Positions 1-64,000 of a stretch of 64,000 bases of DNA are shown here, piece after piece. Numbering within the stretch: the stretch's first letter is position 1; every line of letters begins with the position of its first letter. The position numbers and the translations under genes are program-made. Under the pieces are notes generated by a model that saw only the letters and a list, made by a program, of their open reading frames with translations, was not told the origin of the DNA and did not search any database. The DNA is from Beijerinckiaceae bacterium (lineage in GTDB: Bacteria; Pseudomonadota; Alphaproteobacteria; Rhizobiales; Beijerinckiaceae), in the NCBI GenBank assembly GCA_030684835.1, contig JAUXWZ010000020.1:1-64000 (forward strand), given 5' to 3'.

Positions 1-1344
1 GGGCGTGGCGCCGTGTTTGGCGACGCGCTGGCCAATTTGCTCGCCTTCTCCGGGCGCAACGTGACGCGCGAATATTACATCAACGACGCGGGCGCGCAGG
101 TGGACGTCCTCGCCCGCTCCGCGTTCTTGCGATACCGCGAAGCGCTGGGTGAGAGCATCGGCGAAATTCCCGAGGGGCTCTATCCCGGCGATTACCTCAA
201 GCCCGCAGGCGCAGCGCTGGCAAAAGCGCATGGCGCCTCACTGCGAGACAAGCCGGAGGCCGAATGGCTTCCTCTTGTCCGCGCATTCGCCATTGAGGCG
301 ATGATGGAGATGATCCGCGGAGATCTGGCCGCGATGAACATTCGCCATGAGGTGTTTTTCTCCGAGCGCTCGCTCACCCAAGGGGCAGCCGGCGAGGATC
401 ATGTGCGCGCGGTAATCGAAGATCTTCGCGCACGCGGCATCGTCTATGTCGGCCATCTGGCGCCGCCCAAAGGGCAATTGCCGGACGATTGGGAAGATCG
501 CGAACAGACGCTCTTTCGCTCAACTGACTTTGGCGACGACGTCGACCGTCCGCTCATCAAGTCCGACGGCGGCTACACATATTTCGCGTCGGACATCGCG
601 TATCACAAGTCGAAGGTTGATCGCGGCTTTGACGACATGATCGACGTTTGGGGCGCCGACCATGGTGGTTACGTCAAGCGCATGCAGGCCGCTGTCAAAG
701 CAGTATCCAACGGGCGGGCCAGCCTTGATGTGAAGCTGTGCCAGCTTGTGAAGCTGATGCGCAACGGCGAGCCCGTCACGATGTCCAAGCGGGCGGGCAC
801 ATTCGTGACGTTGCGCGATGTGGTTGAAGAGGTAGGCGTCGACGCCGTCCGCTTCATGATGCTGTTCCGCAAAAATGACGCGACGCTGGAGTTCGACCTC
901 GCCAAGGTCATTGAACAATCGCGGGAGAACCCGGTTTTTTACGTCCAGTACGCTCACGCGCGCTGCAAGTCTGTCATCCGGCAGGCGAAGGCGGCGTTTC
1001 CGGACCTTGATGTATCGGCCGCGGCGCTGTCTGGCGCTGACCTGGCGCTGCTCACGGACGAGGGCGAGGCGGGGCTTGCGAAATTAATCGCGCAATTCCC
1101 GCGTCAGATCGATGCAGCGGCGGCTGCGCACGAGCCCCACCGGGTCGCGTTTTACCTGCATGATTTGGCCAGTGCTCTGCATTCCCACTGGAATCGCGGC
1201 AAAGATCAGCCACATTTGCGCTTTGTTAATGAAGAAAGACGAGATTTGACTACAGCGCGGGTAGCGATGGTTGCATCTTTAACCAGAGTGTTCGCGTCGG
1301 GGCTTGGCGTTCTTGGCGTCTCGGCTCCTGATGAAATGCGCTAG
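1..1344 (+). CDS. argS: Arginine--tRNA ligase, 5' end cut by the window
   Basis: Class I arginyl-tRNA synthetase, which charges tRNA-Arg in the cytoplasm. The frame is open from base 1, and the first residues ([16 protein letters not shown]) match the stretch just after the HIGH-type motif, so the N-terminal ~140 residues lie outside the window. Visible are the KMSKS-class loop (TMSKRAGTF, around 781-807) and a C-terminal DALR-type anticodon-binding domain ([13 protein letters not shown] onward). About 447 codons remain of a usual ~580-600. It is followed by the SPOR-domain gene, nagZ and scpAB, an order common in Hyphomicrobiales. Confidence 0.95.
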
Positions 1345-1434
1345 GCGCGCCCTGCCGGTTTATGCCGCCGAGGGCATAGCGTCTGGCCGTTAGCCCGCCC
1401 TGGAGTTTCGGTGGCGGGCCCGCGTGCGAGGTAT

Positions 1435-2763
1435 ATGTCCATGAGTGAAGCCGCCCGGGTTCGTGAATCCATCGATCTGGTAGAGTTTGAGCGCCGCCTG
1501 CGCGCCTCGCCTGCCGAAGAGCCTCATACCGCCTACGATTACGCCCCCGAAGCCGCGGCACAAGTCGCAGCTCGTCCGGCATTCCCGCGCGCAGCGGGAG
1601 CCGCCGAAAGCGCGGGGACCGTGCCCAACCCTGTCAACACCCTGCGTCAACAGCTTGAGGCTGCGGCGTCCAGGAGCGACAGTTTTCACGCCGTCGTCGA
1701 TCAGTACCCCCATGCAGCGGAGCGTTTCGCCTCCGCGCCGCCGCCAGCCTTCGAGCCGGAACAATTTGCCCGGCAGACCGAGCCTGTTCAAGAGCAGGCA
1801 TGGCGTCCAGAGGCGTTCGAGCCGATGGACGATGCGCAGTCAGGCTTGACCCGCAAGAGAATGATGCTGCTTGGAAGCGCGGCGGCAGTTCTGGTGATAG
1901 GCGTGGGCGTGACGTTCACCATGCGCGGGGGGGCAACCAACGGCGAAGCCCCCACGATCCGGGCGTCCGGGGAACCCTTCAAAATTCAGCCCGAACCCAA
2001 GGCTACAGGCGAAAAGCCTAGCCAGGTGGCGACCATTCTCGACCGCAACGGCAGCGAACGTCTTGCCGCGAGCCGCGTTGTGACGCGTGAAGAGCAACCT
2101 GTCGACGTTCGCGAAGCGGTGCGGCAGGCGACCGCCGCCAATCCCACTGCGAAGCCCGGTCCGACCGCGGGCGCGCCGACGTCAGCGTTGCCGACCACAG
2201 GGCCTGCCGGCAACGGATACTTTCCGGAACCGCGCCGTGTGCGCACAGTCTCGGTTCGACCCGATGGCACGATTATCGAGGCGCCGCAGGCCGCGCCCGC
2301 TCGCGTCGCGCCTGCTCCGCGCGCTGTGGCCCCGGTTCCGGCGCAGACAGCTGCTCCCGCGCCAGTGCGCGTCGCAGCCGCAACGCCGCCCAAAACCAGC
2401 GACCGCGCCGGCCCGACAACGACGGCTTCAACATCGCCGGTCGCAACGCCAGCGCCCGCCGCGCCGCGCGCAGCCTCGCCCCAATCGGCTGCTGTGGCGT
2501 CCACGCCTCGTGGCGGTGGCGGCGCTTACGCCGTTCAGCTGGCGGCTCCCGGTTCGGAAAGCGAAGCGCGCTCCGCGATCGCACGCTTTCAGCAGCGCTA
2601 TGGCTCGGCGCTGGGCGGACGGCAGCCGACTGTCCGTAAGGCGACCGTCGGGGCGAAGGATGTCTATCGCGTCCGCGTGGTCGGCATGTCGCAGACCGAC
2701 GCCAACGGGTTGTGCGAAAAGCTCAAGTCCTCCGGCGGCAATTGCTTCGTCGCGCGCGAGTAG
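1435..2763 (+). CDS. SPOR-domain cell-envelope protein
   Basis: Predicted inner-membrane protein with a peptidoglycan-binding SPOR domain. The N-terminal ~140 residues are cytoplasmic and low in motifs. A single membrane segment (MLLGSAAAVLVIGVGVTF) follows, then a long Pro/Ala-rich periplasmic linker, then a C-terminal SPOR domain of about 75 residues (AYAVQLAAPGSESEARSAI to NCFVARE). SPOR proteins bind denuded septal glycan and often assist division. The frame is open from a GTG at 1411, but the ATG at 1435 (or 1441) sits behind GCGAGG and is the likelier start. A strong terminator follows. Confidence 0.85.
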   Translation: MSMSEAARVRESIDLVEFERRLRASPAEEPHTAYDYAPEAAAQVAARPAFPRAAGAAESAGTVPNPVNTLRQQLEAAASRSDSFHAVVDQYPHAAERFASAPPPAFEPEQFARQTEPVQEQAWRPEAFEPMDDAQSGLTRKRMMLLGSAAAVLVIGVGVTFTMRGGATNGEAPTIRASGEPFKIQPEPKATGEKPSQVATILDRNGSERLAASRVVTREEQPVDVREAVRQATAANPTAKPGPTAGAPTSALPTTGPAGNGYFPEPRRVRTVSVRPDGTIIEAPQAAPARVAPAPRAVAPVPAQTAAPAPVRVAAATPPKTSDRAGPTTTASTSPVATPAPAAPRAASPQSAAVASTPRGGGGAYAVQLAAPGSESEARSAIARFQQRYGSALGGRQPTVRKATVGAKDVYRVRVVGMSQTDANGLCEKLKSSGGNCFVARE

Positions 2764-2786
2764 GCGTCTACGCCATTTGAATTCGA

Positions 2787-2812
2787 GGGCGCGTCCTGGG
2801 ACGCGCCCTTTT
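2787..2812 (+). terminator. Rho-independent terminator after the SPOR gene
   Basis: A 9-bp GC stem (GGGCGCGTC / GACGCGCCC) with a CTGG loop is followed by TTTT. It lies 24 bases after the SPOR-domain stop codon and separates that gene from nagZ. Confidence 0.8.
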
Positions 2813-2896
2813 GATTCCCGGACTGCCTAAAGCTCGCTCCCGACAAGCGCGATTTGGGGTTTCGGGTCACGTTCGGAGTTCGCATTCGGAGTTCAC

Positions 2897-3928
2897 ATGG
2901 CGCATGAAGTCCGCGCGTTCACCTGCGGTTGTTCCGGCCTCTCGTTCACGCAGGACGAGAGGGACTTCCTGCAGCGGTTCAAGCCATGGGGCCTCATTCT
3001 ATTCGGGCGTAACGTTCAAAACCGGGCGCAACTATCTGCAATAACTCGAAATTTTCGCGAACTCGTCGGGCGCGAAGACGCTCCTGTCCTGATCGACCAG
3101 GAGGGCGGACGCGTGCGCCGGATGAAGGAGCCCGAGTGGCGGGCCCATCCCGCCGCCGCTGTTTATGACAGGCTCGTTCGTAGTGAGGCGGACAAGGTGG
3201 CGCTGGTGCGCGAGGGCGCTCGGCTCATCGCCCATGATCTCATCGAGGTCGGGATCAATGTCGACTGTATGCCAGTGCTGGACGTGCCCGTGGAAGGCGC
3301 CAACGAGGTGATTGGCTCTCGGGCCTATTCGTCCGATCCGGCGCAGGTTGCGTTGTTGGGCCGTGCGGCGTGCCAGGGATTGCTGGAGGGCGGCGTATTG
3401 CCGGTCATCAAACACATCCCCGGCCATGGGCGCGCCAACGCGGACAGCCATCTGGCGCTGCCGGTTGTTCATACGCCCCGCGCGCAGCTGGAGGGGAGCG
3501 ACTTCGCGCCCTTTCGCGCGCTTGCGGATATGCCAATGGCGATGAGCGCGCATGTCGTTTTCACCGACATTGACCCCGATCTGCCCGCCACGGTGTCGCG
3601 CAAGGTGGTGTCCGAGGTGATGCGCGGTTACATCGGTTTCGATGGTCTGATCATGAGCGATGACCTTTCCATGAAGGCGCTTGGCGGTTCGTTCACGGAG
3701 AAGACGCAGGCGCTTTTCGCCGCCGGGCTTGATCTTGCGCTCTACTGCTGGAGCGACCTGCGGGAAGCCGAGGAGGTGGCCCTCGCGACGCCGTTCCTTG
3801 CTGGCCGGTCAGCGGAAAGGTCTGAAAAGGCTCTGGATCGCCTCCGAGCCAGCCGGGCTCTTCAGGTCGCGTTCGATCCTGTGGACGCCGCGCTGCGGCA
3901 GCAATCCGCGCTTGCGATGCCTGGCTGA
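2897..3928 (+). CDS. nagZ: Beta-N-acetylhexosaminidase NagZ
   Basis: Cytoplasmic glycoside hydrolase family 3 enzyme that removes N-acetylglucosamine from anhydro-muropeptides during peptidoglycan recycling. At 343 residues it has the usual single-domain length. Diagnostic stretches are the N-terminal barrel strand (WGLILFGRNV), the substrate-binding IDQEGGRVRRM, the NagZ loop KHIPGHGRANADSH with the catalytic Asp/His pair, and FDGLIMSDDLSMKAL with the nucleophilic Asp. No signal peptide is seen, as expected. It lies just upstream of scpA on the same strand. Confidence 0.95.
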   Translation: MAHEVRAFTCGCSGLSFTQDERDFLQRFKPWGLILFGRNVQNRAQLSAITRNFRELVGREDAPVLIDQEGGRVRRMKEPEWRAHPAAAVYDRLVRSEADKVALVREGARLIAHDLIEVGINVDCMPVLDVPVEGANEVIGSRAYSSDPAQVALLGRAACQGLLEGGVLPVIKHIPGHGRANADSHLALPVVHTPRAQLEGSDFAPFRALADMPMAMSAHVVFTDIDPDLPATVSRKVVSEVMRGYIGFDGLIMSDDLSMKALGGSFTEKTQALFAAGLDLALYCWSDLREAEEVALATPFLAGRSAERSEKALDRLRASRALQVAFDPVDAALRQQSALAMPG

Positions 3929-3984
3929 GGCGATCATTCTCCGCTGGCTGCCAAAGTGCGCTGGCGGGTGTGGAGTGATTCGTT

Positions 3985-4770
3985 TTGGCCGAACTGCCTT
4001 TTGAGACGACTATCGACAAGGCGGACGCCGAGCCGGCGTTCCTCGTTGACGTGGACGGTTTTGAAGGCCCGCTCGACCTGCTGCTCGAACTCGCCCGCCG
4101 TCAGAAAGTCGATCTGACGAAAATATCCATCCTGCAACTGGCTGAACAATATCTCGAATTCGTCGAAGCGGCCCGCCGGGTGCGGCTGGAGCTTGCCGCG
4201 GACTATCTCGTCATGGCCGCCTGGCTCACCTACCTCAAGTCGCGTCTGCTGCTCCCGCAGGCGGCCAAGGATGAGGAGCCCGCAGCCGAGGACTTGGCTG
4301 CCGCACTCGCTGAACGGCTTCGTCGGCTGGAGGCGATTCGCGGGGCCGCTGAAAAGCTGGTCAATCGACCGCGGCTCGGCCGCGATCTGTTCATGCGCGG
4401 CGCGCCCGAGGGCGTGACCATCAACCGCCACGCCAATTTCAAGGCGAGTCTCTACGATCTGCTGACGGCATATGCCTCGCAACGGCAGATGCATGCGCTT
4501 TTGCGCGTCACGCTCAAGCAGCGGGTGGTCTGGTCCCTTGCGGAAGCGCGCGACGCTGTCGAACGGCTTGCCGGTCACGCCATCGAGTGGACTGTGATGG
4601 ACGATATCCTGTCGGGCTTTTTCTCGACGCCAGAGCTTCGCCGCACGGTGCGCGCCTCGTCATTTGCCTCTTCGCTGGAATTGGTGCGCGAGGGGAAGAT
4701 TGAATTGCGTCAGGACAAGGCGTTCGCGCCGATCTGGCTGCGCGCGCCGCAACCGCGCGACGCGGCCTGA
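3985..4770 (+). CDS. scpA: Segregation and condensation protein A
   Basis: Kleisin subunit of the SMC-ScpAB condensin, which compacts and helps segregate the chromosome. The N-terminal kleisin signature is clear (DGFEGPLDLLLELARRQKVD), followed by ADYLVMAAWLTYLKSRLLLP; the C-terminal winged-helix part would bind the SMC head. It is 261 residues, a normal length. The start is a TTG at 3985. scpB begins 12 bases after its stop, so the two are probably co-transcribed. Confidence 0.95.
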   Translation: MAELPFETTIDKADAEPAFLVDVDGFEGPLDLLLELARRQKVDLTKISILQLAEQYLEFVEAARRVRLELAADYLVMAAWLTYLKSRLLLPQAAKDEEPAAEDLAAALAERLRRLEAIRGAAEKLVNRPRLGRDLFMRGAPEGVTINRHANFKASLYDLLTAYASQRQMHALLRVTLKQRVVWSLAEARDAVERLAGHAIEWTVMDDILSGFFSTPELRRTVRASSFASSLELVREGKIELRQDKAFAPIWLRAPQPRDAA

Positions 4771-4782
4771 TTCTGACGTCCT

Positions 4783-5760
4783 GTGAATCGTTTGTATGAG
4801 GATGTTGAAGTGCCAAATGTTGCGCGACTGTTCCCAGCGGCGGAAGGCGACAAGGCTGCGCAGGGCCAAGCCGAAGATGTGATCGATCAAGCCGCCGAAA
4901 CCCGCCAGGAAGCGGTGCGCATCGCGGAGGCGCTCCTTTTCGCCGCCACCGAGCCGCTGGACGACGCTGAAATCGGCCGGCACATGGCAGCCGGCGTGGA
5001 TGTGCGCTCGGTGCTGGAAGAATTGCGCGAGCATTACACGGGACGCGGCGTCAACCTCGCGCGGGTGGCCAAGCGCTGGTATTTTCGCACTGCTCCCGAT
5101 CTTGGCTGGTTGTTGTCGCGTGATCAGCAAGATCAAAAGAAGCTTTCGAAGGCGGCGCTCGAAACACTCGCCATCGTCGCATACCATCAGCCGGTCACGC
5201 GCGCCGAGATCGAAGACATTCGCGGCGTCACCATTTCGCGCGGCACGATCGACGTGCTGATGGAGACCGGCTGGGTGCGGCTTCGCGGTCGGCGCAAGGC
5301 TCCGGGGCGTCCTGTCACCTATGGGACGACCGAGAGCTTCCTGCTCCACTTTGGCCTAGAGAACATCACCGATCTGCCCGGCTTGGACGAGCTGAAATCC
5401 GCCGGTCTGTTCGATGGACGGCTACCCAAGGGCTTCGGCGTGCCCTCGCCCAGCGACGACCCCGAGCTTCGCGAGGACGAAGACCCGCTGGAGGGCGACC
5501 TGTTCGACGATCTGCCCCTTGGCGAAGAGGGTGAGCCAGTGGCCGCTATTTTCGATGACGCGCCAGTCGAGGCCGAATCCGCGGCGCCCGAGGGCCCGGC
5601 TGCGGCAGCTGTCCTTGCGAGCGAGCCGGCGATGGTCGAAGCCGAAGCCGAAGCCGAAGACGGGCAGGGCGCATCGCAACCCGATGACGTCGCCGAGGGA
5701 GAGCCTGAAGACGAAGTTGGGGATGAAGCAGAGGCAGGGCGCGATCGACAGACGGATTGA
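4783..5760 (+). CDS. scpB: Segregation and condensation protein B
   Basis: Winged-helix partner of ScpA in the SMC complex. The conserved core runs to about residue 220, with RIAEALLFAATEPL near the N-terminus, then KAALETLAIVAYHQPVTRAEIEDIRGV and GRPVTYGTTESFLLHFGL. The last ~110 residues are a low-complexity acidic tail rich in Glu, Asp, Ala and Pro, common in alphaproteobacterial ScpB. The start is a GTG at 4783. The next 252 bases, to tatA, contain no gene that I can support. Confidence 0.93.
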   Translation: MNRLYEDVEVPNVARLFPAAEGDKAAQGQAEDVIDQAAETRQEAVRIAEALLFAATEPLDDAEIGRHMAAGVDVRSVLEELREHYTGRGVNLARVAKRWYFRTAPDLGWLLSRDQQDQKKLSKAALETLAIVAYHQPVTRAEIEDIRGVTISRGTIDVLMETGWVRLRGRRKAPGRPVTYGTTESFLLHFGLENITDLPGLDELKSAGLFDGRLPKGFGVPSPSDDPELREDEDPLEGDLFDDLPLGEEGEPVAAIFDDAPVEAESAAPEGPAAAAVLASEPAMVEAEAEAEDGQGASQPDDVAEGEPEDEVGDEAEAGRDRQTD

Positions 5761-6012
5761 TCAGCGCGCTTTGTGGATTGGGCCCGCCTGTCGGCAGGCC
5801 TGGCGTTCAGCTCGCGGTATGGGCGAAGCGCCCAACGGAAAACGCTCTAGCGCTGGATGCTTCACCTGAAGTTTGGCCGCGCTGAATTTTGCGTGTCCAG
5901 GTAAGCATCGCGTCAATAAGTCCCGCTAGGTTGACCGTTGTCCTTGTTTTTGGCGCACTGGTTGCCTACGTTCGCCGTGACCCGCGCCTGCGTGCGCGAA
6001 GGGGAGGTTAGT

Positions 6013-6291
6013 ATGGGTTCGTTTTCGATCTGGCACTGGCTTATTGTCGGCGCCATCGCCTTGATCCTCTTTGGGGGCAAGGGGAAAATCTCCGACTTGA
6101 TGGGCGATGTCGCCAAGGGCATCAAATCGTTCAAGAAGGGCATGGCCGAGGAAGACGAGGTGAAGCCCACGCCTACGCCGGAAACGTCGCGCACGATAGA
6201 CCATGCGCCGGTTCCGCCCGGTCAGACCGCGCCTGTCTCGCAGACGCCGCCGCCGCCGTCGCCGACGGGGACGCCGACACGCACGTCTTGA
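6013..6291 (+). CDS. tatA: Twin-arginine translocase subunit TatA
   Basis: Pore-forming component of the Tat pathway that moves folded proteins across the inner membrane. A short N-terminal membrane helix ([17 protein letters not shown]) leads into the amphipathic helix ([20 protein letters not shown]), followed by a Pro/Thr-rich tail. The ATG at 6013 has a strong ribosome site (GGGGAGG at 6001-6007). A 92-residue product is normal for TatA. tatB and tatC follow on the same strand. Confidence 0.95.
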
Positions 6292-6300
6292 CATCGCGTA

Positions 6301-6319
6301 GGGCGGCGCTGAGCCGCCC
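6301..6319 (+). terminator. Hairpin after tatA
   Basis: A perfect 7-bp stem (GGGCGGC / GCCGCCC) with a five-base loop follows the tatA stop directly. The downstream T-run is poor (TCATTCTC), so it may attenuate or stabilise the tatA message, setting TatA above TatB/TatC, rather than terminate fully. Confidence 0.45.
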
Positions 6320-6488
6320 TCATTCTCTACGTCCGACTTTTTTCCTGGAGGCCTTGGAGCCTCCCGGCGATCCGTGTAAATGGATCGCGTGTGTCCTGAT
6401 CGTCTTGAGCATGCGCCCGGTTCCGCCCGGCGCCAAGCCAGCGCGTTGAGCACATCGTCTTCGTCGTCCGGCATCGCAAAGCGGTTAC

Positions 6489-6983
6489 ATGTTTGATATC
6501 GACGCTGGCAAACTTCTGATCCTTGGTGTCATCGCACTCATCGTGCTGGGGCCTAAGGAGCTGCCGCGCGTCATGCGTCAGGTTGGCAATGCGCTCAGCA
6601 AAATGCGCCAAATGGCGGGTGAATTTCAGTCTCAATTCTCGGAAGCGATGAAGCAGTCCGAGATGGAGGAGCTGAAAAAGGACATGGCGAAGATGGCCGA
6701 TCAGGCGCGGGTCGACATGAATTATGATCCCGTGGCCGATACCGACCGGCAAATGCGCGCAGCCATTGACGGTAAAACGAACAACGAGATCCCGGCTTCG
6801 ACGCCGGTTCCAGAAGACCCGGATCCGGATAACCGGGTCTACACCGCCGACCTTCCCGCTGTGCAGCCGAGCGCCGAGGCGCCCGTCAGCTTGCCCGAAT
6901 CTCCAGCGGCTCCCGAGAGCCTGCCCGAGCCAAAGCAATCTGTTGCCGAGGGACAGTCTGTTCGCAAGGCGGGGGAAGCCTGA
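6489..6983 (+). CDS. tatB: Twin-arginine translocase subunit TatB
   Basis: TatB forms the substrate-receptor complex with TatC. The N-terminus has the TatB-type membrane helix with the Glu and Gly-Pro hinge (LLILGVIALIVLGPKELPRVMRQ), then a long amphipathic and coiled region (SKMRQMAGEFQSQFSEAMKQ) and a Pro-rich tail. It is 164 residues. tatC starts three bases after its stop, indicating tight co-expression. Confidence 0.95.
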   Translation: MFDIDAGKLLILGVIALIVLGPKELPRVMRQVGNALSKMRQMAGEFQSQFSEAMKQSEMEELKKDMAKMADQARVDMNYDPVADTDRQMRAAIDGKTNNEIPASTPVPEDPDPDNRVYTADLPAVQPSAEAPVSLPESPAAPESLPEPKQSVAEGQSVRKAGEA

Positions 6984-6986
6984 GCC

Positions 6987-7814
6987 ATGGCGAACCTGCC
7001 GAGCACGATCACCAACACGCGCGAAGAAGATGAAGTCGCCATCGAGGCGACGAAAGCCCCTTTGATGGAGCACCTGATCGAGTTGCGTTCGCGCTTGATC
7101 AGGTCAGTCGCTGCATTCGCGGCGCTTTTCATCGTGTTCTTCTATTTCGCGAAGGATATTTACAACCTGCTGGTCGTTCCGTTTGAACGGGTGGCCGGGC
7201 CGGGCGCGAAGCTCATTTATACGGCGCCGCAGGAGTTCTTCTTCACTCAGATCAAGGTCGCGATGTTTGCGGCGTTGTTCGCGTCCTGCCCCGTGATCCT
7301 GAGCCAGATTTACGCCTTCGTTGCTCCAGGTCTTTACCGGCATGAGCGTGCAGCCTTCCGGCCGTATCTTTGGGCGACGCCGGTGTTCTTCCTCGCGGGC
7401 GCTTTGCTTGTCTATTTTGTCGTCATGCCGAATCTGCTGCACTTCTTTCTGGCGATGCAGCAGTCGAAAGAGCCGGGGCGCGCCGAGATCGAACTTTTGC
7501 CGCGTGTGTCCGAATATCTCTCGCTCATCATGACGATGATCTTCGCCTTCGGCATCACATTCCAGATGCCGGTGGTTTTGACGCTGCTTGGCCGAGTTGG
7601 CGTCGTCAGTTCCGATTTCCTCAAGGACAAGCGGCGGATCGCCATCTTCCTCGTGGCGGTCGCGGCTGCGATCCTGACGCCGCCAGACCCGTTGAGCATG
7701 ATGTTCCTGGCCGTGCCGGGCTGGCTTCTCTACGAGCTGTCGATTTTCTCTGTGCAGGTGATCGAGAAGCAGCGCGCCAAGGACAAGAGCGCGACGGACG
7801 ACGCGCCGGCCTGA
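6987..7814 (+). CDS. tatC: Twin-arginine translocase subunit TatC
   Basis: Six-helix inner-membrane protein that recognises the RR signal peptide. Characteristic are the N-terminal motif (MEHLIELRSRLIRS), the periplasmic loop with APQEFFFTQIKVA, the PGLYRHERA segment and the C-terminal ILTPPDPLSMM. Its 275 residues match the family. Several probable Tat substrates are encoded in this window: DctP, carbonic anhydrase, SoxB, SoxC, SoxF, a DsrE-like protein and a SoxH-like protein. Confidence 0.96.
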   Translation: MANLPSTITNTREEDEVAIEATKAPLMEHLIELRSRLIRSVAAFAALFIVFFYFAKDIYNLLVVPFERVAGPGAKLIYTAPQEFFFTQIKVAMFAALFASCPVILSQIYAFVAPGLYRHERAAFRPYLWATPVFFLAGALLVYFVVMPNLLHFFLAMQQSKEPGRAEIELLPRVSEYLSLIMTMIFAFGITFQMPVVLTLLGRVGVVSSDFLKDKRRIAIFLVAVAAAILTPPDPLSMMFLAVPGWLLYELSIFSVQVIEKQRAKDKSATDDAPA

Positions 7815-7889
7815 GCGGAACCTTTCGCCTTGCATCGCTATCGCGGCTGGCGCAAACAGCGCTGAGTTGAGACGCGGCGGGGCCTGCTC

Positions 7890-8720
7890 ATGTTTTTGGG
7901 AATTCCGGCAGGCGATCTTGCCGTTCTGGCAATCGGACTCGTTCTCGCCGGCGCCCTGACCGGGGTGCTCGCGGGCGTCTTTGGCGTCGGGGGCGGCGCC
8001 GTCATCGTGCCCGTTCTCTATGAATTGTTTCGCATCATCGGCGTGCCGGAAGATGCCCGCATGCCGCTGTGCGTGGGCACTTCGCTGGCCATCATCATCC
8101 CCACATCCATTTCCTCGTTCCGCGCCCACCGCAAACGGGGAACTGTCGATATGGACATCTTGCGGGCCTGGGCCGTTCCGGTCGTTGTTGGCACGATCCT
8201 GGGCGCGCTTGTGGCGCGCTGGGCACCGCCAGCGGTGTTCAAAATCGTGTTCGTAATGGTGGCTGGCGTCAACGCGGCGCGGCTGATCGGCAACCTGAAG
8301 TGGACACTTGGCGACGATATGCCAAAGGGCCCGCTCATGCGCGTCTACGGATTGTTCACGGGCGTGTTGTCGGCGTTAATGGGCATTGGCGGCGGGCAAA
8401 TTTCCACGATGCTGATGACGTTTTACAATCGCCCGATTCATCAAGCAGTCTCGACGTCGGCCGGCATGGGCGTGCTGATCTCGATCCCCGGCGCGATGGG
8501 GTACATGATTTCCGGCTATGACAAGGTCGGGTTGCCGCCGCTTTCAATCGGGTTCGTCTCATTGATCGGCTTGGTGCTGTTTGCGCCAATCAGCATTTTC
8601 ACCGCGCCGCTGGGTGTGAGGCTCGCGCACGCGCTTCCCAAACGGAAGTTGGAAGTGGCGTTCGGCTGTTTTCTGCTGCTCGTATCGTTGCGCTTCGTCG
8701 CCAGCCTGCTGGGCTATTGA
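7890..8720 (+). CDS. TauE/SafE family sulfite/anion exporter
   Basis: Integral membrane permease of the TauE/SafE (DUF81) family, proposed to export sulfite, sulfoacetate or related anions. It has about eight hydrophobic segments and the repeated glycine-rich motifs GVLAGVFGVGGGAVIVPVLY and VLSALMGIGGGQISTMLM, one in each half. It is 276 residues. The substrate cannot be read from sequence; the sox genes of this genome make a sulfur anion plausible, but the two loci are far apart. It overlaps the convergent protease gene by seven bases. Confidence 0.85.
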   Translation: MFLGIPAGDLAVLAIGLVLAGALTGVLAGVFGVGGGAVIVPVLYELFRIIGVPEDARMPLCVGTSLAIIIPTSISSFRAHRKRGTVDMDILRAWAVPVVVGTILGALVARWAPPAVFKIVFVMVAGVNAARLIGNLKWTLGDDMPKGPLMRVYGLFTGVLSALMGIGGGQISTMLMTFYNRPIHQAVSTSAGMGVLISIPGAMGYMISGYDKVGLPPLSIGFVSLIGLVLFAPISIFTAPLGVRLAHALPKRKLEVAFGCFLLLVSLRFVASLLGY

Positions 8721-9403
8721 CGAAGCACGAGCCGGTTGCGCTCGACGCTGTAGCCCGACAGACGCGACAGGTAGGACTGGCCCAGCAGATTTTCCTGCAG
8801 GACGCCGGGCCGGGCGACTAAAGCCCGTACGTTTTTGACCGTGATGTTGCCCACCGTCACAGCCTCCAGCGTGACGGGCGCCGCCAGCGCGCGGCCATTG
8901 GCGGTTGAAACAGGCACCCGGTAGTCGAGTTTGTCGGCGTTCAGACCGACTTTGGAGACGTCTTCCGCGCGCAGCACGATGCTGGACGCGCCGGTGTCGA
9001 ACATCATCCGCAAAGCTGCGCCGTTCACGCGCGTGTCGAACCCAAAGTGACCGTCGGATCGCCTTATGGCTACCGCCTCGCCCGGCGAGGACTGAACGGT
9101 GCGACCGGGCACGATTTCATCCATCATGCGCACCGTGACGGCGCCAACCTCCTCGCGATAGACATAACCAACCATGACGGCGGCGAAAATCGCGCCCCAC
9201 GCGAGCGCGCCAGCAATCGCAGCGCCAACGCGCCCGCGCCATTCGGCGCCGAGCGAGCCTGCAATCAAAATGAGCAGAAGCACGCTTCCAACGACGGACG
9301 CGATCTGACCGGGATCGAGCCCGGCGATTTGCGAATCCTGCGGCATCAGCAGCGCGTAAGCAGCGGCGCCTGCGAGGAGGGAGAGGGCGAGGACGTAGCG
9401 CAT
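8714..9403 (-). CDS. Membrane-anchored retropepsin-like aspartic protease
   Basis: Clan AA aspartic protease of the bacterial TIGR02281 type. The N-terminal ~85 residues hold two or three membrane segments (MRYVLALSLLAGAAAYALL, IASVVGSVLLLILIAGSLG, AIAGALAWGAIFAAVMVGYVY). The catalytic motif FDTGASSIVLR follows, and the later glycine-rich flap-type region ends with ENLLGQSYLSRL. One DTG per chain implies action as a dimer. It is 229 residues with a normal ATG start. Substrate and role are unknown; family relatives lie in the periplasm. Confidence 0.8.
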   Translation of the reverse strand: MRYVLALSLLAGAAAYALLMPQDSQIAGLDPGQIASVVGSVLLLILIAGSLGAEWRGRVGAAIAGALAWGAIFAAVMVGYVYREEVGAVTVRMMDEIVPGRTVQSSPGEAVAIRRSDGHFGFDTRVNGAALRMMFDTGASSIVLRAEDVSKVGLNADKLDYRVPVSTANGRALAAPVTLEAVTVGNITVKNVRALVARPGVLQENLLGQSYLSRLSGYSVERNRLVLRQ

Positions 9404-9448
9404 CGCGTGTTACATAGGGAGCGCGCCTGCGCGCTTAAAGCGGGAGGC

Positions 9449-10261
9449 TCAAAAGGACGCTTGCAGCGCCTGACCGGAGGCGAGCGCGAGCAGGAACGTG
9501 ATCTCCGAAATCTGCTGGGACGCGCCCGCGATGTCTCCCGTCTGACCGCCGATCTGCCGTTTGGCGATCCACGTCATTGCGCAGGCGCCAAGGATGGCGG
9601 CGACGACCGCGCAAACCCACCGCGCGAAGCTGCTTGTCTCTATGATGAGAAGGCCCGAGAGCGCGATCGCCAGCGCCATGCCGATGACGAAGGAAGACAT
9701 GCTCGGGGCCCCGGCCGCCTGCGCGGCGCCCTCGGCGCGCGCCGGTTCAAGGGCCACGGCGGGGATTAGCGCAACCATGCGCGACAGACTGGCGACCGCG
9801 ATGATAGCCATGGCTGCGGCAATCGGCCCCTGCGCGGCGTCGATGGCCATAATCGCCGACCAGCGCAGCCCGAGCGAGAGCACAAGCGCCGCGCCGCCGA
9901 ATGTGCCGATTCGGCTGTCCTTCATGATCTCGAGCTTGCGCTGGCGCGTCATGCCGCCGCCCAGCCCGTCCGCGCTGTCCGCCAGGCCATCTTCGTGAAA
10001 AGCGCCCGTCGCCAGCACAAGCGCGGTGAGCGCGAGGCCTGCGGCGACGGAGCCCGGCAGGCCGATGAAACGCGCCGCAAGAAACACGACGGCGCCGACA
10101 AGGCCGATGATCGCGCCTGCAATTGGCAGCACCCGCGTCACGCGCGCGAAATCAGGCATGCCATGGGGGTCTTTTTCACGGGCAAGCAGGGGCGTAGGGA
10201 TACGCGACCAGAAACGCAGGCAAACCAGAATATCCTCGATGATTCTCACGTTTCCGCCCAA
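9449..10261 (-). CDS. cobS: Adenosylcobinamide-GDP ribazoletransferase
   Basis: Membrane enzyme of the last cobalamin step, joining alpha-ribazole to adenosylcobinamide-GDP. Signature stretches are FWSRIPTPL near the N-terminus, TGAFHEDGLADSADGLGGG with the acidic metal-binding motif, and KDSRIGTFGGAALVLSLGLRWSA. The remainder is several membrane helices. The product is about 270 residues. The ATG at 10261 or the GTG at 10249 (behind GGGCGGA) could be the start. It is divergent from cobT. Confidence 0.92.
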   Translation of the reverse strand: MGGNVRIIEDILVCLRFWSRIPTPLLAREKDPHGMPDFARVTRVLPIAGAIIGLVGAVVFLAARFIGLPGSVAAGLALTALVLATGAFHEDGLADSADGLGGGMTRQRKLEIMKDSRIGTFGGAALVLSLGLRWSAIMAIDAAQGPIAAAMAIIAVASLSRMVALIPAVALEPARAEGAAQAAGAPSMSSFVIGMALAIALSGLLIIETSSFARWVCAVVAAILGACAMTWIAKRQIGGQTGDIAGASQQISEITFLLALASGQALQASF

Positions 10262-10366
10262 TGGATGAAGGTCGCGCTGATCCTATCTCTGTGACCTTCC
10301 GCCTGCGAGCCCCGGCTGATAAAAGGACGCGCTGCGAATGCGCAGGTTTATCCAGCAGGTTCTGAC

Positions 10367-11377
10367 ATGACCCCCACCGGTTCTCCGTTCGACGATCTTC
10401 GCGCGCTTTTCCAGATCATGCCGCCGCCCGCGCGCGACATGGCGGACATGGTGCGCGAACGCGACGCCGAGCTGGTTAAGCCGCCGGGTTCGTTGGGGCG
10501 TCTTGAAGAGATCGTGCAATGGCTCGCCGCCTGGCAGGGCAAATCAAAGCCGACCATCGACCGCCCTCTCGTTGCGATATTCGCCGCCAATCACGGCGTC
10601 GTGGCGCAGGGCGTCTCGAAATGGCCGCAGGGCGTGACGCGACAGATGATGGAGACATTTGCGGCGGGTGGCGCCGCCGTGAACCAGATCTGCGCCACGT
10701 ACGATCTGGGCCTCAAAGTGTTTGATCTTGCGCTCGACATGCCCACCGGCGACATAACGCAGGAAGCAGCGCTTGATGAGCGCGCGGCGGCCGCGACGTT
10801 CGCCTTCGGGATGGAGTCAATTGCGGGCGGCATTGACCTTCTGTGCGTGGGAGAAATGGGCATCGGCAACACGACCGTCGCCGCAGCCATCAATTACGCG
10901 CTTTATGGCGGCGCCGCAGCAGATTGGGTGGGGCGCGGCGCTGGCGTGGACGACGAGGGTCTAAAGCGCAAGATCGATGCTGTTGAGCGCGCGGTGGCGC
11001 TGCATCGCGATCATCTCTCCGATCCGCTGGAAGTGATGCGCCGCCTTGGCGGGCGCGAGGTTTGGGCCATCGCAGGCGCCATCGTCGCCGCGCGCATCGA
11101 GCGCATTCCGGTGATCATCGACGGTTATGTGGCGACTGCGGCTGCCGCAATCGTTCACGCGATCGATTCCACGGCGATTGAGCATTGCATGGCGGGACAT
11201 CTCTCGGCCGAAGCGCCGCACGGTGAGGCGCTGAAGCGCCTTGGCCTGACGCCGTTGCTCGATCTGGGTATGCGGCTTGGCGAAGGCTCAGGCGCCGCCA
11301 TGGCTGCGGGCGTCGTGAAGGCCGCGCTTGCGTGCCATCGCGATATGGCGACTTTCGCGCAGGCGAAGGTGGGCTAG
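10367..11377 (+). CDS. cobT: Nicotinate-nucleotide--dimethylbenzimidazole phosphoribosyltransferase
   Basis: Cytosolic enzyme that makes alpha-ribazole-5'-phosphate, the lower ligand precursor of cobalamin. Family stretches include KPPGSLGRLEEIVQWLAAWQ, IFAANHGVVAQGVS, LCVGEMGIGNTTVAAAI and the C-terminal catalytic-Glu region LLDLGMRLGEGSGAAMA. It is 336 residues, the usual length. The 105-base gap shared with cobS holds no recognisable cobalamin riboswitch. Confidence 0.95.
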   Translation: MTPTGSPFDDLRALFQIMPPPARDMADMVRERDAELVKPPGSLGRLEEIVQWLAAWQGKSKPTIDRPLVAIFAANHGVVAQGVSKWPQGVTRQMMETFAAGGAAVNQICATYDLGLKVFDLALDMPTGDITQEAALDERAAAATFAFGMESIAGGIDLLCVGEMGIGNTTVAAAINYALYGGAAADWVGRGAGVDDEGLKRKIDAVERAVALHRDHLSDPLEVMRRLGGREVWAIAGAIVAARIERIPVIIDGYVATAAAAIVHAIDSTAIEHCMAGHLSAEAPHGEALKRLGLTPLLDLGMRLGEGSGAAMAAGVVKAALACHRDMATFAQAKVG

Positions 11378-11442
11378 GCGTCGCGGCTGCTTTGTAACTA
11401 AGGACTTCCGCGCTATCCTGCCGCAAAATAGCGGGAGGAAAC

Positions 11443-12609
11443 ATGGCTCACACATTCGCATTCATGGCGCTTGCAGCTTTTGCAGGCGTTGCTGCAAGCA
11501 GCTTCGCACAGGCCCAAACCCCAAATATCCTCACGATCGACAGGCTGGTCGAACACACATCGACCGTGCCCGCGATCAAGGGCGAGAAGGTCAGCCTTTT
11601 TGTGCGCGAGCGCATCGCGGCATCGATGCTGGAGCAGGCGCCGGGCAAGGCGTTTGAGCGTAAGGTCGTGTTGATGGTGCATGGCGGGTTCTCGCCCGCG
11701 ACACTCGCGTTCGATGTGCAATATCGAGACTATTCGTGGATGGAGCATCTCGCCCGCGAGGGCTTCGACGTCTTTGCGATGGACATGACAGGCTACGGCC
11801 GCTCCACGCGCCCGCCGCAAATGGACGATCCCTGCAATCTCTTGCCCGCGCAGCAGAAGGCCATTGTGCCAAAAACGCTGCCTGAGCCTTGCGCGCCAAA
11901 GTATCCCTTCGAGCTTGTGAATAGCGACAGCGAGAGCGACGATATCAATGCGGTTGTCGATTACATCCGCAAGCTGCGCGGAGTGGACAAGATCTCTCTT
12001 ATCGGCTGGTCGGGCGGCGGCATTCGCACGGGCACTTTTATCGGGCGCCACCCTGAAAAAGTTGACCGCTACGTCATCTGGGCGTCGTCCAATTATAACC
12101 GCAAGAATCCCGATGCCGCGCCCGCGTCCTTGCCCGCAGCTGGTGCGCCCACAACGTTCCAGACACGGGCTATCGGCATGGACCGCCGCTGGATCGGGAC
12201 TCAGAAATCCCCGGCAATGATTGAACCGGGCGTGCCGGACATGATTGCCGCTCTCAACCAGCTTGCCGATCCGCTTGGCGCAACGTGGGGGCCGGGCGGA
12301 CTGCGCGCCCCGACCCGCACGTATTGGGGCTGGAACGCCAACGGCGCCAAGAAAGTGCAGATGCCGACGCTGATCATGGTGGGTGAATACGACGCTCTCA
12401 CAAATTCCAATCTCGAATTGATCGAGGATCTTGGCGCTAAGGAGAAAGTCTATCTCGGCATTGCTGGCGGCACGCATTTCATGAACTGGGAGATCCAGCG
12501 GCGCGTGCTGCACAAGGCGTCCGCCGACTGGCTGAAGAACGGCTCGCTCGCCGGTGCGACGACAGGCATGTTTCGCGCTGATGAGAACGGCGTGATTGCG
12601 AAGAAGTAG
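11443..12609 (+). CDS. Secreted alpha/beta-hydrolase
   Basis: Alpha/beta-hydrolase-fold protein with a cleavable signal peptide (FMALAAFAGVAASSFAQAQ). The oxyanion region VLMVHGG, the strand and turn FDVFAMDMTGYGRST, and the nucleophile elbow LIGWSGGGIRTG (catalytic Ser) are clear. A late Asp (VGEYDALT) and His (GGTHFMNWE) complete a likely triad. It is 388 residues. The start has GGGAGGAAAC behind it. The substrate is unknown. It is convergent with the S10 peptidase gene, and two palindromes lie between them. Confidence 0.8.
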   Translation: MAHTFAFMALAAFAGVAASSFAQAQTPNILTIDRLVEHTSTVPAIKGEKVSLFVRERIAASMLEQAPGKAFERKVVLMVHGGFSPATLAFDVQYRDYSWMEHLAREGFDVFAMDMTGYGRSTRPPQMDDPCNLLPAQQKAIVPKTLPEPCAPKYPFELVNSDSESDDINAVVDYIRKLRGVDKISLIGWSGGGIRTGTFIGRHPEKVDRYVIWASSNYNRKNPDAAPASLPAAGAPTTFQTRAIGMDRRWIGTQKSPAMIEPGVPDMIAALNQLADPLGATWGPGGLRAPTRTYWGWNANGAKKVQMPTLIMVGEYDALTNSNLELIEDLGAKEKVYLGIAGGTHFMNWEIQRRVLHKASADWLKNGSLAGATTGMFRADENGVIAKK

Positions 12610-12617
12610 CATACGTC

Positions 12618-12640
12618 ATGCGCGGGCTCGACCCGCGCAT
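12618..12640. repeat. REP-like palindrome, copy 1
   Basis: ATGCGCGGG, then CTCGA, then CCCGCGCAT form a perfect 9-bp hairpin. It resembles the extragenic palindromes common in Hyphomicrobiales and sits between two convergent genes, with a near copy at 12689. Confidence 0.7.
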
Positions 12641-12688
12641 CTAACAGTGGGGCCGCCGGTGTATAATGGCTTCCAACAATTGCTTCTG

Positions 12689-12713
12689 CATACGCGGGTC
12701 AGGCCCGCGTATG
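12689..12713. repeat. REP-like palindrome, copy 2
   Basis: CATACGCGGG, then TCAGG, then CCCGCGTATG form a 10-bp perfect hairpin. It differs from copy 1 by compensating changes in the stem, so the structure rather than the sequence is kept. It may also terminate one or both convergent genes. Confidence 0.7.
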
Positions 12714-12738
12714 CGGCGCAGGTTGACCCGCTTGAAGC

Positions 12739-14316
12739 CTACTTCGCCTCGATCATTTCCCGCGCGTGAGTGGCGAACATGCGCCGGGAATCTTCGAGCG
12801 AATAGAACATGTGGCCGCCGGGATAGACCTCAAAACGCAGGCGCGCGGGATCGCCGATCTGCGGTATCTGGTCCAGCACCATCTGCGTTTCAAAATAGGG
12901 CGTCACGACGTCGGTCAGTCCATGCACGATCAGCGCGCGCATGCGTGGATCAAGCGCCATGGCGGTTTTAAATGCGCTTACGGATTCGACGCTTGAGCGG
13001 TTGCCCCAGTCCCACTGGCGGCCGGCCTGCGTACTTTGGAAAAAGTAGCGCCCGTCAGGCACGACCCATTTCAATTCGTTGTGGTAGAGGCTGACCATCG
13101 ACTGCACGATAGGCGCATGCAGGCCAAGCCGCATCTGGTCTTCCGCTGCGGGCCGTCCTGAAAACGGGGAGGGGTCCAGTCCCTCGACGTTGGCGTCGTA
13201 CATGCTGACGACGCGGTTTTGCGCGCGGCGGAACTCATTGAGGAAGACGTTCATGGGAATGCGTCCGGCGAAGCGGCGCGTCACGTCGACGGGAATGCCC
13301 GTCAAATCGGACACGCGCTTGCTGACGCGCTCGACGACTGCATCGTCCTTCAATCCGCGCATAAGATCGTCGAGAAATTCGCCGCGTGCGTAGTCCTCGA
13401 CGTCGCGCATGTCGGCGCGCGTGATGGGTCGTTCATTGGCGCGTTTGGCCGCGGCATAGGTGGGTAGGCGGGCGACATTGTTGAGCAGGCCGGACGTTGA
13501 ATTGAAGCGCCCGAAATCGAGGACGGGCGACACGAGGATCATGCCGTTGACGCCGACGCCCTGATCCGTTTGCAATTGTGATGCGATGCGCGGCGCACGA
13601 AAGCCGCCGTAGCTCTCACCTGCGATGAACTTGGGCGAAGCGCCGCGATTGTTCTGCTCCACCCACCGGCGAATGGTGGTGGCCAACGAGTCGATGTCGC
13701 CATTGACGCTCCACAGCATCTTGCGCGCATCATCGCCGCCGCGCACGCGACTGTAACCTGTGCCTGCGGGATCTAGGAACACGAGATCGGTAAAGGGCAG
13801 CCATGTTTGCGCGTTCGGGCTTGTGACCGCTGGCGCCGACGGGCGTGCGCCGTTCGCGTCCATGGGAAGAAGCCAAGGCCCCATGGCGCCAAGGTTGAGC
13901 CACGCCGAGGCGTAGCCGGGGCCGCCGTTCATGGCGAAGGTCACGGGCCGGGTCGTGCGGTCCGTCTCGGCAAGCTGGAAGGCGATGTAGGCCATGTCAG
14001 CGACCGGTGCGCCGCTCTCCAGATTTGTGAGGCGGATTGATCCGGCGGTCGCGGTGAAATTCAGCACGCGGCCATCGGGAAGGAGCAAGCTGTGCTTCGT
14101 CACGCTGTCGGGCGGCAGGGTGGCGCGCGCGCCGGTTTGTTGTTGCCCAGCTTGCTGATTTGGCCCGGGCGGCGACGTCGCGCCCGGTTGCGCGCGCTGC
14201 GGCTGGGCCTGCTGGTGTTGGGCGTCAGCGGGAGCCGGCGCCGCCGGTTGGCTCTGCGCGAGCGTCGGCGCAAAAAGTGTGAGTCCAGACCAGATCAGTG
14301 CCGCAGCAGCGCGCAT
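12739..14316 (-). CDS. S10 family serine carboxypeptidase-like protein, exported
   Basis: Peptidase S10 relative with an N-terminal signal peptide and a Pro/Gln/Ala-rich linker. The catalytic Ser lies in FIAGESYGGFRAPRI. A late Asp region (LIVHGLTDVVTPYF) and a His (VYPGGHMFY) fit the triad, and FAMNGGPGYASAWLNLG is the S10 oxyanion segment. I chose the ATG at 14316 because GGAGGA stands six bases upstream and it puts the signal peptide at the N-terminus; the frame is open for 48 more bases upstream. The substrate is unknown. Confidence 0.83.
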   Translation of the reverse strand: MRAAAALIWSGLTLFAPTLAQSQPAAPAPADAQHQQAQPQRAQPGATSPPGPNQQAGQQQTGARATLPPDSVTKHSLLLPDGRVLNFTATAGSIRLTNLESGAPVADMAYIAFQLAETDRTTRPVTFAMNGGPGYASAWLNLGAMGPWLLPMDANGARPSAPAVTSPNAQTWLPFTDLVFLDPAGTGYSRVRGGDDARKMLWSVNGDIDSLATTIRRWVEQNNRGASPKFIAGESYGGFRAPRIASQLQTDQGVGVNGMILVSPVLDFGRFNSTSGLLNNVARLPTYAAAKRANERPITRADMRDVEDYARGEFLDDLMRGLKDDAVVERVSKRVSDLTGIPVDVTRRFAGRIPMNVFLNEFRRAQNRVVSMYDANVEGLDPSPFSGRPAAEDQMRLGLHAPIVQSMVSLYHNELKWVVPDGRYFFQSTQAGRQWDWGNRSSVESVSAFKTAMALDPRMRALIVHGLTDVVTPYFETQMVLDQIPQIGDPARLRFEVYPGGHMFYSLEDSRRMFATHAREMIEAK

Positions 14317-14391
14317 GCCATTCCTCCAGCAGGCTGCGGAGGCGCAGCGCTGCATGGACAACATAGCGCGCTGGGGACGCTGTTGCGAGGT

Positions 14392-15957
14392 TCAGGCCGC
14401 GCGGCTTCGGCGGCGGGGCCGATCGCCGTTTTCGAGATCAATCTGAGGAAGCGAATCCATCACGCGTTCGGGCGGGAAGATGACGATGACCTCCGTGCCG
14501 ACGCGCACTTCGCTCTTGAGCGTGAAAGTGCCGCCATGCAACTCGACGAGGCCCTTGACGATGGGGAGCCCGAGGCCGGAGCCCTCGTCTGCATTTTTCT
14601 GCGCCAGTGTTCCGCGTCCGAACGACGAGAGGACGATGGGAATTTCATCGGCCGGGATGCCGGTGCCTGTGTCGCGAATGGAGAGATACTGGCCGCCGAC
14701 TGCGGTCCATCCGGCCTTCACGAAGACGGACCCGCCGGGCGGCGTGAACTTGATGGCGTTGGTGAGCAGGTTGAGCGCGACTTGCCGCACGGCGCGCTCG
14801 TCGGCCCAGATGCGGGGCAGGCGGGGCTCGACTGCGTCAGTCATGGTGATAGCGCGCTTTTCCGCGCGCAAGCCCAGCAGATGCATACAGTCCTCCAGCA
14901 CATGAGCCAGCGAGACAGCATCTTCCTTCAGTTCGTAGCGCCCCGCCTCGACGCGCGAAAGGTCCAGAATTTCATTGATGAGGGCCAGCAGATGCTGGCC
15001 GCTGGAGTGAATGTCCGAGGAGTATCCTTTGTAGGCTGGCACCGCGTGGGGGCCGAAAAGCTCGCCCTTCATCACTTCGGAGAAGCCTAGGATAGCGTTC
15101 AGCGGGGTGCGCAATTCGTGGCTCATGGTGGCCAGGAAACGCGATTTCGCAAGACTTGCTTCTTCGGCGCGACGACGGGCTTCGTCCGAATTCGCCTTGG
15201 CCTGCTCAAGCTCGGAGATCAGCATGTCCTTCTCAAGCCGCAGCGTGAGGGATGACAGGTTGGTCGAGTAGAAGCGCTTGCTCAGGTACAGGAAGTACGC
15301 AAACGCCATGCAGACGATGAGCGTCAGCGGCACCGGGTCGTGGCTTGTGGCGAAAACGAAGCCTGTGACGGCAAGGGTAATCGGTATCAGGTTGCCGTAA
15401 ACCGCGCTCGGAATCAGCGCGAGCATCATTGCGCTCATCGCTGATACGAGCAGCAACGAGAAAAACAGAAGAGAGCGCGGCGTCTCGTCGACTGAATCGA
15501 TGAGCAACAGCACCATGGCCGCCCAGCACACGCCCTGCACCGTCTCAAGAAGGACAGTGCGATTGTGCCAGGGCTTGGGGTCAAATTCGCCTTCGATACG
15601 GGTCAACATGCGCTGGTAAAAGCGGCTGGCGATCAGAAGTTGCAGGATCGCCAGAGCCAACCAGGCCAAAACGCGTTCGACGGGCGCCCAAAAAGCTGCG
15701 CCGCCGCTGATAACGGCGGCAATGGCTAGCATCAGGGGAATGCTGCTGACGCGGTTTTCGGCAAATTCTCGCATCAGTTCGATGTCGAAGGTCCGGCTGC
15801 CCGAACCAGTCGATGTGAGTTTTTCGCGCGCTTCGCGAACGCGGCTCGACATCCGTCGCCTCTGGGGGGCGGTCGACGGAGACGACTGCGGCGGCGCAGG
15901 CATTGGCTCGCTGGCGGCTGCGGACCAGACGCTGTCTTCACTCATTTGACGCAACAT
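14392..15957 (-). CDS. Membrane sensor histidine kinase, PleC/DivJ-like
   Basis: Hybrid-free sensor kinase. A cytoplasmic N-terminal stretch is followed by about six membrane helices, a coiled segment (ELEQAKANSDEARRRAEEA), a HisKA domain with the phospho-accepting His (FLATMSHELRTPLNAILGF), and a HATPase domain with the N box (NLLTNAIKFTPPGG), G1 (IRDTGTGIPADE) and G2 (GSGLGLPIVKGL). The SEVMKGELFGP region resembles the PleC/DivJ group of alphaproteobacteria. The start is uncertain: ATGs at 15957 and 15945 fit, and the frame is open to 16089. No response-regulator gene is adjacent. Confidence 0.85.
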   Translation of the reverse strand: MLRQMSEDSVWSAAASEPMPAPPQSSPSTAPQRRRMSSRVREAREKLTSTGSGSRTFDIELMREFAENRVSSIPLMLAIAAVISGGAAFWAPVERVLAWLALAILQLLIASRFYQRMLTRIEGEFDPKPWHNRTVLLETVQGVCWAAMVLLLIDSVDETPRSLLFFSLLLVSAMSAMMLALIPSAVYGNLIPITLAVTGFVFATSHDPVPLTLIVCMAFAYFLYLSKRFYSTNLSSLTLRLEKDMLISELEQAKANSDEARRRAEEASLAKSRFLATMSHELRTPLNAILGFSEVMKGELFGPHAVPAYKGYSSDIHSSGQHLLALINEILDLSRVEAGRYELKEDAVSLAHVLEDCMHLLGLRAEKRAITMTDAVEPRLPRIWADERAVRQVALNLLTNAIKFTPPGGSVFVKAGWTAVGGQYLSIRDTGTGIPADEIPIVLSSFGRGTLAQKNADEGSGLGLPIVKGLVELHGGTFTLKSEVRVGTEVIVIFPPERVMDSLPQIDLENGDRPRRRSRAA

Positions 15958-16294
15958 ACTCAACGGAACAGCCAACAGATGGCCAGCCAAGAATGCGCCA
16001 GAACTGTTAATGATAATTGCACACGCGGGCTTCAACTCAAGCGAAGCATGTGCGCTGGCGCACATCGCGGACGTGGCGTCTGGAAACATAATGTTTTGGT
16101 TAACCTCGTTACCTGATCCACCGGCGGTGGCGCCTGCTCGCCGCCGGCGCTAAAAAGGGCCGGGGCACGCTCTTTTGGAACGAGGCGCCCTTTGCCCGTC
16201 AGTTCTGCAAGGGCAAGGCGGACACCATTCAAAGGTTTGTGGCGGGCATGATCTCTATTCTGGCGAAGCTGCTGATGTCGAAGACGTGCCCGGG

Positions 16295-17038
16295 ATGAAA
16301 GTGACTGCGATCGGCGTTGGCGACGCGTTTGGCACTGGCGGACGTTTCCACACGTGTTGGCGGCTGGATGCTGCCGGTCGAACCGTGTGTGTTGATTTCG
16401 GCGCATCCTCCATCGTGGCTTGGGCGCGCACGGGCCGCCCCACCGTGGACATCGACGGTGTGGTCATCACCCACTTGCACGGCGATCATTTCGGCGGCCT
16501 GCCGTTTCTGCTGCTGGAGTCGCAATTCGTCGCGCGCCGCAGCAAGCCTTTGATCATCGCGGGGCCGCCGGGGCTTACGGCTCGACTGTGGATGCTTTGC
16601 GAGGCGATGTTCGTCGGCTCTTCTAAAATCGACTGGAGCTTTCCCCTCGAAATTCGGGAAATCCAGCCCGGCAAGCCGGAGCGCTTGGCTGACTTCGACG
16701 TGGCCACCACAGAGGTTCTACATCCCTCGGGCGCGCCCTCGACGGCCGTGCGCCTTAGCGCCGCAGGCCGAACATTTGCTTACTCTGGCGATACGGCCTG
16801 GGTCGATGCGCTCCTGGACGTGGCGCGAGACGCTGATCTTTTCGTGTGCGAGTGCTATTCGGGCGAAGCGCCGACGCCACATCACGTCGACTGGCCGACG
16901 TTGCGCGAAAATCTCCCGCGCCTGACTGCGCGATCGATTCTGGTGACTCATCTTGGCGAAACGGCCTTCAGCAAGATCGACGACATCCGGGCGGCCGGGG
17001 TCGGTATCGCCGAGGACGGACTCGTCCGCCATCTCTGA
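16295..17038 (+). CDS. Metallo-beta-lactamase-fold hydrolase
   Basis: MBL-fold metal-dependent hydrolase, close to the RNase Z-like branch. The metal motif is THLHGDHFGGLPF (HxHxDH). Further ligands probably come from HPSGAPS, YSGDTAW and LVTHLGE. It is 247 residues without a signal peptide. The ATG at 16295 begins a good first strand (MKVTAIGVGDAFGTGGRF); upstream sequence in the frame is not conserved-looking. The substrate is unknown. The following gene overlaps its end. Confidence 0.8.
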   Translation: MKVTAIGVGDAFGTGGRFHTCWRLDAAGRTVCVDFGASSIVAWARTGRPTVDIDGVVITHLHGDHFGGLPFLLLESQFVARRSKPLIIAGPPGLTARLWMLCEAMFVGSSKIDWSFPLEIREIQPGKPERLADFDVATTEVLHPSGAPSTAVRLSAAGRTFAYSGDTAWVDALLDVARDADLFVCECYSGEAPTPHHVDWPTLRENLPRLTARSILVTHLGETAFSKIDDIRAAGVGIAEDGLVRHL

Positions 17039-17654
17039 GCCCGATGCTGTTCAATCGCTTCTGAGCAGGATTTCGGCATGCCGCGTCTGTCTCGATGCGC
17101 GGCCCGCCTTGCCGCAGAATCCGCGCCCTGTTCTACGCGCCTCCTCCACGGCGAAGCTTCTTGTGGCGAGCCAGGCGCCGGGCATTCGCGCACACAACTC
17201 CGGGATGAGCTTCGACGATCCGTCAGGCGACCGGCTTCGCGCGTGGATGGGCGTAGATCGCGACACGTTTTACGACACGCGGCGCATAGCAGTCGTTCCG
17301 ATGGGTTTCTGTTTCCCGGGGCATGACGCGCGTAAGGGCGACCTGCCGCCGCGCCGCGAGTGCCGCGCGACATGGCATGACGAGTTGTTCGCCGCGATGC
17401 CTCAACTGGAGACGGTGCTGGCGATTGGAGCTTATGCACAGGATTATCATTTCGCGCGCCTGGATATTGCACGCGAGCGGGGCGCATCGCTGACGCAAAT
17501 TGTGCGCGACTGGCGCAGTCTATTTGCGTTGTCGCCGCGCGTCATTCCTCTTCCGCATCCCTCCTGGCGCAACAGCGGTTGGTTGAAGAAAAACCCATGG
17601 TTCGAAAGCGAGTTGTTGCCCGTGCTGCGCGCGGAGGTGTTGCGACTCATTTGA
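16953..17654 (+). CDS. Uracil-DNA-glycosylase family protein
   Basis: Member of the uracil-DNA-glycosylase superfamily, probably a small family-4-related protein. Typical features are an N-terminal Cys pair (ISACRVCLDARPAL), the first active-site motif (LLVASQAPGIRAHNSG), GVDRDTFYDTRRIAVVPMGF and the second motif HPSWRN near the C-terminus. The conserved part begins near 17044; the only standard start before it is the TTG at 16953, inside the preceding gene, so the true start is uncertain. It could act in base-excision repair, but activity cannot be assumed. Confidence 0.75.
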   Translation: MAKRPSARSTTSGRPGSVSPRTDSSAISEPDAVQSLLSRISACRVCLDARPALPQNPRPVLRASSTAKLLVASQAPGIRAHNSGMSFDDPSGDRLRAWMGVDRDTFYDTRRIAVVPMGFCFPGHDARKGDLPPRRECRATWHDELFAAMPQLETVLAIGAYAQDYHFARLDIARERGASLTQIVRDWRSLFALSPRVIPLPHPSWRNSGWLKKNPWFESELLPVLRAEVLRLI

Positions 17655-17745
17655 GGGAATTGTTCAGCGACGGTTCAGCAAAGATTGTGTTAATGATTGG
17701 TTTAGGTTTAGCAGGAAGCGCCATACAAGCGCATTGGAGACTGGA

Positions 17746-19902
17746 ATGATCCACCGCCTGATACATGCGCTCACCGTCCTTTTGGCGGTGGCGGCATTCG
17801 GTTTGACTGCCCATGCGCAGCAACCGCAATCGCAGGCGCGTTTCGCCTTCGTCATTGGCAACGATGGTTATGAAGGCGCGGAAATGCCGACCGCGAGCAA
17901 TGACGCCGCCCTTATCGCCGACATGCTGAAAAGTGCGGGTTTCGACCTAACCGGCGCACGTAACCTCGATCAGGAAACGCTTCGTGCATCTTATCGTGAG
18001 TTTCTCGAGAAGGTCGCCGCAGCAGGCCCGGGCGCGGTCGCCTTCGTCTATCTGTCCGGCTACGGCGTGCAGCTGGAAGGTGAAAACTATTTCATTCCGC
18101 CGGGCGCCCAGATCGCGCGCGCCGCGGATATTCAGCTCAATGGCGTTCGGCTTACCGATATCACCCGCACGCTTGCCGGCATGCCGGCGCTGGGCAGGAT
18201 CATGGTTTTCGATCTCGCCTACGAGGGGCCGTTTGGAATGGCGACGGCCCCGGGCTTTGCCGCCATGCGCGCTGGCGCGGGCGATCTCATCGCATTCAAT
18301 GCAGCGCCGGGCTCTGTTGCGCCCATGTCGCAGCCGCCTTATGGCGCCTTCGCTCAGGCGCTCGCCGAAAGTGTGCGAGAGCCCGGCGTTCCGATCACGG
18401 ACGTCTTCGAAAATGTTCGCGAGTTTGTCTCCAAATACACAAACGGCGCGCAGACCCCATGGTTTGATGCGCGCATTGAACCGATCATCTTGTTCGAACC
18501 GCGCCCGAACGTGGCGCGGCCGACGGTTCGGTGGGCCCCTCCGCCGCCGCCAGTATACGTAGAAGATTCATATTATTACCTGCCACTTCCGGCAGCGCGG
18601 GCCGACTCGTGGCTGGCGCCGCCGGTGTATGTCGAGGCGCCGCCCGAGCCGATCTATATTCTTCCTCCGGAGGACGGCTACAGCGTCAGCCCCTGGGTGG
18701 CCGCGCCCGTCGCTCTGGCGGCCGGCATCGCCGCTGGCTCCATCATCTATCGTCGCGATTATCGGGCGCGTGAGGGTTTTGCGCCTGGGCGTCGCTTCCT
18801 GCCGCCCATCGCGGCGGGGCCGCGCGGACGTCAGCGTCCTCTCCCGACTGCGCTGCAGCAGCAGAATCTGCAAAACTTTCAGCAGCGTCCGCGGCCCACC
18901 AACAATCAATTCCAGGGTGGCCAGCAAGGCCGTTTCCCCGGCCAGCAGCCCAATGTTCGTCCTGGCCAGCAGGGCTTTGCCCCCGACAGGCAGGGCGGGG
19001 GCGGTGTCCAGCAAGGCGCTCGTCCCGTTCAGCAGCTTCCTGACGTTCGTCCCGGCCAGCAAGGCTTTGGCGTAGGCGGACAGGGTGGCGTCGGCGGTGG
19101 TGTCCAGCAAGGCGTTCGTCCTGGCCAGCAGGGCTTTGGCTCGGGCGGGCAGGCCGGACAGCAGGGCTTTGCGCCGGGTGGCCAAGGTGGTCGTCCCGGT
19201 CAGCCGGGCTTAGGCCAGGGTGGCCAGCAGGGGGGGCGCCCAGGCCAGCAGGGCTTTGGCTCGGGTGGGCAAGCCGGGCAGCAGGGCTTTGCGCCAGGCG
19301 GCCAGGGTGGCCGTCCGGGTCAGCCGGGCTTTGGCCAAGGTGGCCAGCCGGGCGGGCAGGGTCAGTGGACGCAGCAGCAGATTCGTCAGCAGCAACTGCA
19401 ACAGCAGCGCCAACAGCAGATCCAACAGCAGCAGACGCGCCAGCAGCATATACAGCAGGAACGTCAGCAGCAGATCCTGCAGCAGCAGACGCGCCAGCAG
19501 CAAATACAGCAGCAACGTCAGCAGCAGATCCAACAGCAGCAGTCGCGTCAGCAGCAATTGCAGCAGACGCGTCAGCAGCAGATCCTGCAGCAGCGCTCAC
19601 AGCAGCAGCAACAGCAACAGCGTCAGCAGCAGATGCAGCAGCAGCAGCGCTCTCAGCAGATGCAACAGCAGCAACGTCAGCAACAGATGCAGCAGCAGCG
19701 CTCGCAGCAGCAGATGCAACAGCAGCAACGTCAGCATCAGATGCAACAGCAGCAGCGTCAACAGCAGATGCAGCAGCAGCAGCGCTCGCAGCAGATGCAG
19801 CAGCAACAGCAGCAGCAGCGTCAGCAGCAGTTGCAACAGCAGCAGCGCCAGCAGCAGCAACGCCAGGCTTGCGGACGTCCCGGATTGCCAGCCTGTCGTT
19901 AA
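17746..19902 (+). CDS. Secreted pseudo-caspase with Gly/Gln-rich repeat tail
   Basis: Exported protein (signal peptide MIHRLIHALTVLLAVAAFGLTAHA) with a caspase/metacaspase (C14) fold over about residues 30-245. Fold landmarks are RFAFVIGNDGY, ASNDAALIADMLKSAGFDL, ENYFIPPGAQ and LIAFNAAPGSVAP. The catalytic His position reads SGYG (Tyr106) instead of SGHG, and the catalytic Cys position reads FDLAYEG (Ala158) instead of DACR. Both catalytic residues are therefore lost and the domain should be inactive. A Pro/Tyr-rich linker and a membrane-like stretch (WVAAPVALAAGIAAGSII) follow, then a ~330-residue Gly/Gln repeat tail. The ATG at 17746 has GGAG upstream. Role unknown; a binding or scaffold function is inferred. 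Confidence 0.8.
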   Translation: MIHRLIHALTVLLAVAAFGLTAHAQQPQSQARFAFVIGNDGYEGAEMPTASNDAALIADMLKSAGFDLTGARNLDQETLRASYREFLEKVAAAGPGAVAFVYLSGYGVQLEGENYFIPPGAQIARAADIQLNGVRLTDITRTLAGMPALGRIMVFDLAYEGPFGMATAPGFAAMRAGAGDLIAFNAAPGSVAPMSQPPYGAFAQALAESVREPGVPITDVFENVREFVSKYTNGAQTPWFDARIEPIILFEPRPNVARPTVRWAPPPPPVYVEDSYYYLPLPAARADSWLAPPVYVEAPPEPIYILPPEDGYSVSPWVAAPVALAAGIAAGSIIYRRDYRAREGFAPGRRFLPPIAAGPRGRQRPLPTALQQQNLQNFQQRPRPTNNQFQGGQQGRFPGQQPNVRPGQQGFAPDRQGGGGVQQGARPVQQLPDVRPGQQGFGVGGQGGVGGGVQQGVRPGQQGFGSGGQAGQQGFAPGGQGGRPGQPGLGQGGQQGGRPGQQGFGSGGQAGQQGFAPGGQGGRPGQPGFGQGGQPGGQGQWTQQQIRQQQLQQQRQQQIQQQQTRQQHIQQERQQQILQQQTRQQQIQQQRQQQIQQQQSRQQQLQQTRQQQILQQRSQQQQQQQRQQQMQQQQRSQQMQQQQRQQQMQQQRSQQQMQQQQRQHQMQQQQRQQQMQQQQRSQQMQQQQQQQRQQQLQQQQRQQQQRQACGRPGLPACR
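18910..19866 (+). repeat. Low-complexity coding repeats (Gly/Gln then poly-Gln)
   Basis: Two blocks lie inside the pseudo-caspase gene. The first repeats QQGF, GQGG and RPGQ units and contains a perfect-phase 120-base tandem duplication (19117-19236 and 19237-19356, encoding 40-residue copies that differ at two positions). The second (about 19372-19866) is CAG/CAA-rich and encodes Gln runs broken by Arg, Met, Ile and Ser. Such tracts are prone to slippage and mis-assembly. Confidence 0.85.
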
Positions 19903-19929
19903 GCGCGTTCAGCGAGGACACATACTGAA

Positions 19930-19955
19930 GGGCCGGCTCGTTGCCGGCCCTTTTT
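19930..19955 (+). terminator. Rho-independent terminator after the pseudo-caspase gene
   Basis: Eight-base stem GGGCCGGC / GCCGGCCC with loop TCGTT, followed by TTTTT. It could also serve the convergent dehydrogenase gene ending at 19974. Confidence 0.85.
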
Positions 19956-19973
19956 CATAAAGCGAGCGGCGCG

Positions 19974-20840
19974 TTACTTGTCGATGGGTGCGATCAGGCT
20001 CGATGTGTCCCAGCGTCCGCCGCCCATCCGCTGAATCTGCGCGTAGATTTGGTCGACGAGCGCCGTGACGGGCAATTGCGCGCCATTGCGGCGCGCCTCG
20101 GTCAGGCAGATGCCAAGATCCTTGCGCATCCAGTCCACCGCAAAACCAAATTCGAACTTCCCCGCGGTCATCGTCGCGTGGCGGTTTTCCATTTGCCAGG
20201 ATTGAGCCGCGCCTTTCGAAATCACCTCGATGACGGATTGCGTGTCTAGGCCAGCCTTCTTGGCGAACGCCAGACCTTCCGCCAATCCCTGAACGAGGCC
20301 GGCGATACAGATTTGGTTGACCATTTTCGTGAGCTGACCTGCGCCTGACAGTCCCATGAGCCTGCAGGCCTTGGCGTAAGCCGCCATCACGTGTTCAGCG
20401 TGCGCATACGCATCAGGATCGCCCCCGCACATGATCGTAAGCTGGCCATTTTCGGCTCCCGCCTGACCACCGGAGACGGGCGCGTCTATGAAGGCAAGTC
20501 CGAGCCTAGTGGCGACTTCTTCAAGCTCCCGCGCCACGTCGGCGGAAGCGGTTGTGTGATCGATGAAGGTCGCGCCTTTTTTCATGCCCGCGAAAGCGCC
20601 GTCCGGCCCCAGCGTTACAGAGCGAATATCCTCGTCGTTGCCTACGCAGGCGAAGACAAAGTCCTTGTTGGCAGCCGCTTCACGGGGTGTTGGGGCCGCC
20701 GCTCCGCCATGTTGCGCCACCCATTTCAGGGCCTTCTGCGCCGTGCGGTTATAAACCGTGACCCGATGCCCTTTGGCCGCCAGATGACCCGCCATCGGAA
20801 AACCCATTACGCCCAGACCCAAAAAAGCAACTGCGGCCAT
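19974..20840 (-). CDS. 3-hydroxyisobutyrate-dehydrogenase-family oxidoreductase
   Basis: NAD(P)-dependent beta-hydroxyacid dehydrogenase. The Rossmann motif GLGVMGFPMAGHL is at the N-terminus; the substrate-binding signature FIDAPVSGGQAGAENGQLT and the catalytic Lys segment GAGQLTKMVNQICIAG follow. Its 288 residues match the family. Close relatives include 3-hydroxyisobutyrate, tartronate-semialdehyde and glyoxylate/succinic-semialdehyde reductases, so the substrate is not fixed. It is divergently placed upstream of the TRAP receptor gene. Confidence 0.85.
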   Translation of the reverse strand: MAAVAFLGLGVMGFPMAGHLAAKGHRVTVYNRTAQKALKWVAQHGGAAAPTPREAAANKDFVFACVGNDEDIRSVTLGPDGAFAGMKKGATFIDHTTASADVARELEEVATRLGLAFIDAPVSGGQAGAENGQLTIMCGGDPDAYAHAEHVMAAYAKACRLMGLSGAGQLTKMVNQICIAGLVQGLAEGLAFAKKAGLDTQSVIEVISKGAAQSWQMENRHATMTAGKFEFGFAVDWMRKDLGICLTEARRNGAQLPVTALVDQIYAQIQRMGGGRWDTSSLIAPIDK

Positions 20841-20972
20841 GCGCCCCTCCGATTGATCAATTCACACGACGCAAGATAGCGCCCTTTCTGTGAAAGTCGC
20901 GCTTGAAGGCCTGGTGTTTTGATAATTAGACAAAAGGATGGCTCGCCCTCCCGCCGATTCAGGTTCACCTGA

Positions 20973-22109
<1,137 letters not shown>

Positions 22110-22130
22110 GAGCGCACGCCTGACGCGGTG

Positions 22131-22160
22131 AAGGCCCCGGCGAACGGTCGGGGCCTTTTT
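22131..22160 (+). terminator. Rho-independent terminator after dctP
   Basis: AAGGCCCCG pairs with CGGGGCCTT around a loop, followed by TTT. It lies 21 bases after the dctP stop. Confidence 0.85.
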
Positions 22161-22183
22161 GATGGACGCCCTGCCGTAAAACA

Positions 22184-22208
22184 ACCCCGCTCCAGAAGCT
22201 AGCGGGGT
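22184..22208 (-). terminator. Terminator of the carbonic anhydrase gene
   Basis: ACCCCGCT pairs with AGCGGGGT. Read on the minus strand the hairpin is followed by TGTTTT, just beyond the carbonic anhydrase stop codon. Confidence 0.7.
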
Positions 22209-22246
22209 ATGAATGTGTCGTGGCGTGACAAGTGACCGGGCGTCCG

Positions 22247-22957
22247 TCAGCTGAAGAAGTTGACTTCACCCTTCTCAAGATCGTAGCGCGCCGCAACGAC
22301 TTTCACTTTTCCCGTCGCAACGAGGTCCGCAACGATCTTGCTCGATGACACGATTTTCGCCGCCGTTCGCTTGGCGTTCTCACGGACGGCGTTGTCGACG
22401 AAGTCGCCCGGTTCGCCCTTAACAGCCAGCGCGGCCGGAATGATCGGCTCCAGCATTGGGCCAATGGACCCAGGGAATTTGGAATTCTTTTCGACCACCT
22501 CGCAGGCGGACGCTACAGCCCCACAGCGTGCGTGGCCAAGGACCACGATCAAGGGCACGCCAAGGGCGGCTGCTCCATATTCGATTGTGCCGAGTGTCGC
22601 GATGTCAGCCATGTTGCCAGCGTTGCGGGCCACGAAGAGTTCACCGACGTTCTGACCGCCGAAGACCAGTTCCGGCGGAACGCGACTATCGGCGCAGGAC
22701 AGTATGGTGGCCCATGGCGCCTGATGCTGTGCGACATTGGCGCGCGCTTTCGCCAGATCAACGGCGCAGGCCTGAGGCGACGACACATAACGCTGATTTC
22801 CCTCCTTCAGCTTCGCCAGCGCCTGATCCGCGGTCAGGCTGGTCGCCTTTCCCCCCGCAGCAAAAGCTGCGTCGCCGAGTAAAGCCGCCATGGAGAGCGC
22901 GCCTCCAAGGCGCAGAAAAGCTCGCCGCCCAATCTTCCGATCACAGACAATGCACAT
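22247..22957 (-). CDS. Beta-class carbonic anhydrase, exported
   Basis: Zinc enzyme interconverting CO2 and bicarbonate. The beta-class metal and dyad motifs are intact: SCADSRVPPELVF (Cys, Asp, Arg) and GHARCGAV (His, Cys). The N-terminus MCIVCDRKIGRRAFLRLGGALSMAALL carries a twin-arginine-like signal, so the enzyme is probably periplasmic, a less usual place for this class. The ATG at 22957 has AAGGAGGGG upstream; the frame stays open further upstream without support. It lies between the two halves of a TRAP transporter, with no obvious shared role. Confidence 0.9.
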   Translation of the reverse strand: MCIVCDRKIGRRAFLRLGGALSMAALLGDAAFAAGGKATSLTADQALAKLKEGNQRYVSSPQACAVDLAKARANVAQHQAPWATILSCADSRVPPELVFGGQNVGELFVARNAGNMADIATLGTIEYGAAALGVPLIVVLGHARCGAVASACEVVEKNSKFPGSIGPMLEPIIPAALAVKGEPGDFVDNAVRENAKRTAAKIVSSSKIVADLVATGKVKVVAARYDLEKGEVNFFS

Positions 22958-23349
22958 GAACCCCTCCTTGCCTGCAGGCCATATTTGTCCGAAGCTATTA
23001 GCTTTTCGGTAGTAGAAAAACGCAGTTCGCCTGAGGTCGCAGGACAAGACTGCAATGTCGGAAATGCGCCAACCTTTTAAGGTTCGCCTCAATGTAACAT
23101 TACGGTGAATCTGTCTCTTGTTTCGCCAACGTGTTCGTCCCGATTAATTTGTAGCGATCAAATATGGACGTAGTTGTTTAATAAAAATCTCCGGAAATTC
23201 CGAAATAATCAGGAATTGTGCGGATATCATTTTACAAGATGTAAGTTCCTTTAACTGAGGACGAGACATATGGCCCGATACGGGCTCGGCGGCAGGCTGG
23301 GCGCCTTTTTCATTTTCAAAGCCTCCTTGCCGCGGCTCTGCTAATTCAT
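22958..23349. other. Non-coding stretch between carbonic anhydrase and the dctP remnant
   Basis: About 390 bases without a supportable gene. The middle (roughly 23100-23270) is clearly more AT-rich than the surroundings and probably holds the carbonic anhydrase promoter. I see no RNA gene or conserved site. Confidence 0.6.
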
Positions 23350-23354
23350 CGCAT

Positions 23355-23522
23355 CGACAGAGCCACGAAGGCCGCAGGTGAGGGCGCTATGAAAACGTCG
23401 CCAAGAATCCGAAGGTCAAGAAGATGCACGACGCCTACATGGCGTTTCGCGACGATCAATATCAATGGTGGCGGAGTGCGGAATTCAACTACGACCTGTT
23501 TATGGTCCGCCAGCGGCTCTGA
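23355..23522 (+). pseudogene. Remnant of a second dctP (3' end only)
   Basis: The last 45 codons (frame from 23388 to the TGA at 23520-23522) translate to a near copy of the C-terminus of the DctP encoded at 21021-22109: 38 of 43 residues agree from ENVAKNPK to VRQRL. An in-frame TGA at 23379 and an apparent one-base shift near 23388 show that the reading frame does not continue upstream, although weak similarity (KAAGE versus KASNE) reaches further back. No ribosome site or start fits. It is the decayed tail of a paralogue or duplication. Confidence 0.85.
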
Positions 23523-23528
23523 TGAAAA

Positions 23529-23552
23529 AAAAGCCCCTTTTTCGGGGCTTTC
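23529..23552. terminator. Bidirectional terminator between the dctP remnant and dctM
   Basis: AAAGCCCC pairs with GGGGCTTT, with A-rich and T-rich flanks on either side, so it can end transcription from both strands. It lies directly between the remnant's stop and the dctM stop. Confidence 0.8.
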
Positions 23553-23555
23553 TCG

Positions 23556-25454
23556 TCAGAATTTGAAGTCGGGAATCTGGATCGAGTCCGGCGGTGGCGC
23601 GATGTTGCGGAACTGCTCTTCCACTGCGCTTGGATCAAGCTGCTTTCCGCCACCCTTGTAGTGCATCACCATTTGCGGAAAAGTGATGACCATCGCCACC
23701 ATCACTAATTGGATGCACACGAACGGGATCGCGCCCAGGTAGATCTGGCCTGTGGTGACCGGCTCCATCATCTTGCCGGTGACACGATCCTTGTAGGGAT
23801 CGCGCGGCGCTACGGACCGCAGGTAGAACAAGGCGAAGCCGAACGGCGGATGCATAAACGACGTTTGCATGTTCACGGCCAAAATCACGCCGAACCAGAT
23901 GAGATCGATGCCGAGCTTGTCAGCCGCAGGCCCCAGGAGCGGCACGATAATGAAAGCGAGCTCGAAGAAATCGAGGAAGAAGGCGAGCAGGAAGACGAGG
24001 ATGTTGACGAAAACGAGAAAGCCGAATTCGCCGCCCGGCAGCGACGTTAGCAAATGCTCGACCCAAGTATGGCCGTTGACGCCGTAGAAGGTGAGCGAAA
24101 AGACGCGCGCGCCCACGAGAATGAACAGCACAAACGATGAAAGTTTCAGCGTCGCGTCGAGCGCCTGTTTCAACAGTTTGATGCTCAGGCTGCGCTTGGC
24201 GAAAGCCAGCAGAAGCGCGCCTGCCGCACCCATGGCGCCGCCTTCGGTAGGCGTCGCGATGCCGACAAAAATAGTGCCAAGCACGAGGAAAATGAGCGAG
24301 AGCGGCGGCACCAGGACAAGTATGACCTGTTGCGTCATGTTCGCCATCAGCGCGATGCCCGTGGCCCGGTTGAGAATGGCGAGCGCATAAAGCGTCAGAG
24401 TGGCGGAAAATGCCGCCCAGACCGCGACGTTGTCGGCGAGCATTTCCGGGCGATATTGGCGGATCAGACCCGCAAAAAGCAGTCCGATGAGAATGCCGAA
24501 ACCAACAATGGCCAGCGTGTTGACGCGTGGCGAGTCCATCTTTGACAGATTATCGCCGAGCAGATTGCGACCAAACGCAACCAGTGAAATCGCGCCGGCG
24601 ATGAGTAGTAGAATGGAGGGGTCAGGCGTCGTGACGGGCGCGCCCGCCGCGCGCGCAATGGCTGTGACCGCCCATATCAGGAAGTAGAAAATAGGCACGC
24701 CCGCAATGAGAAGGGCGAACGTCGTCGTGATGGCTTGCCGGCGGGACTTTGACTTGTCTTCAACAATCGTGCGCGCTTCGATGGGAAGAGCCGGGGCGCT
24801 TTCGGGCTTTAGCACCGTCATCAGCCAGACGTAGCCAGCGTACATCATGGACAGGATAAGGCCGGGGATGATGGCGCCCTTGTACATGTCGCCTACTGAG
24901 CGGCCGAGCTGGTCCGCCATCACGATGAGAACAAGCGAGGGCGGAACGATCTGCGCGAGCGTTCCGGACGCCGCGATCACGCCGGTTGCGAGGCGTCGGT
25001 CGTAACCATAGCGCAGCATGATGGGCAGGGAGATGAGGCCCATCGAAATCACGGAGGCGGCGACCACGCCGGTTGTCGCCGCCAGCAGCGCGCCCACGAA
25101 CACGACGGCGAAGGCGAGGCCGCCGCGCACCGCGCCGAAAAGTTGGCCGATGGTGTCGAGCAGATCTTCGGCCATGCCGGAGCGTTCCAACACCAGGCCC
25201 ATGAAGGTGAAAAACGGAATCGCCAGCAGCGTCTCGTTGTTCATCACGCCATAGATGCGCTCGGGCATCGCTGACAGCAGCGGCCAATCGAGCACGATGG
25301 AGCCGCCGGAGAGGGGCGCCAGTTCGACGCCGATGATGAAGAAAAGCATGCCGCACGCGGCGAGCGAAAACGCCACCGGGTAGCCAAGCAACAGAAAGAA
25401 CACGAGCGCCACGAACATGATGGGCGCGAGGTTTTGAGCGATGAAGGCCATCAT
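23556..25454 (-). CDS. dctM: TRAP transporter large permease subunit
   Basis: DctM-type membrane subunit of a TRAP transporter, with well over ten hydrophobic segments. Typical stretches are MFVALVFFLLLGYPVAFSLA, NETLLAIPFFTFMGLVLERSG, SGTLAQIVPPSLVLIVMAD and FLDFFELAFIIVPLLGP. At about 632 residues it is longer than the usual ~430 because of extra helices in the middle, a known long subfamily. The ATG at 25454 overlaps the dctQ stop in an ATGA junction, so the two are translationally coupled. The matching receptor is probably the DctP at 21021. Confidence 0.9.
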   Translation of the reverse strand: MMAFIAQNLAPIMFVALVFFLLLGYPVAFSLAACGMLFFIIGVELAPLSGGSIVLDWPLLSAMPERIYGVMNNETLLAIPFFTFMGLVLERSGMAEDLLDTIGQLFGAVRGGLAFAVVFVGALLAATTGVVAASVISMGLISLPIMLRYGYDRRLATGVIAASGTLAQIVPPSLVLIVMADQLGRSVGDMYKGAIIPGLILSMMYAGYVWLMTVLKPESAPALPIEARTIVEDKSKSRRQAITTTFALLIAGVPIFYFLIWAVTAIARAAGAPVTTPDPSILLLIAGAISLVAFGRNLLGDNLSKMDSPRVNTLAIVGFGILIGLLFAGLIRQYRPEMLADNVAVWAAFSATLTLYALAILNRATGIALMANMTQQVILVLVPPLSLIFLVLGTIFVGIATPTEGGAMGAAGALLLAFAKRSLSIKLLKQALDATLKLSSFVLFILVGARVFSLTFYGVNGHTWVEHLLTSLPGGEFGFLVFVNILVFLLAFFLDFFELAFIIVPLLGPAADKLGIDLIWFGVILAVNMQTSFMHPPFGFALFYLRSVAPRDPYKDRVTGKMMEPVTTGQIYLGAIPFVCIQLVMVAMVITFPQMVMHYKGGGKQLDPSAVEEQFRNIAPPPDSIQIPDFKF

Positions 25455-25996
25455 TCGGGGGCGTGCGCTCCCCCGCGCCGATTGGGTTCGGGGATCAGGC
25501 CGTTCATAAATGCGATCCGCTTGATGACTTCCGAAACGGCCTGCGCCAAAAGGAGCGCAAACCCGAGTGGGACGAGAAGTTTCGCCGGCCACACGATCAG
25601 TCCGCCCGCGCTCGACGAGATTTCGCCCGAGGCGAACGAGCGTAGAAAGAAGGGCACGCCGAGCCACAGCATCAGCAGGCACAGCGGCGTCAGGAAAAGC
25701 ACGTGACCGATAATATCAATCCAGTTGCGCGCATTCTGAGACAGGCGCGCGGACACGATGTCGATGCGGATGTGTTCGTTCTGCTTCAGCGTGTACGCGG
25801 CGCCCAGAAGAAACACGGCGCCGAACAGATACCATTGCAGTTCTAGCCACGCGTTCGAGCTGACGTTGAAGCCATACCGCACAACGGCATTGATCGATGA
25901 CACGAGAACAGCGGCAAGTACGAGCCACATCATCGCCTTGCCGACACGTTCGTTGAACCAGTCGATCACGCGACTGATTGCGAGCAAACTTGACAT
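25451..25996 (-). CDS. dctQ: TRAP transporter small permease subunit
   Basis: DctQ-type four-helix protein. Segments MMWLVLAAVLVSSINAVVRY and LELQWYLFGAVFLLGAAYTL carry the conserved Trp/Gln region, followed by NEHIRIDI and two further helices. It is 181 residues. The ATG at 25996 is preceded by GGAGGGGG. It overlaps dctM by four bases. Confidence 0.9.
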   Translation of the reverse strand: MSSLLAISRVIDWFNERVGKAMMWLVLAAVLVSSINAVVRYGFNVSSNAWLELQWYLFGAVFLLGAAYTLKQNEHIRIDIVSARLSQNARNWIDIIGHVLFLTPLCLLMLWLGVPFFLRSFASGEISSSAGGLIVWPAKLLVPLGFALLLAQAVSEVIKRIAFMNGLIPEPNRRGGAHAPE

Positions 25997-26135
25997 ACCC
26001 CCTCCAGGCCCCGGCGGTTCACCGCGTCTGAAGCTGATGTTTTAGCATTCCCATCAAGGGGCTAAAAGGCCGCATGAGCCGCAAAGGGCGGCCTAGCGGG
26101 CCAAAGGGGAAATACTTTGGTCGGGTGCGGCGGGA

Positions 26136-27182
26136 TCAGCCGCCAGTAACGCTCATGTGGCGACCAACGGCGGGCTGCTGCGTGTCGCGGTCGATGATGA
26201 AGTCATGGCCCTTCGGCTTACGGGCGATGGCGCGCACGATCGCCTCATTGAGCAGGTCATTGCTCTCGCTGGCGCGCAGGGGCGTGCGCAAGTCCGCGGC
26301 ATCCTCCTGCCCAAGGCACATGTAGAGTGTGCCTGTGCATGTGACGCGCACGCGGTTGCAGCTTTCGCAGAAATTGTGCGTCAGCGGCGTAATGAAGCCG
26401 ATGCGACCGCCCGTTTCCTTGACGCGCACATAGCGGGCTGGGCCGCCGGTCTGGTAATCGCTGCCTTCGAGCGAGAACTGGCCGGCGAGGTCCGCCTGCA
26501 CCTTGTTGAGCGGCAGGTATTGGTCGGCGCGCTGGCCGTCGATCTCGCCCAGCGGCATCACCTCGATGAACGTGAGGTCCATGCCGCGCCCGTGCGCCCA
26601 GCGGATCATGTCGGGGAATTCGCCGTCGTTCACGCCAGCAAGCGCCACTGCGTTGATCTTGATCTGCAAGCCAGCCGCCTGCGCAGCGTCCAGCCCGTTC
26701 ATCACTTTCGACAGATCGCCCCAGCGCGTAATTGCGCGAAATTTGTCGGCGTCGAGCGTGTCCAGGGACACGTTGATGCGACGCACGCCGCAATCGGCAA
26801 GTTCTTGCGCATATTTGGCGAGTTGCGAGCCATTCGTGGTGACCGTCAATTCCTCCAGCGCGCCGCTTTCCAGATGGCGCGAGAGGGACCGGAAGAGGCT
26901 CATGATATTGCGGCGCACCAGCGGTTCGCCGCCTGTAATGCGCAGCTTGCGTGTGCCGCGCGCAATGAAGGCGGCGCAAAGCCTGTCGAGTTCTTCGAGC
27001 GTGAGGAGATCCTGCTTTGGCAGGAAGTGCATGTCCTCGGACATGCAATAGACGCAGCGGAAGTCGCAACGATCCGTGACGGAGACGCGCACGTAGGTAA
27101 TCGCCCTTCCGTACGGATCAACGAGCGGCGCAGCGGCCGGGTTCAGGACCTGTGTGGGCGGCTTGGGCGCGTGTATGTTCAT
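26136..27182 (-). CDS. moaA: GTP 3',8-cyclase MoaA
   Basis: Radical SAM enzyme of the first step of molybdenum cofactor synthesis. The SAM cluster motif is CDFRCVYC, the SAM-binding glycine motif is ITGGEPLVR, and the second cluster is [13 protein letters not shown] with a later Cys (LYMCLG). The protein ends in GG, as functional MoaA does. It is 348 residues; the start has GAGAGGGA upstream. SoxC in this window is a molybdenum-cofactor protein that would need this pathway. Confidence 0.96.
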
Positions 27183-27250
27183 GCTTTCCCTCTCAAGCCC
27201 TATATATGCCGGAATATAGCGGATGGCGAGAGGGAGCAGTCGATTGTGCG

Positions 27251-28573
27251 CTAGATGTTGGCGCGCGGGGCTGGGAGGGGTGGGATCTCCATATCGGCAT
27301 GCGCCTCCCGCAGCCCGACGCCGGCCGTCATGTAATAGACCATGACATGCGCCCGGTCGGTCGCCGCAAGTTCGCGTTTCAGGCGTACTGCCAGTACGCG
27401 TCCGCGCTCTTCATGGACGTCCTGCTCCGCCTGCGTCCATGTGTTTTGCGCCGGGTCCGGGCCGTCATCGTCGCCAGGGTGCGCCGGTTGCCAGTCGTCG
27501 GCCCATTCGTTGAGGTGGCGGGCCAGGGACCATGAAATGCCGAACTCATCCTCGCAGATCGGGCGCGGATTCTGGTCGATTGGCTCGTCGAGCGACCAGA
27601 TGGAGGCGTTCAAATGGAACGGCTCGATCTTGACGCGGTTGGCGGTCAGCACAGGTTCGACAGGCGCGGGAAGGGGCTGAAATGTGACGCGTTCGGCGCC
27701 CAGTTCCTGTCGCAGGAGGTCAAAAGCCGGCTTGCCCTCGTCCTCGATCGTCTTGGCGTCGGCCGGGTTCATCAGCGCGCAGCGACGTGGATCGTAGGGG
27801 TCCGCCACTTTGCGAAACACGCAGCCAATGTGGGCCAGCATGTCGCGGGCGAACTCGGAGAGGTGTCGTTCCTGCCAGCCCCACGAGACGGCGTCGTCGA
27901 TGTCCGTGCGAAACAGCGAGCCGTCGTTCCATGACGGCCGGATGATCACGGAAATGTCTTTGGGGTCGCGAATTTTGAAGCCATTTTCCGGGAGATCAGT
28001 CCCACCTTCGGATGGGTCCTCGGGGTTTGCAAGGCCCGCGAATGGAGAGCCGGTATTCGTGAGTTTGTTGCGCATTGACCAATAGAGCCAGCCCGCAAAC
28101 GCGACTGTCGCGACAGCGCCCGCGGTAAAGGCCAGCAGGCCGCCGGGGCCGCGCAAAAGTCCCATGAACGCGGCCGCGAGCACGAGCGCGGTGGCGACGA
28201 GATAGCCCCAGAATGCGCGCCAGGTTTTGGCGCGGCCCTCCTCGCCGGGGTCATCGTGGGGATCGAGATAACGCGGGGCGAACCAGCCCAGATAAAGCGC
28301 CTGCCAGATCGCCGAGATGCCAAACAGCCACGGTGCGAAGGGCGACAGGAACATCAGCGCGAGCCCGCCCGCAACGATTGGGACAAGCCCCGCCAGCATC
28401 AAGCGTTCGCGAAAGCGCTCGGCCCATGGCGCTGGTTTGCCGCTGATGGCATCCAGCGCGTGATCTAAAAATGAATAGCGGGTGATCATCCGCGCGCCGA
28501 TTATCGAGCCAAAGCAATAGAAGGCGCCGATCAGTCGCAAGATGGCTTCGGAAATCTGTACTTCAGCATTCAT
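27251..28573 (-). CDS. Membrane protein of unknown function
   Basis: I do not recognise a family. The N-terminal ~190 residues hold about five hydrophobic helices ([70 protein letters not shown]). The remaining ~250 residues are soluble, rich in Trp, Asp and Pro, with no catalytic motif I can name. The ribosome site is weak. Genes on both sides (moaA, an L,D-transpeptidase) give no functional hint. Confidence 0.7.
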
Positions 28574-28602
28574 GATTTGGTTTCACACCTGAAGTTGGGC
28601 GC

Positions 28603-28634
28603 AAAAAAAAAGCCGGACTTGCGCCCGGCCTTTG
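28603..28634 (-). terminator. Terminator after the L,D-transpeptidase gene
   Basis: On the minus strand AGGCCGG pairs with CCGGCTT around a GCGCAAGT loop, followed by a run of more than seven T. It lies just past the L,D-transpeptidase stop. Confidence 0.85.
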
Positions 28635-28656
28635 ACTCCGTTGATCGCAATGCGCG

Positions 28657-29244
28657 TTAGCGCACCACCACCACGCGCGTACCGACGCGGACGCGAGAAT
28701 AGAGATCGGTGACATCCGCGTTGGTCATGCGGATGCAGCCTGACGATACGGCTTGACCAATCGTCTCCGGCTCATTCGAGCCATGAATGCGATAAAGTGA
28801 GGAGCCGAGATACAGGGCGCGCGCGCCGAGCGGATTGTCCGGCCCACCCACCATGTGGCGGGGCAGGTCGGGCCGTCGTTTCAGCATTTGCGGCGGGGGC
28901 GTCCAGCCAGGCCATTCCGCCTTGCGGGTGATGCTCATGTTGCCGCCCCAGGTGAAGCCCGGGCGGCCAACGCCTACGCCGTACTGGATGGCGGTGCCGC
29001 CACTCTGCACGAGATAGAGGCGACGCTCTGATGTCGAGACGACGATAGTGCCGGGCGCGTGGCGGCCCGCGTAAGTGACGACCTGACGCGCTACAGCGCC
29101 CTGCTGCGGGCGAAAGGACGCTTTCTCTGCGGTCTGATTGAAGGCGGCGCGGAAGAAGTCAGCAGCTGATTCCTGCGCCTGCGCGGCTCCCCCGAGCCCG
29201 ATCATGCTGGCGGCGAGAAAAGCCGCTCTGGTGAGATTTCGCAT
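28657..29244 (-). CDS. L,D-transpeptidase (YkuD domain), exported
   Basis: Periplasmic cysteine transpeptidase that forms 3-3 peptidoglycan cross-links or attaches proteins to peptidoglycan. A signal peptide (AAFLAASMIGLGGAAQAQ) precedes the YkuD domain, which begins at GTIVVSTSERRLYLVQSGG and ends with the catalytic motif IHGSNEPETIGQAVSSGCIRM (His and Cys). It is about 195 residues. ATGs at 29244 and 29256 are both possible; GGAA precedes the first. Confidence 0.9.
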   Translation of the reverse strand: MRNLTRAAFLAASMIGLGGAAQAQESAADFFRAAFNQTAEKASFRPQQGAVARQVVTYAGRHAPGTIVVSTSERRLYLVQSGGTAIQYGVGVGRPGFTWGGNMSITRKAEWPGWTPPPQMLKRRPDLPRHMVGGPDNPLGARALYLGSSLYRIHGSNEPETIGQAVSSGCIRMTNADVTDLYSRVRVGTRVVVVR

Positions 29245-29351
29245 TACCAATTCCATAGTCGTGCGCACGCGACCAGGACTGCCCCGGTTTTGCCGCATTC
29301 ATAAAACGCCTCAGGATTCGATCCTGCGCAATAGGTTCACGCAAAAATTGA

Positions 29352-29375
29352 TGCTGCGGAGCTTGCTCCGCAGCA
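29352..29375 (-). terminator. Hairpin downstream of Bug receptor 1
   Basis: TGCTGCGGAGC pairs perfectly with GCTCCGCAGCA over a two-base loop. On the minus strand it is followed by ATCAATTTTTG, so it probably ends the receptor transcript from 30481, although 75 bases past the stop codon. Confidence 0.6.
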
Positions 29376-29449
29376 CGTTGTTGCTGTGTAGCCACAGCTA
29401 ATTTTCCGGCGCGTTCGAGCTAAGTGGCTGGTGATCTACACCATTCGCG

Positions 29450-30481
29450 TTACTGCGTGATGATGCGCTTTGCACGCGCCACGGTCTCGGCCGGCGTTGT
29501 GAAAACGCGCGTCACTAGGTCCTGCACCTTCTGCCCGCTCGTCGGGTTGATGTCGATCCGCGCCTTCTCCGCGTCGGCCTTAAACTCAGGGTCAGCCATT
29601 GTCTTGTCGAAGGCTTCCCGGAGCAGCTTTAGCACGGGCTCGGGCACGCCGGGAGGCGCGACGAACGGACGGCCAAAGACCTGCTGGCTTACGACCAGTT
29701 CAGCCGCTGCCTTGTCGACCGGGTTTGTGATGAACTTCCACATGTCGGGAACACCGAGATCGACAAGCTCGCGCTCGGGGTCAAGTCCCGTCTGGATGAG
29801 GATGTTCAGCTTCTTGGACTTGATCCAGTCTCCGCGCTGAGCTTTCAGGCTGGACCAGTCAAGGCCGCACATGCCGTCAACTTCGCCACGCTCCATGGCA
29901 AGAAAGATGTCGGCCGTGCCCTTGTAGCCGCTCACGACCTCAAACTGGGCGCCAGCGATGTGATTGAGCATGTAAGCATAGTCGCGCGTAGAGCCGCCCG
30001 CCGCGCTTGCGCCTACAATGGTCTTGCGATTGCGCACGTCGTCGAATGTTTTCGTCTGCGAATTTTCAAACGTGATGCACACGCGCGTGCCGCTGTCCGC
30101 GCTCCCCAAGTAGGAGAACTTGGTCACGTCGAACAAATTTTTCGGCTTGGGATCAAGGATTGGTCCGATGATCACACCGGGAAAAATGATTCCGAACGTT
30201 GTGCCATCCCTTGGCGCCGTGTTGAAGATTGCGGCGGCCGCAGTGGCGCTTCCCGCGCCTGGCTGGTTGCGCACCACGATGGTCGGCTGGCCGGGAAGGT
30301 GCTTCACCATGTGGCGGACGGTCAGACGTCCATACGTGTCGTATCCGCCCGCTGCGTCACTGCCGACAATCATTGTCAGGGTCTTGCCGGCAAAGTGATC
30401 GGACTGCGCGGAAACGGGCGCGCTGAGAGCGCCGCTCGCGAGAAGCGCCCCGCAAAAAGCGGCAAGCTTTGCATTTCGCAT
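29450..30481 (-). CDS. Bug/TctC-type periplasmic solute receptor 1
   Basis: Tripartite-tricarboxylate-transporter receptor family (Bug). A signal peptide (LAAFCGALLASGALSAPVSAQ) precedes the binding domain. Family landmarks are TMIVGSDAAGGYDTYGRL, HLPGQPTIVVRNQPGAGSATAA, NTAPRDGTTFGI and the C-terminal half from GRPFVAPPGVPEPVL. The start has GGAGGG upstream. Bug proteins bind small carboxylates with high affinity, sometimes for signalling. No tctA or tctB gene is in this window. It is one of five such genes between 29450 and 47640. Confidence 0.87.
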   Translation of the reverse strand: MRNAKLAAFCGALLASGALSAPVSAQSDHFAGKTLTMIVGSDAAGGYDTYGRLTVRHMVKHLPGQPTIVVRNQPGAGSATAAAAIFNTAPRDGTTFGIIFPGVIIGPILDPKPKNLFDVTKFSYLGSADSGTRVCITFENSQTKTFDDVRNRKTIVGASAAGGSTRDYAYMLNHIAGAQFEVVSGYKGTADIFLAMERGEVDGMCGLDWSSLKAQRGDWIKSKKLNILIQTGLDPERELVDLGVPDMWKFITNPVDKAAAELVVSQQVFGRPFVAPPGVPEPVLKLLREAFDKTMADPEFKADAEKARIDINPTSGQKVQDLVTRVFTTPAETVARAKRIITQ

Positions 30482-30657
30482 GAATCGTTCCCTCCGTTTG
30501 TTTTGACGGCATCGCTATAGGCGACCTGAGCGCCGCCGACAATCCGTACAAATCTCGAACGAAATAGGGCTCGCCGGACGAGGTCTGTAGCCCTGTTTTA
30601 CCGAATAAATCCTCTCACCGCACAGCCTGCGCGCCTGCAAGGCTCGGCGCGCTGGCG

Positions 30658-30665
30658 AGGCGGGC
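30658..30665 (+). repeat. Target-site duplication, left copy
   Basis: AGGCGGGC immediately before the left inverted repeat; the same eight bases follow the right one at 34030-34037. Confidence 0.9.
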
Positions 30666-30686
30666 GGTAGTGTCTCAGTTTGAAAT
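30666..30686 (+). repeat. Left terminal inverted repeat
   Basis: 21 bases, an exact reverse complement of 34009-34029; similarity stops sharply after the AAAT. Confidence 0.93.
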
Positions 30687-30758
30687 CTGACCCTCTTGAC
30701 CAACGCTCGCGCCATCCCGATCTCCCGTGTATGCTTGGCGGAAAGCAGGGAGTATTGA

Positions 30759-30977
30759 ATGACGCGCGACGATCTCAAGGCGAAGATACAGGCGATGGCG
30801 CCCGGACAATACGCATCAATACCCTACGATCTCTACAGCGACCTGTTTCCGCCGGGTGAGCCAGATGAACCTGCGCGCGACGCTTGTTACAATTTTGCGA
30901 AGAGCCTTGGCTGTAGGGTCGAAAACAAGCCGGAAATGCAGGAAGTGTGGATCGTAAAAGATGCCAACCGGACCTAA
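30759..30977 (+). CDS. Small passenger protein of unknown function
   Basis: A 72-residue soluble protein of mixed charge with two Cys (DACYNFAKSLGCRVE). I do not recognise a family. The ATG at 30759 has AGCAGGGAG upstream, and its last 17 bases overlap the start of the next gene, which suggests coupled translation. It is the first gene inside the transposon. Confidence 0.6.
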   Translation: MTRDDLKAKIQAMAPGQYASIPYDLYSDLFPPGEPDEPARDACYNFAKSLGCRVENKPEMQEVWIVKDANRT

Positions 30978-31191
30978 AGGCGAGAAGCGCCCCGCTGACG
31001 TGATTGGCAACGCCGTGAAGGTGATGCGGATCGCCACTGGCGAGGAATCAGACGCACCCAGCGACGACGGCAAGAACAAGGCCGCGCAGGAGCTTGGCCG
31101 GAAGGGCGGAGCAGCGCGGGCTAAGACCATCAGCCCCGAACGTCGCGCGGAGATCGCCAGGAAGGCGGCGGCCAAACGCTGGGGAAGATAG
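30961..31191 (+). CDS. Small basic passenger protein with GRKGGAARA motif
   Basis: 76 residues, strongly basic toward the C-terminus (AQELGRKGGAARAKTISPER, then AEIARKAAAKRW). The GRKGGxARA and RRAEIARKAA pattern occurs in small proteins usually annotated as histone-like or RNA-binding, and the P63C protein encoded next opens with a related motif (SKGGLARAEKLTAEE). Nucleic-acid binding is inferred from composition. It overlaps the preceding gene by 17 bases. Confidence 0.65.
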   Translation: MPTGPKGEKRPADVIGNAVKVMRIATGEESDAPSDDGKNKAAQELGRKGGAARAKTISPERRAEIARKAAAKRWGR

Positions 31192-31219
31192 CAAGCAGGT
31201 TCGCTTTTGTTCTGCATCT

Positions 31220-31244
31220 ATGCTTGCAATGTATTTGCAAGCAT
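31220..31244. promoter_or_regulatory. Perfect dyad upstream of the P63C gene
   Basis: ATGCTTGCAA and TTGCAAGCAT form a 10-bp perfect inverted repeat spaced by TGTAT. The half-site GCAAGCA occurs twice more nearby, at 31191-31197 and 31263-31269, giving four copies in 79 bases ahead of the gene at 31283. This looks like an operator array; no T-run follows, so it is less likely to be a terminator. Confidence 0.6.
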
Positions 31245-31282
31245 ACTAGTCCTATGAGGGTAGCAAGCATGGAGCGATTCCA

Positions 31283-32329
31283 ATGTCTGATAATCCTCAA
31301 AGCAAGGGCGGCCTAGCTCGCGCTGAAAAGCTCACGGCTGAAGAGAAGACTGCGATTGCATCAGGTGCTGCACGTGCGCGCTGGGAAGACCAGGCAAACT
31401 TAGCCAGCGTAGATTTTCCTGGCACGCTCAAACTCGGCAACGTGAGTATCCCTTGTGCCGTTCTAACTGACGGCACCCGCGTTTTATCAGAGAACGGGAT
31501 TGCAAACGCGCTTCTCGGCGGGCGTAGCGGTGCATCAAAAAGGAAAAAGAAAGCTGCTGGCGAGGCCGGGGCCCATTTGCCGCTTTTTGTGGCCCCGCGC
31601 CAACTAGAACCGTTCATAACCAATGAGTTAGTCGATGGGCCCCTAAAGCCCATCCGCTACGTAGAGGGACGCTCCGTCGTCGTTGGTTACGATGCCCGTA
31701 TCTTGCGCGCCGTGTGCGAAATATGGCTTAGCGCCCGAGCTGCCGGCGCGCTCCAAGAACAACAGCTCGACAAGGCACAGCGGGCCGAACTGTTAATGCG
31801 CTCTCTTGCCGACATCGGCATAGTTGCCCTTGTCGATGAAGCGACCGGGTATCAGGAATTTCGCGCCCGCGACGAACTCCAGCAAATTCTGGCCGCCTAC
31901 GTGTCGGAAGAGCTGCTCCCATGGGCGAAGCGGTTCCCAGACTCTTACTATCAACAGCTACACCGGGTCTGGGGATGGCCGTACAAGGCCGGCAACCACA
32001 AGCGAAATGCCTACATCGGCCGTCTCACCAATTGGCTTATCTACGAGCAACTGCCGCCCGGTGTGCTTGATGAACTGAGAAGCCGAAACCCCAAGGACCC
32101 TTCGACCGGCCGGCGCAAACGAACGCATCATGAGCATCTGACCGACGATATTGGACATCCAAATCTAGAAAAGCAGATAGGTGCAGTAACGACGCTCCTG
32201 AGAGCTACGCCTGCCGGAAAGCCGGGCTTCTTTAAGACACTTTTCAGAACGGCTTTCCCCACCGATCAGCCGGAGTTGTTTCCTGAATATGATCCGGGCG
32301 ACAAACCAAAGCTGGTCAAAAATGCTTGA
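31283..32329 (+). CDS. P63C-domain protein
   Basis: 348-residue soluble protein matching the P63C domain family of phage- and plasmid-borne proteins of unknown function. The N-terminal KGGLARAEKLTAEE motif is followed by a KilA/Bro-like core (AVLTDGTRVLSENGIANALLG) and the P63C hallmark ELLPWAKRFPDSYYQQLHRVWGW toward the C-terminus. The core suggests nucleic-acid binding but no activity is established. It ends 31 bases before the transposase start and is cargo or an accessory gene of the transposon. Confidence 0.75.
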   Translation: MSDNPQSKGGLARAEKLTAEEKTAIASGAARARWEDQANLASVDFPGTLKLGNVSIPCAVLTDGTRVLSENGIANALLGGRSGASKRKKKAAGEAGAHLPLFVAPRQLEPFITNELVDGPLKPIRYVEGRSVVVGYDARILRAVCEIWLSARAAGALQEQQLDKAQRAELLMRSLADIGIVALVDEATGYQEFRARDELQQILAAYVSEELLPWAKRFPDSYYQQLHRVWGWPYKAGNHKRNAYIGRLTNWLIYEQLPPGVLDELRSRNPKDPSTGRRKRTHHEHLTDDIGHPNLEKQIGAVTTLLRATPAGKPGFFKTLFRTAFPTDQPELFPEYDPGDKPKLVKNA

Positions 32330-32360
32330 CGCTAAGCAAAAAAGTTCATATAAAGGGGGC

Positions 32361-33236
32361 ATGAACAAGCTTCCTGTCGCCACACGCGCCCAAATCCTCT
32401 CGATGCTCTGCGAAGGCGCCTCGATGCGCTCGGCGTCGCGGCTGACAGACGCGAGCATCAACACCGTGTCGAAGCTTCTTGTGGACGCCGGTCGCTTCTG
32501 CGCTGGCTTTCATGACGACAAGGTGCGCGGTGTGAAGGCCAAGCGGGTTCAGGTTGATGAAATCTGGTCTTTCACGGGCGCGAAGCAAAAGAATGTCGCC
32601 GCGATGAGGGCGCCAGTTGACGGCGCTGGCGACACTTGGACATGGACCGCCATCGAAGCCGACACAAAACTGCTTGTTGGCCACTTTGTCGGCGGTCGTG
32701 ACGGCGAATGCGCTCAGTGGTTCATGGACGATCTAGCGTCACGCCTCGCAACCCGCGTCCAGCTTACGTCAGATGGCCACAAGGCATATCTGGAAGCCGT
32801 CGAAGGGGCCTTCGGCGCGGATGTAGACTATGCGATGCTCATCAAGCTCTATGGCGCTTCTCCTGAAAGCGCCAAGGGCCGCTATTCGCCAGCAGATTGC
32901 ACTGGGATCAAAAAGCAGCGTGTCGAAGGCTCGCCCGATCCGAAACATATCTCGACCTCGTATGTCGAGCGAGCAAACCTCACCATGCGGATGCATAACC
33001 GCCGGTTCACGCGCTTAACGAATGCGTTTTCAAAGAAGTTTGAGAACCACGCTCACATGGTCGCGATCTATGCCGTTTGGTACAATTGGATTCGCATTCA
33101 CAAGAGCCTTCGCGTAACGCCTGCGATGGCCGCGAATATCTCAACTCGGCTGTGGTCTTGGGCTGATATCGTGGAAATGATGGATGCTGCCGAGCCTGCC
33201 AAGAAACGCGGCCCGTACAAGAAACAAGTGGCTTAG
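32361..33236 (+). CDS. IS1-family-type DDE transposase
   Basis: 291-residue transposase. An N-terminal helix-turn-helix (RAQILSMLCEGASMRSASRL, then NTVSKLL) is followed by a DDE catalytic core with Asp in VQVDEIWSF, Asp in LTSDGHKAYL and Glu in STSYVERANL, then the basic tail KKRGPYKKQ. The single continuous frame differs from classic IS1 (InsAB' frameshift) and matches the long alphaproteobacterial IS1-like group. The ATG at 32361 is preceded by AAAGGGGG. It appears intact. Confidence 0.88.
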   Translation: MNKLPVATRAQILSMLCEGASMRSASRLTDASINTVSKLLVDAGRFCAGFHDDKVRGVKAKRVQVDEIWSFTGAKQKNVAAMRAPVDGAGDTWTWTAIEADTKLLVGHFVGGRDGECAQWFMDDLASRLATRVQLTSDGHKAYLEAVEGAFGADVDYAMLIKLYGASPESAKGRYSPADCTGIKKQRVEGSPDPKHISTSYVERANLTMRMHNRRFTRLTNAFSKKFENHAHMVAIYAVWYNWIRIHKSLRVTPAMAANISTRLWSWADIVEMMDAAEPAKKRGPYKKQVA

Positions 33237-33244
33237 AAAAGCGA

Positions 33245-33278
33245 AACCCCGCGAGGGCCGGGGGGCTGTCGCGGGGTT
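33245..33278 (+). terminator. Inverted repeat after the transposase gene
   Basis: AACCCCGCGA pairs with TCGCGGGGTT around a G-rich loop just after the transposase stop. The T-run is minimal, so it may terminate weakly or block read-through into the Abi gene. Confidence 0.55.
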
Positions 33279-33379
33279 CTATCCGTCCGAAACCGTATGC
33301 GAAGCAGTGACGAATTTCGGCTCACCAGGAACAGGTACACACTAACGGGCAATTCATCAAGAGAGAGTAAAGCAGGAAA

Positions 33380-34009
33380 ATGGTCCTAGCTGTGATAGAA
33401 ACCCTCTCAACAGAGAGGTTTGCCACGTACCTGAAAGCCGCCGGCTACAATCGTGACCGCGCCATGCGGCTGTACGTATGGAATGCTCATGTCGGGGAAG
33501 CGTTCCATACCCCCATCCAGACGGTAGAAGTCGCACTTCGAAATGGCGTCAACAAGGCGCTCCGAAGCACTTTCGGAGATTACTGGTGGGCAGACGAAAA
33601 ATATCGAAAAACGATTGATCGGGAGAGACATTCAGACCTTGATACAGTCGAGAAGCGGATTAGGAAGCGCGGCCTGACCATGGTGAACGGGCAGGTGGTG
33701 GCCGGGCTCTCGTTTGGGTTTTGGGTAGGCATGTTGCAACCGAGATACAACCCCGCACTGTGGGGCGCTCAGCTGCGGCCCTGCTTTGTCAAGCTTCCCG
33801 CAACGGAAACGCGAGACTCTTTGTTCAAATCCGCGAGCGCAATTGCAGGGCTGCGAAATCGCATATCGCATCATGAGCCAATCATTGCTCGTGATCTTTC
33901 CGCAGACTTCGCGGAGATCATGAAGCTGCTTGGGTGGATATGTCCGGACACCCGCGAATGGGTTCGCCCGCACTGTCGAGTTCCAGAACTCATCCGCTCC
34001 AAACCATAA
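33380..34009 (+). CDS. Abi-family (Abi_2) abortive-infection-like protein
   Basis: 209-residue protein of the Abi_2 (AbiD/AbiF) family. Recognisable parts are the N-terminal helices with YNRDRAMRLYVWNA and TPIQTVEVALRNGVNKAL, then GLSFGFWVGMLQP, and the HEPN-type motif LRNRISHHEPI (Arg-x4-His), which in HEPN toxins is the RNase site. Family members are often phage-defence toxins. Its stop codon shares a base with the right inverted repeat, so it is the last cargo gene. Defence function here is inference. Confidence 0.8.
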   Translation: MVLAVIETLSTERFATYLKAAGYNRDRAMRLYVWNAHVGEAFHTPIQTVEVALRNGVNKALRSTFGDYWWADEKYRKTIDRERHSDLDTVEKRIRKRGLTMVNGQVVAGLSFGFWVGMLQPRYNPALWGAQLRPCFVKLPATETRDSLFKSASAIAGLRNRISHHEPIIARDLSADFAEIMKLLGWICPDTREWVRPHCRVPELIRSKP

Positions 34010-34029
34010 TTTCAAACTGAGACACTACC
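34009..34029 (-). repeat. Right terminal inverted repeat
   Basis: Exact reverse complement of 30666-30686, beginning at the last base of the Abi-gene stop codon. Confidence 0.93.
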
Positions 34030-34037
34030 AGGCGGGC
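34030..34037 (+). repeat. Target-site duplication, right copy
   Basis: AGGCGGGC, identical to the eight bases at 30658-30665. Confidence 0.9.
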
Positions 34038-34102
34038 CCACGCCTTGACAAGCGGCGCCTCGGGGCGGATGTTCAAAAAAAATATCTTCTGGAGGAAACG
34101 CG

Positions 34103-35356
34103 ATGCTGTCCCACAAGGACAACGAATTGCTGACGCGCGTTGGCGCTGGCGCACCGATGGGCGATTTGATGCGCCGCTACTGGATACCGGCCGCGTTCTC
34201 TAGTCAGATCGACAAGCCTGACTCGCCCCCCATCCGCGTTCGCCTGCTTGGCGAGAACCTCGTTCTCTTTCGCGACTCCGAGGGCCGGATCGGCCTTCTA
34301 AGCGAATACTGCCCACACCGCACAGCGTCCCTTTTTTACGGGCGTAACGAAGAAGGCGGCTTGCGATGCGTTTATCACGGCGTGAAGTTCGATGTGAACG
34401 GCGCCTGTCTTGACGTTCCGTGCGTGCCGCCGGGCAGTAACGTGAAGGACAAGATCAAGGCCGTTTCCTATCCGTGCATTGAACGGGGCGATCTTGTGTG
34501 GACTTACATGGGTCCGCCCGAGCACAAACCGGAGTTTCCCGATCTCGAATGGGCGCACGTGCCAGCGTCGCATCGCTTCGTCACGCGCCATGTTCAGGAA
34601 TGCAATTGGTTGCAGGGGTTGGAAGGCGGCTTCGATGCGGCCCATCTCTCGTTCTTGCACAGCGGGCTCGTCGACATGCGAAAGGGGCGCACCGATCATG
34701 ATCGGCGCATCGTTCCCTCTGCTTACGAAGTGTTGCCACTCGACTTTGGATTTGTCGTCGCGGGTGGGCGCGAGCTTCCTAACGGAAACATGTCATGGCA
34801 CGTCGACGTCATGCTGTTCCCGTTTCACAAAATCATTCCATCGGTGCCGCTTGGCGCACACATCTGGGCGCCCATCGACGATGAAAATACGATGCTCTAC
34901 AGCATCAACTTCAATCCCGAGCGCCCGCTCAACGATGAAGAGATGGAACGCGAATTCGCGTGGCGCGGCATTCATACAAAGAACCTGCCGGGTTCGGACT
35001 ATGCCGAAGCCAACAAGAGCAACGATTACCTGATAGATCGCGACTTGCAGGCAAGCGGCCGTTCCTACACGGGCGTCATCGGGCTCGGCGTTCAAGATTG
35101 TGCGATGCAAGAGTCCATGGGCCCCATTGCCGATCGCTCGAAGGAATTTCTCTTTGTTGGCGATGCGGGCATCGTGCGCATTCGCAGATTGCTTTTGCAG
35201 GCGTTGCGCGATCTTGCTGACGGCAAGCCGCTCATCGGGATGGACCCGCGCGGCTATCGCGTGCGCTCGTTCAGGTGCGAAGCGCCGCCTGACCGCTCGC
35301 TCGAAGACATTTGTCGTGAGAGACTGTCGGTCGAACCGGCGGTCGCTGCCGAATAA
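34103..35356 (+). CDS. Rieske non-heme iron oxygenase, alpha subunit
   Basis: Aromatic-ring-hydroxylating-type oxygenase, phthalate-dioxygenase-like. The N-terminal Rieske centre is CPHRTASLF, then CVYHGVKFD (CxH, CxxH). The mononuclear iron site is in GGFDAAHLSFLH (Asp, His, His). It is 417 residues; TGGAGG precedes the ATG. No ferredoxin or reductase gene is adjacent, so electrons must come from elsewhere. It starts an apparent operon with a ThDP enzyme and a Bug receptor, only 66 bases from the end of the transposon. The substrate is unknown, perhaps an aromatic or cyclic carboxylate. Confidence 0.87.
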   Translation: MLSHKDNELLTRVGAGAPMGDLMRRYWIPAAFSSQIDKPDSPPIRVRLLGENLVLFRDSEGRIGLLSEYCPHRTASLFYGRNEEGGLRCVYHGVKFDVNGACLDVPCVPPGSNVKDKIKAVSYPCIERGDLVWTYMGPPEHKPEFPDLEWAHVPASHRFVTRHVQECNWLQGLEGGFDAAHLSFLHSGLVDMRKGRTDHDRRIVPSAYEVLPLDFGFVVAGGRELPNGNMSWHVDVMLFPFHKIIPSVPLGAHIWAPIDDENTMLYSINFNPERPLNDEEMEREFAWRGIHTKNLPGSDYAEANKSNDYLIDRDLQASGRSYTGVIGLGVQDCAMQESMGPIADRSKEFLFVGDAGIVRIRRLLLQALRDLADGKPLIGMDPRGYRVRSFRCEAPPDRSLEDICRERLSVEPAVAAE

Positions 35357-35397
35357 CAACAAAGCTAACGTATCAGTAAGAAAGCGGGAGTGGGATT

Positions 35398-37044
35398 TTG
35401 TCCGAGACGAACATGAATGGCGCGGAGGTCGTCGCCGAGATCCTAAAGCGCGAGGGGACGGAGTTTCTCTCATGCTATCCACGCAACCCGCTGATCGAAG
35501 CCTGCGCACGCGCAGACATTCGGCCCATACTTTGCCGTCAGGAACGAGTCGGCGTGGGTCTGGCTGACGGCTTCTCGCGCATTCGCCGCGGCCGGCAGAA
35601 TGGCGTTTTCGCCGCGCAGCAGGGCCCTGGCATAGAGAACGCTTTTCCGGGCGTCGCGCAGGCCTACACCGAGAATGTGCCGTTGCTCGTTATTCCGTCG
35701 GGCTATTCGTTGAAGCGCCAATATAACCAGCCGACGTTCCGCGCGGCTGATGTGTTTCGTCCCGTCACGAAATGGGCAGCGATGGCCCATAACGTCCAGG
35801 ATTTGCCGATGCTCATGCGCCGCGCCTATCACGCGATGCGCAGCGGCAAGGGTGGGCCCGTTCTCGTCGAAATTCCTGATGAAGTCTTCGCGGCGCAATT
35901 CAACGGTCCGCTAAACTACACGCCCGTTCCGATGGTGCGCTGCGCGCCCGATCCTGACGCTGTGAAGGCCGCTGTGAAGTTGATCATGGCGGCCAAGCGC
36001 CCGGTGATCTGGGCGGGGCAGGGCGTTCTTTACGCTCAAGCGAGCGATGCGCTGGCCGAACTCGCGCGCCTCATCCCCGCGCCGGTCGGTTGCACTAATC
36101 CTGGCAAGAGCGCGATGCCCGACGCGCATCCGCTTTCGCTTGGCGCATCCACGCGCGTGCAGCCCAAGATGTTCACGAAGTTCATGGCCGAGGCGGACCT
36201 TGTCATCGCCATTGGATCGAGTCTTACGACGACGTCCTTCGGGCCCGCGTTACCCGTGACCAAAACCGTCATTCACTCGACGAATGAGGCAAGCGACATC
36301 AACAAGGATTGCCCTGCGGCGCAGGCTTTGGTTGGCGACGCGCTGCTTGTTGTCACCGCGCTGATTGAAGAGATCGTACGCCAGGGCGGCAAGATTGACG
36401 AGCGGCGCGTTCAGGACATCGCCAGTGAAATTGCTGCTATCAAACGCGACTGGATGGGTGAGTGGAGCAGCCAGCTCAATTCGGATGAGATACCGATCAA
36501 CCAATATCGCATCATAAACGAATTGATGCAGACGCTCGACCGCGACGAAGTCATCCTGACCCACGATTCAGGCAGCCCCCGCAAGCAAATCCTGCCTTTC
36601 TGGCAGACCACGAAAGCTGGCTCATACATGGGCTGGGGCAAGTCGACGCAACTGGGTTACGGCCTTGGCATCACGATGGGCGCCAAGCTCGCGGCGCCAG
36701 ACAAGGTTTGTATCAACATCATGGGCGACGCCGCCATTGGCATGACGGGCATGGACCTCGAAACCGCCGCGCGCAACGACATTGCTTCGCTCACCATTGT
36801 TTTCAACAATTCGGTGATGGCGGCGGAACGTCATGTGATGGAGACGTCAACGGCCAAATACAGCGCGATCGACGTTGGCGGCAATTACGCCAAACTTGCC
36901 GAGGCGCTGAATGTTTCGGCAATGCGCGTCGATCGGATTGAGAACATCCGCGGCGCAATCAAAGACGCTGTCGCCCACACCAAGACCGGCAAGCCGTTCC
37001 TGCTCGAATTCATCGTCAAGGAAGGCTACGACTTTTCGACATGA
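35398..37044 (+). CDS. Thiamine-diphosphate-dependent enzyme, acetolactate-synthase-like
   Basis: Three-domain ThDP enzyme of 548 residues. The catalytic Glu lies in LCRQERVGVGLADGFSR; the ThDP-Mg motif is GDAAIGMTGMDLETAAR, ending FNN. GDA instead of the usual GDG resembles the oxalyl-CoA-decarboxylase branch, so a decarboxylase or carboligase is possible. The TTG at 35398 has GGGAG upstream and is preferred to the ATG at 35413. It lies between the Rieske oxygenase and a Bug receptor on the same strand. The substrate is not known. Confidence 0.83.
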   Translation: MSETNMNGAEVVAEILKREGTEFLSCYPRNPLIEACARADIRPILCRQERVGVGLADGFSRIRRGRQNGVFAAQQGPGIENAFPGVAQAYTENVPLLVIPSGYSLKRQYNQPTFRAADVFRPVTKWAAMAHNVQDLPMLMRRAYHAMRSGKGGPVLVEIPDEVFAAQFNGPLNYTPVPMVRCAPDPDAVKAAVKLIMAAKRPVIWAGQGVLYAQASDALAELARLIPAPVGCTNPGKSAMPDAHPLSLGASTRVQPKMFTKFMAEADLVIAIGSSLTTTSFGPALPVTKTVIHSTNEASDINKDCPAAQALVGDALLVVTALIEEIVRQGGKIDERRVQDIASEIAAIKRDWMGEWSSQLNSDEIPINQYRIINELMQTLDRDEVILTHDSGSPRKQILPFWQTTKAGSYMGWGKSTQLGYGLGITMGAKLAAPDKVCINIMGDAAIGMTGMDLETAARNDIASLTIVFNNSVMAAERHVMETSTAKYSAIDVGGNYAKLAEALNVSAMRVDRIENIRGAIKDAVAHTKTGKPFLLEFIVKEGYDFST

Positions 37045-37098
37045 GATAATCACTTCGCAGAGGGCGAAAAGCTCCGCAGGTTTCCAGGGAGGAAGTTC

Positions 37099-38109
37099 AT
37101 GAAGCGCATCGCAGCCGCAAGCGTTGTCGTAATTGCGACAGGAATGGGAGCCGTCGCAGACGACGGCTTTTTCCGTGGCAAGACGATCACGATCATTAAT
37201 TCGACCGGGAACGGCGGGAGCTATTTCAATATCGCGCAATCTGTTTCGCGCTATATGCCAAAGTACATTGACGGCGCGCCCGCAATGATCGTGAAGAGCA
37301 TGCCCGGCGCAGGAAACGTGCTGGCGACGAACTTCATGTACAACGCCGCGCCCAAAGACGGCACGCACATCGCTACAATCAACAATTCCATCCCGCTGCA
37401 TCAGGTCATCAACGGGCGCGGCGTGCAGTATGACGCGACCAAGTTCAACTGGTTGGGCTCTACGGGAACCTACAATTCGGTTGCCTACGTCTGGCATACG
37501 GCGGGCGTCCGCAGCATCAAGGATCTCGACACAAAGGAAGTCCTGGTTGGCGGCACGGGACCGGGCTCAAGCATCGTCATCTATCCGGCTGCGATGAACA
37601 AGCTTCTCGGGTCGAAATTCAAGTTCGTGCTGGGCTACAAATCCACCCACGAGATCGATATGGCGATGGAGCGCGGCGAGGTCGAGGCGCGCACCGGCAG
37701 TTATACAGGATTGCGGTCCGACCATCCTGACTGGATATCGCAAAAGAAAGTCGACATCATTCTGCAGATTGGCAGCAAGCGAGATGCCGATCTGCCGAAT
37801 GTGCCGCTGCTCCACGAGTTGGCGCGCAGCGAGGCCGATCGCGAAGTCCTGAAGCTCATCTCGTCGCCTATTTCGCTCGGTCGCCCTTATCTCGCCCCAC
37901 CCGGCGTTCCTGAGGTGCGGCTCGCCACCTTGCGCAAGGCGTTCATGGCGACGCTTCGTGACCCTGGCTTCCTCGAAGAAGCCAAGAAGCTGGATCATGA
38001 AATTGATCCTCAGACTGCTGAGGAGGTGGCGCAAATCGTCAGCGGCACGATCAACGCGCCGAAGGCCGCCATTGCTATCGCGAAGCAAATCATGGGCGGC
38101 GTCGAATAG
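37099..38109 (+). CDS. Bug/TctC-type periplasmic solute receptor 2
   Basis: Signal peptide MKRIAAASVVVIATGMGAVA, then the Bug fold (GKTITIINSTGNGGSYFNIA, SMPGAGNVLATNFMYN, AAPKDGTHIA, SLGRPYLAPPGVPEVRL). The first loop has GNGGSYF where most paralogues have GGGYD, so its ligand may differ. The ATG is preceded by AGGGAGG. It is the third gene of the Rieske - ThDP enzyme operon and probably imports or senses that pathway's substrate. Confidence 0.86.
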   Translation: MKRIAAASVVVIATGMGAVADDGFFRGKTITIINSTGNGGSYFNIAQSVSRYMPKYIDGAPAMIVKSMPGAGNVLATNFMYNAAPKDGTHIATINNSIPLHQVINGRGVQYDATKFNWLGSTGTYNSVAYVWHTAGVRSIKDLDTKEVLVGGTGPGSSIVIYPAAMNKLLGSKFKFVLGYKSTHEIDMAMERGEVEARTGSYTGLRSDHPDWISQKKVDIILQIGSKRDADLPNVPLLHELARSEADREVLKLISSPISLGRPYLAPPGVPEVRLATLRKAFMATLRDPGFLEEAKKLDHEIDPQTAEEVAQIVSGTINAPKAAIAIAKQIMGGVE

Positions 38110-38115
38110 GCGCGC

Positions 38116-39852
38116 CTACAGGTCGTGCGCGCCGGTTGCGGGTTTTCCGGCGCGTGCGATGGACTCCATCGGCGCATGCAGCGTCCAGCTGAAGCCCTCA
38201 GCATCCCACGCCGTTTCTGCTTTGCCGTGCAAACTTTGCGGGATTAGCTTTTCAATGATGATTGTGCCGAAACCCCGCGAGGTTGGAGCGTGTACGGCGG
38301 GCCCGCCTTCCTCTCGCCAGCGCAGGCTCAGCATTGGCGTCGGGTCATTCTCGATTCGCCATTTCACATGGACAACGCCGGTCGGCGACGAGAGGCTGCC
38401 ATGTTTCACCGCGTTTGAGCCCAATTCGTGAAAAACCATGCCGAGGTTCTGCGCCGCCTCTGGCTTCAGCATCAGGTGTTCGCCGGTCATCTTCAACCGT
38501 GTGTCCGGGTTATCGATGAACGTGCGCATCTGCTCTGACAGCAAATCCTTGATCGAGACGCTGGTCCAATCCGTTTTTATAAGCAAATCGTGCGACATCG
38601 ACAGGCTTTGCAAACGCTCGATGAAACGGGGCTGAAAGTCTGCGAAACTTGAAGAGGCGCGCGCTGATTGACGCGCAATGGCCTGCACCAGCGCCAGTAG
38701 ATTCTTCGAACGATGCGATAGTTCCCGCATGATCAGATTGGTGTGCGCCTGACTTGCAATCAGATCCGCTTCACGTCGCAGGATGAGCTCGGATGCTTCC
38801 GATAGCGACGCGCCGACGGCGTTGGCTTCTTTCATCGCCGTGGGCGCGAACTTCACGGTCTGCCCTTCGCCAAGACCACGCGCTGCGTGAACAAGTCGCT
38901 GCGCGGGGCCCTGGATAAGTCGCGACGCAAGCCACGAGGCGAGGAGCGACATCAGGATGGCGGCCAATGCCGTTAAGCCGAGGGCTTGGACAATGTACCC
39001 GGTGCGCTGCTCGAGAACATCTTTGGGCGCCCAAACGATGATTTTCCATCCGTCTCGCGCCGTGTGCCATGAAGTTGTCGAGGCGCGTCCCTGAAGGTCT
39101 CTTGACTGGATGTTGCCAGATGAATCATTGATGCGCGCGATGAAGCTGGCGGCCGCCGGACGTCCGAAGAACTCGTCGTAATCGCGGCTTCGGGCAACGA
39201 TTGTCCCATTCTGGTCAAGAACTGCCGCGAACCAGCCTTCCGGCCGGTATGTTTCCTTCAACACTCCTTGGATGGCGTCGGTCGGAGGGGCGTAACCAAG
39301 TACATACTGCACCTGGCCGCTTTCACGCACGGGCGCCAAAATTGTAAATTGTTTTCGACCGGTCACCGAGCGTTGTTCGTAGTTGGTTATAATTGTCGAT
39401 CCGGACTCGAACGCGCGCTTGATTTCGTTGGTCGAGCGGGCGGAAGGAAGCGGGGAGCCCGCAGGACGACTCGTATTCACCACTTGCTGCATAGTGGGAT
39501 CAATGAGTGCGAAATGGCCGCCCAGATGACGCGCGACGCTTTGCGCGAAGTCCCAAAAGCTCGCGGTTTGTCGGCTGCGCAAGTCAGGAGAGCTGGCGAG
39601 ACCCTCAACGATTTCGCGATATCCACGAACCTCTCTATCAACTGCTTGCGCAAGCGCTTCAGCGTGCGCGGAGAGGCGGGCGACATCGGCGCGGCGCTCG
39701 TTCCTGTCCCACAGAAACAAGGCTCCGGCTCCAAAAAGGATGAGCGGGGCAAGAGTCGCCATCGTGACAAGCGTCAGCAGTTGTGGGACGGAAAACGCCC
39801 ACCGGCGCGGCGCGGCGGCGGCACGTGGGTTGATGATCGCCGACTCTCCCAT
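38116..39852 (-). CDS. HWE-type sensor histidine kinase
   Basis: Membrane sensor kinase of the HWE/HisKA_2 group, abundant in Hyphomicrobiales. Two membrane helices (LLTLVTMATLAPLILFGAGA and ALGLTALAAILMSLLAS) enclose a ~240-residue periplasmic dCache-like sensor. A HAMP-like stretch and the phospho-acceptor His (MRELSHRSKNLLALVQAIA) follow, then the ATPase domain with FHELGSNAVKHGSLS and the WxE motif (LRWREEGG). It is 578 residues with CAGGAG before the ATG. No partner regulator is adjacent. It is convergent with Bug receptor 2. Confidence 0.88.
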   Translation of the reverse strand: MGESAIINPRAAAAPRRWAFSVPQLLTLVTMATLAPLILFGAGALFLWDRNERRADVARLSAHAEALAQAVDREVRGYREIVEGLASSPDLRSRQTASFWDFAQSVARHLGGHFALIDPTMQQVVNTSRPAGSPLPSARSTNEIKRAFESGSTIITNYEQRSVTGRKQFTILAPVRESGQVQYVLGYAPPTDAIQGVLKETYRPEGWFAAVLDQNGTIVARSRDYDEFFGRPAAASFIARINDSSGNIQSRDLQGRASTTSWHTARDGWKIIVWAPKDVLEQRTGYIVQALGLTALAAILMSLLASWLASRLIQGPAQRLVHAARGLGEGQTVKFAPTAMKEANAVGASLSEASELILRREADLIASQAHTNLIMRELSHRSKNLLALVQAIARQSARASSSFADFQPRFIERLQSLSMSHDLLIKTDWTSVSIKDLLSEQMRTFIDNPDTRLKMTGEHLMLKPEAAQNLGMVFHELGSNAVKHGSLSSPTGVVHVKWRIENDPTPMLSLRWREEGGPAVHAPTSRGFGTIIIEKLIPQSLHGKAETAWDAEGFSWTLHAPMESIARAGKPATGAHDL

Positions 39853-40072
39853 ACGCTCCTGAATTTCTGCCCTGTGTTTGCGAAATGCGCAAAGCGGCGA
39901 TAACTGAAGCTAGACCCATTAAGAGCGCCGAGCAACGAAAGCATAAGCGCGCCAGACAATGAAACGAGCGTGGCCTTAGATTCAGACCAGCATGGCGCTG
40001 CATGCGGTTTCTGTTGCGCGCGGATGAAAGAAAAATAACCTGTAGCCTGACTTTTACATTGGGGCCGGCTGG

Positions 40073-40429
40073 ATGCGCAATTCGTTTTTCTCGGTTCTTT
40101 CTTGCGCTTTCCTTATCTGCCTCTCGGTTGGCGCGCAGGCGTTGGAATGTCCGACGCCGCAATCGGCCGCAAAGCCTGGCGTCATCGTGGAGGCCGAAGC
40201 TGTAATCGCTGAGATGATGCCGCTTCTTGCGCAGGGGGATGCGACACAGCGAGCATCCGGCATCGTGGCGTATGCGCGCAAGCGTTTTCCAACGGCTCAA
40301 CCCGGCGAGATCGTGAACTTCTTGATCACTGCCTACTGCCCGGTGGCGAACGGGCAGAACATCAGCGAAGCGGACAAGCAAACGCTCGTTAACAACTTCG
40401 CGACTGCGGTCACGCGACAGCTTTATTGA
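40073..40429 (+). CDS. Small exported protein of unknown function
   Basis: 118 residues with a clear signal peptide (FSVLSCAFLICLSVGAQA). The mature ~95 residues include two Cys (LECPTP and TAYCPVAN) that could form a disulfide. No family is recognised. It lies 82 bases upstream of Bug receptor 3 on the same strand and may be co-transcribed with it. Confidence 0.65.
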   Translation: MRNSFFSVLSCAFLICLSVGAQALECPTPQSAAKPGVIVEAEAVIAEMMPLLAQGDATQRASGIVAYARKRFPTAQPGEIVNFLITAYCPVANGQNISEADKQTLVNNFATAVTRQLY

Positions 40430-40511
40430 CCGGCTCCGGGACGATTGGCTAGCGCGAGTTTGTCGGCTATCGTCACCTCGACGGTCTGGAAGCGACTGCA
40501 GGGAGGGGACG

Positions 40512-41564
40512 ATGTCAAAATCACGCGCATGCGTATCACAGCGCACGAAAAGCAATTGGGGCGTGTCGACGCTCGTCATGGCCGCCATCGCTGCATCGGT
40601 GGGATCAGCGCATGCTATGGACGATCCTTCCAAAGGGCTGACTGTTTTGGCCAGTCATGCGCCGGGCGGCGGTTATGACGCATATGCGCGTCTTTATGCC
40701 CGCCATGTGCCCAAGCACATCCCGGGCCTCGTCACAGCGACAGTCAAAAACATGCCGGGGGCCGCTGGCGTTGTCATGGCGAACTTTATGGCTGGGCAAG
40801 GGCCGCAGGACGGGTCCACAATTGCGCTCGGGCCCGGCTCGATGGCGACTGCTGCAATCTTCAAGCCCAAGAGCGCACGCTATGATTCGCGCGAACTCGT
40901 CTGGGTCGGCAGCATCAACAGCGATGTCTCCGTTGCAGTTGCGCGGTCGGATTCCGGCATCAAGACGATTCAGGACATTTTCACCAAGGAGCTGGTCGTG
41001 GGCGGCGCCGGCCCATCGGACAACAGCGTTGTTTACGCGAATATCCTCAACAACATGATGGGCGCCAAACTCAAGCTCGTCACTGGATACAACGGCAGTA
41101 GTGCGAACGTGCTGGCGTTGGAGCGCGGGGAAGTGCAGGGGATTGCCGGATGGAATTATTCATCCGTCACAAGCATGCGTCCAACCTGGATCAAGGAAGG
41201 GCGTATTCATGTTCTCGCGCAAATGTCCCTCGATCGTCACAGGGATCTGCAACAGGTGCCGACCATCCTCGAACTTGCGAAAGACGACGAGCAGCGTGAA
41301 GTGTTGAAACTCATCTTCACGCAAAGTCTGATTGGACGCGTTCTGTTTGCCCCGCCCAAACTGTCGGCCAAGGCGACGGAAGCGCATCGCAAGGCTTTCG
41401 ATGCGGTTGTTCTGGATACGGAGTTTCTTGCAGAAGCTGACAAGCTCAGACTCGAAGTCAACGGGCCCATCGGGGGCGCACGCGTGCAGGAAATCGTCGG
41501 CGGGCTCTACAAGGCTTCGCCGGAACGGATTCGGAAAGCCGCGCAGGCGCTCGGCGAAAGCTGA
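40512..41564 (+). CDS. Bug/TctC-type periplasmic solute receptor 3
   Basis: Signal peptide (VSTLVMAAIAASVGSAHA) and Bug-family body: LASHAPGGGYDAYARLYARH, then HIPGLVTATVKNMPGAAGVV, GQGPQDGSTIALGPG and IGRVLFAPPKLSAKA. GGGAGGGG precedes the ATG. It is 350 residues. A strong terminator follows. The nearest enzyme gene is the convergent UbiD-like decarboxylase. Confidence 0.86.
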   Translation: MSKSRACVSQRTKSNWGVSTLVMAAIAASVGSAHAMDDPSKGLTVLASHAPGGGYDAYARLYARHVPKHIPGLVTATVKNMPGAAGVVMANFMAGQGPQDGSTIALGPGSMATAAIFKPKSARYDSRELVWVGSINSDVSVAVARSDSGIKTIQDIFTKELVVGGAGPSDNSVVYANILNNMMGAKLKLVTGYNGSSANVLALERGEVQGIAGWNYSSVTSMRPTWIKEGRIHVLAQMSLDRHRDLQQVPTILELAKDDEQREVLKLIFTQSLIGRVLFAPPKLSAKATEAHRKAFDAVVLDTEFLAEADKLRLEVNGPIGGARVQEIVGGLYKASPERIRKAAQALGES

Positions 41565-41587
41565 GATTTTCAGGTTTTGATAATCAA

Positions 41588-41614
41588 GCGGCGGGCGCGG
41601 GCCCGCCGCTTTTG
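41588..41614. terminator. Terminator between Bug receptor 3 and the UbiD-like gene
   Basis: GCGGCGGGC pairs with GCCCGCCGC and is followed by TTTTGTTTT on the plus strand; it may serve both convergent genes. Confidence 0.8.
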
Positions 41615-41622
41615 TTTTGCGC

Positions 41623-43254
41623 TTACTTCTCGACGCGGCGTACCGGCGTTTCCGGGGCTACATCGGAGCGCCGGCGCTGGAACGAGTTTTCGCCGTTGCG
41701 CTCCCAATCGCCAACGACGGCAGATTGCGCGAAACGCTCCCAGCGGTCATCCCAGTCGCCCAGATGCACGCCATGCCACGGCGCTTGCGGGCGCAGGGCA
41801 GGTAGGCCGAGGCGATCCCAGATCTCCTTGGCCTCTTCCATGTATTGCTTGGCGGGCAGAGCGAGCGGCGGCATCAAATCTTTCGCCGTTGCGTCGATCA
41901 GCAGTGTCGAGTTCGCTGAGCCGCCGGCCGTTTTGGGGCCGTGGCTGCGTGAGCGGTAGGGCACGACGAGCAGATCGTCGATGGGGTTGGAGCGATATGC
42001 CATCGACCAGAAGACTGCGTCGGCGTTGCGTGGATCAACGTCGTCGGTGACGGCGATGACGATCTTTCCGCACTGCGCCTGAAGTGTGGCTGCGCCCTGA
42101 AGGCCGCGCCAGACTTCCGACTGAACGGCGCCGCGCTTGAACTGCAGGAAGATGATGGGGCGAAGGTTTGACAACGGCTCGTGCATGACGACGCCGCTGA
42201 TGCCCTTCACGTTCAGCGCCTTCTTCAGGTGCTGGAAGTAAAGCGGCTCGTAGGCCACCTTCTTCATGACGCTGGACTCGCTCGGCGTGACCTGGCTGAC
42301 AACGGACACGAAGATCGGATTGCGCCGATGCGTGATCGCCGTCACCTGCATGGACATATTGAATTCTTCGAGCGCGATGTAGCCGTGGCTTTCGCCGAAC
42401 GGGCCTTCGGGCTCGACATATGTCGTGTCGATCAGACCTTCGATCACGAACTCAGCGTCGGCGGGGATTTCGAGATCCACCGTCTTGCAATTGCACACGC
42501 GCAACGCTGCTCCGGCCAGACCACCGGCGACCGCCATTTCATCGTCATCGATGGCGAGCTTTTGCGGGCCTGTGTACTGCACCACCGGGGCAGCGCCGAT
42601 AACAATAGCGATCGGCATCGGCTGGCCCAGCTCCTTGTACTTCAGCCAGTGCTGGTAGCCGCCGGCGCCGGTCAGGCGCGTGGCCATGCGCACGCCGACG
42701 CGATCGGTCGCCTTCAGGCCGCCGCGGTAGGTGCCCATGTTGCGGATGCCGCTTTCAGGATCCTTGGTCACGCACAAAGTTGCAGTGAAGTACGGAGCGG
42801 AGTCGAAGCCGGGGGTCGAGATCGGGATCGGGAGGGCGGCAAGACCGCCGCCCGGCTTGCGCAAATCGTCACCTGTGATGACGACTTCCTGGCAAGCTCC
42901 GTTTTCAACCTTGATTGGGGGAATGGGCTTGTCGATCCCGCGCGTCCAGACATCCCCAATGTCTTCGACGTTCACGCCAAGACCGGTTGCATAGATGGCA
43001 GGGGATGCAGCAAGGCCACCAACGAGAACCGGCGTGTCGAATTTGCGCCCGTCTGCGCCCACGACATTGGTGAACAGGAATGCGCGGCGCGCGCTGTCGG
43101 GCAGGCCGCCGGTGAATTGCCAGCGCACGAGCGGATGAAGCTGTGTGTCCTTGTTGATTGGTTCGTCAATAGTCACCAACAGGCCGCGCTCCTTGAGAAG
43201 AGCGAGGTGCTCGCGCAGGTCGCGCGGGGCAGTCGTTTGTCCGGCGTTGCTCAT
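41623..43254 (-). CDS. UbiD-family (de)carboxylase
   Basis: Prenylated-FMN-dependent decarboxylase-like protein of 543 residues. UbiD landmarks are the N-terminal DLREHLALLKERGLLVTIDE, VEPEGPFGESHGYIALEE (the EGPFGE motif), SVVSQVTPSESSVMKKVAYE, and VIAVTDDVDPRNADAVFWSMAYR near the C-terminus. UbiD relatives act on aromatic and alpha,beta-unsaturated acids. I chose the ATG at 43254, where sequence resembling the family begins. The UbiX-type flavin prenyltransferase it needs is not in this window. Confidence 0.87.
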   Translation of the reverse strand: MSNAGQTTAPRDLREHLALLKERGLLVTIDEPINKDTQLHPLVRWQFTGGLPDSARRAFLFTNVVGADGRKFDTPVLVGGLAASPAIYATGLGVNVEDIGDVWTRGIDKPIPPIKVENGACQEVVITGDDLRKPGGGLAALPIPISTPGFDSAPYFTATLCVTKDPESGIRNMGTYRGGLKATDRVGVRMATRLTGAGGYQHWLKYKELGQPMPIAIVIGAAPVVQYTGPQKLAIDDDEMAVAGGLAGAALRVCNCKTVDLEIPADAEFVIEGLIDTTYVEPEGPFGESHGYIALEEFNMSMQVTAITHRRNPIFVSVVSQVTPSESSVMKKVAYEPLYFQHLKKALNVKGISGVVMHEPLSNLRPIIFLQFKRGAVQSEVWRGLQGAATLQAQCGKIVIAVTDDVDPRNADAVFWSMAYRSNPIDDLLVVPYRSRSHGPKTAGGSANSTLLIDATAKDLMPPLALPAKQYMEEAKEIWDRLGLPALRPQAPWHGVHLGDWDDRWERFAQSAVVGDWERNGENSFQRRRSDVAPETPVRRVEK

Positions 43255-43651
43255 GATTGTCTTTCTTTCAACCGAGTCTAATGTGTGCCGCGCACAAAGC
43301 GTCCCACACATAAAAGTTAGGGACCGCGCGAAGGGGAGGATGAGCAGCGATGAGGTTGCCTATCAGCACAAAAGGGGGCGCAGACCAGCGCGCAACCAAA
43401 TTCGCCGACGAGGGATTGCCGGCCTTAATAGCCATGCTGCATCCGGCTCACTGCGTGAAATCCTCCCATGAATGAACGTATGAGCCTCTTGGACGGCTCC
43501 GATCACGCTCCGGCGCAGGTTAGCGCCGCGGGCGCTAATTTCCAGCATTTTCTGCAGCCTTCACGCATGCCGACCTAAACGGGATTATTGACTCCCTGCG
43601 GGACCCTTCCTATATCACAACATGAATTTGGTTATGGGAAGTATAAACACA
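43255..43651. other. Non-coding stretch upstream of Bug receptor 4
   Basis: About 400 bases between divergent genes with no supportable gene. It should hold the promoters of the UbiD-like gene and of the receptor - TauD - sulfurtransferase run. I see no repeat or RNA structure worth naming. Confidence 0.6.
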
Positions 43652-44707
43652 ATGAACATGTACAATATTGGTGACGCCGCCCGTACCGGTTTGCTCGCCG
43701 GCGTGGCCGTCCTTGCGCTTGGTGTTCACGCGCAGGCGCAACAGCCTGCGGGCCCGACCACCGAAGCGTTCTACAAGGGCAAGCAGCTCAACTTCGTCGT
43801 GGGGCTTGCCGCTGGCGGAGGCTACGACCAGTACGCCCGGACTATCGCGCGCCATCTTGACCGGCATATCCCTGGCAAGCCGACCATCGTTGTGCAGAAC
43901 ATGACGGGCGCCGCCGGGATGCGCGCGACCAACTGGTTGTACACAATCGCCCCGCGCGACGGGTCGACCATCGGCATGACGCAGCGGTCCGTTATTGTGG
44001 AGCCGCTCTATGGCACCAAGGAAGCCGTGTTCGATCCCACAAAGTTTTCGTGGATCGCCAGCGTCAACGACGAGGCCTACATCGCCGTCACCTGGAAGGG
44101 CAGGGGCATCGACAGCATCCAGGACGCCATTAACAAGGAGTTTCCTGTCGCCGCCGATGGGCCTGCTTCGGACGACTATACGTGGCCCGCTGTGATGAAC
44201 AGCGTCCTGGGCACCAAATTCAAGATCATCTCGGGCTACAATGGCAAGGCCGAGGAACGGCTGTCCGTGCGTCGCGGCGAGACCGTGGGCCTCATCGGCT
44301 GGAGCTGGGGCGCCCTGCAGACGCAGGAATGGGACGACTACAAGGCCGGCAACTGGAAAATTATCGCGCACCTTGGGCACGGCAAGCATCCCGATTTCGA
44401 TGCGCCATCGGTCTTCGACTACGCCAAGACCAAGGAAGCAAAGGACGTTCTGGACTTCCTGGTTGGCACGCTTGTGGTCGGCCGCCCAGTCCTGGCGCCA
44501 CCGGATGTGCCCGCCGACAGGCTTGAGGTATTGCGCGCGGCCTTCATCGCCACGCTGAAGGACCCGCTATTCCTGGCTGAAGCGCAGAAGCAGAAGCTGG
44601 AAATCAGCCCGACCCATGGCGCAGAGCTAGCGGAGCGTGTAAAACGCTTGTATTCTACGTCACCCGAGGTCGTCGCCCGCGCACAGGCGGCGCGTACCGG
44701 CAAATGA
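43652..44707 (+). CDS. Bug/TctC-type periplasmic solute receptor 4
   Basis: Signal peptide (RTGLLAGVAVLALGVHAQAQ) and typical Bug body: NFVVGLAAGGGYDQYARTIA, HIPGKPTIVVQNMTGAAGMR, IAPRDGSTIGMTQ and VGRPVLAPPDVPADRL. The frame is open from 43622; I prefer the ATG at 43652 (or 43658), which has GGGAAG upstream. A TauD-like dioxygenase and a sulfurtransferase follow on the same strand. Confidence 0.85.
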   Translation: MNMYNIGDAARTGLLAGVAVLALGVHAQAQQPAGPTTEAFYKGKQLNFVVGLAAGGGYDQYARTIARHLDRHIPGKPTIVVQNMTGAAGMRATNWLYTIAPRDGSTIGMTQRSVIVEPLYGTKEAVFDPTKFSWIASVNDEAYIAVTWKGRGIDSIQDAINKEFPVAADGPASDDYTWPAVMNSVLGTKFKIISGYNGKAEERLSVRRGETVGLIGWSWGALQTQEWDDYKAGNWKIIAHLGHGKHPDFDAPSVFDYAKTKEAKDVLDFLVGTLVVGRPVLAPPDVPADRLEVLRAAFIATLKDPLFLAEAQKQKLEISPTHGAELAERVKRLYSTSPEVVARAQAARTGK

Positions 44708-44776
44708 TTTGACGGGAGCCATAGTCCGGGGACACGCGTCCCGGATTGGAAACGCGTTAAGAAAGGTAGGGAATCC

Positions 44777-45652
44777 ATGTCAGCCAATCCCACGCTACGT
44801 GTTGCCGCAGACGCCGAGGCCGGAATGCCTGCTGGCGTTCGTGTAACGCCGCTAAAGCCAGCCGTTGGTGCGCGCATTTCGGGCTTCCGTTTCGATGGAA
44901 AGCCGATTGATGATTCGTTCCGCGCCGCGCTGCGCGACGTTCTGCATAATCGCGGTCTCGTCGTGTTCGAGCCGGGCACTGTGACGGCCGAGAACTTCAC
45001 CGTTTTCGCCGGATTCCTTGGCGAGTTTTTCCACTATGCTGGTCCGCACACGCCGCGTGCACCGGAAAATCCCGATGCGACGATGATTGATTCGATGAAG
45101 GACAAGAACCTTCGCAACCACATCTGGCACGCCGATGGCGGCTTCCGCGCGGACGCGCCGGCCTTCACCGCGTTGTTCGCCAAGCAATGCCCGGAAGCGG
45201 GTGGCGACACGATGTTCAGCAATGCCAACTGGGTTTACGAGAACCTTCCCCCGCTGTTGGCCGCTTATCTGGAAACCCTCACGGTCATTCAGTCTGCGGA
45301 CGCGACGGGCCACATCACGGACCGTTATCTTGATGCCGAAGAGGCCAAGCAAGCCCGCATGCGGATGCCTCCCTTCGAAATGCCGTTGATCCGCGTCCAT
45401 CCCGTGACGGGGCGCAAGTGGGTGGCGGTGAACGAATCCTACGCCGCTTACATCAAGGGCGTCAGCCGCATCATGAGCCAGAATCTGCTCGGCATCCTGT
45501 TTGACTCGATCAAGTCGCCCGAAGCGACCGTGCGCCATGAATGGCAGGCGGGCGCACTGGCGATCTGGGATAATCGCGTCGTGCAGCACAAGGGCATCAA
45601 GGATTACGGCGGCGGTCGTCGTATTCTCTATCGCGCCACCATGACGGCCTGA
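44777..45652 (+). CDS. TauD/TfdA-family Fe(II)/2-oxoglutarate dioxygenase
   Basis: 291-residue non-heme iron dioxygenase. The facial triad is visible as IWHADGGF (His, Asp) and VVQHKGIKDY (distal His), with the 2-oxoglutarate-binding Arg in RRILYRATM. Family members hydroxylate taurine, sulfonates, phenoxyacetates or other acids; the substrate is not predictable here. AGGTAGGG precedes the ATG. The sulfurtransferase gene begins seven bases after its stop, so the two are coupled, which hints at a sulfur-containing substrate. Confidence 0.87.
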   Translation: MSANPTLRVAADAEAGMPAGVRVTPLKPAVGARISGFRFDGKPIDDSFRAALRDVLHNRGLVVFEPGTVTAENFTVFAGFLGEFFHYAGPHTPRAPENPDATMIDSMKDKNLRNHIWHADGGFRADAPAFTALFAKQCPEAGGDTMFSNANWVYENLPPLLAAYLETLTVIQSADATGHITDRYLDAEEAKQARMRMPPFEMPLIRVHPVTGRKWVAVNESYAAYIKGVSRIMSQNLLGILFDSIKSPEATVRHEWQAGALAIWDNRVVQHKGIKDYGGGRRILYRATMTA

Positions 45653-45659
45653 GGCCATC

Positions 45660-46508
45660 GTGAGCGAGGCGAGAGCCAGGACGCTCATTAGCGTCGATGA
45701 TCTTGCGAGCCGGCTTGGCGCCGGCTCAAAAGTCGTTCTCCTGCATGTGCGTGATGAGAGCACCGGCAAGGCAATCGAGGGCGGCGTCATTCCCGGCGCG
45801 CTCGATGTCTATCTGGCGAGCGAGTTCTCCGGGGCGCCGACCAAGGCAGGCGGCAAGCGCCCACTGCCGGACATTGCTGCGTTTGAAGCCAATGCTCGTT
45901 CGTGGGGCGTGAAGGCGGACAGTCTTGTCGTGGTCTATGACGACACGTCTGGCGCGCAGGCCTCGCGCGCCTGGTGGACATTCCGCTGGGCTGGTTTTGA
46001 AAACGTACGCATCCTCGACGGCGGCATCATCGCGTGGAAAGCGGCCGGGCATTCCCTCGCGGAGCAACCCGCATCGGCGCCGGGTGATGGAACGATCTCG
46101 CTGACCGCCGGCAACATGCCGACGATTGAAGCGGACGACGCCCAGAAGCTGGCCCGCGAAGGCGTCCTGCTCGACGCCCGTGGCAAGGCCGCCTACGTCG
46201 GCGGTCCGGCAGAGCCGGGCAAGCCTGCAGCGGGGCACATCCCGGGCGCGATCCTTGCGCCTTCGGCTGGCAACATTGGTCCGGACGCGCGCTTCAAACC
46301 GCACGATGAATTGTGCATCGCGCTTGCTGAGATTGGTGCGGACGGGTCGCGTCAGGTCGGCGTCTATTGTGGCAGCGGCAACGCCGCCGCCCACAAGATC
46401 GCCGCGCTTCATGCCGCTGGTATCGAGGCCGCGCTGTATGTCGGCTCATGGTCTGCATGGAGCGCTGACCCCGAGCGGCCTGTGGCGACGGGTGACGAGC
46501 CCGGCTGA
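45660..46508 (+). CDS. Two-domain rhodanese sulfurtransferase
   Basis: Thiosulfate or 3-mercaptopyruvate sulfurtransferase of 282 residues. The N-terminal rhodanese domain (ISVDDLASRL, then GVIPGALDVYL and GFENVRILDGG) is inactive, as usual; the C-terminal domain (LLDARGKAAY, then GHIPGAILAPS) carries the catalytic Cys in VYCGSGNAA. A CGSG loop is more like mercaptopyruvate than thiosulfate sulfurtransferases. The start is a GTG at 45660. No signal peptide is seen, so it is cytoplasmic. Confidence 0.88.
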   Translation: MSEARARTLISVDDLASRLGAGSKVVLLHVRDESTGKAIEGGVIPGALDVYLASEFSGAPTKAGGKRPLPDIAAFEANARSWGVKADSLVVVYDDTSGAQASRAWWTFRWAGFENVRILDGGIIAWKAAGHSLAEQPASAPGDGTISLTAGNMPTIEADDAQKLAREGVLLDARGKAAYVGGPAEPGKPAAGHIPGAILAPSAGNIGPDARFKPHDELCIALAEIGADGSRQVGVYCGSGNAAAHKIAALHAAGIEAALYVGSWSAWSADPERPVATGDEPG

Positions 46509-46531
46509 AGCTGGCTAAGAACAGACAAACC

Positions 46532-46562
46532 AATGGCGGTCCATGTGGCCGCCATTTGCTTT
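46532..46562 (+). terminator. Terminator after the sulfurtransferase gene
   Basis: AATGGCGG pairs with CCGCCATT and is followed by TGCTTTT. It separates the TauD - sulfurtransferase pair from Bug receptor 5. Confidence 0.65.
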
Positions 46563-46611
46563 TGAGGCTGCTCCGATGGAACATCGTCTTTCCGCAGGGA
46601 GGCGATATTCG

Positions 46612-47640
46612 ATGTACAGCTTTGAGCGCAGACAGCTCTTGCAGGTTTCAACGTTTTGTCTGGTAAGCGCCTTGATGTGGCATGTGGCGCCGGTTTCTGC
46701 GCAACCTGTCGCTGACTTCTACAAGGGACGGCAAGTCACCATCGTCGTCGCGTCGAGTGCGGGCGGGGGGTACGACCTGCAAGGCAGGCTCTTTGCGCGG
46801 CACATGGGCGACCATTTGCCCGGCAAGCCGACGATGCTTGTGCAGAACATGCCGGGCGCAGGCGGCCTCACCGCCGCCAACCATATTTATACGATCGCGC
46901 CCAAGGATGGCTCGCTGATCGGCGTGGTGCAGCGCGGTGTCCTTACGGCTAAACTGACGAGCCCCGGCGGCGTGCGCTTTGATCTGGAAAAATTCGGCTG
47001 GATCGGCAACCTCGCCCCCGAAGTCGCCGCCGTCGTTGCGTGGCGAACATCGCCTGTACAGACGACGCAGGATCTTTTCACCAAGGAATTCATCGTCGGC
47101 GGCAACGGGCCGACGCTTGATCCAGAGACAGTGCCGCGCATGCTCAACGCGTTGATAGGCACGAAATTCAAGATCGTCTCGGGTTACACGGCAACCACGG
47201 ACGTGCTTATCGCAATGCAGCGGGGGGAGTTGCACGGTCTTGCAGACTTTGCATGGGGCAACGTGAAACGCAGGCCGGATATGCAACTCAAGGTCCTGAT
47301 GCAGAGCGGGCTCGCCAAATCGCCAGACTTGCCGGATGTGCCGCTTGCGCTCGATTTCGTGAAGAACGAAGAGGACCGCAAGGTGATGGAATTGTTTTTC
47401 GTGCAGAAAACAGTCGCGCGCCCGCTTGTTGCGCCGCCTGGACTGCCTGCTGATAGGCTCGCTGCGCTGCGCGCCGGGTTTATGGCGATGACGAAAGACA
47501 AGGCTTTCCTTGAGGAAACAAAAAAGTTGAGCATCGACGTAGAGCCAGAGAGAGGCGAAGCGCTCGACGCGCTAGTCGCGCGCATCGCCGCGACACCGCC
47601 GGATGTGGCCGCGCGACTGGCGAAACTCATTGCGCCGTAG
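46612..47640 (+). CDS. Bug/TctC-type periplasmic solute receptor 5
   Basis: Bug-family receptor with N-terminal ERRQLLQVSTFCLVSALMWH and a cleavage region ending VSAQ. Body motifs are TIVVASSAGGGYDLQGRLFA, HLPGKPTMLVQNMPGAGGLT, IAPKDGSLIGVVQRG and ARPLVAPPGLPADRL. The ATG at 46612 is chosen for the AGGGAGG nine bases upstream; upstream ATGs lack support. A frameshifted MFS transporter gene follows. Confidence 0.87.
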   Translation: MYSFERRQLLQVSTFCLVSALMWHVAPVSAQPVADFYKGRQVTIVVASSAGGGYDLQGRLFARHMGDHLPGKPTMLVQNMPGAGGLTAANHIYTIAPKDGSLIGVVQRGVLTAKLTSPGGVRFDLEKFGWIGNLAPEVAAVVAWRTSPVQTTQDLFTKEFIVGGNGPTLDPETVPRMLNALIGTKFKIVSGYTATTDVLIAMQRGELHGLADFAWGNVKRRPDMQLKVLMQSGLAKSPDLPDVPLALDFVKNEEDRKVMELFFVQKTVARPLVAPPGLPADRLAALRAGFMAMTKDKAFLEETKKLSIDVEPERGEALDALVARIAATPPDVAARLAKLIAP

Positions 47641-47731
47641 GGCCCGATGCAAACCCCTGCGCCTTTCGACTCGGGCGCGGGGTGCTATAAGGCCGGACAA
47701 CGAGACTCGATGACGGAGGCAAGGAAGAAGC

Positions 47732-48975
47732 GTGCCCAACAAGAAGGCCGAGAGCGGCCCGCAACCCGTCGTTTCAAGACGGACGCTTCACTTCTCTTAC
47801 GCCTCGGGCCTCCTCAGCATGGGGCAGGCGGAATTGCTCACCATGCTCGTGCCCTTGTGGGCGCTGATGCAGGGGGCGCAGCCGGCAGAAATAGGCCTGC
47901 TGATTGGCGCAAAATCCGCATTGACCTTCTTCCTCGCCATACATGGCGGCGCGTTGATGGATCGGCTTGGCACGCGTCGTGTGATGCTGTTCTTTGCTGG
48001 CGCAACTGCGGTGCTCGCCACCGCTTATCCGTTCCTGCCGTGGCTGCCAGCCATGATCATGTTGCAAATGCTGATTGGCTTTGCCGGGAACATGAACTGG
48101 ATCGGCGCGCAGACATCATCGCGCAGGTTACAGGCGGCGATCCGGGGCTTATCGGCCGCTTCAGTTTCTTTGCGCGCATCGGCAATGTCATTGCGCCCAT
48201 CTTGATGGGGTTGCTGTGGGATGTCGCCGGGCCGACGCTGTCTTTCCTTGGCGTCAGCGCGTGGTGCTGCGTCATGTTTCTGGCTGTGTCGCAAATTGAA
48301 CTGCCGCCTGCCAAGAACGCCATCACCGGTCGCTTGCGCTTTCGCGACGTGCTGCCGCGCCTGTCCGATTACACCGGCGCGATCGGCCTCATCGTTCTAC
48401 CGGCGGTGGCGTTCACGCTCGCCATCTCATTCATGCGCCACGCCACTAACGCTGCCGAAAATTCGTTTGTCATTGTGTATCTGAGGGATCTTGGATTTGC
48501 AGGCACGATGATCGGGCTCATGTTCTCGTTCGCTGAAGTGTTGAACGGTTTTGGGTCATTGGCGTCGGGCAGGCTTTCGCGGCTTATGCCCATTCCGTGG
48601 CTGATGGTTTCGCTGACGATGGTTTCAGCGGCGTTGCTGACGGCTACGCCCTTCCTGGGTGGATCTTATGTCGTGCTCGCCATCGCTCATGCGGTGCGCC
48701 GGGGGTGCGAGGGCATTGTGCAGCCGCTCATGTTTTCGTTGCAGGCTCGCGCTGTGCCGCGCCACCAGCAGGGCTCTATCGTGGGCTTGCGCGTCACGAA
48801 TAACAGGCTTGCGTCCATACTCACGCCCATTGGCATGGGGCTGGTCGTGCAGGCTTTCGGCCTCACGAACGGGTTTCTCGCCATTGGCGCGTTGCTGCTT
48901 GTCGCAGGCCTCGCGCTTGCCTGGGCGACCCTGCGTTCGCCGGAGTTGCGCGAGGGTCGTTTCGAGCGCCGTTAA
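47732..48975 (+). pseudogene. MFS transporter, frameshifted
   Basis: Major-facilitator permease split between two frames. The first ~125 codons, from the GTG at 47732, encode GLLSMGQAELLTMLVPLWAL and the loop-2 motif GGALMDRLGTRRVMLF, up to MNWIGAQ. The rest, in the next frame from about 48112, begins IIAQVTGGDPGLIGRFSFFA and runs to the normal C-terminus at 48975. Losing one base in GCGCAGACATCATCGC explains the break; restoring it gives a normal ~415-residue transporter. Both parts still look conserved, so the mutation is recent or a sequencing error. Confidence 0.87.
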
Positions 48976-49050
48976 GGGGCGGTGCAGGGCGATTAGGAAA
49001 AGGTTCACCAATCAAGGGAAAGATGGACGAATCACTGGAGCGTCCGCGTC

Positions 49051-49263
49051 GTGTCGAATGTCATTTCCCTGCAGCGTGTCATCAAGAATCGAAACGATCA
49101 TTTCCCCAAGCCGCGCGATCGGCAACATGACTTCATCATGGATATGGCAAGCTATTGCCTTGAAATGCAGCCGCAGATGAATGTGCGCGACAAGGCGAAA
49201 TTGCTGCGCGTGTTGGCCAACCTGCTCGAAACAACGGAAGATCCCATTGAGGCGTTGAGCTAA
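49051..49263 (+). CDS. Small conserved-looking protein of unknown function
   Basis: 70 residues from a GTG start: an N-terminal basic stretch, then helical sequence (DFIMDMASYCLEMQPQMNVR, then AKLLRVLANLLE). I do not know the family. Its last bases overlap the convergent phnC-like gene by four bases. The good helix pattern supports it as real; length and start are less certain. Confidence 0.55.
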   Translation: MSNVISLQRVIKNRNDHFPKPRDRQHDFIMDMASYCLEMQPQMNVRDKAKLLRVLANLLETTEDPIEALS

Positions 49264-49955
49264 CGCGCGCTCTCGGACATGACGCCGTCTTCCATTCGCA
49301 AGATCCTGTCCGCATAAGTCTGCGCGAGCGCGGGCTGATGCAGCGTGCAGATCACCGCCAGGCCGCGTGTGCGCGTGAGATCGCGCATTAGCGTGAGAAT
49401 GGTCTGCGCCGCCTCAGGATCAAGACTTGCAACCGGCTCGTCGGCGAGGAGAACGCGGCTTTCCTGCGCAAGAGCGCGCGCAATCGCTACGCGCTGCTGC
49501 TGGCCGCCCGACAAGGTGCTGGCGCGCTGGTGGATCTGATCGCGCAGGCCAACCGCGATGAGCGCTTCGGCAGACTTGCGCAGGTCCGCTTGTGCAAAAC
49601 GCCCCAGCATGACGCGCCACAGTGGAGTGTCCGCAAGGCGTCCGGCGACGACGTTTTCCAATGCGCTGATGCGTCCAACGAGATTAAATTGTTGGAAGAC
49701 GACGCCAATTTTTCTGCGCTGCTCGGCCAACGCGCGTCCGCGCAAAGTTTCAATCGGCGCGCCATCAATGAGGATGGAGCCCGTATCGGCGTCTTCGAGC
49801 CGGCTGAGGCAGCGGAAAACGCTGGTCTTGCCAGAGCCGCTGGGCCCCAGGATGACGATGAACTCCCCCGCCGACACCGACAGCGAGACGTCCGACACCG
49901 CGACTCGGGCGCCGAATTTTTTGCTGAGGTTCGTGGCTTGAAGAACTGGCGTCAC
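49260..49955 (-). CDS. phnC: PhnC-like ABC transporter ATP-binding protein
   Basis: ABC ATPase of the phosphonate/phosphite importer type. Walker A is GPSGSGKTS, the signature is LSGGQQQRVAIARAL and Walker B is RVLLADEPVASLD, with the switch His in CTLHQPAL. It is 231 residues, starting at a GTG that overlaps the phnE stop. Third gene of a D-E-C run. No phosphonate-degradation genes are nearby, so the substrate (phosphonate, phosphite or another oxyanion) is open. Confidence 0.85.
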   Translation of the reverse strand: MTPVLQATNLSKKFGARVAVSDVSLSVSAGEFIVILGPSGSGKTSVFRCLSRLEDADTGSILIDGAPIETLRGRALAEQRRKIGVVFQQFNLVGRISALENVVAGRLADTPLWRVMLGRFAQADLRKSAEALIAVGLRDQIHQRASTLSGGQQQRVAIARALAQESRVLLADEPVASLDPEAAQTILTLMRDLTRTRGLAVICTLHQPALAQTYADRILRMEDGVMSESAR

Positions 49956-50761
49956 AGGAGCCTCTTGCGTAGCCAGCCACTGACAGAATCAATGATCGTG
50001 ACCATCGCGAGGATGAGAAGCAGGATCGTGAACACGCGATCGAAGGCTAGAAGATCGACGCTGTTCTTCAATTCCTGTCCGATTCCGCCTGCGCCCACGA
50101 CGCCCAGGACCGTGGATGCGCGCACGCTCCATTCCAGCATGTAAAGCGAGATCGAGGCGAGGGACGGCAAGACGTCGGGCAGCATTGCATGGCGGATGAC
50201 CTTGAGGCGGCTGGCGCCGCTCATGGCGACCGCTTCTATCGGGCCGGGCTTTGCGGTCTCGATTGTTTCGGACCAGAGTTTCGCGATGGAGCCGGCAGAG
50301 TGCAACGCTAGGCCCAGCACGCCCGCGAAAGGCCCCAGACCCACGGCGGCGACGAGCAAGAGCGCAAAGACAAAGGAGTCGACGCCGCGAAGGATATTCA
50401 GCAAACCCCGCGCGGGCAGCCAGAGAAGGCGTGAGGGCGTGACGTTGCGGGCAGCAAGAAGGCACAGCGGCGCGGCGATTATCATTCCAAAAGACGTGCC
50501 GACGACGCCCATTGCGACGGTTTCTGCGGCGCGCTGCGTCAGCAGGCTGAACTCCGACAAGTCTGGCGGCCATGCGCGCGCGGCCCAATTGGCGAGGCGC
50601 GGCAAGCCCGCCCAAAGACGCGCGAAATCGACCTGCGCGATGTTGAGGCAAAGCACGTAAAACGCGACGCCAAGCAGCATCAGGATAACGAAACGCGCCC
50701 GGTCCGCAAAAGGCCGTGGCGGGCGAACCAAGGCTGAAAGGTCGTCGATAGGGGACTGCAT
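49952..50761 (-). CDS. phnE: PhnE-like ABC transporter permease
   Basis: Inner-membrane permease of 269 residues with about six helices. The cytoplasmic EAA-type loop is GPIEAVAMSGASRLKVIRHA, followed by MLPDVLPSLASISLYMLEW, which is typical of PhnE. It overlaps phnD (TAATG) and phnC (GTGA), so the three are translationally coupled. Confidence 0.85.
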   Translation of the reverse strand: MQSPIDDLSALVRPPRPFADRARFVILMLLGVAFYVLCLNIAQVDFARLWAGLPRLANWAARAWPPDLSEFSLLTQRAAETVAMGVVGTSFGMIIAAPLCLLAARNVTPSRLLWLPARGLLNILRGVDSFVFALLLVAAVGLGPFAGVLGLALHSAGSIAKLWSETIETAKPGPIEAVAMSGASRLKVIRHAMLPDVLPSLASISLYMLEWSVRASTVLGVVGAGGIGQELKNSVDLLAFDRVFTILLLILAMVTIIDSVSGWLRKRLL

Positions 50762-51627
50762 TACGGGGCGGGGCGCGGCTTGAGCCGTCCGACTGAAACG
50801 CCCGCATCCTCAATCAACTTGTAGTCCGCGTGGTCGGCCCCGACCCAGCCGGTGTAGTTTTTTGGCAAGAGCGTAAGCGCCTGCTGCTCTGTGATTGCGA
50901 GCGCGGCTTCGCGAACTTTCGCAATTGTTTCCGCGTCCAGTCCATTGCGCACGACGAGTGGATCGTTGGGCAATGGATCGGAGCGCCACACGATCTTTAT
51001 TTGCTCGGGCTTGATCGCGCCGCGCTCGATAAGTGAGTTGAGATTGCGATCAAAATCCGCAGCCAGATCAGTCTGGTCGTTCACAACCGAGAGCACCTGC
51101 GCCGCGTGTGAGGCGCCATCGCGATAACGGAAGAACGTGCGCGGATTGATGTTGCGCGACTTGAAATAATACGTTGGCACAAGCCAGCCGGAGGTAGAGC
51201 CAGCGTCGGCCAACGAGATGCGCAGACCCTTCGCATCGTCGGGCCATTTCTCGATATTTGTTTCCGGCCGCGCGGCAATGATGGCGTGGTAGAAGGGCTT
51301 ATCGTTATACTTCACGGTTGCGATGGCCTGCGCATTGGCCTCCGCGTTGGCGAGGACATAGCCCCATGGGCCCATCCACGCGACGTCGGCCTGATTGTTG
51401 GCGAGCGCGATGGCGATGCCGGCCCAATCTGTCGTCACGAACATTTCGTAATCGCGACCGAGCTTTTGCGCGAGGTATTTGAAGAACGGCTCGTAGGCGC
51501 GGCGCGTGTCGCCAGCGGTGGGTTGGAAGGGGCCGACAGCGAATCTGATTTTCGTCTGAGCAGAGGCCGAGGTCGTGAGCGTGGCGATCAAGATGCCAGA
51601 AGCGGCAAATGCGCCATAAACTCTCAT
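50761..51627 (-). CDS. phnD: PhnD-like ABC transporter substrate-binding protein
   Basis: Periplasmic receptor with signal peptide (VYGAFAASGILIATLTTSASAQ). Family stretches are RFAVGPFQPTAGDTRRAYEP, ALANNQADVAWMGPWGYVLA and the serine/threonine loop ADAGSTSGWLVPTYYF that binds phosphonate-like anions. The frame is open from a GTG at 51636; the ATG at 51627 gives a better signal peptide. A long hairpin lies just upstream (51648-51679). Confidence 0.85.
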   Translation of the reverse strand: MRVYGAFAASGILIATLTTSASAQTKIRFAVGPFQPTAGDTRRAYEPFFKYLAQKLGRDYEMFVTTDWAGIAIALANNQADVAWMGPWGYVLANAEANAQAIATVKYNDKPFYHAIIAARPETNIEKWPDDAKGLRISLADAGSTSGWLVPTYYFKSRNINPRTFFRYRDGASHAAQVLSVVNDQTDLAADFDRNLNSLIERGAIKPEQIKIVWRSDPLPNDPLVVRNGLDAETIAKVREAALAITEQQALTLLPKNYTGWVGADHADYKLIEDAGVSVGRLKPRPAP

Positions 51628-51647
51628 CAAACCCACAAGAAGCTCTC

Positions 51648-51679
51648 CGGTGTTCGCGCATGGATGCGCGCGAACACCG
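51648..51679. promoter_or_regulatory. Long perfect hairpin in the phnD leader
   Basis: CGGTGTTCGCGC and GCGCGAACACCG form a 12-bp perfect stem with an eight-base loop, ending about 20 bases before the phnD start. No T-run follows on either strand. It may be an operator, a leader structure or a boundary after soxF. Confidence 0.5.
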
Positions 51680-51762
51680 TGGCTGATGGAGGTCGCGCGG
51701 GCAATCGCGGCCGGATCAAGTTTGCGTGGGCGACCGCCACTTTTACGCGGCGGTCTTTGCGA

Positions 51763-53037
51763 TCAGCCGAAAATGTCGGCGGAGATTCCAGCGTACCAAC
51801 CCATGTTTTCGGCCTGCGTCTGCTTGCGCAGATCTGCGGACTCGCCCGTCTTCGAGATGAACGGCTCGATGGTGGTGATGCGCCCATCCTTCGCGCCGTA
51901 CGATCCGCCGACCTTCACGGCGTCGTCGGGCGCAATCAGCGACCAGCAGGTGTTGGCGTAGCGCGCCGGGAAGACTCTGGCGTTGGTCAATTCACCGCGC
52001 ACGGCCAGCGCCGCCACCTTCGCCTGATTGTTGGCCGAGAACGCAGACTTGGGCATGTCGCCAGCGATGCACGCATCCCCGAGGATATAGATGTTGGGGT
52101 CGTTGGCCGACTTCATGCTCTCCGGGAGGATAGGACAGAAGCCGGTCTGGTTCGCGAGGCCGGCCTTTATGGCGATCACGCCGGCTGTTTGTGCCGGGAT
52201 GACGTTGACGAGCGCGGCGTCCTTGTAGATTTCGAAGCCGGTCTCGACAGTGTTTGTCTTTGGGTCGACCGACTTCACCCCCTCGTGGATTTTCGGGCCG
52301 AGCCACTCGACCATTCCGGGGTAGTGCTTTTCCCAGCCTTCCTGGAAGAGCCCCTGTTTCGAGAAGCTTTCCTTCGGGTCGACGATGACGATCCGGGCCT
52401 TGCCGCGGCCAGACGTCTTGAGGACATGGGCCATCATCGAAACGCGTTCGTAAGGCCCCGGTGGGCAGCGGTAGGGATTTGGAGGGGCGATCATCACAAT
52501 GAGCCCGCCATCTGGCACGGCGGCGAGGCGCTTTTGCAGGAGTACGGTCTGCGGGCCCGCCTTCCACGCATGGGGCATAGTCTCCTCGTGCTCGCGGCCC
52601 CAGCCGGGCACGCTGTCATATTTGAGGTCTATGCCGGGGGAGACGATGAGCCGGTCGTAAGGGAGGCGGGAGCCGTCGGCAAGGACGACTTCCTTCTTGT
52701 CGCGGTCGATGGCGTTCGCCATCTGGTGCACCATACGCACGCCCTGAGCCGGGAATTTGTCATAGGAATGGGTGATCGAGGCCAGATCGCGGAAGCCGCC
52801 CAGATAGAGATTGGAATGGAAGCAGGTGACATACTGTTTCTCGGGCTCGACGAGGGTGACGTCGATCGCGCCGTTGCTGTCTTTGGCGATGTAGCGAGCG
52901 GCTGTCGCTCCGCCCGCGCCGCCGCCGATTACCACGACACGCGGTTTGCCTTGGCCCAAAACCGCAGGGGCGGCGAACAATGAGGACGCGGCGATTGCGC
53001 TGCCGCCAGCCAGAAGGCGTCGTCTATCGATCATCAT
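51763..53037 (-). CDS. soxF: Flavocytochrome c sulfide dehydrogenase-type flavoprotein SoxF
   Basis: FAD protein of the FccB/SoxF family, oxidising sulfide in the periplasm. A twin-arginine-type signal (MIDRRRLLAGGSAIAASSLF) precedes the FAD-binding VVVIGGGAGGATAARYIA. The redox-active Cys pair is represented by NPYRCPPGPYER and TGFCPILPES, and the second FAD motif is NIYILGDACIAG. It is 424 residues. It closes the minus-strand sox run, but an AT-rich dyad lies directly upstream, so it may also have its own promoter. Confidence 0.9.
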   Translation of the reverse strand: MMIDRRRLLAGGSAIAASSLFAAPAVLGQGKPRVVVIGGGAGGATAARYIAKDSNGAIDVTLVEPEKQYVTCFHSNLYLGGFRDLASITHSYDKFPAQGVRMVHQMANAIDRDKKEVVLADGSRLPYDRLIVSPGIDLKYDSVPGWGREHEETMPHAWKAGPQTVLLQKRLAAVPDGGLIVMIAPPNPYRCPPGPYERVSMMAHVLKTSGRGKARIVIVDPKESFSKQGLFQEGWEKHYPGMVEWLGPKIHEGVKSVDPKTNTVETGFEIYKDAALVNVIPAQTAGVIAIKAGLANQTGFCPILPESMKSANDPNIYILGDACIAGDMPKSAFSANNQAKVAALAVRGELTNARVFPARYANTCWSLIAPDDAVKVGGSYGAKDGRITTIEPFISKTGESADLRKQTQAENMGWYAGISADIFG

Positions 53038-53050
53038 GCTAGACCCCTAT

Positions 53051-53069
53051 ATACAAATATTATTTGTAT
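53051..53069. promoter_or_regulatory. AT-rich dyad upstream of soxF, candidate SoxR operator
   Basis: ATACAAAT and ATTTGTAT form a perfect 8-bp inverted repeat with an ATT spacer, 13 bases before the soxF start, inside a ~50-base AT-rich island in otherwise GC-rich DNA. The half-site ACAAAT recurs near soxA (58680) and in the soxS/soxV gap. ArsR-type repressors such as SoxR bind sites of this form; the assignment is inference. Confidence 0.55.
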
Positions 53070-53101
53070 TTTAATACATATCACTCACTGAAATTGTCTT
53101 A

Positions 53102-53620
53102 TCATCCGACTTTCAGGTAGGCAAATCCCTTGGATTGAAGGTCAGCGACCGTCGCCACGCCCGATGGCACGAATTGTATCCAGTCAGCCTTGCGCACCTT
53201 CGTTCGATCCAGTTTCTGGCGCTCGAAAGTGATGTTGCAAAGATAGACTCGAAGTCCGTTCCTGGCCTGTGCGTCGATGGTGGGGAAGATTTTCGGGACC
53301 ATGATCTCGTCGCGCCAGTTCGTGTCTTCGAGATTTTCAAAGAAGAATTTGACGCCGGCGCCATGCGCGACAATCGCGAGCTGTAGCGTGAAAGGGTCGG
53401 CGCCCACGGCAGAATAATGATTGCTGATGTTCGTCATCATTTGCACAAAGCGAGGCGCGTCGCCGAAGTCGCAGTGATAGATGCAGGCCGCATCGGCCTC
53501 TTTCTTGATGTCGCTGGGCTTCAGGATGGCGGGAGCCTGCGCAAAGGCGCCAGACACAGCAGCGCCAGCGCCTGCCGCTGCGATTGTTCCGATAAGTGCG
53601 CGTCTGTTCATGTCGGACAT
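53102..53620 (-). CDS. DsrE-family protein, exported
   Basis: 172-residue DsrE/DsrF-like protein with a twin-arginine-type signal (MSDMNRRALIGTIAAAGAGA, ending AFAQA). The mature part has the DsrE pattern LQLAIVAHGAGVKFFFEN and GLRVYLCNITFERQKL, where the Cys may carry sulfur. Such proteins often sit in sox clusters beside soxF and are proposed sulfur carriers. GGAGG precedes the ATG. Confidence 0.8.
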   Translation of the reverse strand: MSDMNRRALIGTIAAAGAGAAVSGAFAQAPAILKPSDIKKEADAACIYHCDFGDAPRFVQMMTNISNHYSAVGADPFTLQLAIVAHGAGVKFFFENLEDTNWRDEIMVPKIFPTIDAQARNGLRVYLCNITFERQKLDRTKVRKADWIQFVPSGVATVADLQSKGFAYLKVG

Positions 53621-53652
53621 GACTTCCTCCCTGCGATGTTTATTTAAGCTGC

Positions 53653-53985
53653 TTATTTTTGCTGTTTTTGTTCGGCGAAGTATAGGGCCAGTGCGTCAAT
53701 CTCTTCGTTGGACAAGCGGGCCGCAATTGTTTGCATGACCTGATTGTCGCGTTCCTTGTTCTTGTAGGAAAGCATGACGGCGACGAATTGTTCGTCGGGC
53801 CAGCCTGTGATGGACGGAACACCTCCGCTTTGGCGTCCTGACGCCTGGTGGCAGGAGACGCATTCGGACGCGAGATATTGCCCAAGCTCGCGATCACCCT
53901 TGCGCGCCGAGGCGGCTTCCATCTGCACGAGCCATGCAACGCAGAAAGCGATAAGGGCGGGTAGGGCAAGGAAGGCGGACTTCAT
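53653..53985 (-). CDS. Small monoheme cytochrome c, probable SoxF partner
   Basis: 110-residue class I cytochrome c with an N-terminal signal or anchor (FLALPALIAFCVAWLVQM), one heme motif (CVSCH) and a later Met ligand candidate (VAVMLSYKN). It starts inside the soxD stop (ATGA overlap) and precedes the DsrE-like and soxF genes. It may be the cytochrome subunit of the SoxF flavocytochrome, or supply a second heme to SoxCD. Confidence 0.82.
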   Translation of the reverse strand: MKSAFLALPALIAFCVAWLVQMEAASARKGDRELGQYLASECVSCHQASGRQSGGVPSITGWPDEQFVAVMLSYKNKERDNQVMQTIAARLSNEEIDALALYFAEQKQQK

Positions 53986-54707
53986 TCGACGCGCGGCCCC
54001 GTCTTGCTGTCGGGCGTCACGTCGATGACACGAGCGCGGCCAGTGACCTTAGCAGGTTCTGGTTTGCAATTTTCCATGCAGGGGTTCTTTTTCCAGAACG
54101 CCTTCTCCGCCGTTTCGCGATCGTCGTCGTAGAACGCCCCTTCGTTGGGAAGTTTCACGCTGGCAAAGTTCTCCTTCGACAGTTCAAAATCCTCCTTCAC
54201 GATATCGTTGAGATTAAGGAGGTACGCAACGACAGCGTAGGTTTCATCCGGCGTCAGCGACTGTCCGTTGCCGAATGGCATGGAGCGATAAATGTAATCC
54301 CACGATGTTGAAAGATACGGCCAGAAGGAACCCAGCGTCTTTTCGGGGTTGTCGGACTTCAGCGAACCGGCGCCGCCGGCCAGTACAGGCCAGCGTCCTG
54401 CGCCTTCGCCAAATTCGCCATGGCATGCGGCGCAGCGTTCAAGGAAGATTTCTTCGCCTTGCTTCACATTGCCTTTGCCGGGCGGGAGTCCCAGTCCGTC
54501 GGGACGCACATCAATGTCCCACGCGGCGATTTCCTGAGGTAGAGCGGGGCGGCCCAGGTTGATCTGCGCGCCCGCCGGCGCGACGTGCTCGGATTTTGCG
54601 GCAGGCGTCATTTGCGAGGGCGCGCGCTGCTGCTGGGCGAGACCAAGCACCGGGGCAACAATGCCAATGGCGAGTGCGATGGCTGCGGTTTTACGAGATT
54701 TCGACAT
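53982..54707 (-). CDS. soxD: Sulfane dehydrogenase cytochrome subunit SoxD
   Basis: c-type cytochrome partner of SoxC, accepting the electrons released when the sulfane sulfur on SoxY is oxidised. Signal peptide TAAIALAIGIVAPVLGLAQ, then AAWDIDVRPDGLGLPPGKGN and one heme motif (CAACHGEFGEG) with SMPFGNGQSL as a Met-ligand region. At 241 residues it carries one heme, whereas the Paracoccus protein is longer and diheme. The ATG at 54707 has GGAGAG upstream and overlaps soxC by 17 bases. Confidence 0.87.
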   Translation of the reverse strand: MSKSRKTAAIALAIGIVAPVLGLAQQQRAPSQMTPAAKSEHVAPAGAQINLGRPALPQEIAAWDIDVRPDGLGLPPGKGNVKQGEEIFLERCAACHGEFGEGAGRWPVLAGGAGSLKSDNPEKTLGSFWPYLSTSWDYIYRSMPFGNGQSLTPDETYAVVAYLLNLNDIVKEDFELSKENFASVKLPNEGAFYDDDRETAEKAFWKKNPCMENCKPEPAKVTGRARVIDVTPDSKTGPRVE

Positions 54708-55962
54708 TCTCGGTCTCTCCGTTTGCATGCACGAGCCAGGTCTGGACGCCATTGTTATGGTAGATCGAATTCAAGCCACGAACCTCTCGAAGCTCGTTTT
54801 TGGTTGGCTGCACGTAGCCCGTCTCGTCCATCGCGCGCGATTGCACGAGCAGTTCGCGGCCATCCCAATCGAAGTCGACGTAAAAACGCGTCATCGAGCG
54901 CGACAGGACTGGGCCTTCAAGCCGCGCAGTGCGCCAGTTGCGTCCGCCATCCAGCGAAACGTCCACCCGTTCGATGCGCCCACGGCCTGACCACGCAATG
55001 CCGGAGAGCACGTTCGGGCCCTTGTGTAAAAGTGGCGCCTGAGGAGATGGATTCGTAACAACCGATTTTGCGTCCATGATGAACGTGAAGCGGCGCGAAC
55101 GCCCGTCAGCCATCAGGTCTGTGTATTTCGACGTTTCTTCGCGCGCCTGCCAAGGCTCATCGCCAACCTCCAGCCGGCGCAGCCATTTGATCCACATATT
55201 GCCTTCCCAGCCAGGCACGACGAGGCGAACGGGATAGCCCTGTTCCGGGCGAAGCGCTTCGCCGTTCATGCCCCACGCGACGATGCAATCATCGAGCGCT
55301 TTTTGAAGCGGAATCGAGCGCGTCATCATTGATGCGTCGCCGCCTTCAGCCAGAAGCCATTTGGCGTTCGTCTTTACGCCAGCCTGTTCAAGAAGCGTAC
55401 GCAACGGGATGCCTGTGTACCAGACGTTGTGAATCATGCCGTGCGTGAACTGGCAGCCGTTGAGCTGCGCGCCGCGCCATTCCATGCCGGAGTTGGCGGC
55501 GCATTCCAGGAAATAAAGCTTATGCACGCGGCCGGGAAAACGCTTGAGATCATCCATCGTGAACACGAGCGGCCGGTCCACGAGGCCGTGGATCATCAAG
55601 CGATGCTTCGCGGGATCAATATCGGCGATTCCGCCGTGGTGCCGCTCAAAAGCCAGACCCGATGGCGTCACGTTGCCATCTAAGGCATGCAGCGGCGTGA
55701 AGTTGACCGATGACTCGCGGCTTGCAGTGAGCCACTCGACATCGCGGCGTACAACGTCTTTCTCGTACTTCGAGGGGCTGCCGTAGGGGTGCGCCTGCAC
55801 GCCTTCGCCCAGATAGCGACTCCAGTCCTGCACCTCGGTGATGACGGCTTCAGGCTCCGCGGCGCGGGCAGGCAGGGCGCCTGCGGCCAGACCTGCGCCA
55901 GCCAGCCCCGCCGCGCCCAGAAACCGGCGCCTGTTCAGCGGTGTTTCGGCACGATCCATCAT
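54691..55962 (-). CDS. soxC: Sulfane dehydrogenase molybdopterin subunit SoxC
   Basis: Molybdenum-cofactor protein of the sulfite-oxidase family that oxidises cysteine-bound sulfane sulfur on SoxY. A twin-arginine signal (TPLNRRRFLGAAGLAGAG) precedes the molybdopterin domain; the Mo-ligand Cys is in YFLECAANSGMEWRG. The C-terminal dimerisation domain follows (RIERVDVSLDGGRNW). It is 423 residues. Presence of soxCD implies complete oxidation of thiosulfate to sulfate without stored sulfur. Confidence 0.93.
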   Translation of the reverse strand: MMDRAETPLNRRRFLGAAGLAGAGLAAGALPARAAEPEAVITEVQDWSRYLGEGVQAHPYGSPSKYEKDVVRRDVEWLTASRESSVNFTPLHALDGNVTPSGLAFERHHGGIADIDPAKHRLMIHGLVDRPLVFTMDDLKRFPGRVHKLYFLECAANSGMEWRGAQLNGCQFTHGMIHNVWYTGIPLRTLLEQAGVKTNAKWLLAEGGDASMMTRSIPLQKALDDCIVAWGMNGEALRPEQGYPVRLVVPGWEGNMWIKWLRRLEVGDEPWQAREETSKYTDLMADGRSRRFTFIMDAKSVVTNPSPQAPLLHKGPNVLSGIAWSGRGRIERVDVSLDGGRNWRTARLEGPVLSRSMTRFYVDFDWDGRELLVQSRAMDETGYVQPTKNELREVRGLNSIYHNNGVQTWLVHANGETENVEIS

Positions 55963-56020
55963 GTTGATTCCTCCTCAGGTAACGTTCCTCACCGCGCAGG
56001 ACGCCTGGCCGGCGCCTTCC

Positions 56021-57718
56021 TTAAGCGCCAGTGACCTTGACCGATGTGTTGGGTTCGAGACGAACTGTCTTCACGCGCGCAAGATACTTTTCGACGACGT
56101 CCCAGATCGGTGGACCTTCGACGTTCTGGGCGATGCTGCCCCACCCTGCGACGACGTAATCGCGCTTGGGGTCGAGCGCCTTCCCGGACTTCAGCTCGAC
56201 GAGATTGCTGATGCGCTGATTGATTGGCTTCGACACGTCGATTGAATAGCCAAGGCCCCCAACGCGCACCATGTCGCCGCCGCCCTGGAAGTAAGGATCT
56301 GGATGGAAGATGTTGTCCGCCACATCCTCCAGCACGAGGCGTAATTGTTCGCCGCTCATGGTGTTGCGATAGCAGTTTGGATAGGTCATCGCGGTTGCAT
56401 TGGCGAGCGCGTCAAACGTGATGGCGTCGCCGGGCACAAGCGTACCGCCCCAGCGGAAGCCCGGCGACAGCGAGATTTCGGCGTCGCGCTCCTCCAGCAT
56501 CGCCTTGCAGATGAGGTCGTCGAACGTGCCGTTAAAATTGCCGCGCCGGTAAAGCAGCGATTCTGTTGTCGCCAGCTCGCGCGAGAGGTCTTTCTCGAAA
56601 GGCGCGCGAATTTTTTCGACAAGCGCCTTCATGTCAGAATCTTGCGCGATCGCATCCGAGAAAACGGGCATGAGCTTGTAGCGGAAGCCCGTCACTTTCT
56701 TAGCTTTCACCTCAAGGTCGAGGCGCGACAGGAACTTGCCGTGCGAGCCCGACGCGATGATGATCGTTTCGCCTTCGCGCACAACGCCAGGCATTGCGTC
56801 ATGCGTGTGCGCGGTGAGGATGACGTCGATGCCCTTCACACGGGATGCGAGCTTGCGGTCCACATCGAAACCGTTGTGCGACAGCAGAACAACGACGTCG
56901 GCGCCTTCAGCGCGCGCTTCTTCCGCCTGTTTGCGGATATCGTCTTCGCGGATGCCAAATTCCCAGTCGGGAAACATCCAGCGCGGATTGGCGACGGCCG
57001 TGCGGGGCAGTGCTTGTCCGATGACGGCGATTTTCGCGCCGCCGCGTTCGAACATTTTCCGCGCTTCAAAGACTGGCTCCTGCCATTCCAGCGAACGGAC
57101 GTTCTGCGCGAGAAATGCGAAGGGCGCGCTCTTGACGATTTCTTGCACGCGGTCGGCGCCGTAAGTGAACTCCCAATGGGAGGCCATGGCGTCAATTTTT
57201 AAGGCGGTCTGGACGTCCACCATGTCCTGGCCCTTGGTCTGGAGCGAGGTCCAGCTGCCCTGCCATGTGTCGCCGCCGTCAAGCAGCAGAACCTTGTCGT
57301 CGCCGCGCTCGGCGCGAACAGATTTGATGAGTGTCGCGATGCGATCCATGCCGCCCATGCGGCCGTAGTTTCGCGCCAGCTGCACAAAGTCGTCAGATGT
57401 CAGCGCATAGGCGTCCGGCGTGCCTGCGGCGATGCTGAAATGCTTGCGGAATTCCTCATCGGTGAGATGGGGCGGCATGCCCTTTACTTCGCCCACGCCT
57501 AGATTCACGGACGGTTCGCGGAAGTAAAGAGGAAGGAGTTGCGCATGCACATCAGTGATGTGGAGGATTGTCACAGTGCCGAGATTGTCGAAGCGCGTGA
57601 TGTCAGCCTGCGTGATGCGTTGCTGCGCGGCGGCGCGCCCAAGCGGCCCGAGCCCGGAGGCGCTTGTGATCAGGCCAGCCGCAGCCGTCGCCTGGAGAAA
57701 CTCCCTGCGTGAAATCAT
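56021..57718 (-). CDS. soxB: Thiosulfohydrolase SoxB
   Basis: Dimanganese enzyme releasing sulfate from SoxY-bound thiosulfonate. A twin-arginine signal (MISRREFLQATAAAGLITSA) precedes a 5'-nucleotidase-like fold: HITDVHAQLLP, LLDGGDTWQGSWTSL, ASHWEFTYG, then LSHNGFDVD and LTAHTHDAMP with metal-ligand His residues. It is 565 residues. AGGGAAG precedes the ATG. Its signature makes it the marker gene of the cluster. Confidence 0.96.
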   Translation of the reverse strand: MISRREFLQATAAAGLITSASGLGPLGRAAAQQRITQADITRFDNLGTVTILHITDVHAQLLPLYFREPSVNLGVGEVKGMPPHLTDEEFRKHFSIAAGTPDAYALTSDDFVQLARNYGRMGGMDRIATLIKSVRAERGDDKVLLLDGGDTWQGSWTSLQTKGQDMVDVQTALKIDAMASHWEFTYGADRVQEIVKSAPFAFLAQNVRSLEWQEPVFEARKMFERGGAKIAVIGQALPRTAVANPRWMFPDWEFGIREDDIRKQAEEARAEGADVVVLLSHNGFDVDRKLASRVKGIDVILTAHTHDAMPGVVREGETIIIASGSHGKFLSRLDLEVKAKKVTGFRYKLMPVFSDAIAQDSDMKALVEKIRAPFEKDLSRELATTESLLYRRGNFNGTFDDLICKAMLEERDAEISLSPGFRWGGTLVPGDAITFDALANATAMTYPNCYRNTMSGEQLRLVLEDVADNIFHPDPYFQGGGDMVRVGGLGYSIDVSKPINQRISNLVELKSGKALDPKRDYVVAGWGSIAQNVEGPPIWDVVEKYLARVKTVRLEPNTSVKVTGA

Positions 57719-57800
57719 CTTGCTTCCCTATGCACGGGCCGCTTTTTGCGCAGCCTATAAAGATCGGAGGGCGGCGCGACTGTGCACCGCCCTGGCCTGA

Positions 57801-58127
57801 TCAGCCGACAACGATCTTGGAGGTCGAGGTGTATTCGGAGCCGTCATCGTCCTTCCAGGCGAACTTGAATTCGCCTGACTCGGTCGCCTTGAAGAAAAAC
57901 GACTGGTAGGGGTTCGCCGAAATCGCGGGCTGCCAGTCGGCTTCGAAGAACGTCTTGCCGTTGAAGGACGCGGTAAACTTGTTGATGATCTTGCGCGGCA
58001 CAACTTTGCCGGATGAATCGCGGCGTTGACCGCTTTCCATCTCATGCGAGATCAGCGATTTGATTTCGACGATTTCGCCGGCTTTCGCCTTGTTGGGGGC
58101 GCGGACGCGCGGGACTGGATTCGCCAT
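57801..58127 (-). CDS. soxZ: Sulfur carrier complex subunit SoxZ
   Basis: 108-residue partner of SoxY in the sulfur-carrying heterodimer. Immunoglobulin-like fold with KAGEIVEIKSLISHEMESGQ, KIINKFTASFNGKTFFEADW and a final FAWKDDDGSEYTSTSKI. It has no signal peptide and is exported with SoxY. GGAG lies before the ATG. Twenty-seven bases separate it from soxY. Confidence 0.95.
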   Translation of the reverse strand: MANPVPRVRAPNKAKAGEIVEIKSLISHEMESGQRRDSSGKVVPRKIINKFTASFNGKTFFEADWQPAISANPYQSFFFKATESGEFKFAWKDDDGSEYTSTSKIVVG

Positions 58128-58154
58128 GGTGCCTGCTCCTTTATCTCTGTTCGC

Positions 58155-58610
58155 TTAGCCGCCGCAGCCGCCGATGGTGACTTTCACTTCGGCGCGCGTT
58201 GAAAAGATCTGGCCGGTCGACATTTCCGCTACCACGACAATGTCCTGCGTTCCGGCAAGGCGCATGCGGGTTGAAGCGGCCGCCTTGCCTGCTTCCGGCG
58301 TGAACTTGTAGGAGATGACGCCCGGTAGCGGGTTCTTCTCCGCGAAGACATGCACCGACCTGACGTAGTCGGCGGCTGTCATCGGGCTTTCAACTTCAAC
58401 GTTGATCGGCACGACAAGGCCGTTCTCCGCGATCTGCGGCACATCAAGCTTGATACGGCCAGATTCAATCTTCTTGTCGCCATACAGCTTCTTGATTTCG
58501 GCGGCGACGTCGGCTGGCGAAGCGCCCGCCATTCGCGGCGCGATGATCGCGGCGACAGCCGCAATGCCAGCCGTTCTGAGGAACTGGCGCTTTGATGCTT
58601 GCGTCTGCAT
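58155..58610 (-). CDS. soxY: Sulfur carrier protein SoxY
   Basis: 151-residue carrier whose C-terminal Cys holds the sulfur intermediates. The swinging-arm motif GGCGG is exactly at the C-terminus. The N-terminus (ASKRQFLRTAGIAAVAAIIA) is a Tat-type signal, although the usual second Arg is replaced by Gln. AGGGAG precedes the ATG. It is the first gene of the minus-strand sox operon, divergent from soxA. Confidence 0.95.
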   Translation of the reverse strand: MQTQASKRQFLRTAGIAAVAAIIAPRMAGASPADVAAEIKKLYGDKKIESGRIKLDVPQIAENGLVVPINVEVESPMTAADYVRSVHVFAEKNPLPGVISYKFTPEAGKAAASTRMRLAGTQDIVVVAEMSTGQIFSTRAEVKVTIGGCGG

Positions 58611-58834
58611 GAGAGGGGTCTCCCTTGGTGAACTGTGTTGGCGCTACTTGACACTTGATCGCGCATAGGCAACGTATACACAAATGATGATATGAATGTT
58701 CGATAATGTAAAGCCCTGATCGAACGAAGGCGCCAAAAAGTCTAATCGGCCATGCTTATTTGGCGAGTGGACCAAGCCCTGCAAGGGGTTACGGTGCGAA
58801 TGAGACGCTGATTCAAGAAAAGGGAGGGACACGC
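58611..58834. promoter_or_regulatory. Divergent soxY/soxA promoter region
   Basis: The 224-base gap must hold both sox promoters. A consensus-like TTGACA lies at 58648-58653 on the plus strand, with TATACA at 58675 at a longer than normal spacing. ACAAAT at 58680-58685 matches the half-site of the dyad upstream of soxF, but the second half is poor. AT content rises between 58670 and 58705. Confidence 0.5.
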
Positions 58835-59653
58835 ATGAAACGGCTGAGCGTAGCTATTCTCGCGACCGCGATAGGTTTCGGCGCTGCCGGCATCGCGCTG
58901 GGGCAGAGCGAAAGCGAAAAGGAAATCGAGCGATATCGCGAGATGATCAACGACCCCATGGCCAATCCAGGCTATCTCTGGGTCGATAAGGGCGAAGCTC
59001 TGTGGTCCGAGAAGCGCGGCTCCAAGTCAGCTTCACTGGAAACCTGCGACCTCGGCAAGGGGCCGGGCAACGTGGAGGGCGCTTTCGCCGAGATGCCCCG
59101 TTATTTCGCGGATGCGGACCGGGTGATGGACCTCGAACAGCGTCTTCTCTGGTGCATGGACAAGATTCAGGGCGTTGATACCGCAGACGTTGTGAAGCGC
59201 CGATTTGGCGGTCCGGGGGTCGAGTCGGACCTGCAGGCGCTGGTCGCCTTTATCGCCAACAAGTCGAATGGCATGTCTTACAAGCTCCCTTTGGCGCACG
59301 CCAAGGAGCAAGAAATGCTGTCCGTCGGCAAGGCGCTGTTTGACCGGCGCGCGGGCCAGATGGATTTTGCCTGCGCCACCTGCCACGCCGAAGAGGGCAA
59401 ACGTATTCGCCTTCAGGGCCTGCCTGACTTCTCCAAGCCGGGAAAAGAAGCCAGGATGACGATGGATTCGTGGCCGACCTACCGCGTTTCGCAGAGCCAG
59501 TTGCGCACGATGCAGCATCGTTTGTGGGACTGCTACAGGCAGATGCGCCACCCGGTGCCGGAATACGGCTCGGACGGCATCACGGCTCTCACGTCGTATC
59601 TGGTGAAGATGGCGGAAGGCGGCGAAATTAACGTGCCGTCGATCAAACGCTAG
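58835..59653 (+). CDS. soxA: Monoheme cytochrome SoxA
   Basis: Catalytic subunit of the SoxAX cytochrome, which links thiosulfate to the SoxY Cys. Signal peptide [20 protein letters not shown]. Only one CxxCH is present ([11 protein letters not shown]); the N-terminal heme site is reduced to two separated Cys (LETCDLG and LLWCMDK), so this is the monoheme type. The active-site Cys that ligates heme lies in [11 protein letters not shown]. The ATG at 58835 has AGGGAGGG upstream. Confidence 0.93.
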
Positions 59654-59669
59654 GCCGGGGGGGAAGAAC

Positions 59670-60281
59670 ATGAAGAATATTATTATAGTAGCCGGTTTCC
59701 TCGCGTTCGGCGGCGGCGCATTCGCTCAGGACATCCCAAAGGCCGATCCTGCGACTGTCGAAAAGTATGTGCAAAGCATGTGGTCGAAAGCGTCGCCGGA
59801 ATGGCAGGCGCGCGTGAAGCTGGACGAGACCCAGCGTATTTGTTCGGAGACGAGCAACACGCCGAGCCAGGCGCAGTTCGACGCGATCTTGGCGCGCGAA
59901 AAGGCCAACGTGACGTATCCCGCCGACGGCAATGTGATGGGCGACTGGAAGAGGGGCATGGTGGTCGCCCAGCGTGGCACCGGCGGTCAGTTTTCCGATG
60001 CGCCCGGCACATACCAGGGCGGCAATTGCTTTGCCTGCCACGAGTTGACGAAGGAAGAAGTGAGCTACGGCACGCTGGGGCCAAGCCTTCTGGGGTACGG
60101 CAAGATTCGCAAGTTTGAGCCCGCCGAGGCGAAGGCCGCGTTTGCGAAAATTTACAACCCTCACGCGGTTTTCCCGTGCTCTCAGATGCCGCGCTTCGGT
60201 CACACCAAGTTTCTGACCGAGGAACAGATCAAGGACGCGGTTGCTTTGCTTTTCAGCCCGGATTCGCCGGTCAACAAATAG
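59670..60281 (+). CDS. soxX: Cytochrome SoxX
   Basis: Electron-accepting subunit of SoxAX. Signal peptide MKNIIIVAGFLAFGGGAFAQ, then a long N-terminal extension, one heme motif (CFACHELTKEE) and the Met ligand in CSQMPRFGHTKFLTEEQ. It is 203 residues. A strong ribosome site (GGGGGGGAAG) lies before the ATG. It follows soxA by 16 bases. Confidence 0.93.
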   Translation: MKNIIIVAGFLAFGGGAFAQDIPKADPATVEKYVQSMWSKASPEWQARVKLDETQRICSETSNTPSQAQFDAILAREKANVTYPADGNVMGDWKRGMVVAQRGTGGQFSDAPGTYQGGNCFACHELTKEEVSYGTLGPSLLGYGKIRKFEPAEAKAAFAKIYNPHAVFPCSQMPRFGHTKFLTEEQIKDAVALLFSPDSPVNK

Positions 60282-60302
60282 GCGAAGTTTCGCGCCAACA
60301 AC

Positions 60303-60333
60303 GCGCCGCGCATCGTGCGCGGCGCTTCTCTTT
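60303..60333 (+). terminator. Terminator after soxX
   Basis: GCGCCGCGCA pairs perfectly with TGCGCGGCGC over a TCG loop, followed by TTCTCTTT. It may reduce read-through from soxAX into the SoxH-like gene. Confidence 0.7.
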
Positions 60334-60350
60334 CATGTGGGAGACGTGGT

Positions 60351-61259
60351 GTGGCGAATTTCGATCTGACACGTAGACAAACTTTGTCGGCTGCGCTTGG
60401 GGCAGCCACGGGCTTGATGTGGACGCGCGTTGCATCGGCTGCGGGCGAAGAAATCAAGACGCTGTCTGATGGCGCTCTCACGCTGCCGACCGGGGCGTTA
60501 AGCCGTTCCGCCAACGCCGATCAGATCAAGAAGGCGTTGAGCGATGCGGGTCTTGCCACCGACATTACGCGCAACCCGCTCAACGTCTCAGTGCTTGTTC
60601 GCGGCGATGACGTCGTTTTGTTCGATTGCGGGTCCGGGCCGAACTTCATGCCGGGCGCGGGTCAGCTGCCGGACAGTCTGAATGCGGCGGGTATCGCGCC
60701 AGAACGCGTAAAGCATGTCGTGTTTACGCACGCACATCCTGACCATCTTTGGGGCGCGCTTGATGATTTCGGCACGCCTGCCTTTCCGAACGCGGCCTAT
60801 CACATGGCTGTGGCAGAGCGCGATTACTGGTTTTCGCCCGACGTCTACAAGAGCTTGCCGGAGGATCGTCACGCATTTGCAGCTGGCGCTCAGCGCATCA
60901 TCAAGGAACTCGATTCCGTGATGAAGTGGTTCAAGCCCGGCGACGAGGTTGTCCCTGGCGTCAGCGCCTTTGACTCGCGCGGCCACACGCCGGGGCATGT
61001 CAGCTTTGACGTGCGCGTGGGCAACGAGATGGTCGCCGTGGTGGGGGACGCCATCACCCATGGCGTAATCTCGTTCCAGCACCCTGAATGGGCGGGCGGC
61101 TTCGATCAGGAGCCTGAGCACGCCATCGCATCGCGCAAGCGGCTGCTGGATCGGTTTGCGAACGAGAAATCGCAAATCATCGGGTATCACTTGCCCGGCG
61201 GCGGCATAGGCCGTGTCGAGCGGGTGGGGGGCACGTACCGCTTCGTCCAGAAGGGCTGA
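60351..61259 (+). CDS. SoxH-like exported metallo-beta-lactamase-fold protein
   Basis: MBL-fold hydrolase of about 302 residues. A twin-arginine-like signal (DLTRRQTLSAALGAATGLM) precedes the metal motif VFTHAHPDHLWGALDDF (HxHxDH), with SRGHTPGHVSFDV and VVGDAITHGVISF as later ligand regions. SoxH proteins sit at the ends of many sox clusters, are dispensable for thiosulfate oxidation in Paracoccus, and have no fixed function. I chose the GTG at 60351, with GGGAGA upstream. Confidence 0.82.
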   Translation: MANFDLTRRQTLSAALGAATGLMWTRVASAAGEEIKTLSDGALTLPTGALSRSANADQIKKALSDAGLATDITRNPLNVSVLVRGDDVVLFDCGSGPNFMPGAGQLPDSLNAAGIAPERVKHVVFTHAHPDHLWGALDDFGTPAFPNAAYHMAVAERDYWFSPDVYKSLPEDRHAFAAGAQRIIKELDSVMKWFKPGDEVVPGVSAFDSRGHTPGHVSFDVRVGNEMVAVVGDAITHGVISFQHPEWAGGFDQEPEHAIASRKRLLDRFANEKSQIIGYHLPGGGIGRVERVGGTYRFVQKG

Positions 61260-62381
61260 CTAGCGGCGAAACGCGCGCGAATTGCGGAGCCGCTGCACGC
61301 TGTTGGTGACGACCTCGCGCAGCGGTCCTTCGATGAGCAATTGGATGCCGATGCGCGCGCCCAGCGCCATGGCGGCCATGGCTATGGGCCAGCTTGGCGC
61401 AAAGAGGGAGCCCGCCGTCAAACCTTGGCCAATGGTGCAACCGCCAGCCAGCACGCCACCGGAGCCCATGAGGACTGCGCCCAGCAAATGACGGCGCATC
61501 TCGCGCGAATCATCGAACGCCTCCCAATGGAATTCGTCGTTGTTCAACGCCGCGGCGAACGCGCCCGCGACGACGCCCATCACGCTCATGACGCCGAAGT
61601 CGACCCACGCGCCAGCATCGAAGAAGGCGCCAAACAGGGCGCGCGCGACAGGCGAAACGAACGTCAGACTTTGCGGGCGCGATGTCGTTTCAAACGGGTC
61701 TGCGAGCAACCCCGTCGCCGCCCATCCCGCGACGATGCAAAGGCCAAGAACCAAAGCGGCGGTCAGCATGCGCCGCGCATGACGCAAACGTTGCTCGCGT
61801 CGCACCGTCCACACGAGCGCCGTAGTCACGGCCATTGCGACAAGCAGACCAGGGTAGGGCAGTGGAAGCATATCGACCGGCGAGCGCACTTCGATTTGAA
61901 CGCTCTCGATCCAGTTGATACGCAAGCCTGAGAGAACGCCGCGCAGCCACGCGATGGCGAAGAGGCCGAAGACAAGCAAAGTCACAAGCGCTCGTAGGTC
62001 GCCGCCGCCGAGGCGAATAAGCGAACCAAAGGCGCATGTGCCGACCAGCGCCATGCCAAGCCCAAACATGAATGCGCCAATGGTGATTGAGAGCCATGGA
62101 AGGCGGACTTGGCCATAAGCCGTCATGGCTGGGTCGAGCCACCCCGCGGCGACCAGCGCTTGCGTGCCCAAAAGCGCTACACCTAACGCGAGCCCGAATA
62201 TTTTGAGCCGCCGCCAGTCGCCCGAGCCGACCGCATCTTCGAATGCGCCAAACGTGCACAGACGGGCGCGGCGGGTCGCAAAGCCTGCAGCAAAACCCAC
62301 AAGCAGGCCGACGATGGCGATGATCGCCGCGGGCACTTTTCCTCGCTTTCGCGGGCCCGGTCTGATGTCGGGCCGCCGCAA
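61260..62381 (-). CDS. YeeE/YedE-family sulfur-compound transporter
   Basis: Integral membrane protein of the YeeE/YedE family, related to thiosulfate importer YeeE. About nine or ten hydrophobic segments carry Cys-containing loops RRARLCTFGAFEDA, LVGTCAFGSL and LAGGCTIGQGLTAG, equivalent to the conserved Cys along the thiosulfate path. The GTG at 62336, behind GCGAGGA, is as likely a start as the ATG at 62381. Third gene of the soxS-soxR run. Confidence 0.85.
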   Translation of the reverse strand: MRRPDIRPGPRKRGKVPAAIIAIVGLLVGFAAGFATRRARLCTFGAFEDAVGSGDWRRLKIFGLALGVALLGTQALVAAGWLDPAMTAYGQVRLPWLSITIGAFMFGLGMALVGTCAFGSLIRLGGGDLRALVTLLVFGLFAIAWLRGVLSGLRINWIESVQIEVRSPVDMLPLPYPGLLVAMAVTTALVWTVRREQRLRHARRMLTAALVLGLCIVAGWAATGLLADPFETTSRPQSLTFVSPVARALFGAFFDAGAWVDFGVMSVMGVVAGAFAAALNNDEFHWEAFDDSREMRRHLLGAVLMGSGGVLAGGCTIGQGLTAGSLFAPSWPIAMAAMALGARIGIQLLIEGPLREVVTNSVQRLRNSRAFRR

Positions 62382-62384
62382 TTG

Positions 62385-62756
62385 TCAGGCGCCAGGCTTT
62401 TGCTCATCCTGACAGAATATGTCGTACACTACGCTGATGACGCGCCGCACGTCCTCGTCCGCGATCGAGTAGTAGATTTGCTTTCCGTCGCGGCGTGTCG
62501 TGACAAGATCGTCATAACGCAGTCGCGCCAATTGCTGGGAAAGCGCCGATTGGCGGATGGACAAAATTGCTTCAAGCTCGCTGACGGACCGCTCTTTCTC
62601 TGCGAGAAGGCAGAGCACGAGCAGGCGGCTTTCCTGTGCGAGCGCCTTGAGGAAATCACTGGCCTCGCGCGCGTTCTTCAGGAGTTTTTCGAGACGAGGC
62701 GAATACTCGACGTCCGAACGCAGTTCGTTTTCGATTGATTGCGAAACGATGCTCAT
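62385..62756 (-). CDS. soxR: ArsR-family sox repressor SoxR
   Basis: Winged-helix repressor of the SoxR/BigR/SqrR group (not the MerR-type SoxR of Escherichia coli). The recognition helix is in LEAILSIRQSALSQQLARLR. Two Cys (LLVLCLLAEKE and YDIFCQDEQ) stand where SqrR-type sensors form a tetrasulfide bridge with persulfides. It is 123 residues. The ATG at 62756 has GGAGGG upstream and begins one base after the soxS stop. It probably represses soxSR and the main sox operons. Confidence 0.9.
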   Translation of the reverse strand: MSIVSQSIENELRSDVEYSPRLEKLLKNAREASDFLKALAQESRLLVLCLLAEKERSVSELEAILSIRQSALSQQLARLRYDDLVTTRRDGKQIYYSIADEDVRRVISVVYDIFCQDEQKPGA

Positions 62757-62757
62757 T

Positions 62758-63144
62758 CTAGGACCGTCCCTCCTGCGCAACCGGTTTCTGCTGCGCCTCA
62801 AGCATCTTCGCGAAAATGCCCCAGAACATGGCGTCGCTCATGTATCCGGTGATGCGGCCGGCCTCTTTCCCGTCCTTCATGAGAACGAATGTTGGCGAGT
62901 AGCGAACAGGCATGTCCAGCCCCAGCCCTTTTGGCTGGCCGTTATCGAGGCTGATCTTGCGAAGCGGCGCCAGTTGCCCTTGCGGCGTCAAGGGATAGGC
63001 GGGACCGACTTCGCGATCCCAGCGGACGCAATAAACGCAGCCCGCGCGCTCAAACATCAAAAGCTCGAACGTGTCCGCCAGCGCCGCCGAAGCGGTTGAA
63101 AGGGACAGTGCGGCTGCGACCAGAATGTTTGCCAAGCGAGACAT
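62758..63144 (-). CDS. soxS: Thioredoxin-like protein SoxS
   Basis: Periplasmic thioredoxin-fold protein of 128 residues with signal peptide NILVAAALSLSTASAALA. The redox motif is ERAGCVYCVRWD (CxxC), and the cis-Pro region is PVRYSPTFVLMK. SoxS keeps SoxY in a reduced, reactive state, fed by electrons from SoxV. First gene of the soxS-soxR-yeeE run. Confidence 0.88.
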   Translation of the reverse strand: MSRLANILVAAALSLSTASAALADTFELLMFERAGCVYCVRWDREVGPAYPLTPQGQLAPLRKISLDNGQPKGLGLDMPVRYSPTFVLMKDGKEAGRITGYMSDAMFWGIFAKMLEAQQKPVAQEGRS

Positions 63145-63155
63145 GGTCTTTATAT

Positions 63156-63175
63156 AAACGAATTCGAATTTGTTT
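63156..63175. promoter_or_regulatory. Candidate SoxR operator between soxS and soxV
   Basis: AAACGAATTCGAATTTGTTT is a 20-base palindrome with one mismatched pair, centred in the 35-base gap between the divergent starts of soxS and soxV. Its arm AAACAAAT resembles the dyad upstream of soxF. A repressor here would control both directions. Confidence 0.6.
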
Positions 63176-63179
63176 TCCA

Positions 63180-63917
63180 GTGGGGCTGCCTTTGGAACCC
63201 GGTCTTGCAGGCGCCTTCCTCGCCGGTCTCGCGTCGTTCGCCTCGCCTTGCGTCTTGCCCCTGACGCCGGCTTATCTGTCGTTTATCGCCGGATCGGACC
63301 CCAATCGCCTTATGGCGGCAGGCGTAAGCGAGCGTGGCCGCCTGCTTGTGAGGGCATTGGCGTTCGTGGCCGGGTTCTCGACTGTTTTCGTATTGCTCGG
63401 GGCGACCGCGTCGGCAGCGGGACGATTTATCGCAGTCTGGTTCGACCAATTGGCGGTGATCGCGGGTGTGCTTCTGATCGTCCTTGGCTTGCATATCGCA
63501 GGCTGGCTACGCCTGCCTCTTTTGATGCGCGAAAAGCGCGTCCATGGTCCAGTCCGCGTCACGTCGCTGGCGGGCGCTTATTTCGTCGGGCTGGCCTTCG
63601 CCTTTGGCTGGACTCCCTGTGTGGGGCCGGTGTTGGCCTCCATCCTTCTGCTTTCGGGTGTGCAGGACTCGATGGCGCATGGCGCTATTCTGCTGTCGGC
63701 TTATGCGGCGGGCCTTGGCTTGCCGTTTCTGTTTGCGGCCGCGTTCGCACCGTGGTTCCTGAAGCGCACGTCGCGTTTTAGTCGCTTTGCGCGGCCGGTT
63801 TCAATCGTCGCAGGCGTCCTTCTGGTCGTGACCGGCGCGCTGATTGCGACCGGGTATTTCGGCACGATAGGCGTGTGGATGCTCGAAACTTTTCCGGTCT
63901 TTGGACGCATCGGATGA
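63180..63917 (+). CDS. soxV: CcdA-type thiol transporter SoxV
   Basis: Six-helix CcdA/DsbD-type membrane protein moving reducing power from cytoplasmic thioredoxin to the periplasm. The two conserved Cys are in SFASPCVLPLTPAYLSFIAG and AFGWTPCVGPVLASIL. It is about 245 residues. The GTG at 63180 or the TTG at 63192 can be the start. Divergent from soxS, its likely redox partner. Confidence 0.9.
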   Translation: MGLPLEPGLAGAFLAGLASFASPCVLPLTPAYLSFIAGSDPNRLMAAGVSERGRLLVRALAFVAGFSTVFVLLGATASAAGRFIAVWFDQLAVIAGVLLIVLGLHIAGWLRLPLLMREKRVHGPVRVTSLAGAYFVGLAFAFGWTPCVGPVLASILLLSGVQDSMAHGAILLSAYAAGLGLPFLFAAAFAPWFLKRTSRFSRFARPVSIVAGVLLVVTGALIATGYFGTIGVWMLETFPVFGRIG

Positions 63918-63951
63918 CGTGCGCCAAACATCAACTCAGCGGGAGAACATC

Positions 63952-64000
63952 GTGACGGAATTTGCGCCATTCAGCGCGCTCGCCGGGGGCGCGCTTATCG
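63952..64000 (+). CDS. Second YeeE/YedE-family transporter, cut by the window end
   Basis: From a GTG at 63952, with GGGAG upstream, the 16 codons before the edge read MTEFAPFSALAGGALI, which matches the usual opening of short YeeE/YedE proteins. Only the first helix start is visible. Its place after soxV fits a sulfur-compound carrier. Confidence 0.65.
   Translation, partial: MTEFAPFSALAGGALI

Follow-up and report, generated by a model that had tools for sequence, protein, structure and literature searches.

A cargo-bearing IS1-like transposon of a Beijerinckiaceae bacterium and its family in Alphaproteobacteria

The window, a stretch of 64,000 nucleotides from a Beijerinckiaceae bacterium, contains an IS1-like transposase gene surrounded by four other genes, and the question is whether these genes travel with it as one unit and whether this arrangement is found elsewhere. 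We consider it likely that the locus belongs to a divergent IS1 branch which carries cargo, and that it forms an autonomous unit transposon, with swappable defence or toxin-antitoxin cargo and ORF2 as a putative repressor.

Borders, genes and transposase of the element

The element (30666-34029, 3,364 bp) shows perfect terminal inverted repeats of 21 nt (30666-30686 versus 34009-34029, 100% complementary; no longer perfect pair is listed for 30400-34300) and the same 8 bp, AGGCGGGC, at 30658-30665 and 34030-34037. ORF1, ORF2, ORF3, the transposase gene and ORF5 are all on the plus strand, the transposase is one uninterrupted open frame, and the stop codon TAA of ORF5 (34007-34009) has its final base in common with the right repeat. 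The element is 4.4 times as long as IS1A of E. coli K-12 (768 bp). The initial annotation had described these traits, with a size over four times that of a plain IS1, as a complete IS1-like transposon with cargo, and the ends, duplication, genes and transposase domain all fit this description. The features are:

30658..30665, no strand: left target duplication AGGCGGGC; the aligned empty site has the octamer once, as AGGGAGGC
30666..30686, plus: left terminal inverted repeat GGTAGTGTCTCAGTTTGAAAT; relatives have ends of this kind
30666..30752, plus: conserved left-end block, the repeat and about 65 bp; pairwise DNA alignments of relatives and alignment of 94 left ends
30732..30747, no strand: palindrome TGCTTGGCGGAAAGCA, the ORF1-ORF2 operon's putative operator; motif count
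30759..30977, plus: ORF1, 72 aa, variable slot A; ORF list and alignments
30961..31191, plus: ORF2, 76 aa, conserved core gene, predicted all-helical, putative regulator; comparison and model
31192..32322, no strand: variable slot B, main cargo slot; alignments and information profile
31283..32329, plus: ORF3, 348 aa, P63C-domain protein, slot B; PF10546, E 2e-33
32323..32338, no strand: second putative operator, palindrome TGCTTGACGCTAAGCA covering the -35 box of the transposase; motif count
32326..32354, plus: putative transposase promoter, TTGACG-17 nt-TATAAA; read from the sequence
32361..33236, plus: IS1-like DDE transposase, 291 aa, single frame, D66/D138/E203; Pfam, NCBIfam and hhalign
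33245..33278, plus: inverted repeat after the transposase gene, terminator-like stem; repeat listing
33380..34009, plus: ORF5, 209 aa, HEPN/Abi-type, PD-T4-5-like, slot C; PADLOC PD-T4-5, E 6.3e-19, residues 5-174
34009..34029, minus: right terminal inverted repeat; perfect repeat pair
34030..34037, no strand: right target duplication AGGCGGGC; sequence

An empty site with other boundaries had been named as the observation that would speak against these borders; in the one allele compared (G041:C131, same genus) the boundaries agree, and the joined flanks align unbroken to it, with 300 of 351 columns identical (85%) and 26 gap columns. This allele shows the octamer once, as AGGGAGGC, with two differences from AGGCGGGC, and 18 bp are absent immediately to its left. 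A third end is present in the genome that contains the window (C6:26151-26171); the 12 kb around it match no backbone gene significantly.

The transposase start is placed at the conserved MNKL at 32361, and the listed open frame begins at 32289. The protein matches PF03400 with 31.4 bits, over the cut-off of 24.1, and the NCBIfam IS1 model NF033558 with 58.3 bits; since the latter is below the cut-off of 100, it is assigned to a divergent IS1 branch. A six-frame PF03400 search of its own genome at E 1e-3 found nothing. In hhalign, the transposase aligns to InsB of K-12 (E 4.3e-6, probability 87), where D66, D138 and E203 pair with all three InsB acidic residues, and its N-terminus shows a modest match to the helix-turn-helix of K-12 InsA (40 columns, E 7.3e-5, probability 62). 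Terminal repeats starting with GG and a target duplication of 8-9 bp are IS1 family traits, and the search for ends in relatives itself required GG-starting ends and an 8-bp duplication. Like IS1A, the element contains GG-starting ends, an 8-bp duplication, a homologous DDE domain and an InsA-like helix-turn-helix. It differs in having one frame of 291 aa instead of overlapping insA/insB, an extra segment between the second D and the E, a length of 3.4 kb and four genes besides the transposase, as well as a second core gene and a pair of palindromes. Because of its 3,364 bp and single frame, it is filed as a divergent branch and not as classical IS1, whose form is compact with an insA/insB frameshift; single-frame IS1 members are known. 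The related IS1595 family also shows 8-bp duplications and has passenger-bearing subgroups, but membership is ruled out by the lack of an IS1595 transposase domain among the Pfam matches.

Related elements and their variable slots

Complete elements were found in 79 of 93 transposase loci, 77 of them with an exact 8-bp duplication; the 93 include the locus of the window and three loci read twice from two sources. Since an end-pair search with slid flanks gave some pair in only 19 of 279 control trials, the element of the window is not a product of chance. Leaving out an apparent 9.1-kb pair (L092) and four duplicates (three are one locus from two sources and one, L101, repeats an element of its own genome without a difference), 74 non-redundant elements of 2,125-4,251 bp remain. 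A second sample contains 36 transposase loci, 25 of them complete, of which 21 are new with respect to the first set, the shortest having 2,633 bp; one of these 21 rows is the outer reading of a tandem pair (5.6 kb), left out of the left-end alignment and the palindrome count. The loci without a complete element (14 of 93 and 11 of 36) include some cut by contig ends. Five further loci, fetched by their end motif (L224-L228), have no full transposase and do not enter the counts. None of the 79 and 25 complete elements has the size of a bare IS. The transposase, or a piece of it, is present in 47 of 397 genomes of the order (E up to 1e-40) and in 30 of 385 genomes of the class (E up to 1e-60).

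No two of the 79 target strings of 8 bp are alike, three of which come from a site read a second time, and a Sphingopyxis genome contains two identical elements of 3,316 bp (L101 and L102) with the duplications CGGAGCCG and CAATGCGC. Mobility as a unit is supported by the anatomy, the related empty site and these identical copies with different duplications: the DDE transposase would act on the 21-bp ends, insert the whole 3.4-kb unit and duplicate 8 bp. Judged from these comparisons, the element is a member of a widespread family in Alphaproteobacteria with a fixed mobility core and interchangeable cargo. A one-off capture was rejected on account of the family of complete elements, the recurrence of ORF2 and the lack of bare members. 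The earlier reading of a single sequence could not show the family, with its fixed ORF2, three slots, paired palindromes and defence-type cargo.

The backbone order is left end, ORF2, promoter and transposase, right end, with three variable slots in between. In 47 elements of the main subtype, mean information per base rises from 0.16 bits in the last 10 bases before ORF2, the border of slot A, to 1.26 at the ORF2 start, and slot B shows 0.03-0.10 bits per base at positions -120 to -51 before the transposase gene. In the PRD subtype the rise at the ORF2 start is weaker (0.13 to 0.68, then 0.19-0.35). The transposase tree predicts cargo type only weakly: with 'other' treated as one state, 46 changes are needed, the mean over shuffled labels being 51.4 and the minimum 9. 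This slight clustering, reached by 4 of 200 shuffles, is due chiefly to PD-lambda-2 (8 changes versus 12.2). The comparison shows that genes in the three slots have been replaced over evolution. One other element, L080, combines P63C (slot B) with a HEPN/Abi gene (slot C), as in the window.

Whether this turnover arises by homologous recombination between elements that reside together and have ORF2 and transposase in common, and not by fresh capture, is evenly balanced. Two observations speak for recombination: in six of 13 close pairs, ORF2 and transposase differ in synonymous divergence (Fisher p<0.05, uncorrected; the pairs are not independent, and four of the six are PD-lambda-2 elements with the same cargo label), and two elements of one genome (L097 and L113) have close transposases but unlike cargo. 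However, P63C lies in the same slot in either orientation (three forward, seven reverse), pointing to repeated capture or to an inversion.

ORF2, the palindromes and the transposase promoter

ORF2 is present in 73 of the 74 elements of the first set and in 18 of the 21 of the second sample, and was not found in the other three. Among transposase-bearing genomes 38 of 47 have it, versus one of 20 listed genomes lacking the transposase; in this last case two stops interrupt the gene and an end-like site is near. Its dN/dS is 0.02-0.30 in 14 chosen pairs. ORF2 matches no family in Pfam or NCBIfam, and its predicted structure shows three helices (pLDDT 82, pTM 0.36) with no PDB match. The ORF2 model also matches 31289-31393, where the N-terminus of ORF3 has the same GGxARAxx...RW motif. 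ORFs called antisense to ORF2 (clusters C1 and C2) were discarded as artefacts of ORF calling.

The palindrome TGCTTnnCGnnAAGCA sits before the ORF1-ORF2 operon and over the -35 box of the transposase. Both sites are found, at up to two mismatches, in 50 of 94 elements versus 10 of 1,606 control windows, with a motif derived from the same elements in which it was counted. The 4.9-Mb draft genome contains three exact copies, two of them inside the element of the window. Summed over 21 genomes with the transposase there are 34 exact places, versus 11 for the reversed pattern, and over 19 genomes without it eight, versus six. We infer that ORF2 is a dedicated repressor, which most likely binds both palindrome copies, the one preceding its operon and the one covering the -35 box of the transposase; such binding would hold transposition down. 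The family also offers a testable model of a putative companion repressor that quiets the transposase while cargo is exchanged.

ORF2 could instead be an accessory of transposition (an end-binding protein, a target-choice factor or a host-factor adaptor), with the palindrome bound by the transposase or a host protein, a possibility we regard as somewhat the less probable. The lack of a recognised DNA-binding family or fold in ORF2 is in its favour, as is an end-like sequence, AAACTGAC, upstream of the transposase gene in 11 of 21 rows listed of the PRD lineage, which would suit transposase autoregulation. On the other hand, the palindrome is nearly specific to the element in its own genome (two of three copies), so a general host regulator is ill-suited. 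Moreover, its presence follows the ORF2 subtype, both sites being found in 36 of 46 PAD-type and one of 21 PRD-type elements (18 of the 21 PRD-type are without palindrome at both sites), although ORF2 subtype and transposase lineage largely coincide.

Cargo and its relation to known systems

ORF1 matches no family in Pfam, NCBIfam or PADLOC. ORF5 is slightly below the cut-off for Abi_2 (25.3 versus 25.6 bits), and RNRISHH, read in its sequence, agrees with the HEPN motif RX4-6H; it is the predicted defence-type cargo of the element. The P63C gene ORF3 is probably also defence-type cargo; it matches no PADLOC defence model. A fold match for P63C was rejected (pLDDT 74, pTM 0.48), the best PDB entry, DdrC, being non-significant (E 0.06). 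According to the initial annotation, cargo conserved without the ends and transposase would count against the transposon. P63C relatives are indeed mostly without a transposase (present in one of 80 fetched loci) and are common in viral contigs, and this does no damage to the reading because it is expected of cargo.

Across the elements, the 180 ORFs of at least 80 aa include matches to HTH_3 (27), Peptidase_M78 (25), P63C (10), NYN (seven) and HigB (four), and also PemK/MazF, HicB, Fic and MazE. PADLOC matches are RmrA, PD-Lambda-2_B, RmrT and PD-T4-5, and the recurrent cargo matches RosmerTA and PD-lambda-2 models and HigB, NYN and HEPN families. One representative each matches RmrA (E 1.2e-119) and RmrT (E 3e-36), and an RmrT-cluster gene is present in five of 13 RmrA-type elements. 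The Xre-peptidase representative matches PD-lambda-2 (E 1.2e-33); elements of this type contain a C3-cluster gene in 13 of 13 cases and a HigB-cluster gene in four of 13. PADLOC matches neither the C3 nor the C12 representative (third PD-lambda-2 component and HigB-like gene), and none of those of AAA, SDH, C9 and C17 convincingly. Among 90 flanking ORFs, none of these cargo families is found in the 25 families listed per library; the PADLOC threshold is loose, as these control ORFs match 70 families, with one ORF each in the 25 listed, helicase-type models included.

It is conceivable, though we lean against it, that the family is a compact, IS1-derived cassette platform with three exchangeable slots, spreading and reshuffling small anti-phage and toxin-antitoxin modules across Alphaproteobacteria, with unexplained cargo such as P63C being new defence. 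Its constant parts would be a left end bearing an operator, ORF2 as repressor, a transposase under operator control and the right end. The slots of such a platform would end at the ORF2 start codon, run from ORF2 to the transposase operator, and run from the transposase to the right end. Small anti-phage systems move fast between genomes, and what carries them often stays obscure, transposon borders being difficult to locate; with exact borders, wide spread and few cargo genes, these slots could be mined as a guilt-by-location screen for defence genes.

Transporter ISs (tIS) are IS derivatives with passenger genes, in the accessible part of PMC9330008, and by this definition the element resembles a tIS, as its single predicted IS-type transposase and its ends enclose passengers as one unit. 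It differs in that the family shows no member of bare-IS size among the 79 and 25 complete ones, and has a conserved accessory gene and fixed slots. Tn7-like transposons carry anti-phage and toxin-antitoxin cargo (accessible part of PMC8649781), as this family does; unlike them, its members measure about 2-5 kb, have a single transposase gene, lie at varied 8-bp targets and hold one to a few cargo genes. Tn3-family transposons likewise carry toxin-antitoxin passengers (accessible part of PMC9330008), but here the duplication is of 8 bp and no resolvase-type family is among the cargo families listed (25 of 47 and 25 of 41). Anti-phage activity is reported for RosmerTA (PMC10440598) and for PD-lambda-2 and PD-T4-5, the latter found on a plasmid (PMC9519451), all three being recurrent cargo here and ORF5 matching PD-T4-5; the accessible parts of both papers do not mention carriage by IS1-like units. 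Passenger-carrying ISs are already known and this family is apparently undescribed: it is absent from the accessible parts of PMC9330008, PMC4447125, PMC9519451, PMC10440598 and PMC8649781, and this IS1 branch from the openly available literature matches listed (e.g. 20 of 5,918).

The recurrent toxin-antitoxin or anti-phage-type cargo suggests that the unit most likely persists through phage resistance of the host or through addiction. That the cargo is purely selfish, toxin-antitoxin genes punishing loss of the transposon and giving the host no phage resistance, seems unlikely: HigB, PemK/MazF, HicB, Fic and MazE matches fit it, but the commonest modules match RosmerTA, PD-lambda-2 and PD-T4-5, with their reported anti-phage activity. 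Both readings are not exclusive. Finally, a plain IS1-like element with neighbouring genes picked up by chance, the five-gene set being a one-off, is very improbable and hardly tenable in the samples examined: ORF1 has no relative at E 1e-4 in 20 loci, 12 of 74 elements carry none of nine named cargo types, five of the 21 rows of the second sample match no cluster searched, and the shortest element (L108, 2,125 bp) shows one doubtful ORF beside ORF2 and the transposase, but bare elements are missing among the 79 and 25 complete ones, ORF2 is nearly constant, the main lineage has its slot boundaries at fixed landmarks, cargo families of the first set return in 16 of the 21 rows, and L080 repeats the P63C and HEPN/Abi pair in the same slots.

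Boundaries, insertion site and transposase

The IS1-like element occupies positions 30666-34029 of the window (3,364 bp) and shows perfect inverted ends of 21 bp, AGGCGGGC on both sides and five + strand ORFs which fill it (ORF1, ORF2, ORF3, the transposase gene and ORF5). The initial annotation had claimed the 21-bp perfect repeats, the 8-bp target duplication, five same-strand genes and a single-frame transposase, and all four are borne out. The element is adjoined by two genes, named from translations read by eye:

29450-30481, - strand, tripartite-tricarboxylate-type binding protein gene
34103-35356, + strand, Rieske-type oxygenase gene

Since 73 bp separate the element from the start of the putative Rieske-type oxygenase gene (34030-34103), the insertion may affect the promoter of this gene. 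The comparison with a related genome lacking the insert, proposed earlier, gives an empty site in the same-genus genome G041, where the two flanks, once joined, match through the junction at 85% identity, and the octamer is present once, as AGGGAGGC, with 18 bp absent immediately to its left. Similarity extends both ways from the site (87% over 1,666 columns and 92% over 672 columns). There is next to no doubt that the window element is a unit transposon. Elsewhere in the window genome, G000:C6:26151-26171 is a solo remnant, a lone end with one mismatch and without partner; no significant transposase or ORF2 match was found near it.

The transposase scores over the cut-off of the Pfam IS1 transposase model and under that of the NCBIfam IS1 model, and several of its plasmid-borne relatives are annotated as IS1 family transposase. 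In the comparison with K-12 IS1A, the InsA helix-turn-helix finds its counterpart in residues 6-45 (probability 62) and InsB in the catalytic part (probability 87), where D66, D138 and E203, invariant among the seven transposases of the first alignment, fall on the InsB acidic residues. Whereas IS1A shows an insA/insB-type transposase, the predicted protein of the window element is a longer, divergent IS1-type transposase in a single frame.

Backbone, slots and cargo of the family

A genome-collection scan with seven transposases as queries gave at least 560 confirmed relatives, the best 80 of which were fetched. With the window, seven loci from neighbouring genomes, four plasmids and one phage, they make 93 transposase loci, three of which are the same locus drawn from two sources. 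Complete elements are found at 79 of the 93, with an exact 8-bp duplication in 77. Four duplicates and one 9.1-kb pair were left out before counting, and the 74 retained elements measure 2,125-4,251 bp, none of them being of bare-IS size. In the second sample, which comprises 36 transposase loci, 25 elements are complete (the shortest of 2,633 bp): four of them recur from the first set and 21 are new, one of the 21 being the outer reading of two elements in tandem. A modular family is well supported in the two samples.

DNA comparison of twelve element pairs, mostly close, shows four conserved blocks: a left end of about 86 bp, about 150-240 bp of ORF2, a block reaching from about 20-50 bp ahead of the transposase to roughly where this gene stops, and the right repeat. 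In 47 elements with the main ORF2 subtype, the mean information per base rises from 0.03-0.16 bits before ORF2 to 1.26 in its ten opening bases; it is 0.04-0.09 past the ORF2 stop, 0.03-0.10 at positions -120 through -51 relative to the transposase, and 0.56-0.71 in the final 40 bases upstream of the transposase. The steps are weaker in the other subtype (20 elements), with 0.13 rising to 0.68 at the ORF2 start and then 0.19-0.35, and 0.13-0.39 in the 50 bases that lead up to the transposase. The blocks and steps thus place the end of slot A (ORF1) at the ORF2 start codon; slot B stretches from ORF2 to the transposase promoter, and slot C from the transposase to the right repeat, with a length of 150 bp or more in 39 of the 74 elements.

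Typed by cluster, the cargo of the 74 elements is of PD-lambda-2B type in 13, RmrA type in 13, P63C in 10, AAA in seven, SDH-type protease in six, C8/C9 in five, C17 and C18 in three each, C22 in two and other in 12. A Pfam search covered 180 cargo ORFs of 80 aa or more, excluding ORF2 and the ORFs antisense to it; the families listed include HTH_3 (27), Peptidase_M78 (25), P63C (10), NYN (seven), SDH protease (six), HigB (four), PemK (two), Abi_2 (at least three), and Fic, HicB and MazE (at least one each). PADLOC matches cargo ORFs to RmrA (E down to 3e-191), to PD-Lambda-2_B (seven and eight of 90 ORFs in two sets), and to RmrT, PD-T4-5 and HEC-09; single representatives confirmed RmrA, RmrT and PD-Lambda-2_B, and the ATPase of locus L083 matches HEC-04. 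Representatives of the AAA, SDH, C3, C9, C17 and HigB-like groups gave no convincing PADLOC match. Among the 25 families listed from each search of 90 flanking control ORFs, Pfam shows transporter and housekeeping proteins without any of the cargo families, and PADLOC shows scattered single matches (DpdF, BrxH and others) and neither RmrA nor PD-Lambda-2. Anti-phage activity is reported for RosmerTA (PMC10440598) and for PD-lambda-2 and PD-T4-5 (PMC9519451), and the benefit of the cargo is likely defence or addiction.

In the window, ORF5 encodes a HEPN/Abi-type protein closest to PD-T4-5 and ORF3 a P63C protein; locus L080 shows the same pair in the same two slots. A structure search with P63C gave no match that settles its function. 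The initial annotation had named cargo conserved without the transposase as evidence against its reading, and this applies in part to P63C, without damage to that reading, since cargo is expected to behave so: viral contigs often carry P63C relatives (576 confirmed, of which 80 were fetched), and one of the 80, L246 (IMG/VR 3300045257_000224), also holds ORF2 and a transposase relative with 53% identity. Because of this frequency in viral contigs, P63C is a candidate defence or phage-regulator gene. A further transposase relative (33% identity) is in the 321-kb Brevundimonas phage vB_BpoS-Gurke (ON529850, L058). Since such relatives are on viral contigs, in L246 with ORF2 and P63C, units of the family can ride on phage or prophage DNA.

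With "other" as one state, cargo type needs 46 changes on the 74-row maximum-likelihood tree of the transposases, versus a minimum of 9 and a mean of 51.4 for shuffled labels; as few changes occur in four of 200 shuffles, and therefore cargo clusters slightly on the tree, chiefly the PD-lambda-2 type. Cargo differs between close relatives such as L106/L115, L078/L085 and L097/L113, the L097/L113 pair coming from a single genome. Synonymous divergence of ORF2 and transposase is discordant in six of 13 close pairs (uncorrected, the pairs not being independent), which suggests recombination between elements. P63C is forward in three cases and reverse in seven, and its occurrence in either orientation suggests repeated capture or inversion.

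ISs that carry passengers are described in PMC9330008 under the name tIS. Like the window element, tIS are ISs with passenger genes, and Tn7-like elements likewise carry defence cargo (PMC8649781).

ORF2 and the paired palindromes

ORF2 is found in 73 of the 74 elements of the first sample and 18 of the 21 of the second, with the conserved parts KRPADVIGxAV...IATGE and GGxARAxxLTPExRxEIAxKAAxxRW. Its dN/dS is 0.02-0.30 (14 chosen pairs, dS saturated in some), compared with 0.04-0.14 for the transposase, and it is under purifying selection. A genome search places it in 38 of 47 transposase-bearing genomes and in one of the 20 transposase-free genomes listed, where two stops interrupt it near an end-like site and a palindrome. 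The predicted structure is all-helical, and no solved fold matched the model. Its C-terminal motif also opens P63C proteins, including that of the window, where GGxARAxx...IAxxAAxxRW is common to ORF2 (30961-31191) and ORF3 (31289-31393).

The window element contains two palindromes:

30732-30747, palindrome TGCTTnnCGnnAAGCA, first copy
32323-32338, palindrome TGCTTnnCGnnAAGCA, second copy, over the -35 box of TTGACG-17-TATAAA

Allowing up to two mismatches, 58 of 94 elements have this motif in the left end and 55 have it upstream of the transposase, mostly at -39 or -40; 50 have both sites, versus 10 of 1,606 control windows with the motif. The motif was derived from the same elements, and the control gives a background level rather than independent proof. 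Only one exact copy is found elsewhere in the 4.9-Mb draft genome of the window. In a census of 40 genomes, exact copies occupy 34 places in the 21 with transposase (reversed pattern, 11) and eight in the 19 without (reversed pattern, six). ORF2 subtype could be assigned in 67 elements, 46 PAD (the main one) and 21 PRD, and both sites are present in 36 of the PAD versus one of the PRD elements, the PRD lineage being mostly without the palindrome. This distribution leads to a specific and testable guess, namely that ORF2 acts as repressor of both promoters in the main lineage; alternatively, in the PRD lineage regulation may differ or be exerted by the transposase itself. AAACTGAC, part of the end sequence, is before the transposase in 11 of the 21 PRD elements listed, and autoregulation of the transposase is possible there. 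It lies roughly 50 bp before the transposase start and resembles the inner half of each element's own end (L035, L038, L039, L055, L075, L076, L089, L104, L110, L122 and L135).

Distribution and movement

At E up to 1e-40, a complete or partial transposase turns up in 47 of 397 genomes from the order; at E up to 1e-60 the class yields 30 of 385, and a phylum sample gives 11 of 299, each of these 11 belonging to the class of the window organism. Sphingopyxis sp. PET50 contains two identical 3,316-bp copies in different duplications, the best evidence for what would be recent movement as one unit. Three short elements show the same kind of ends and an exact 8-bp duplication:

L047, 2252-2497, 246 bp
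L048, 2402-2599, 198 bp
L043, 2811-3655, 845 bp

No transposase match was found in any of the three, which are MITE-like, non-autonomous elements. In L211 (G426:C13), positions 4056-9653 apparently hold a 2,795-bp element twice, as a direct tandem, with the same octamer, TGTGGTTC, between the copies and on both flanks.
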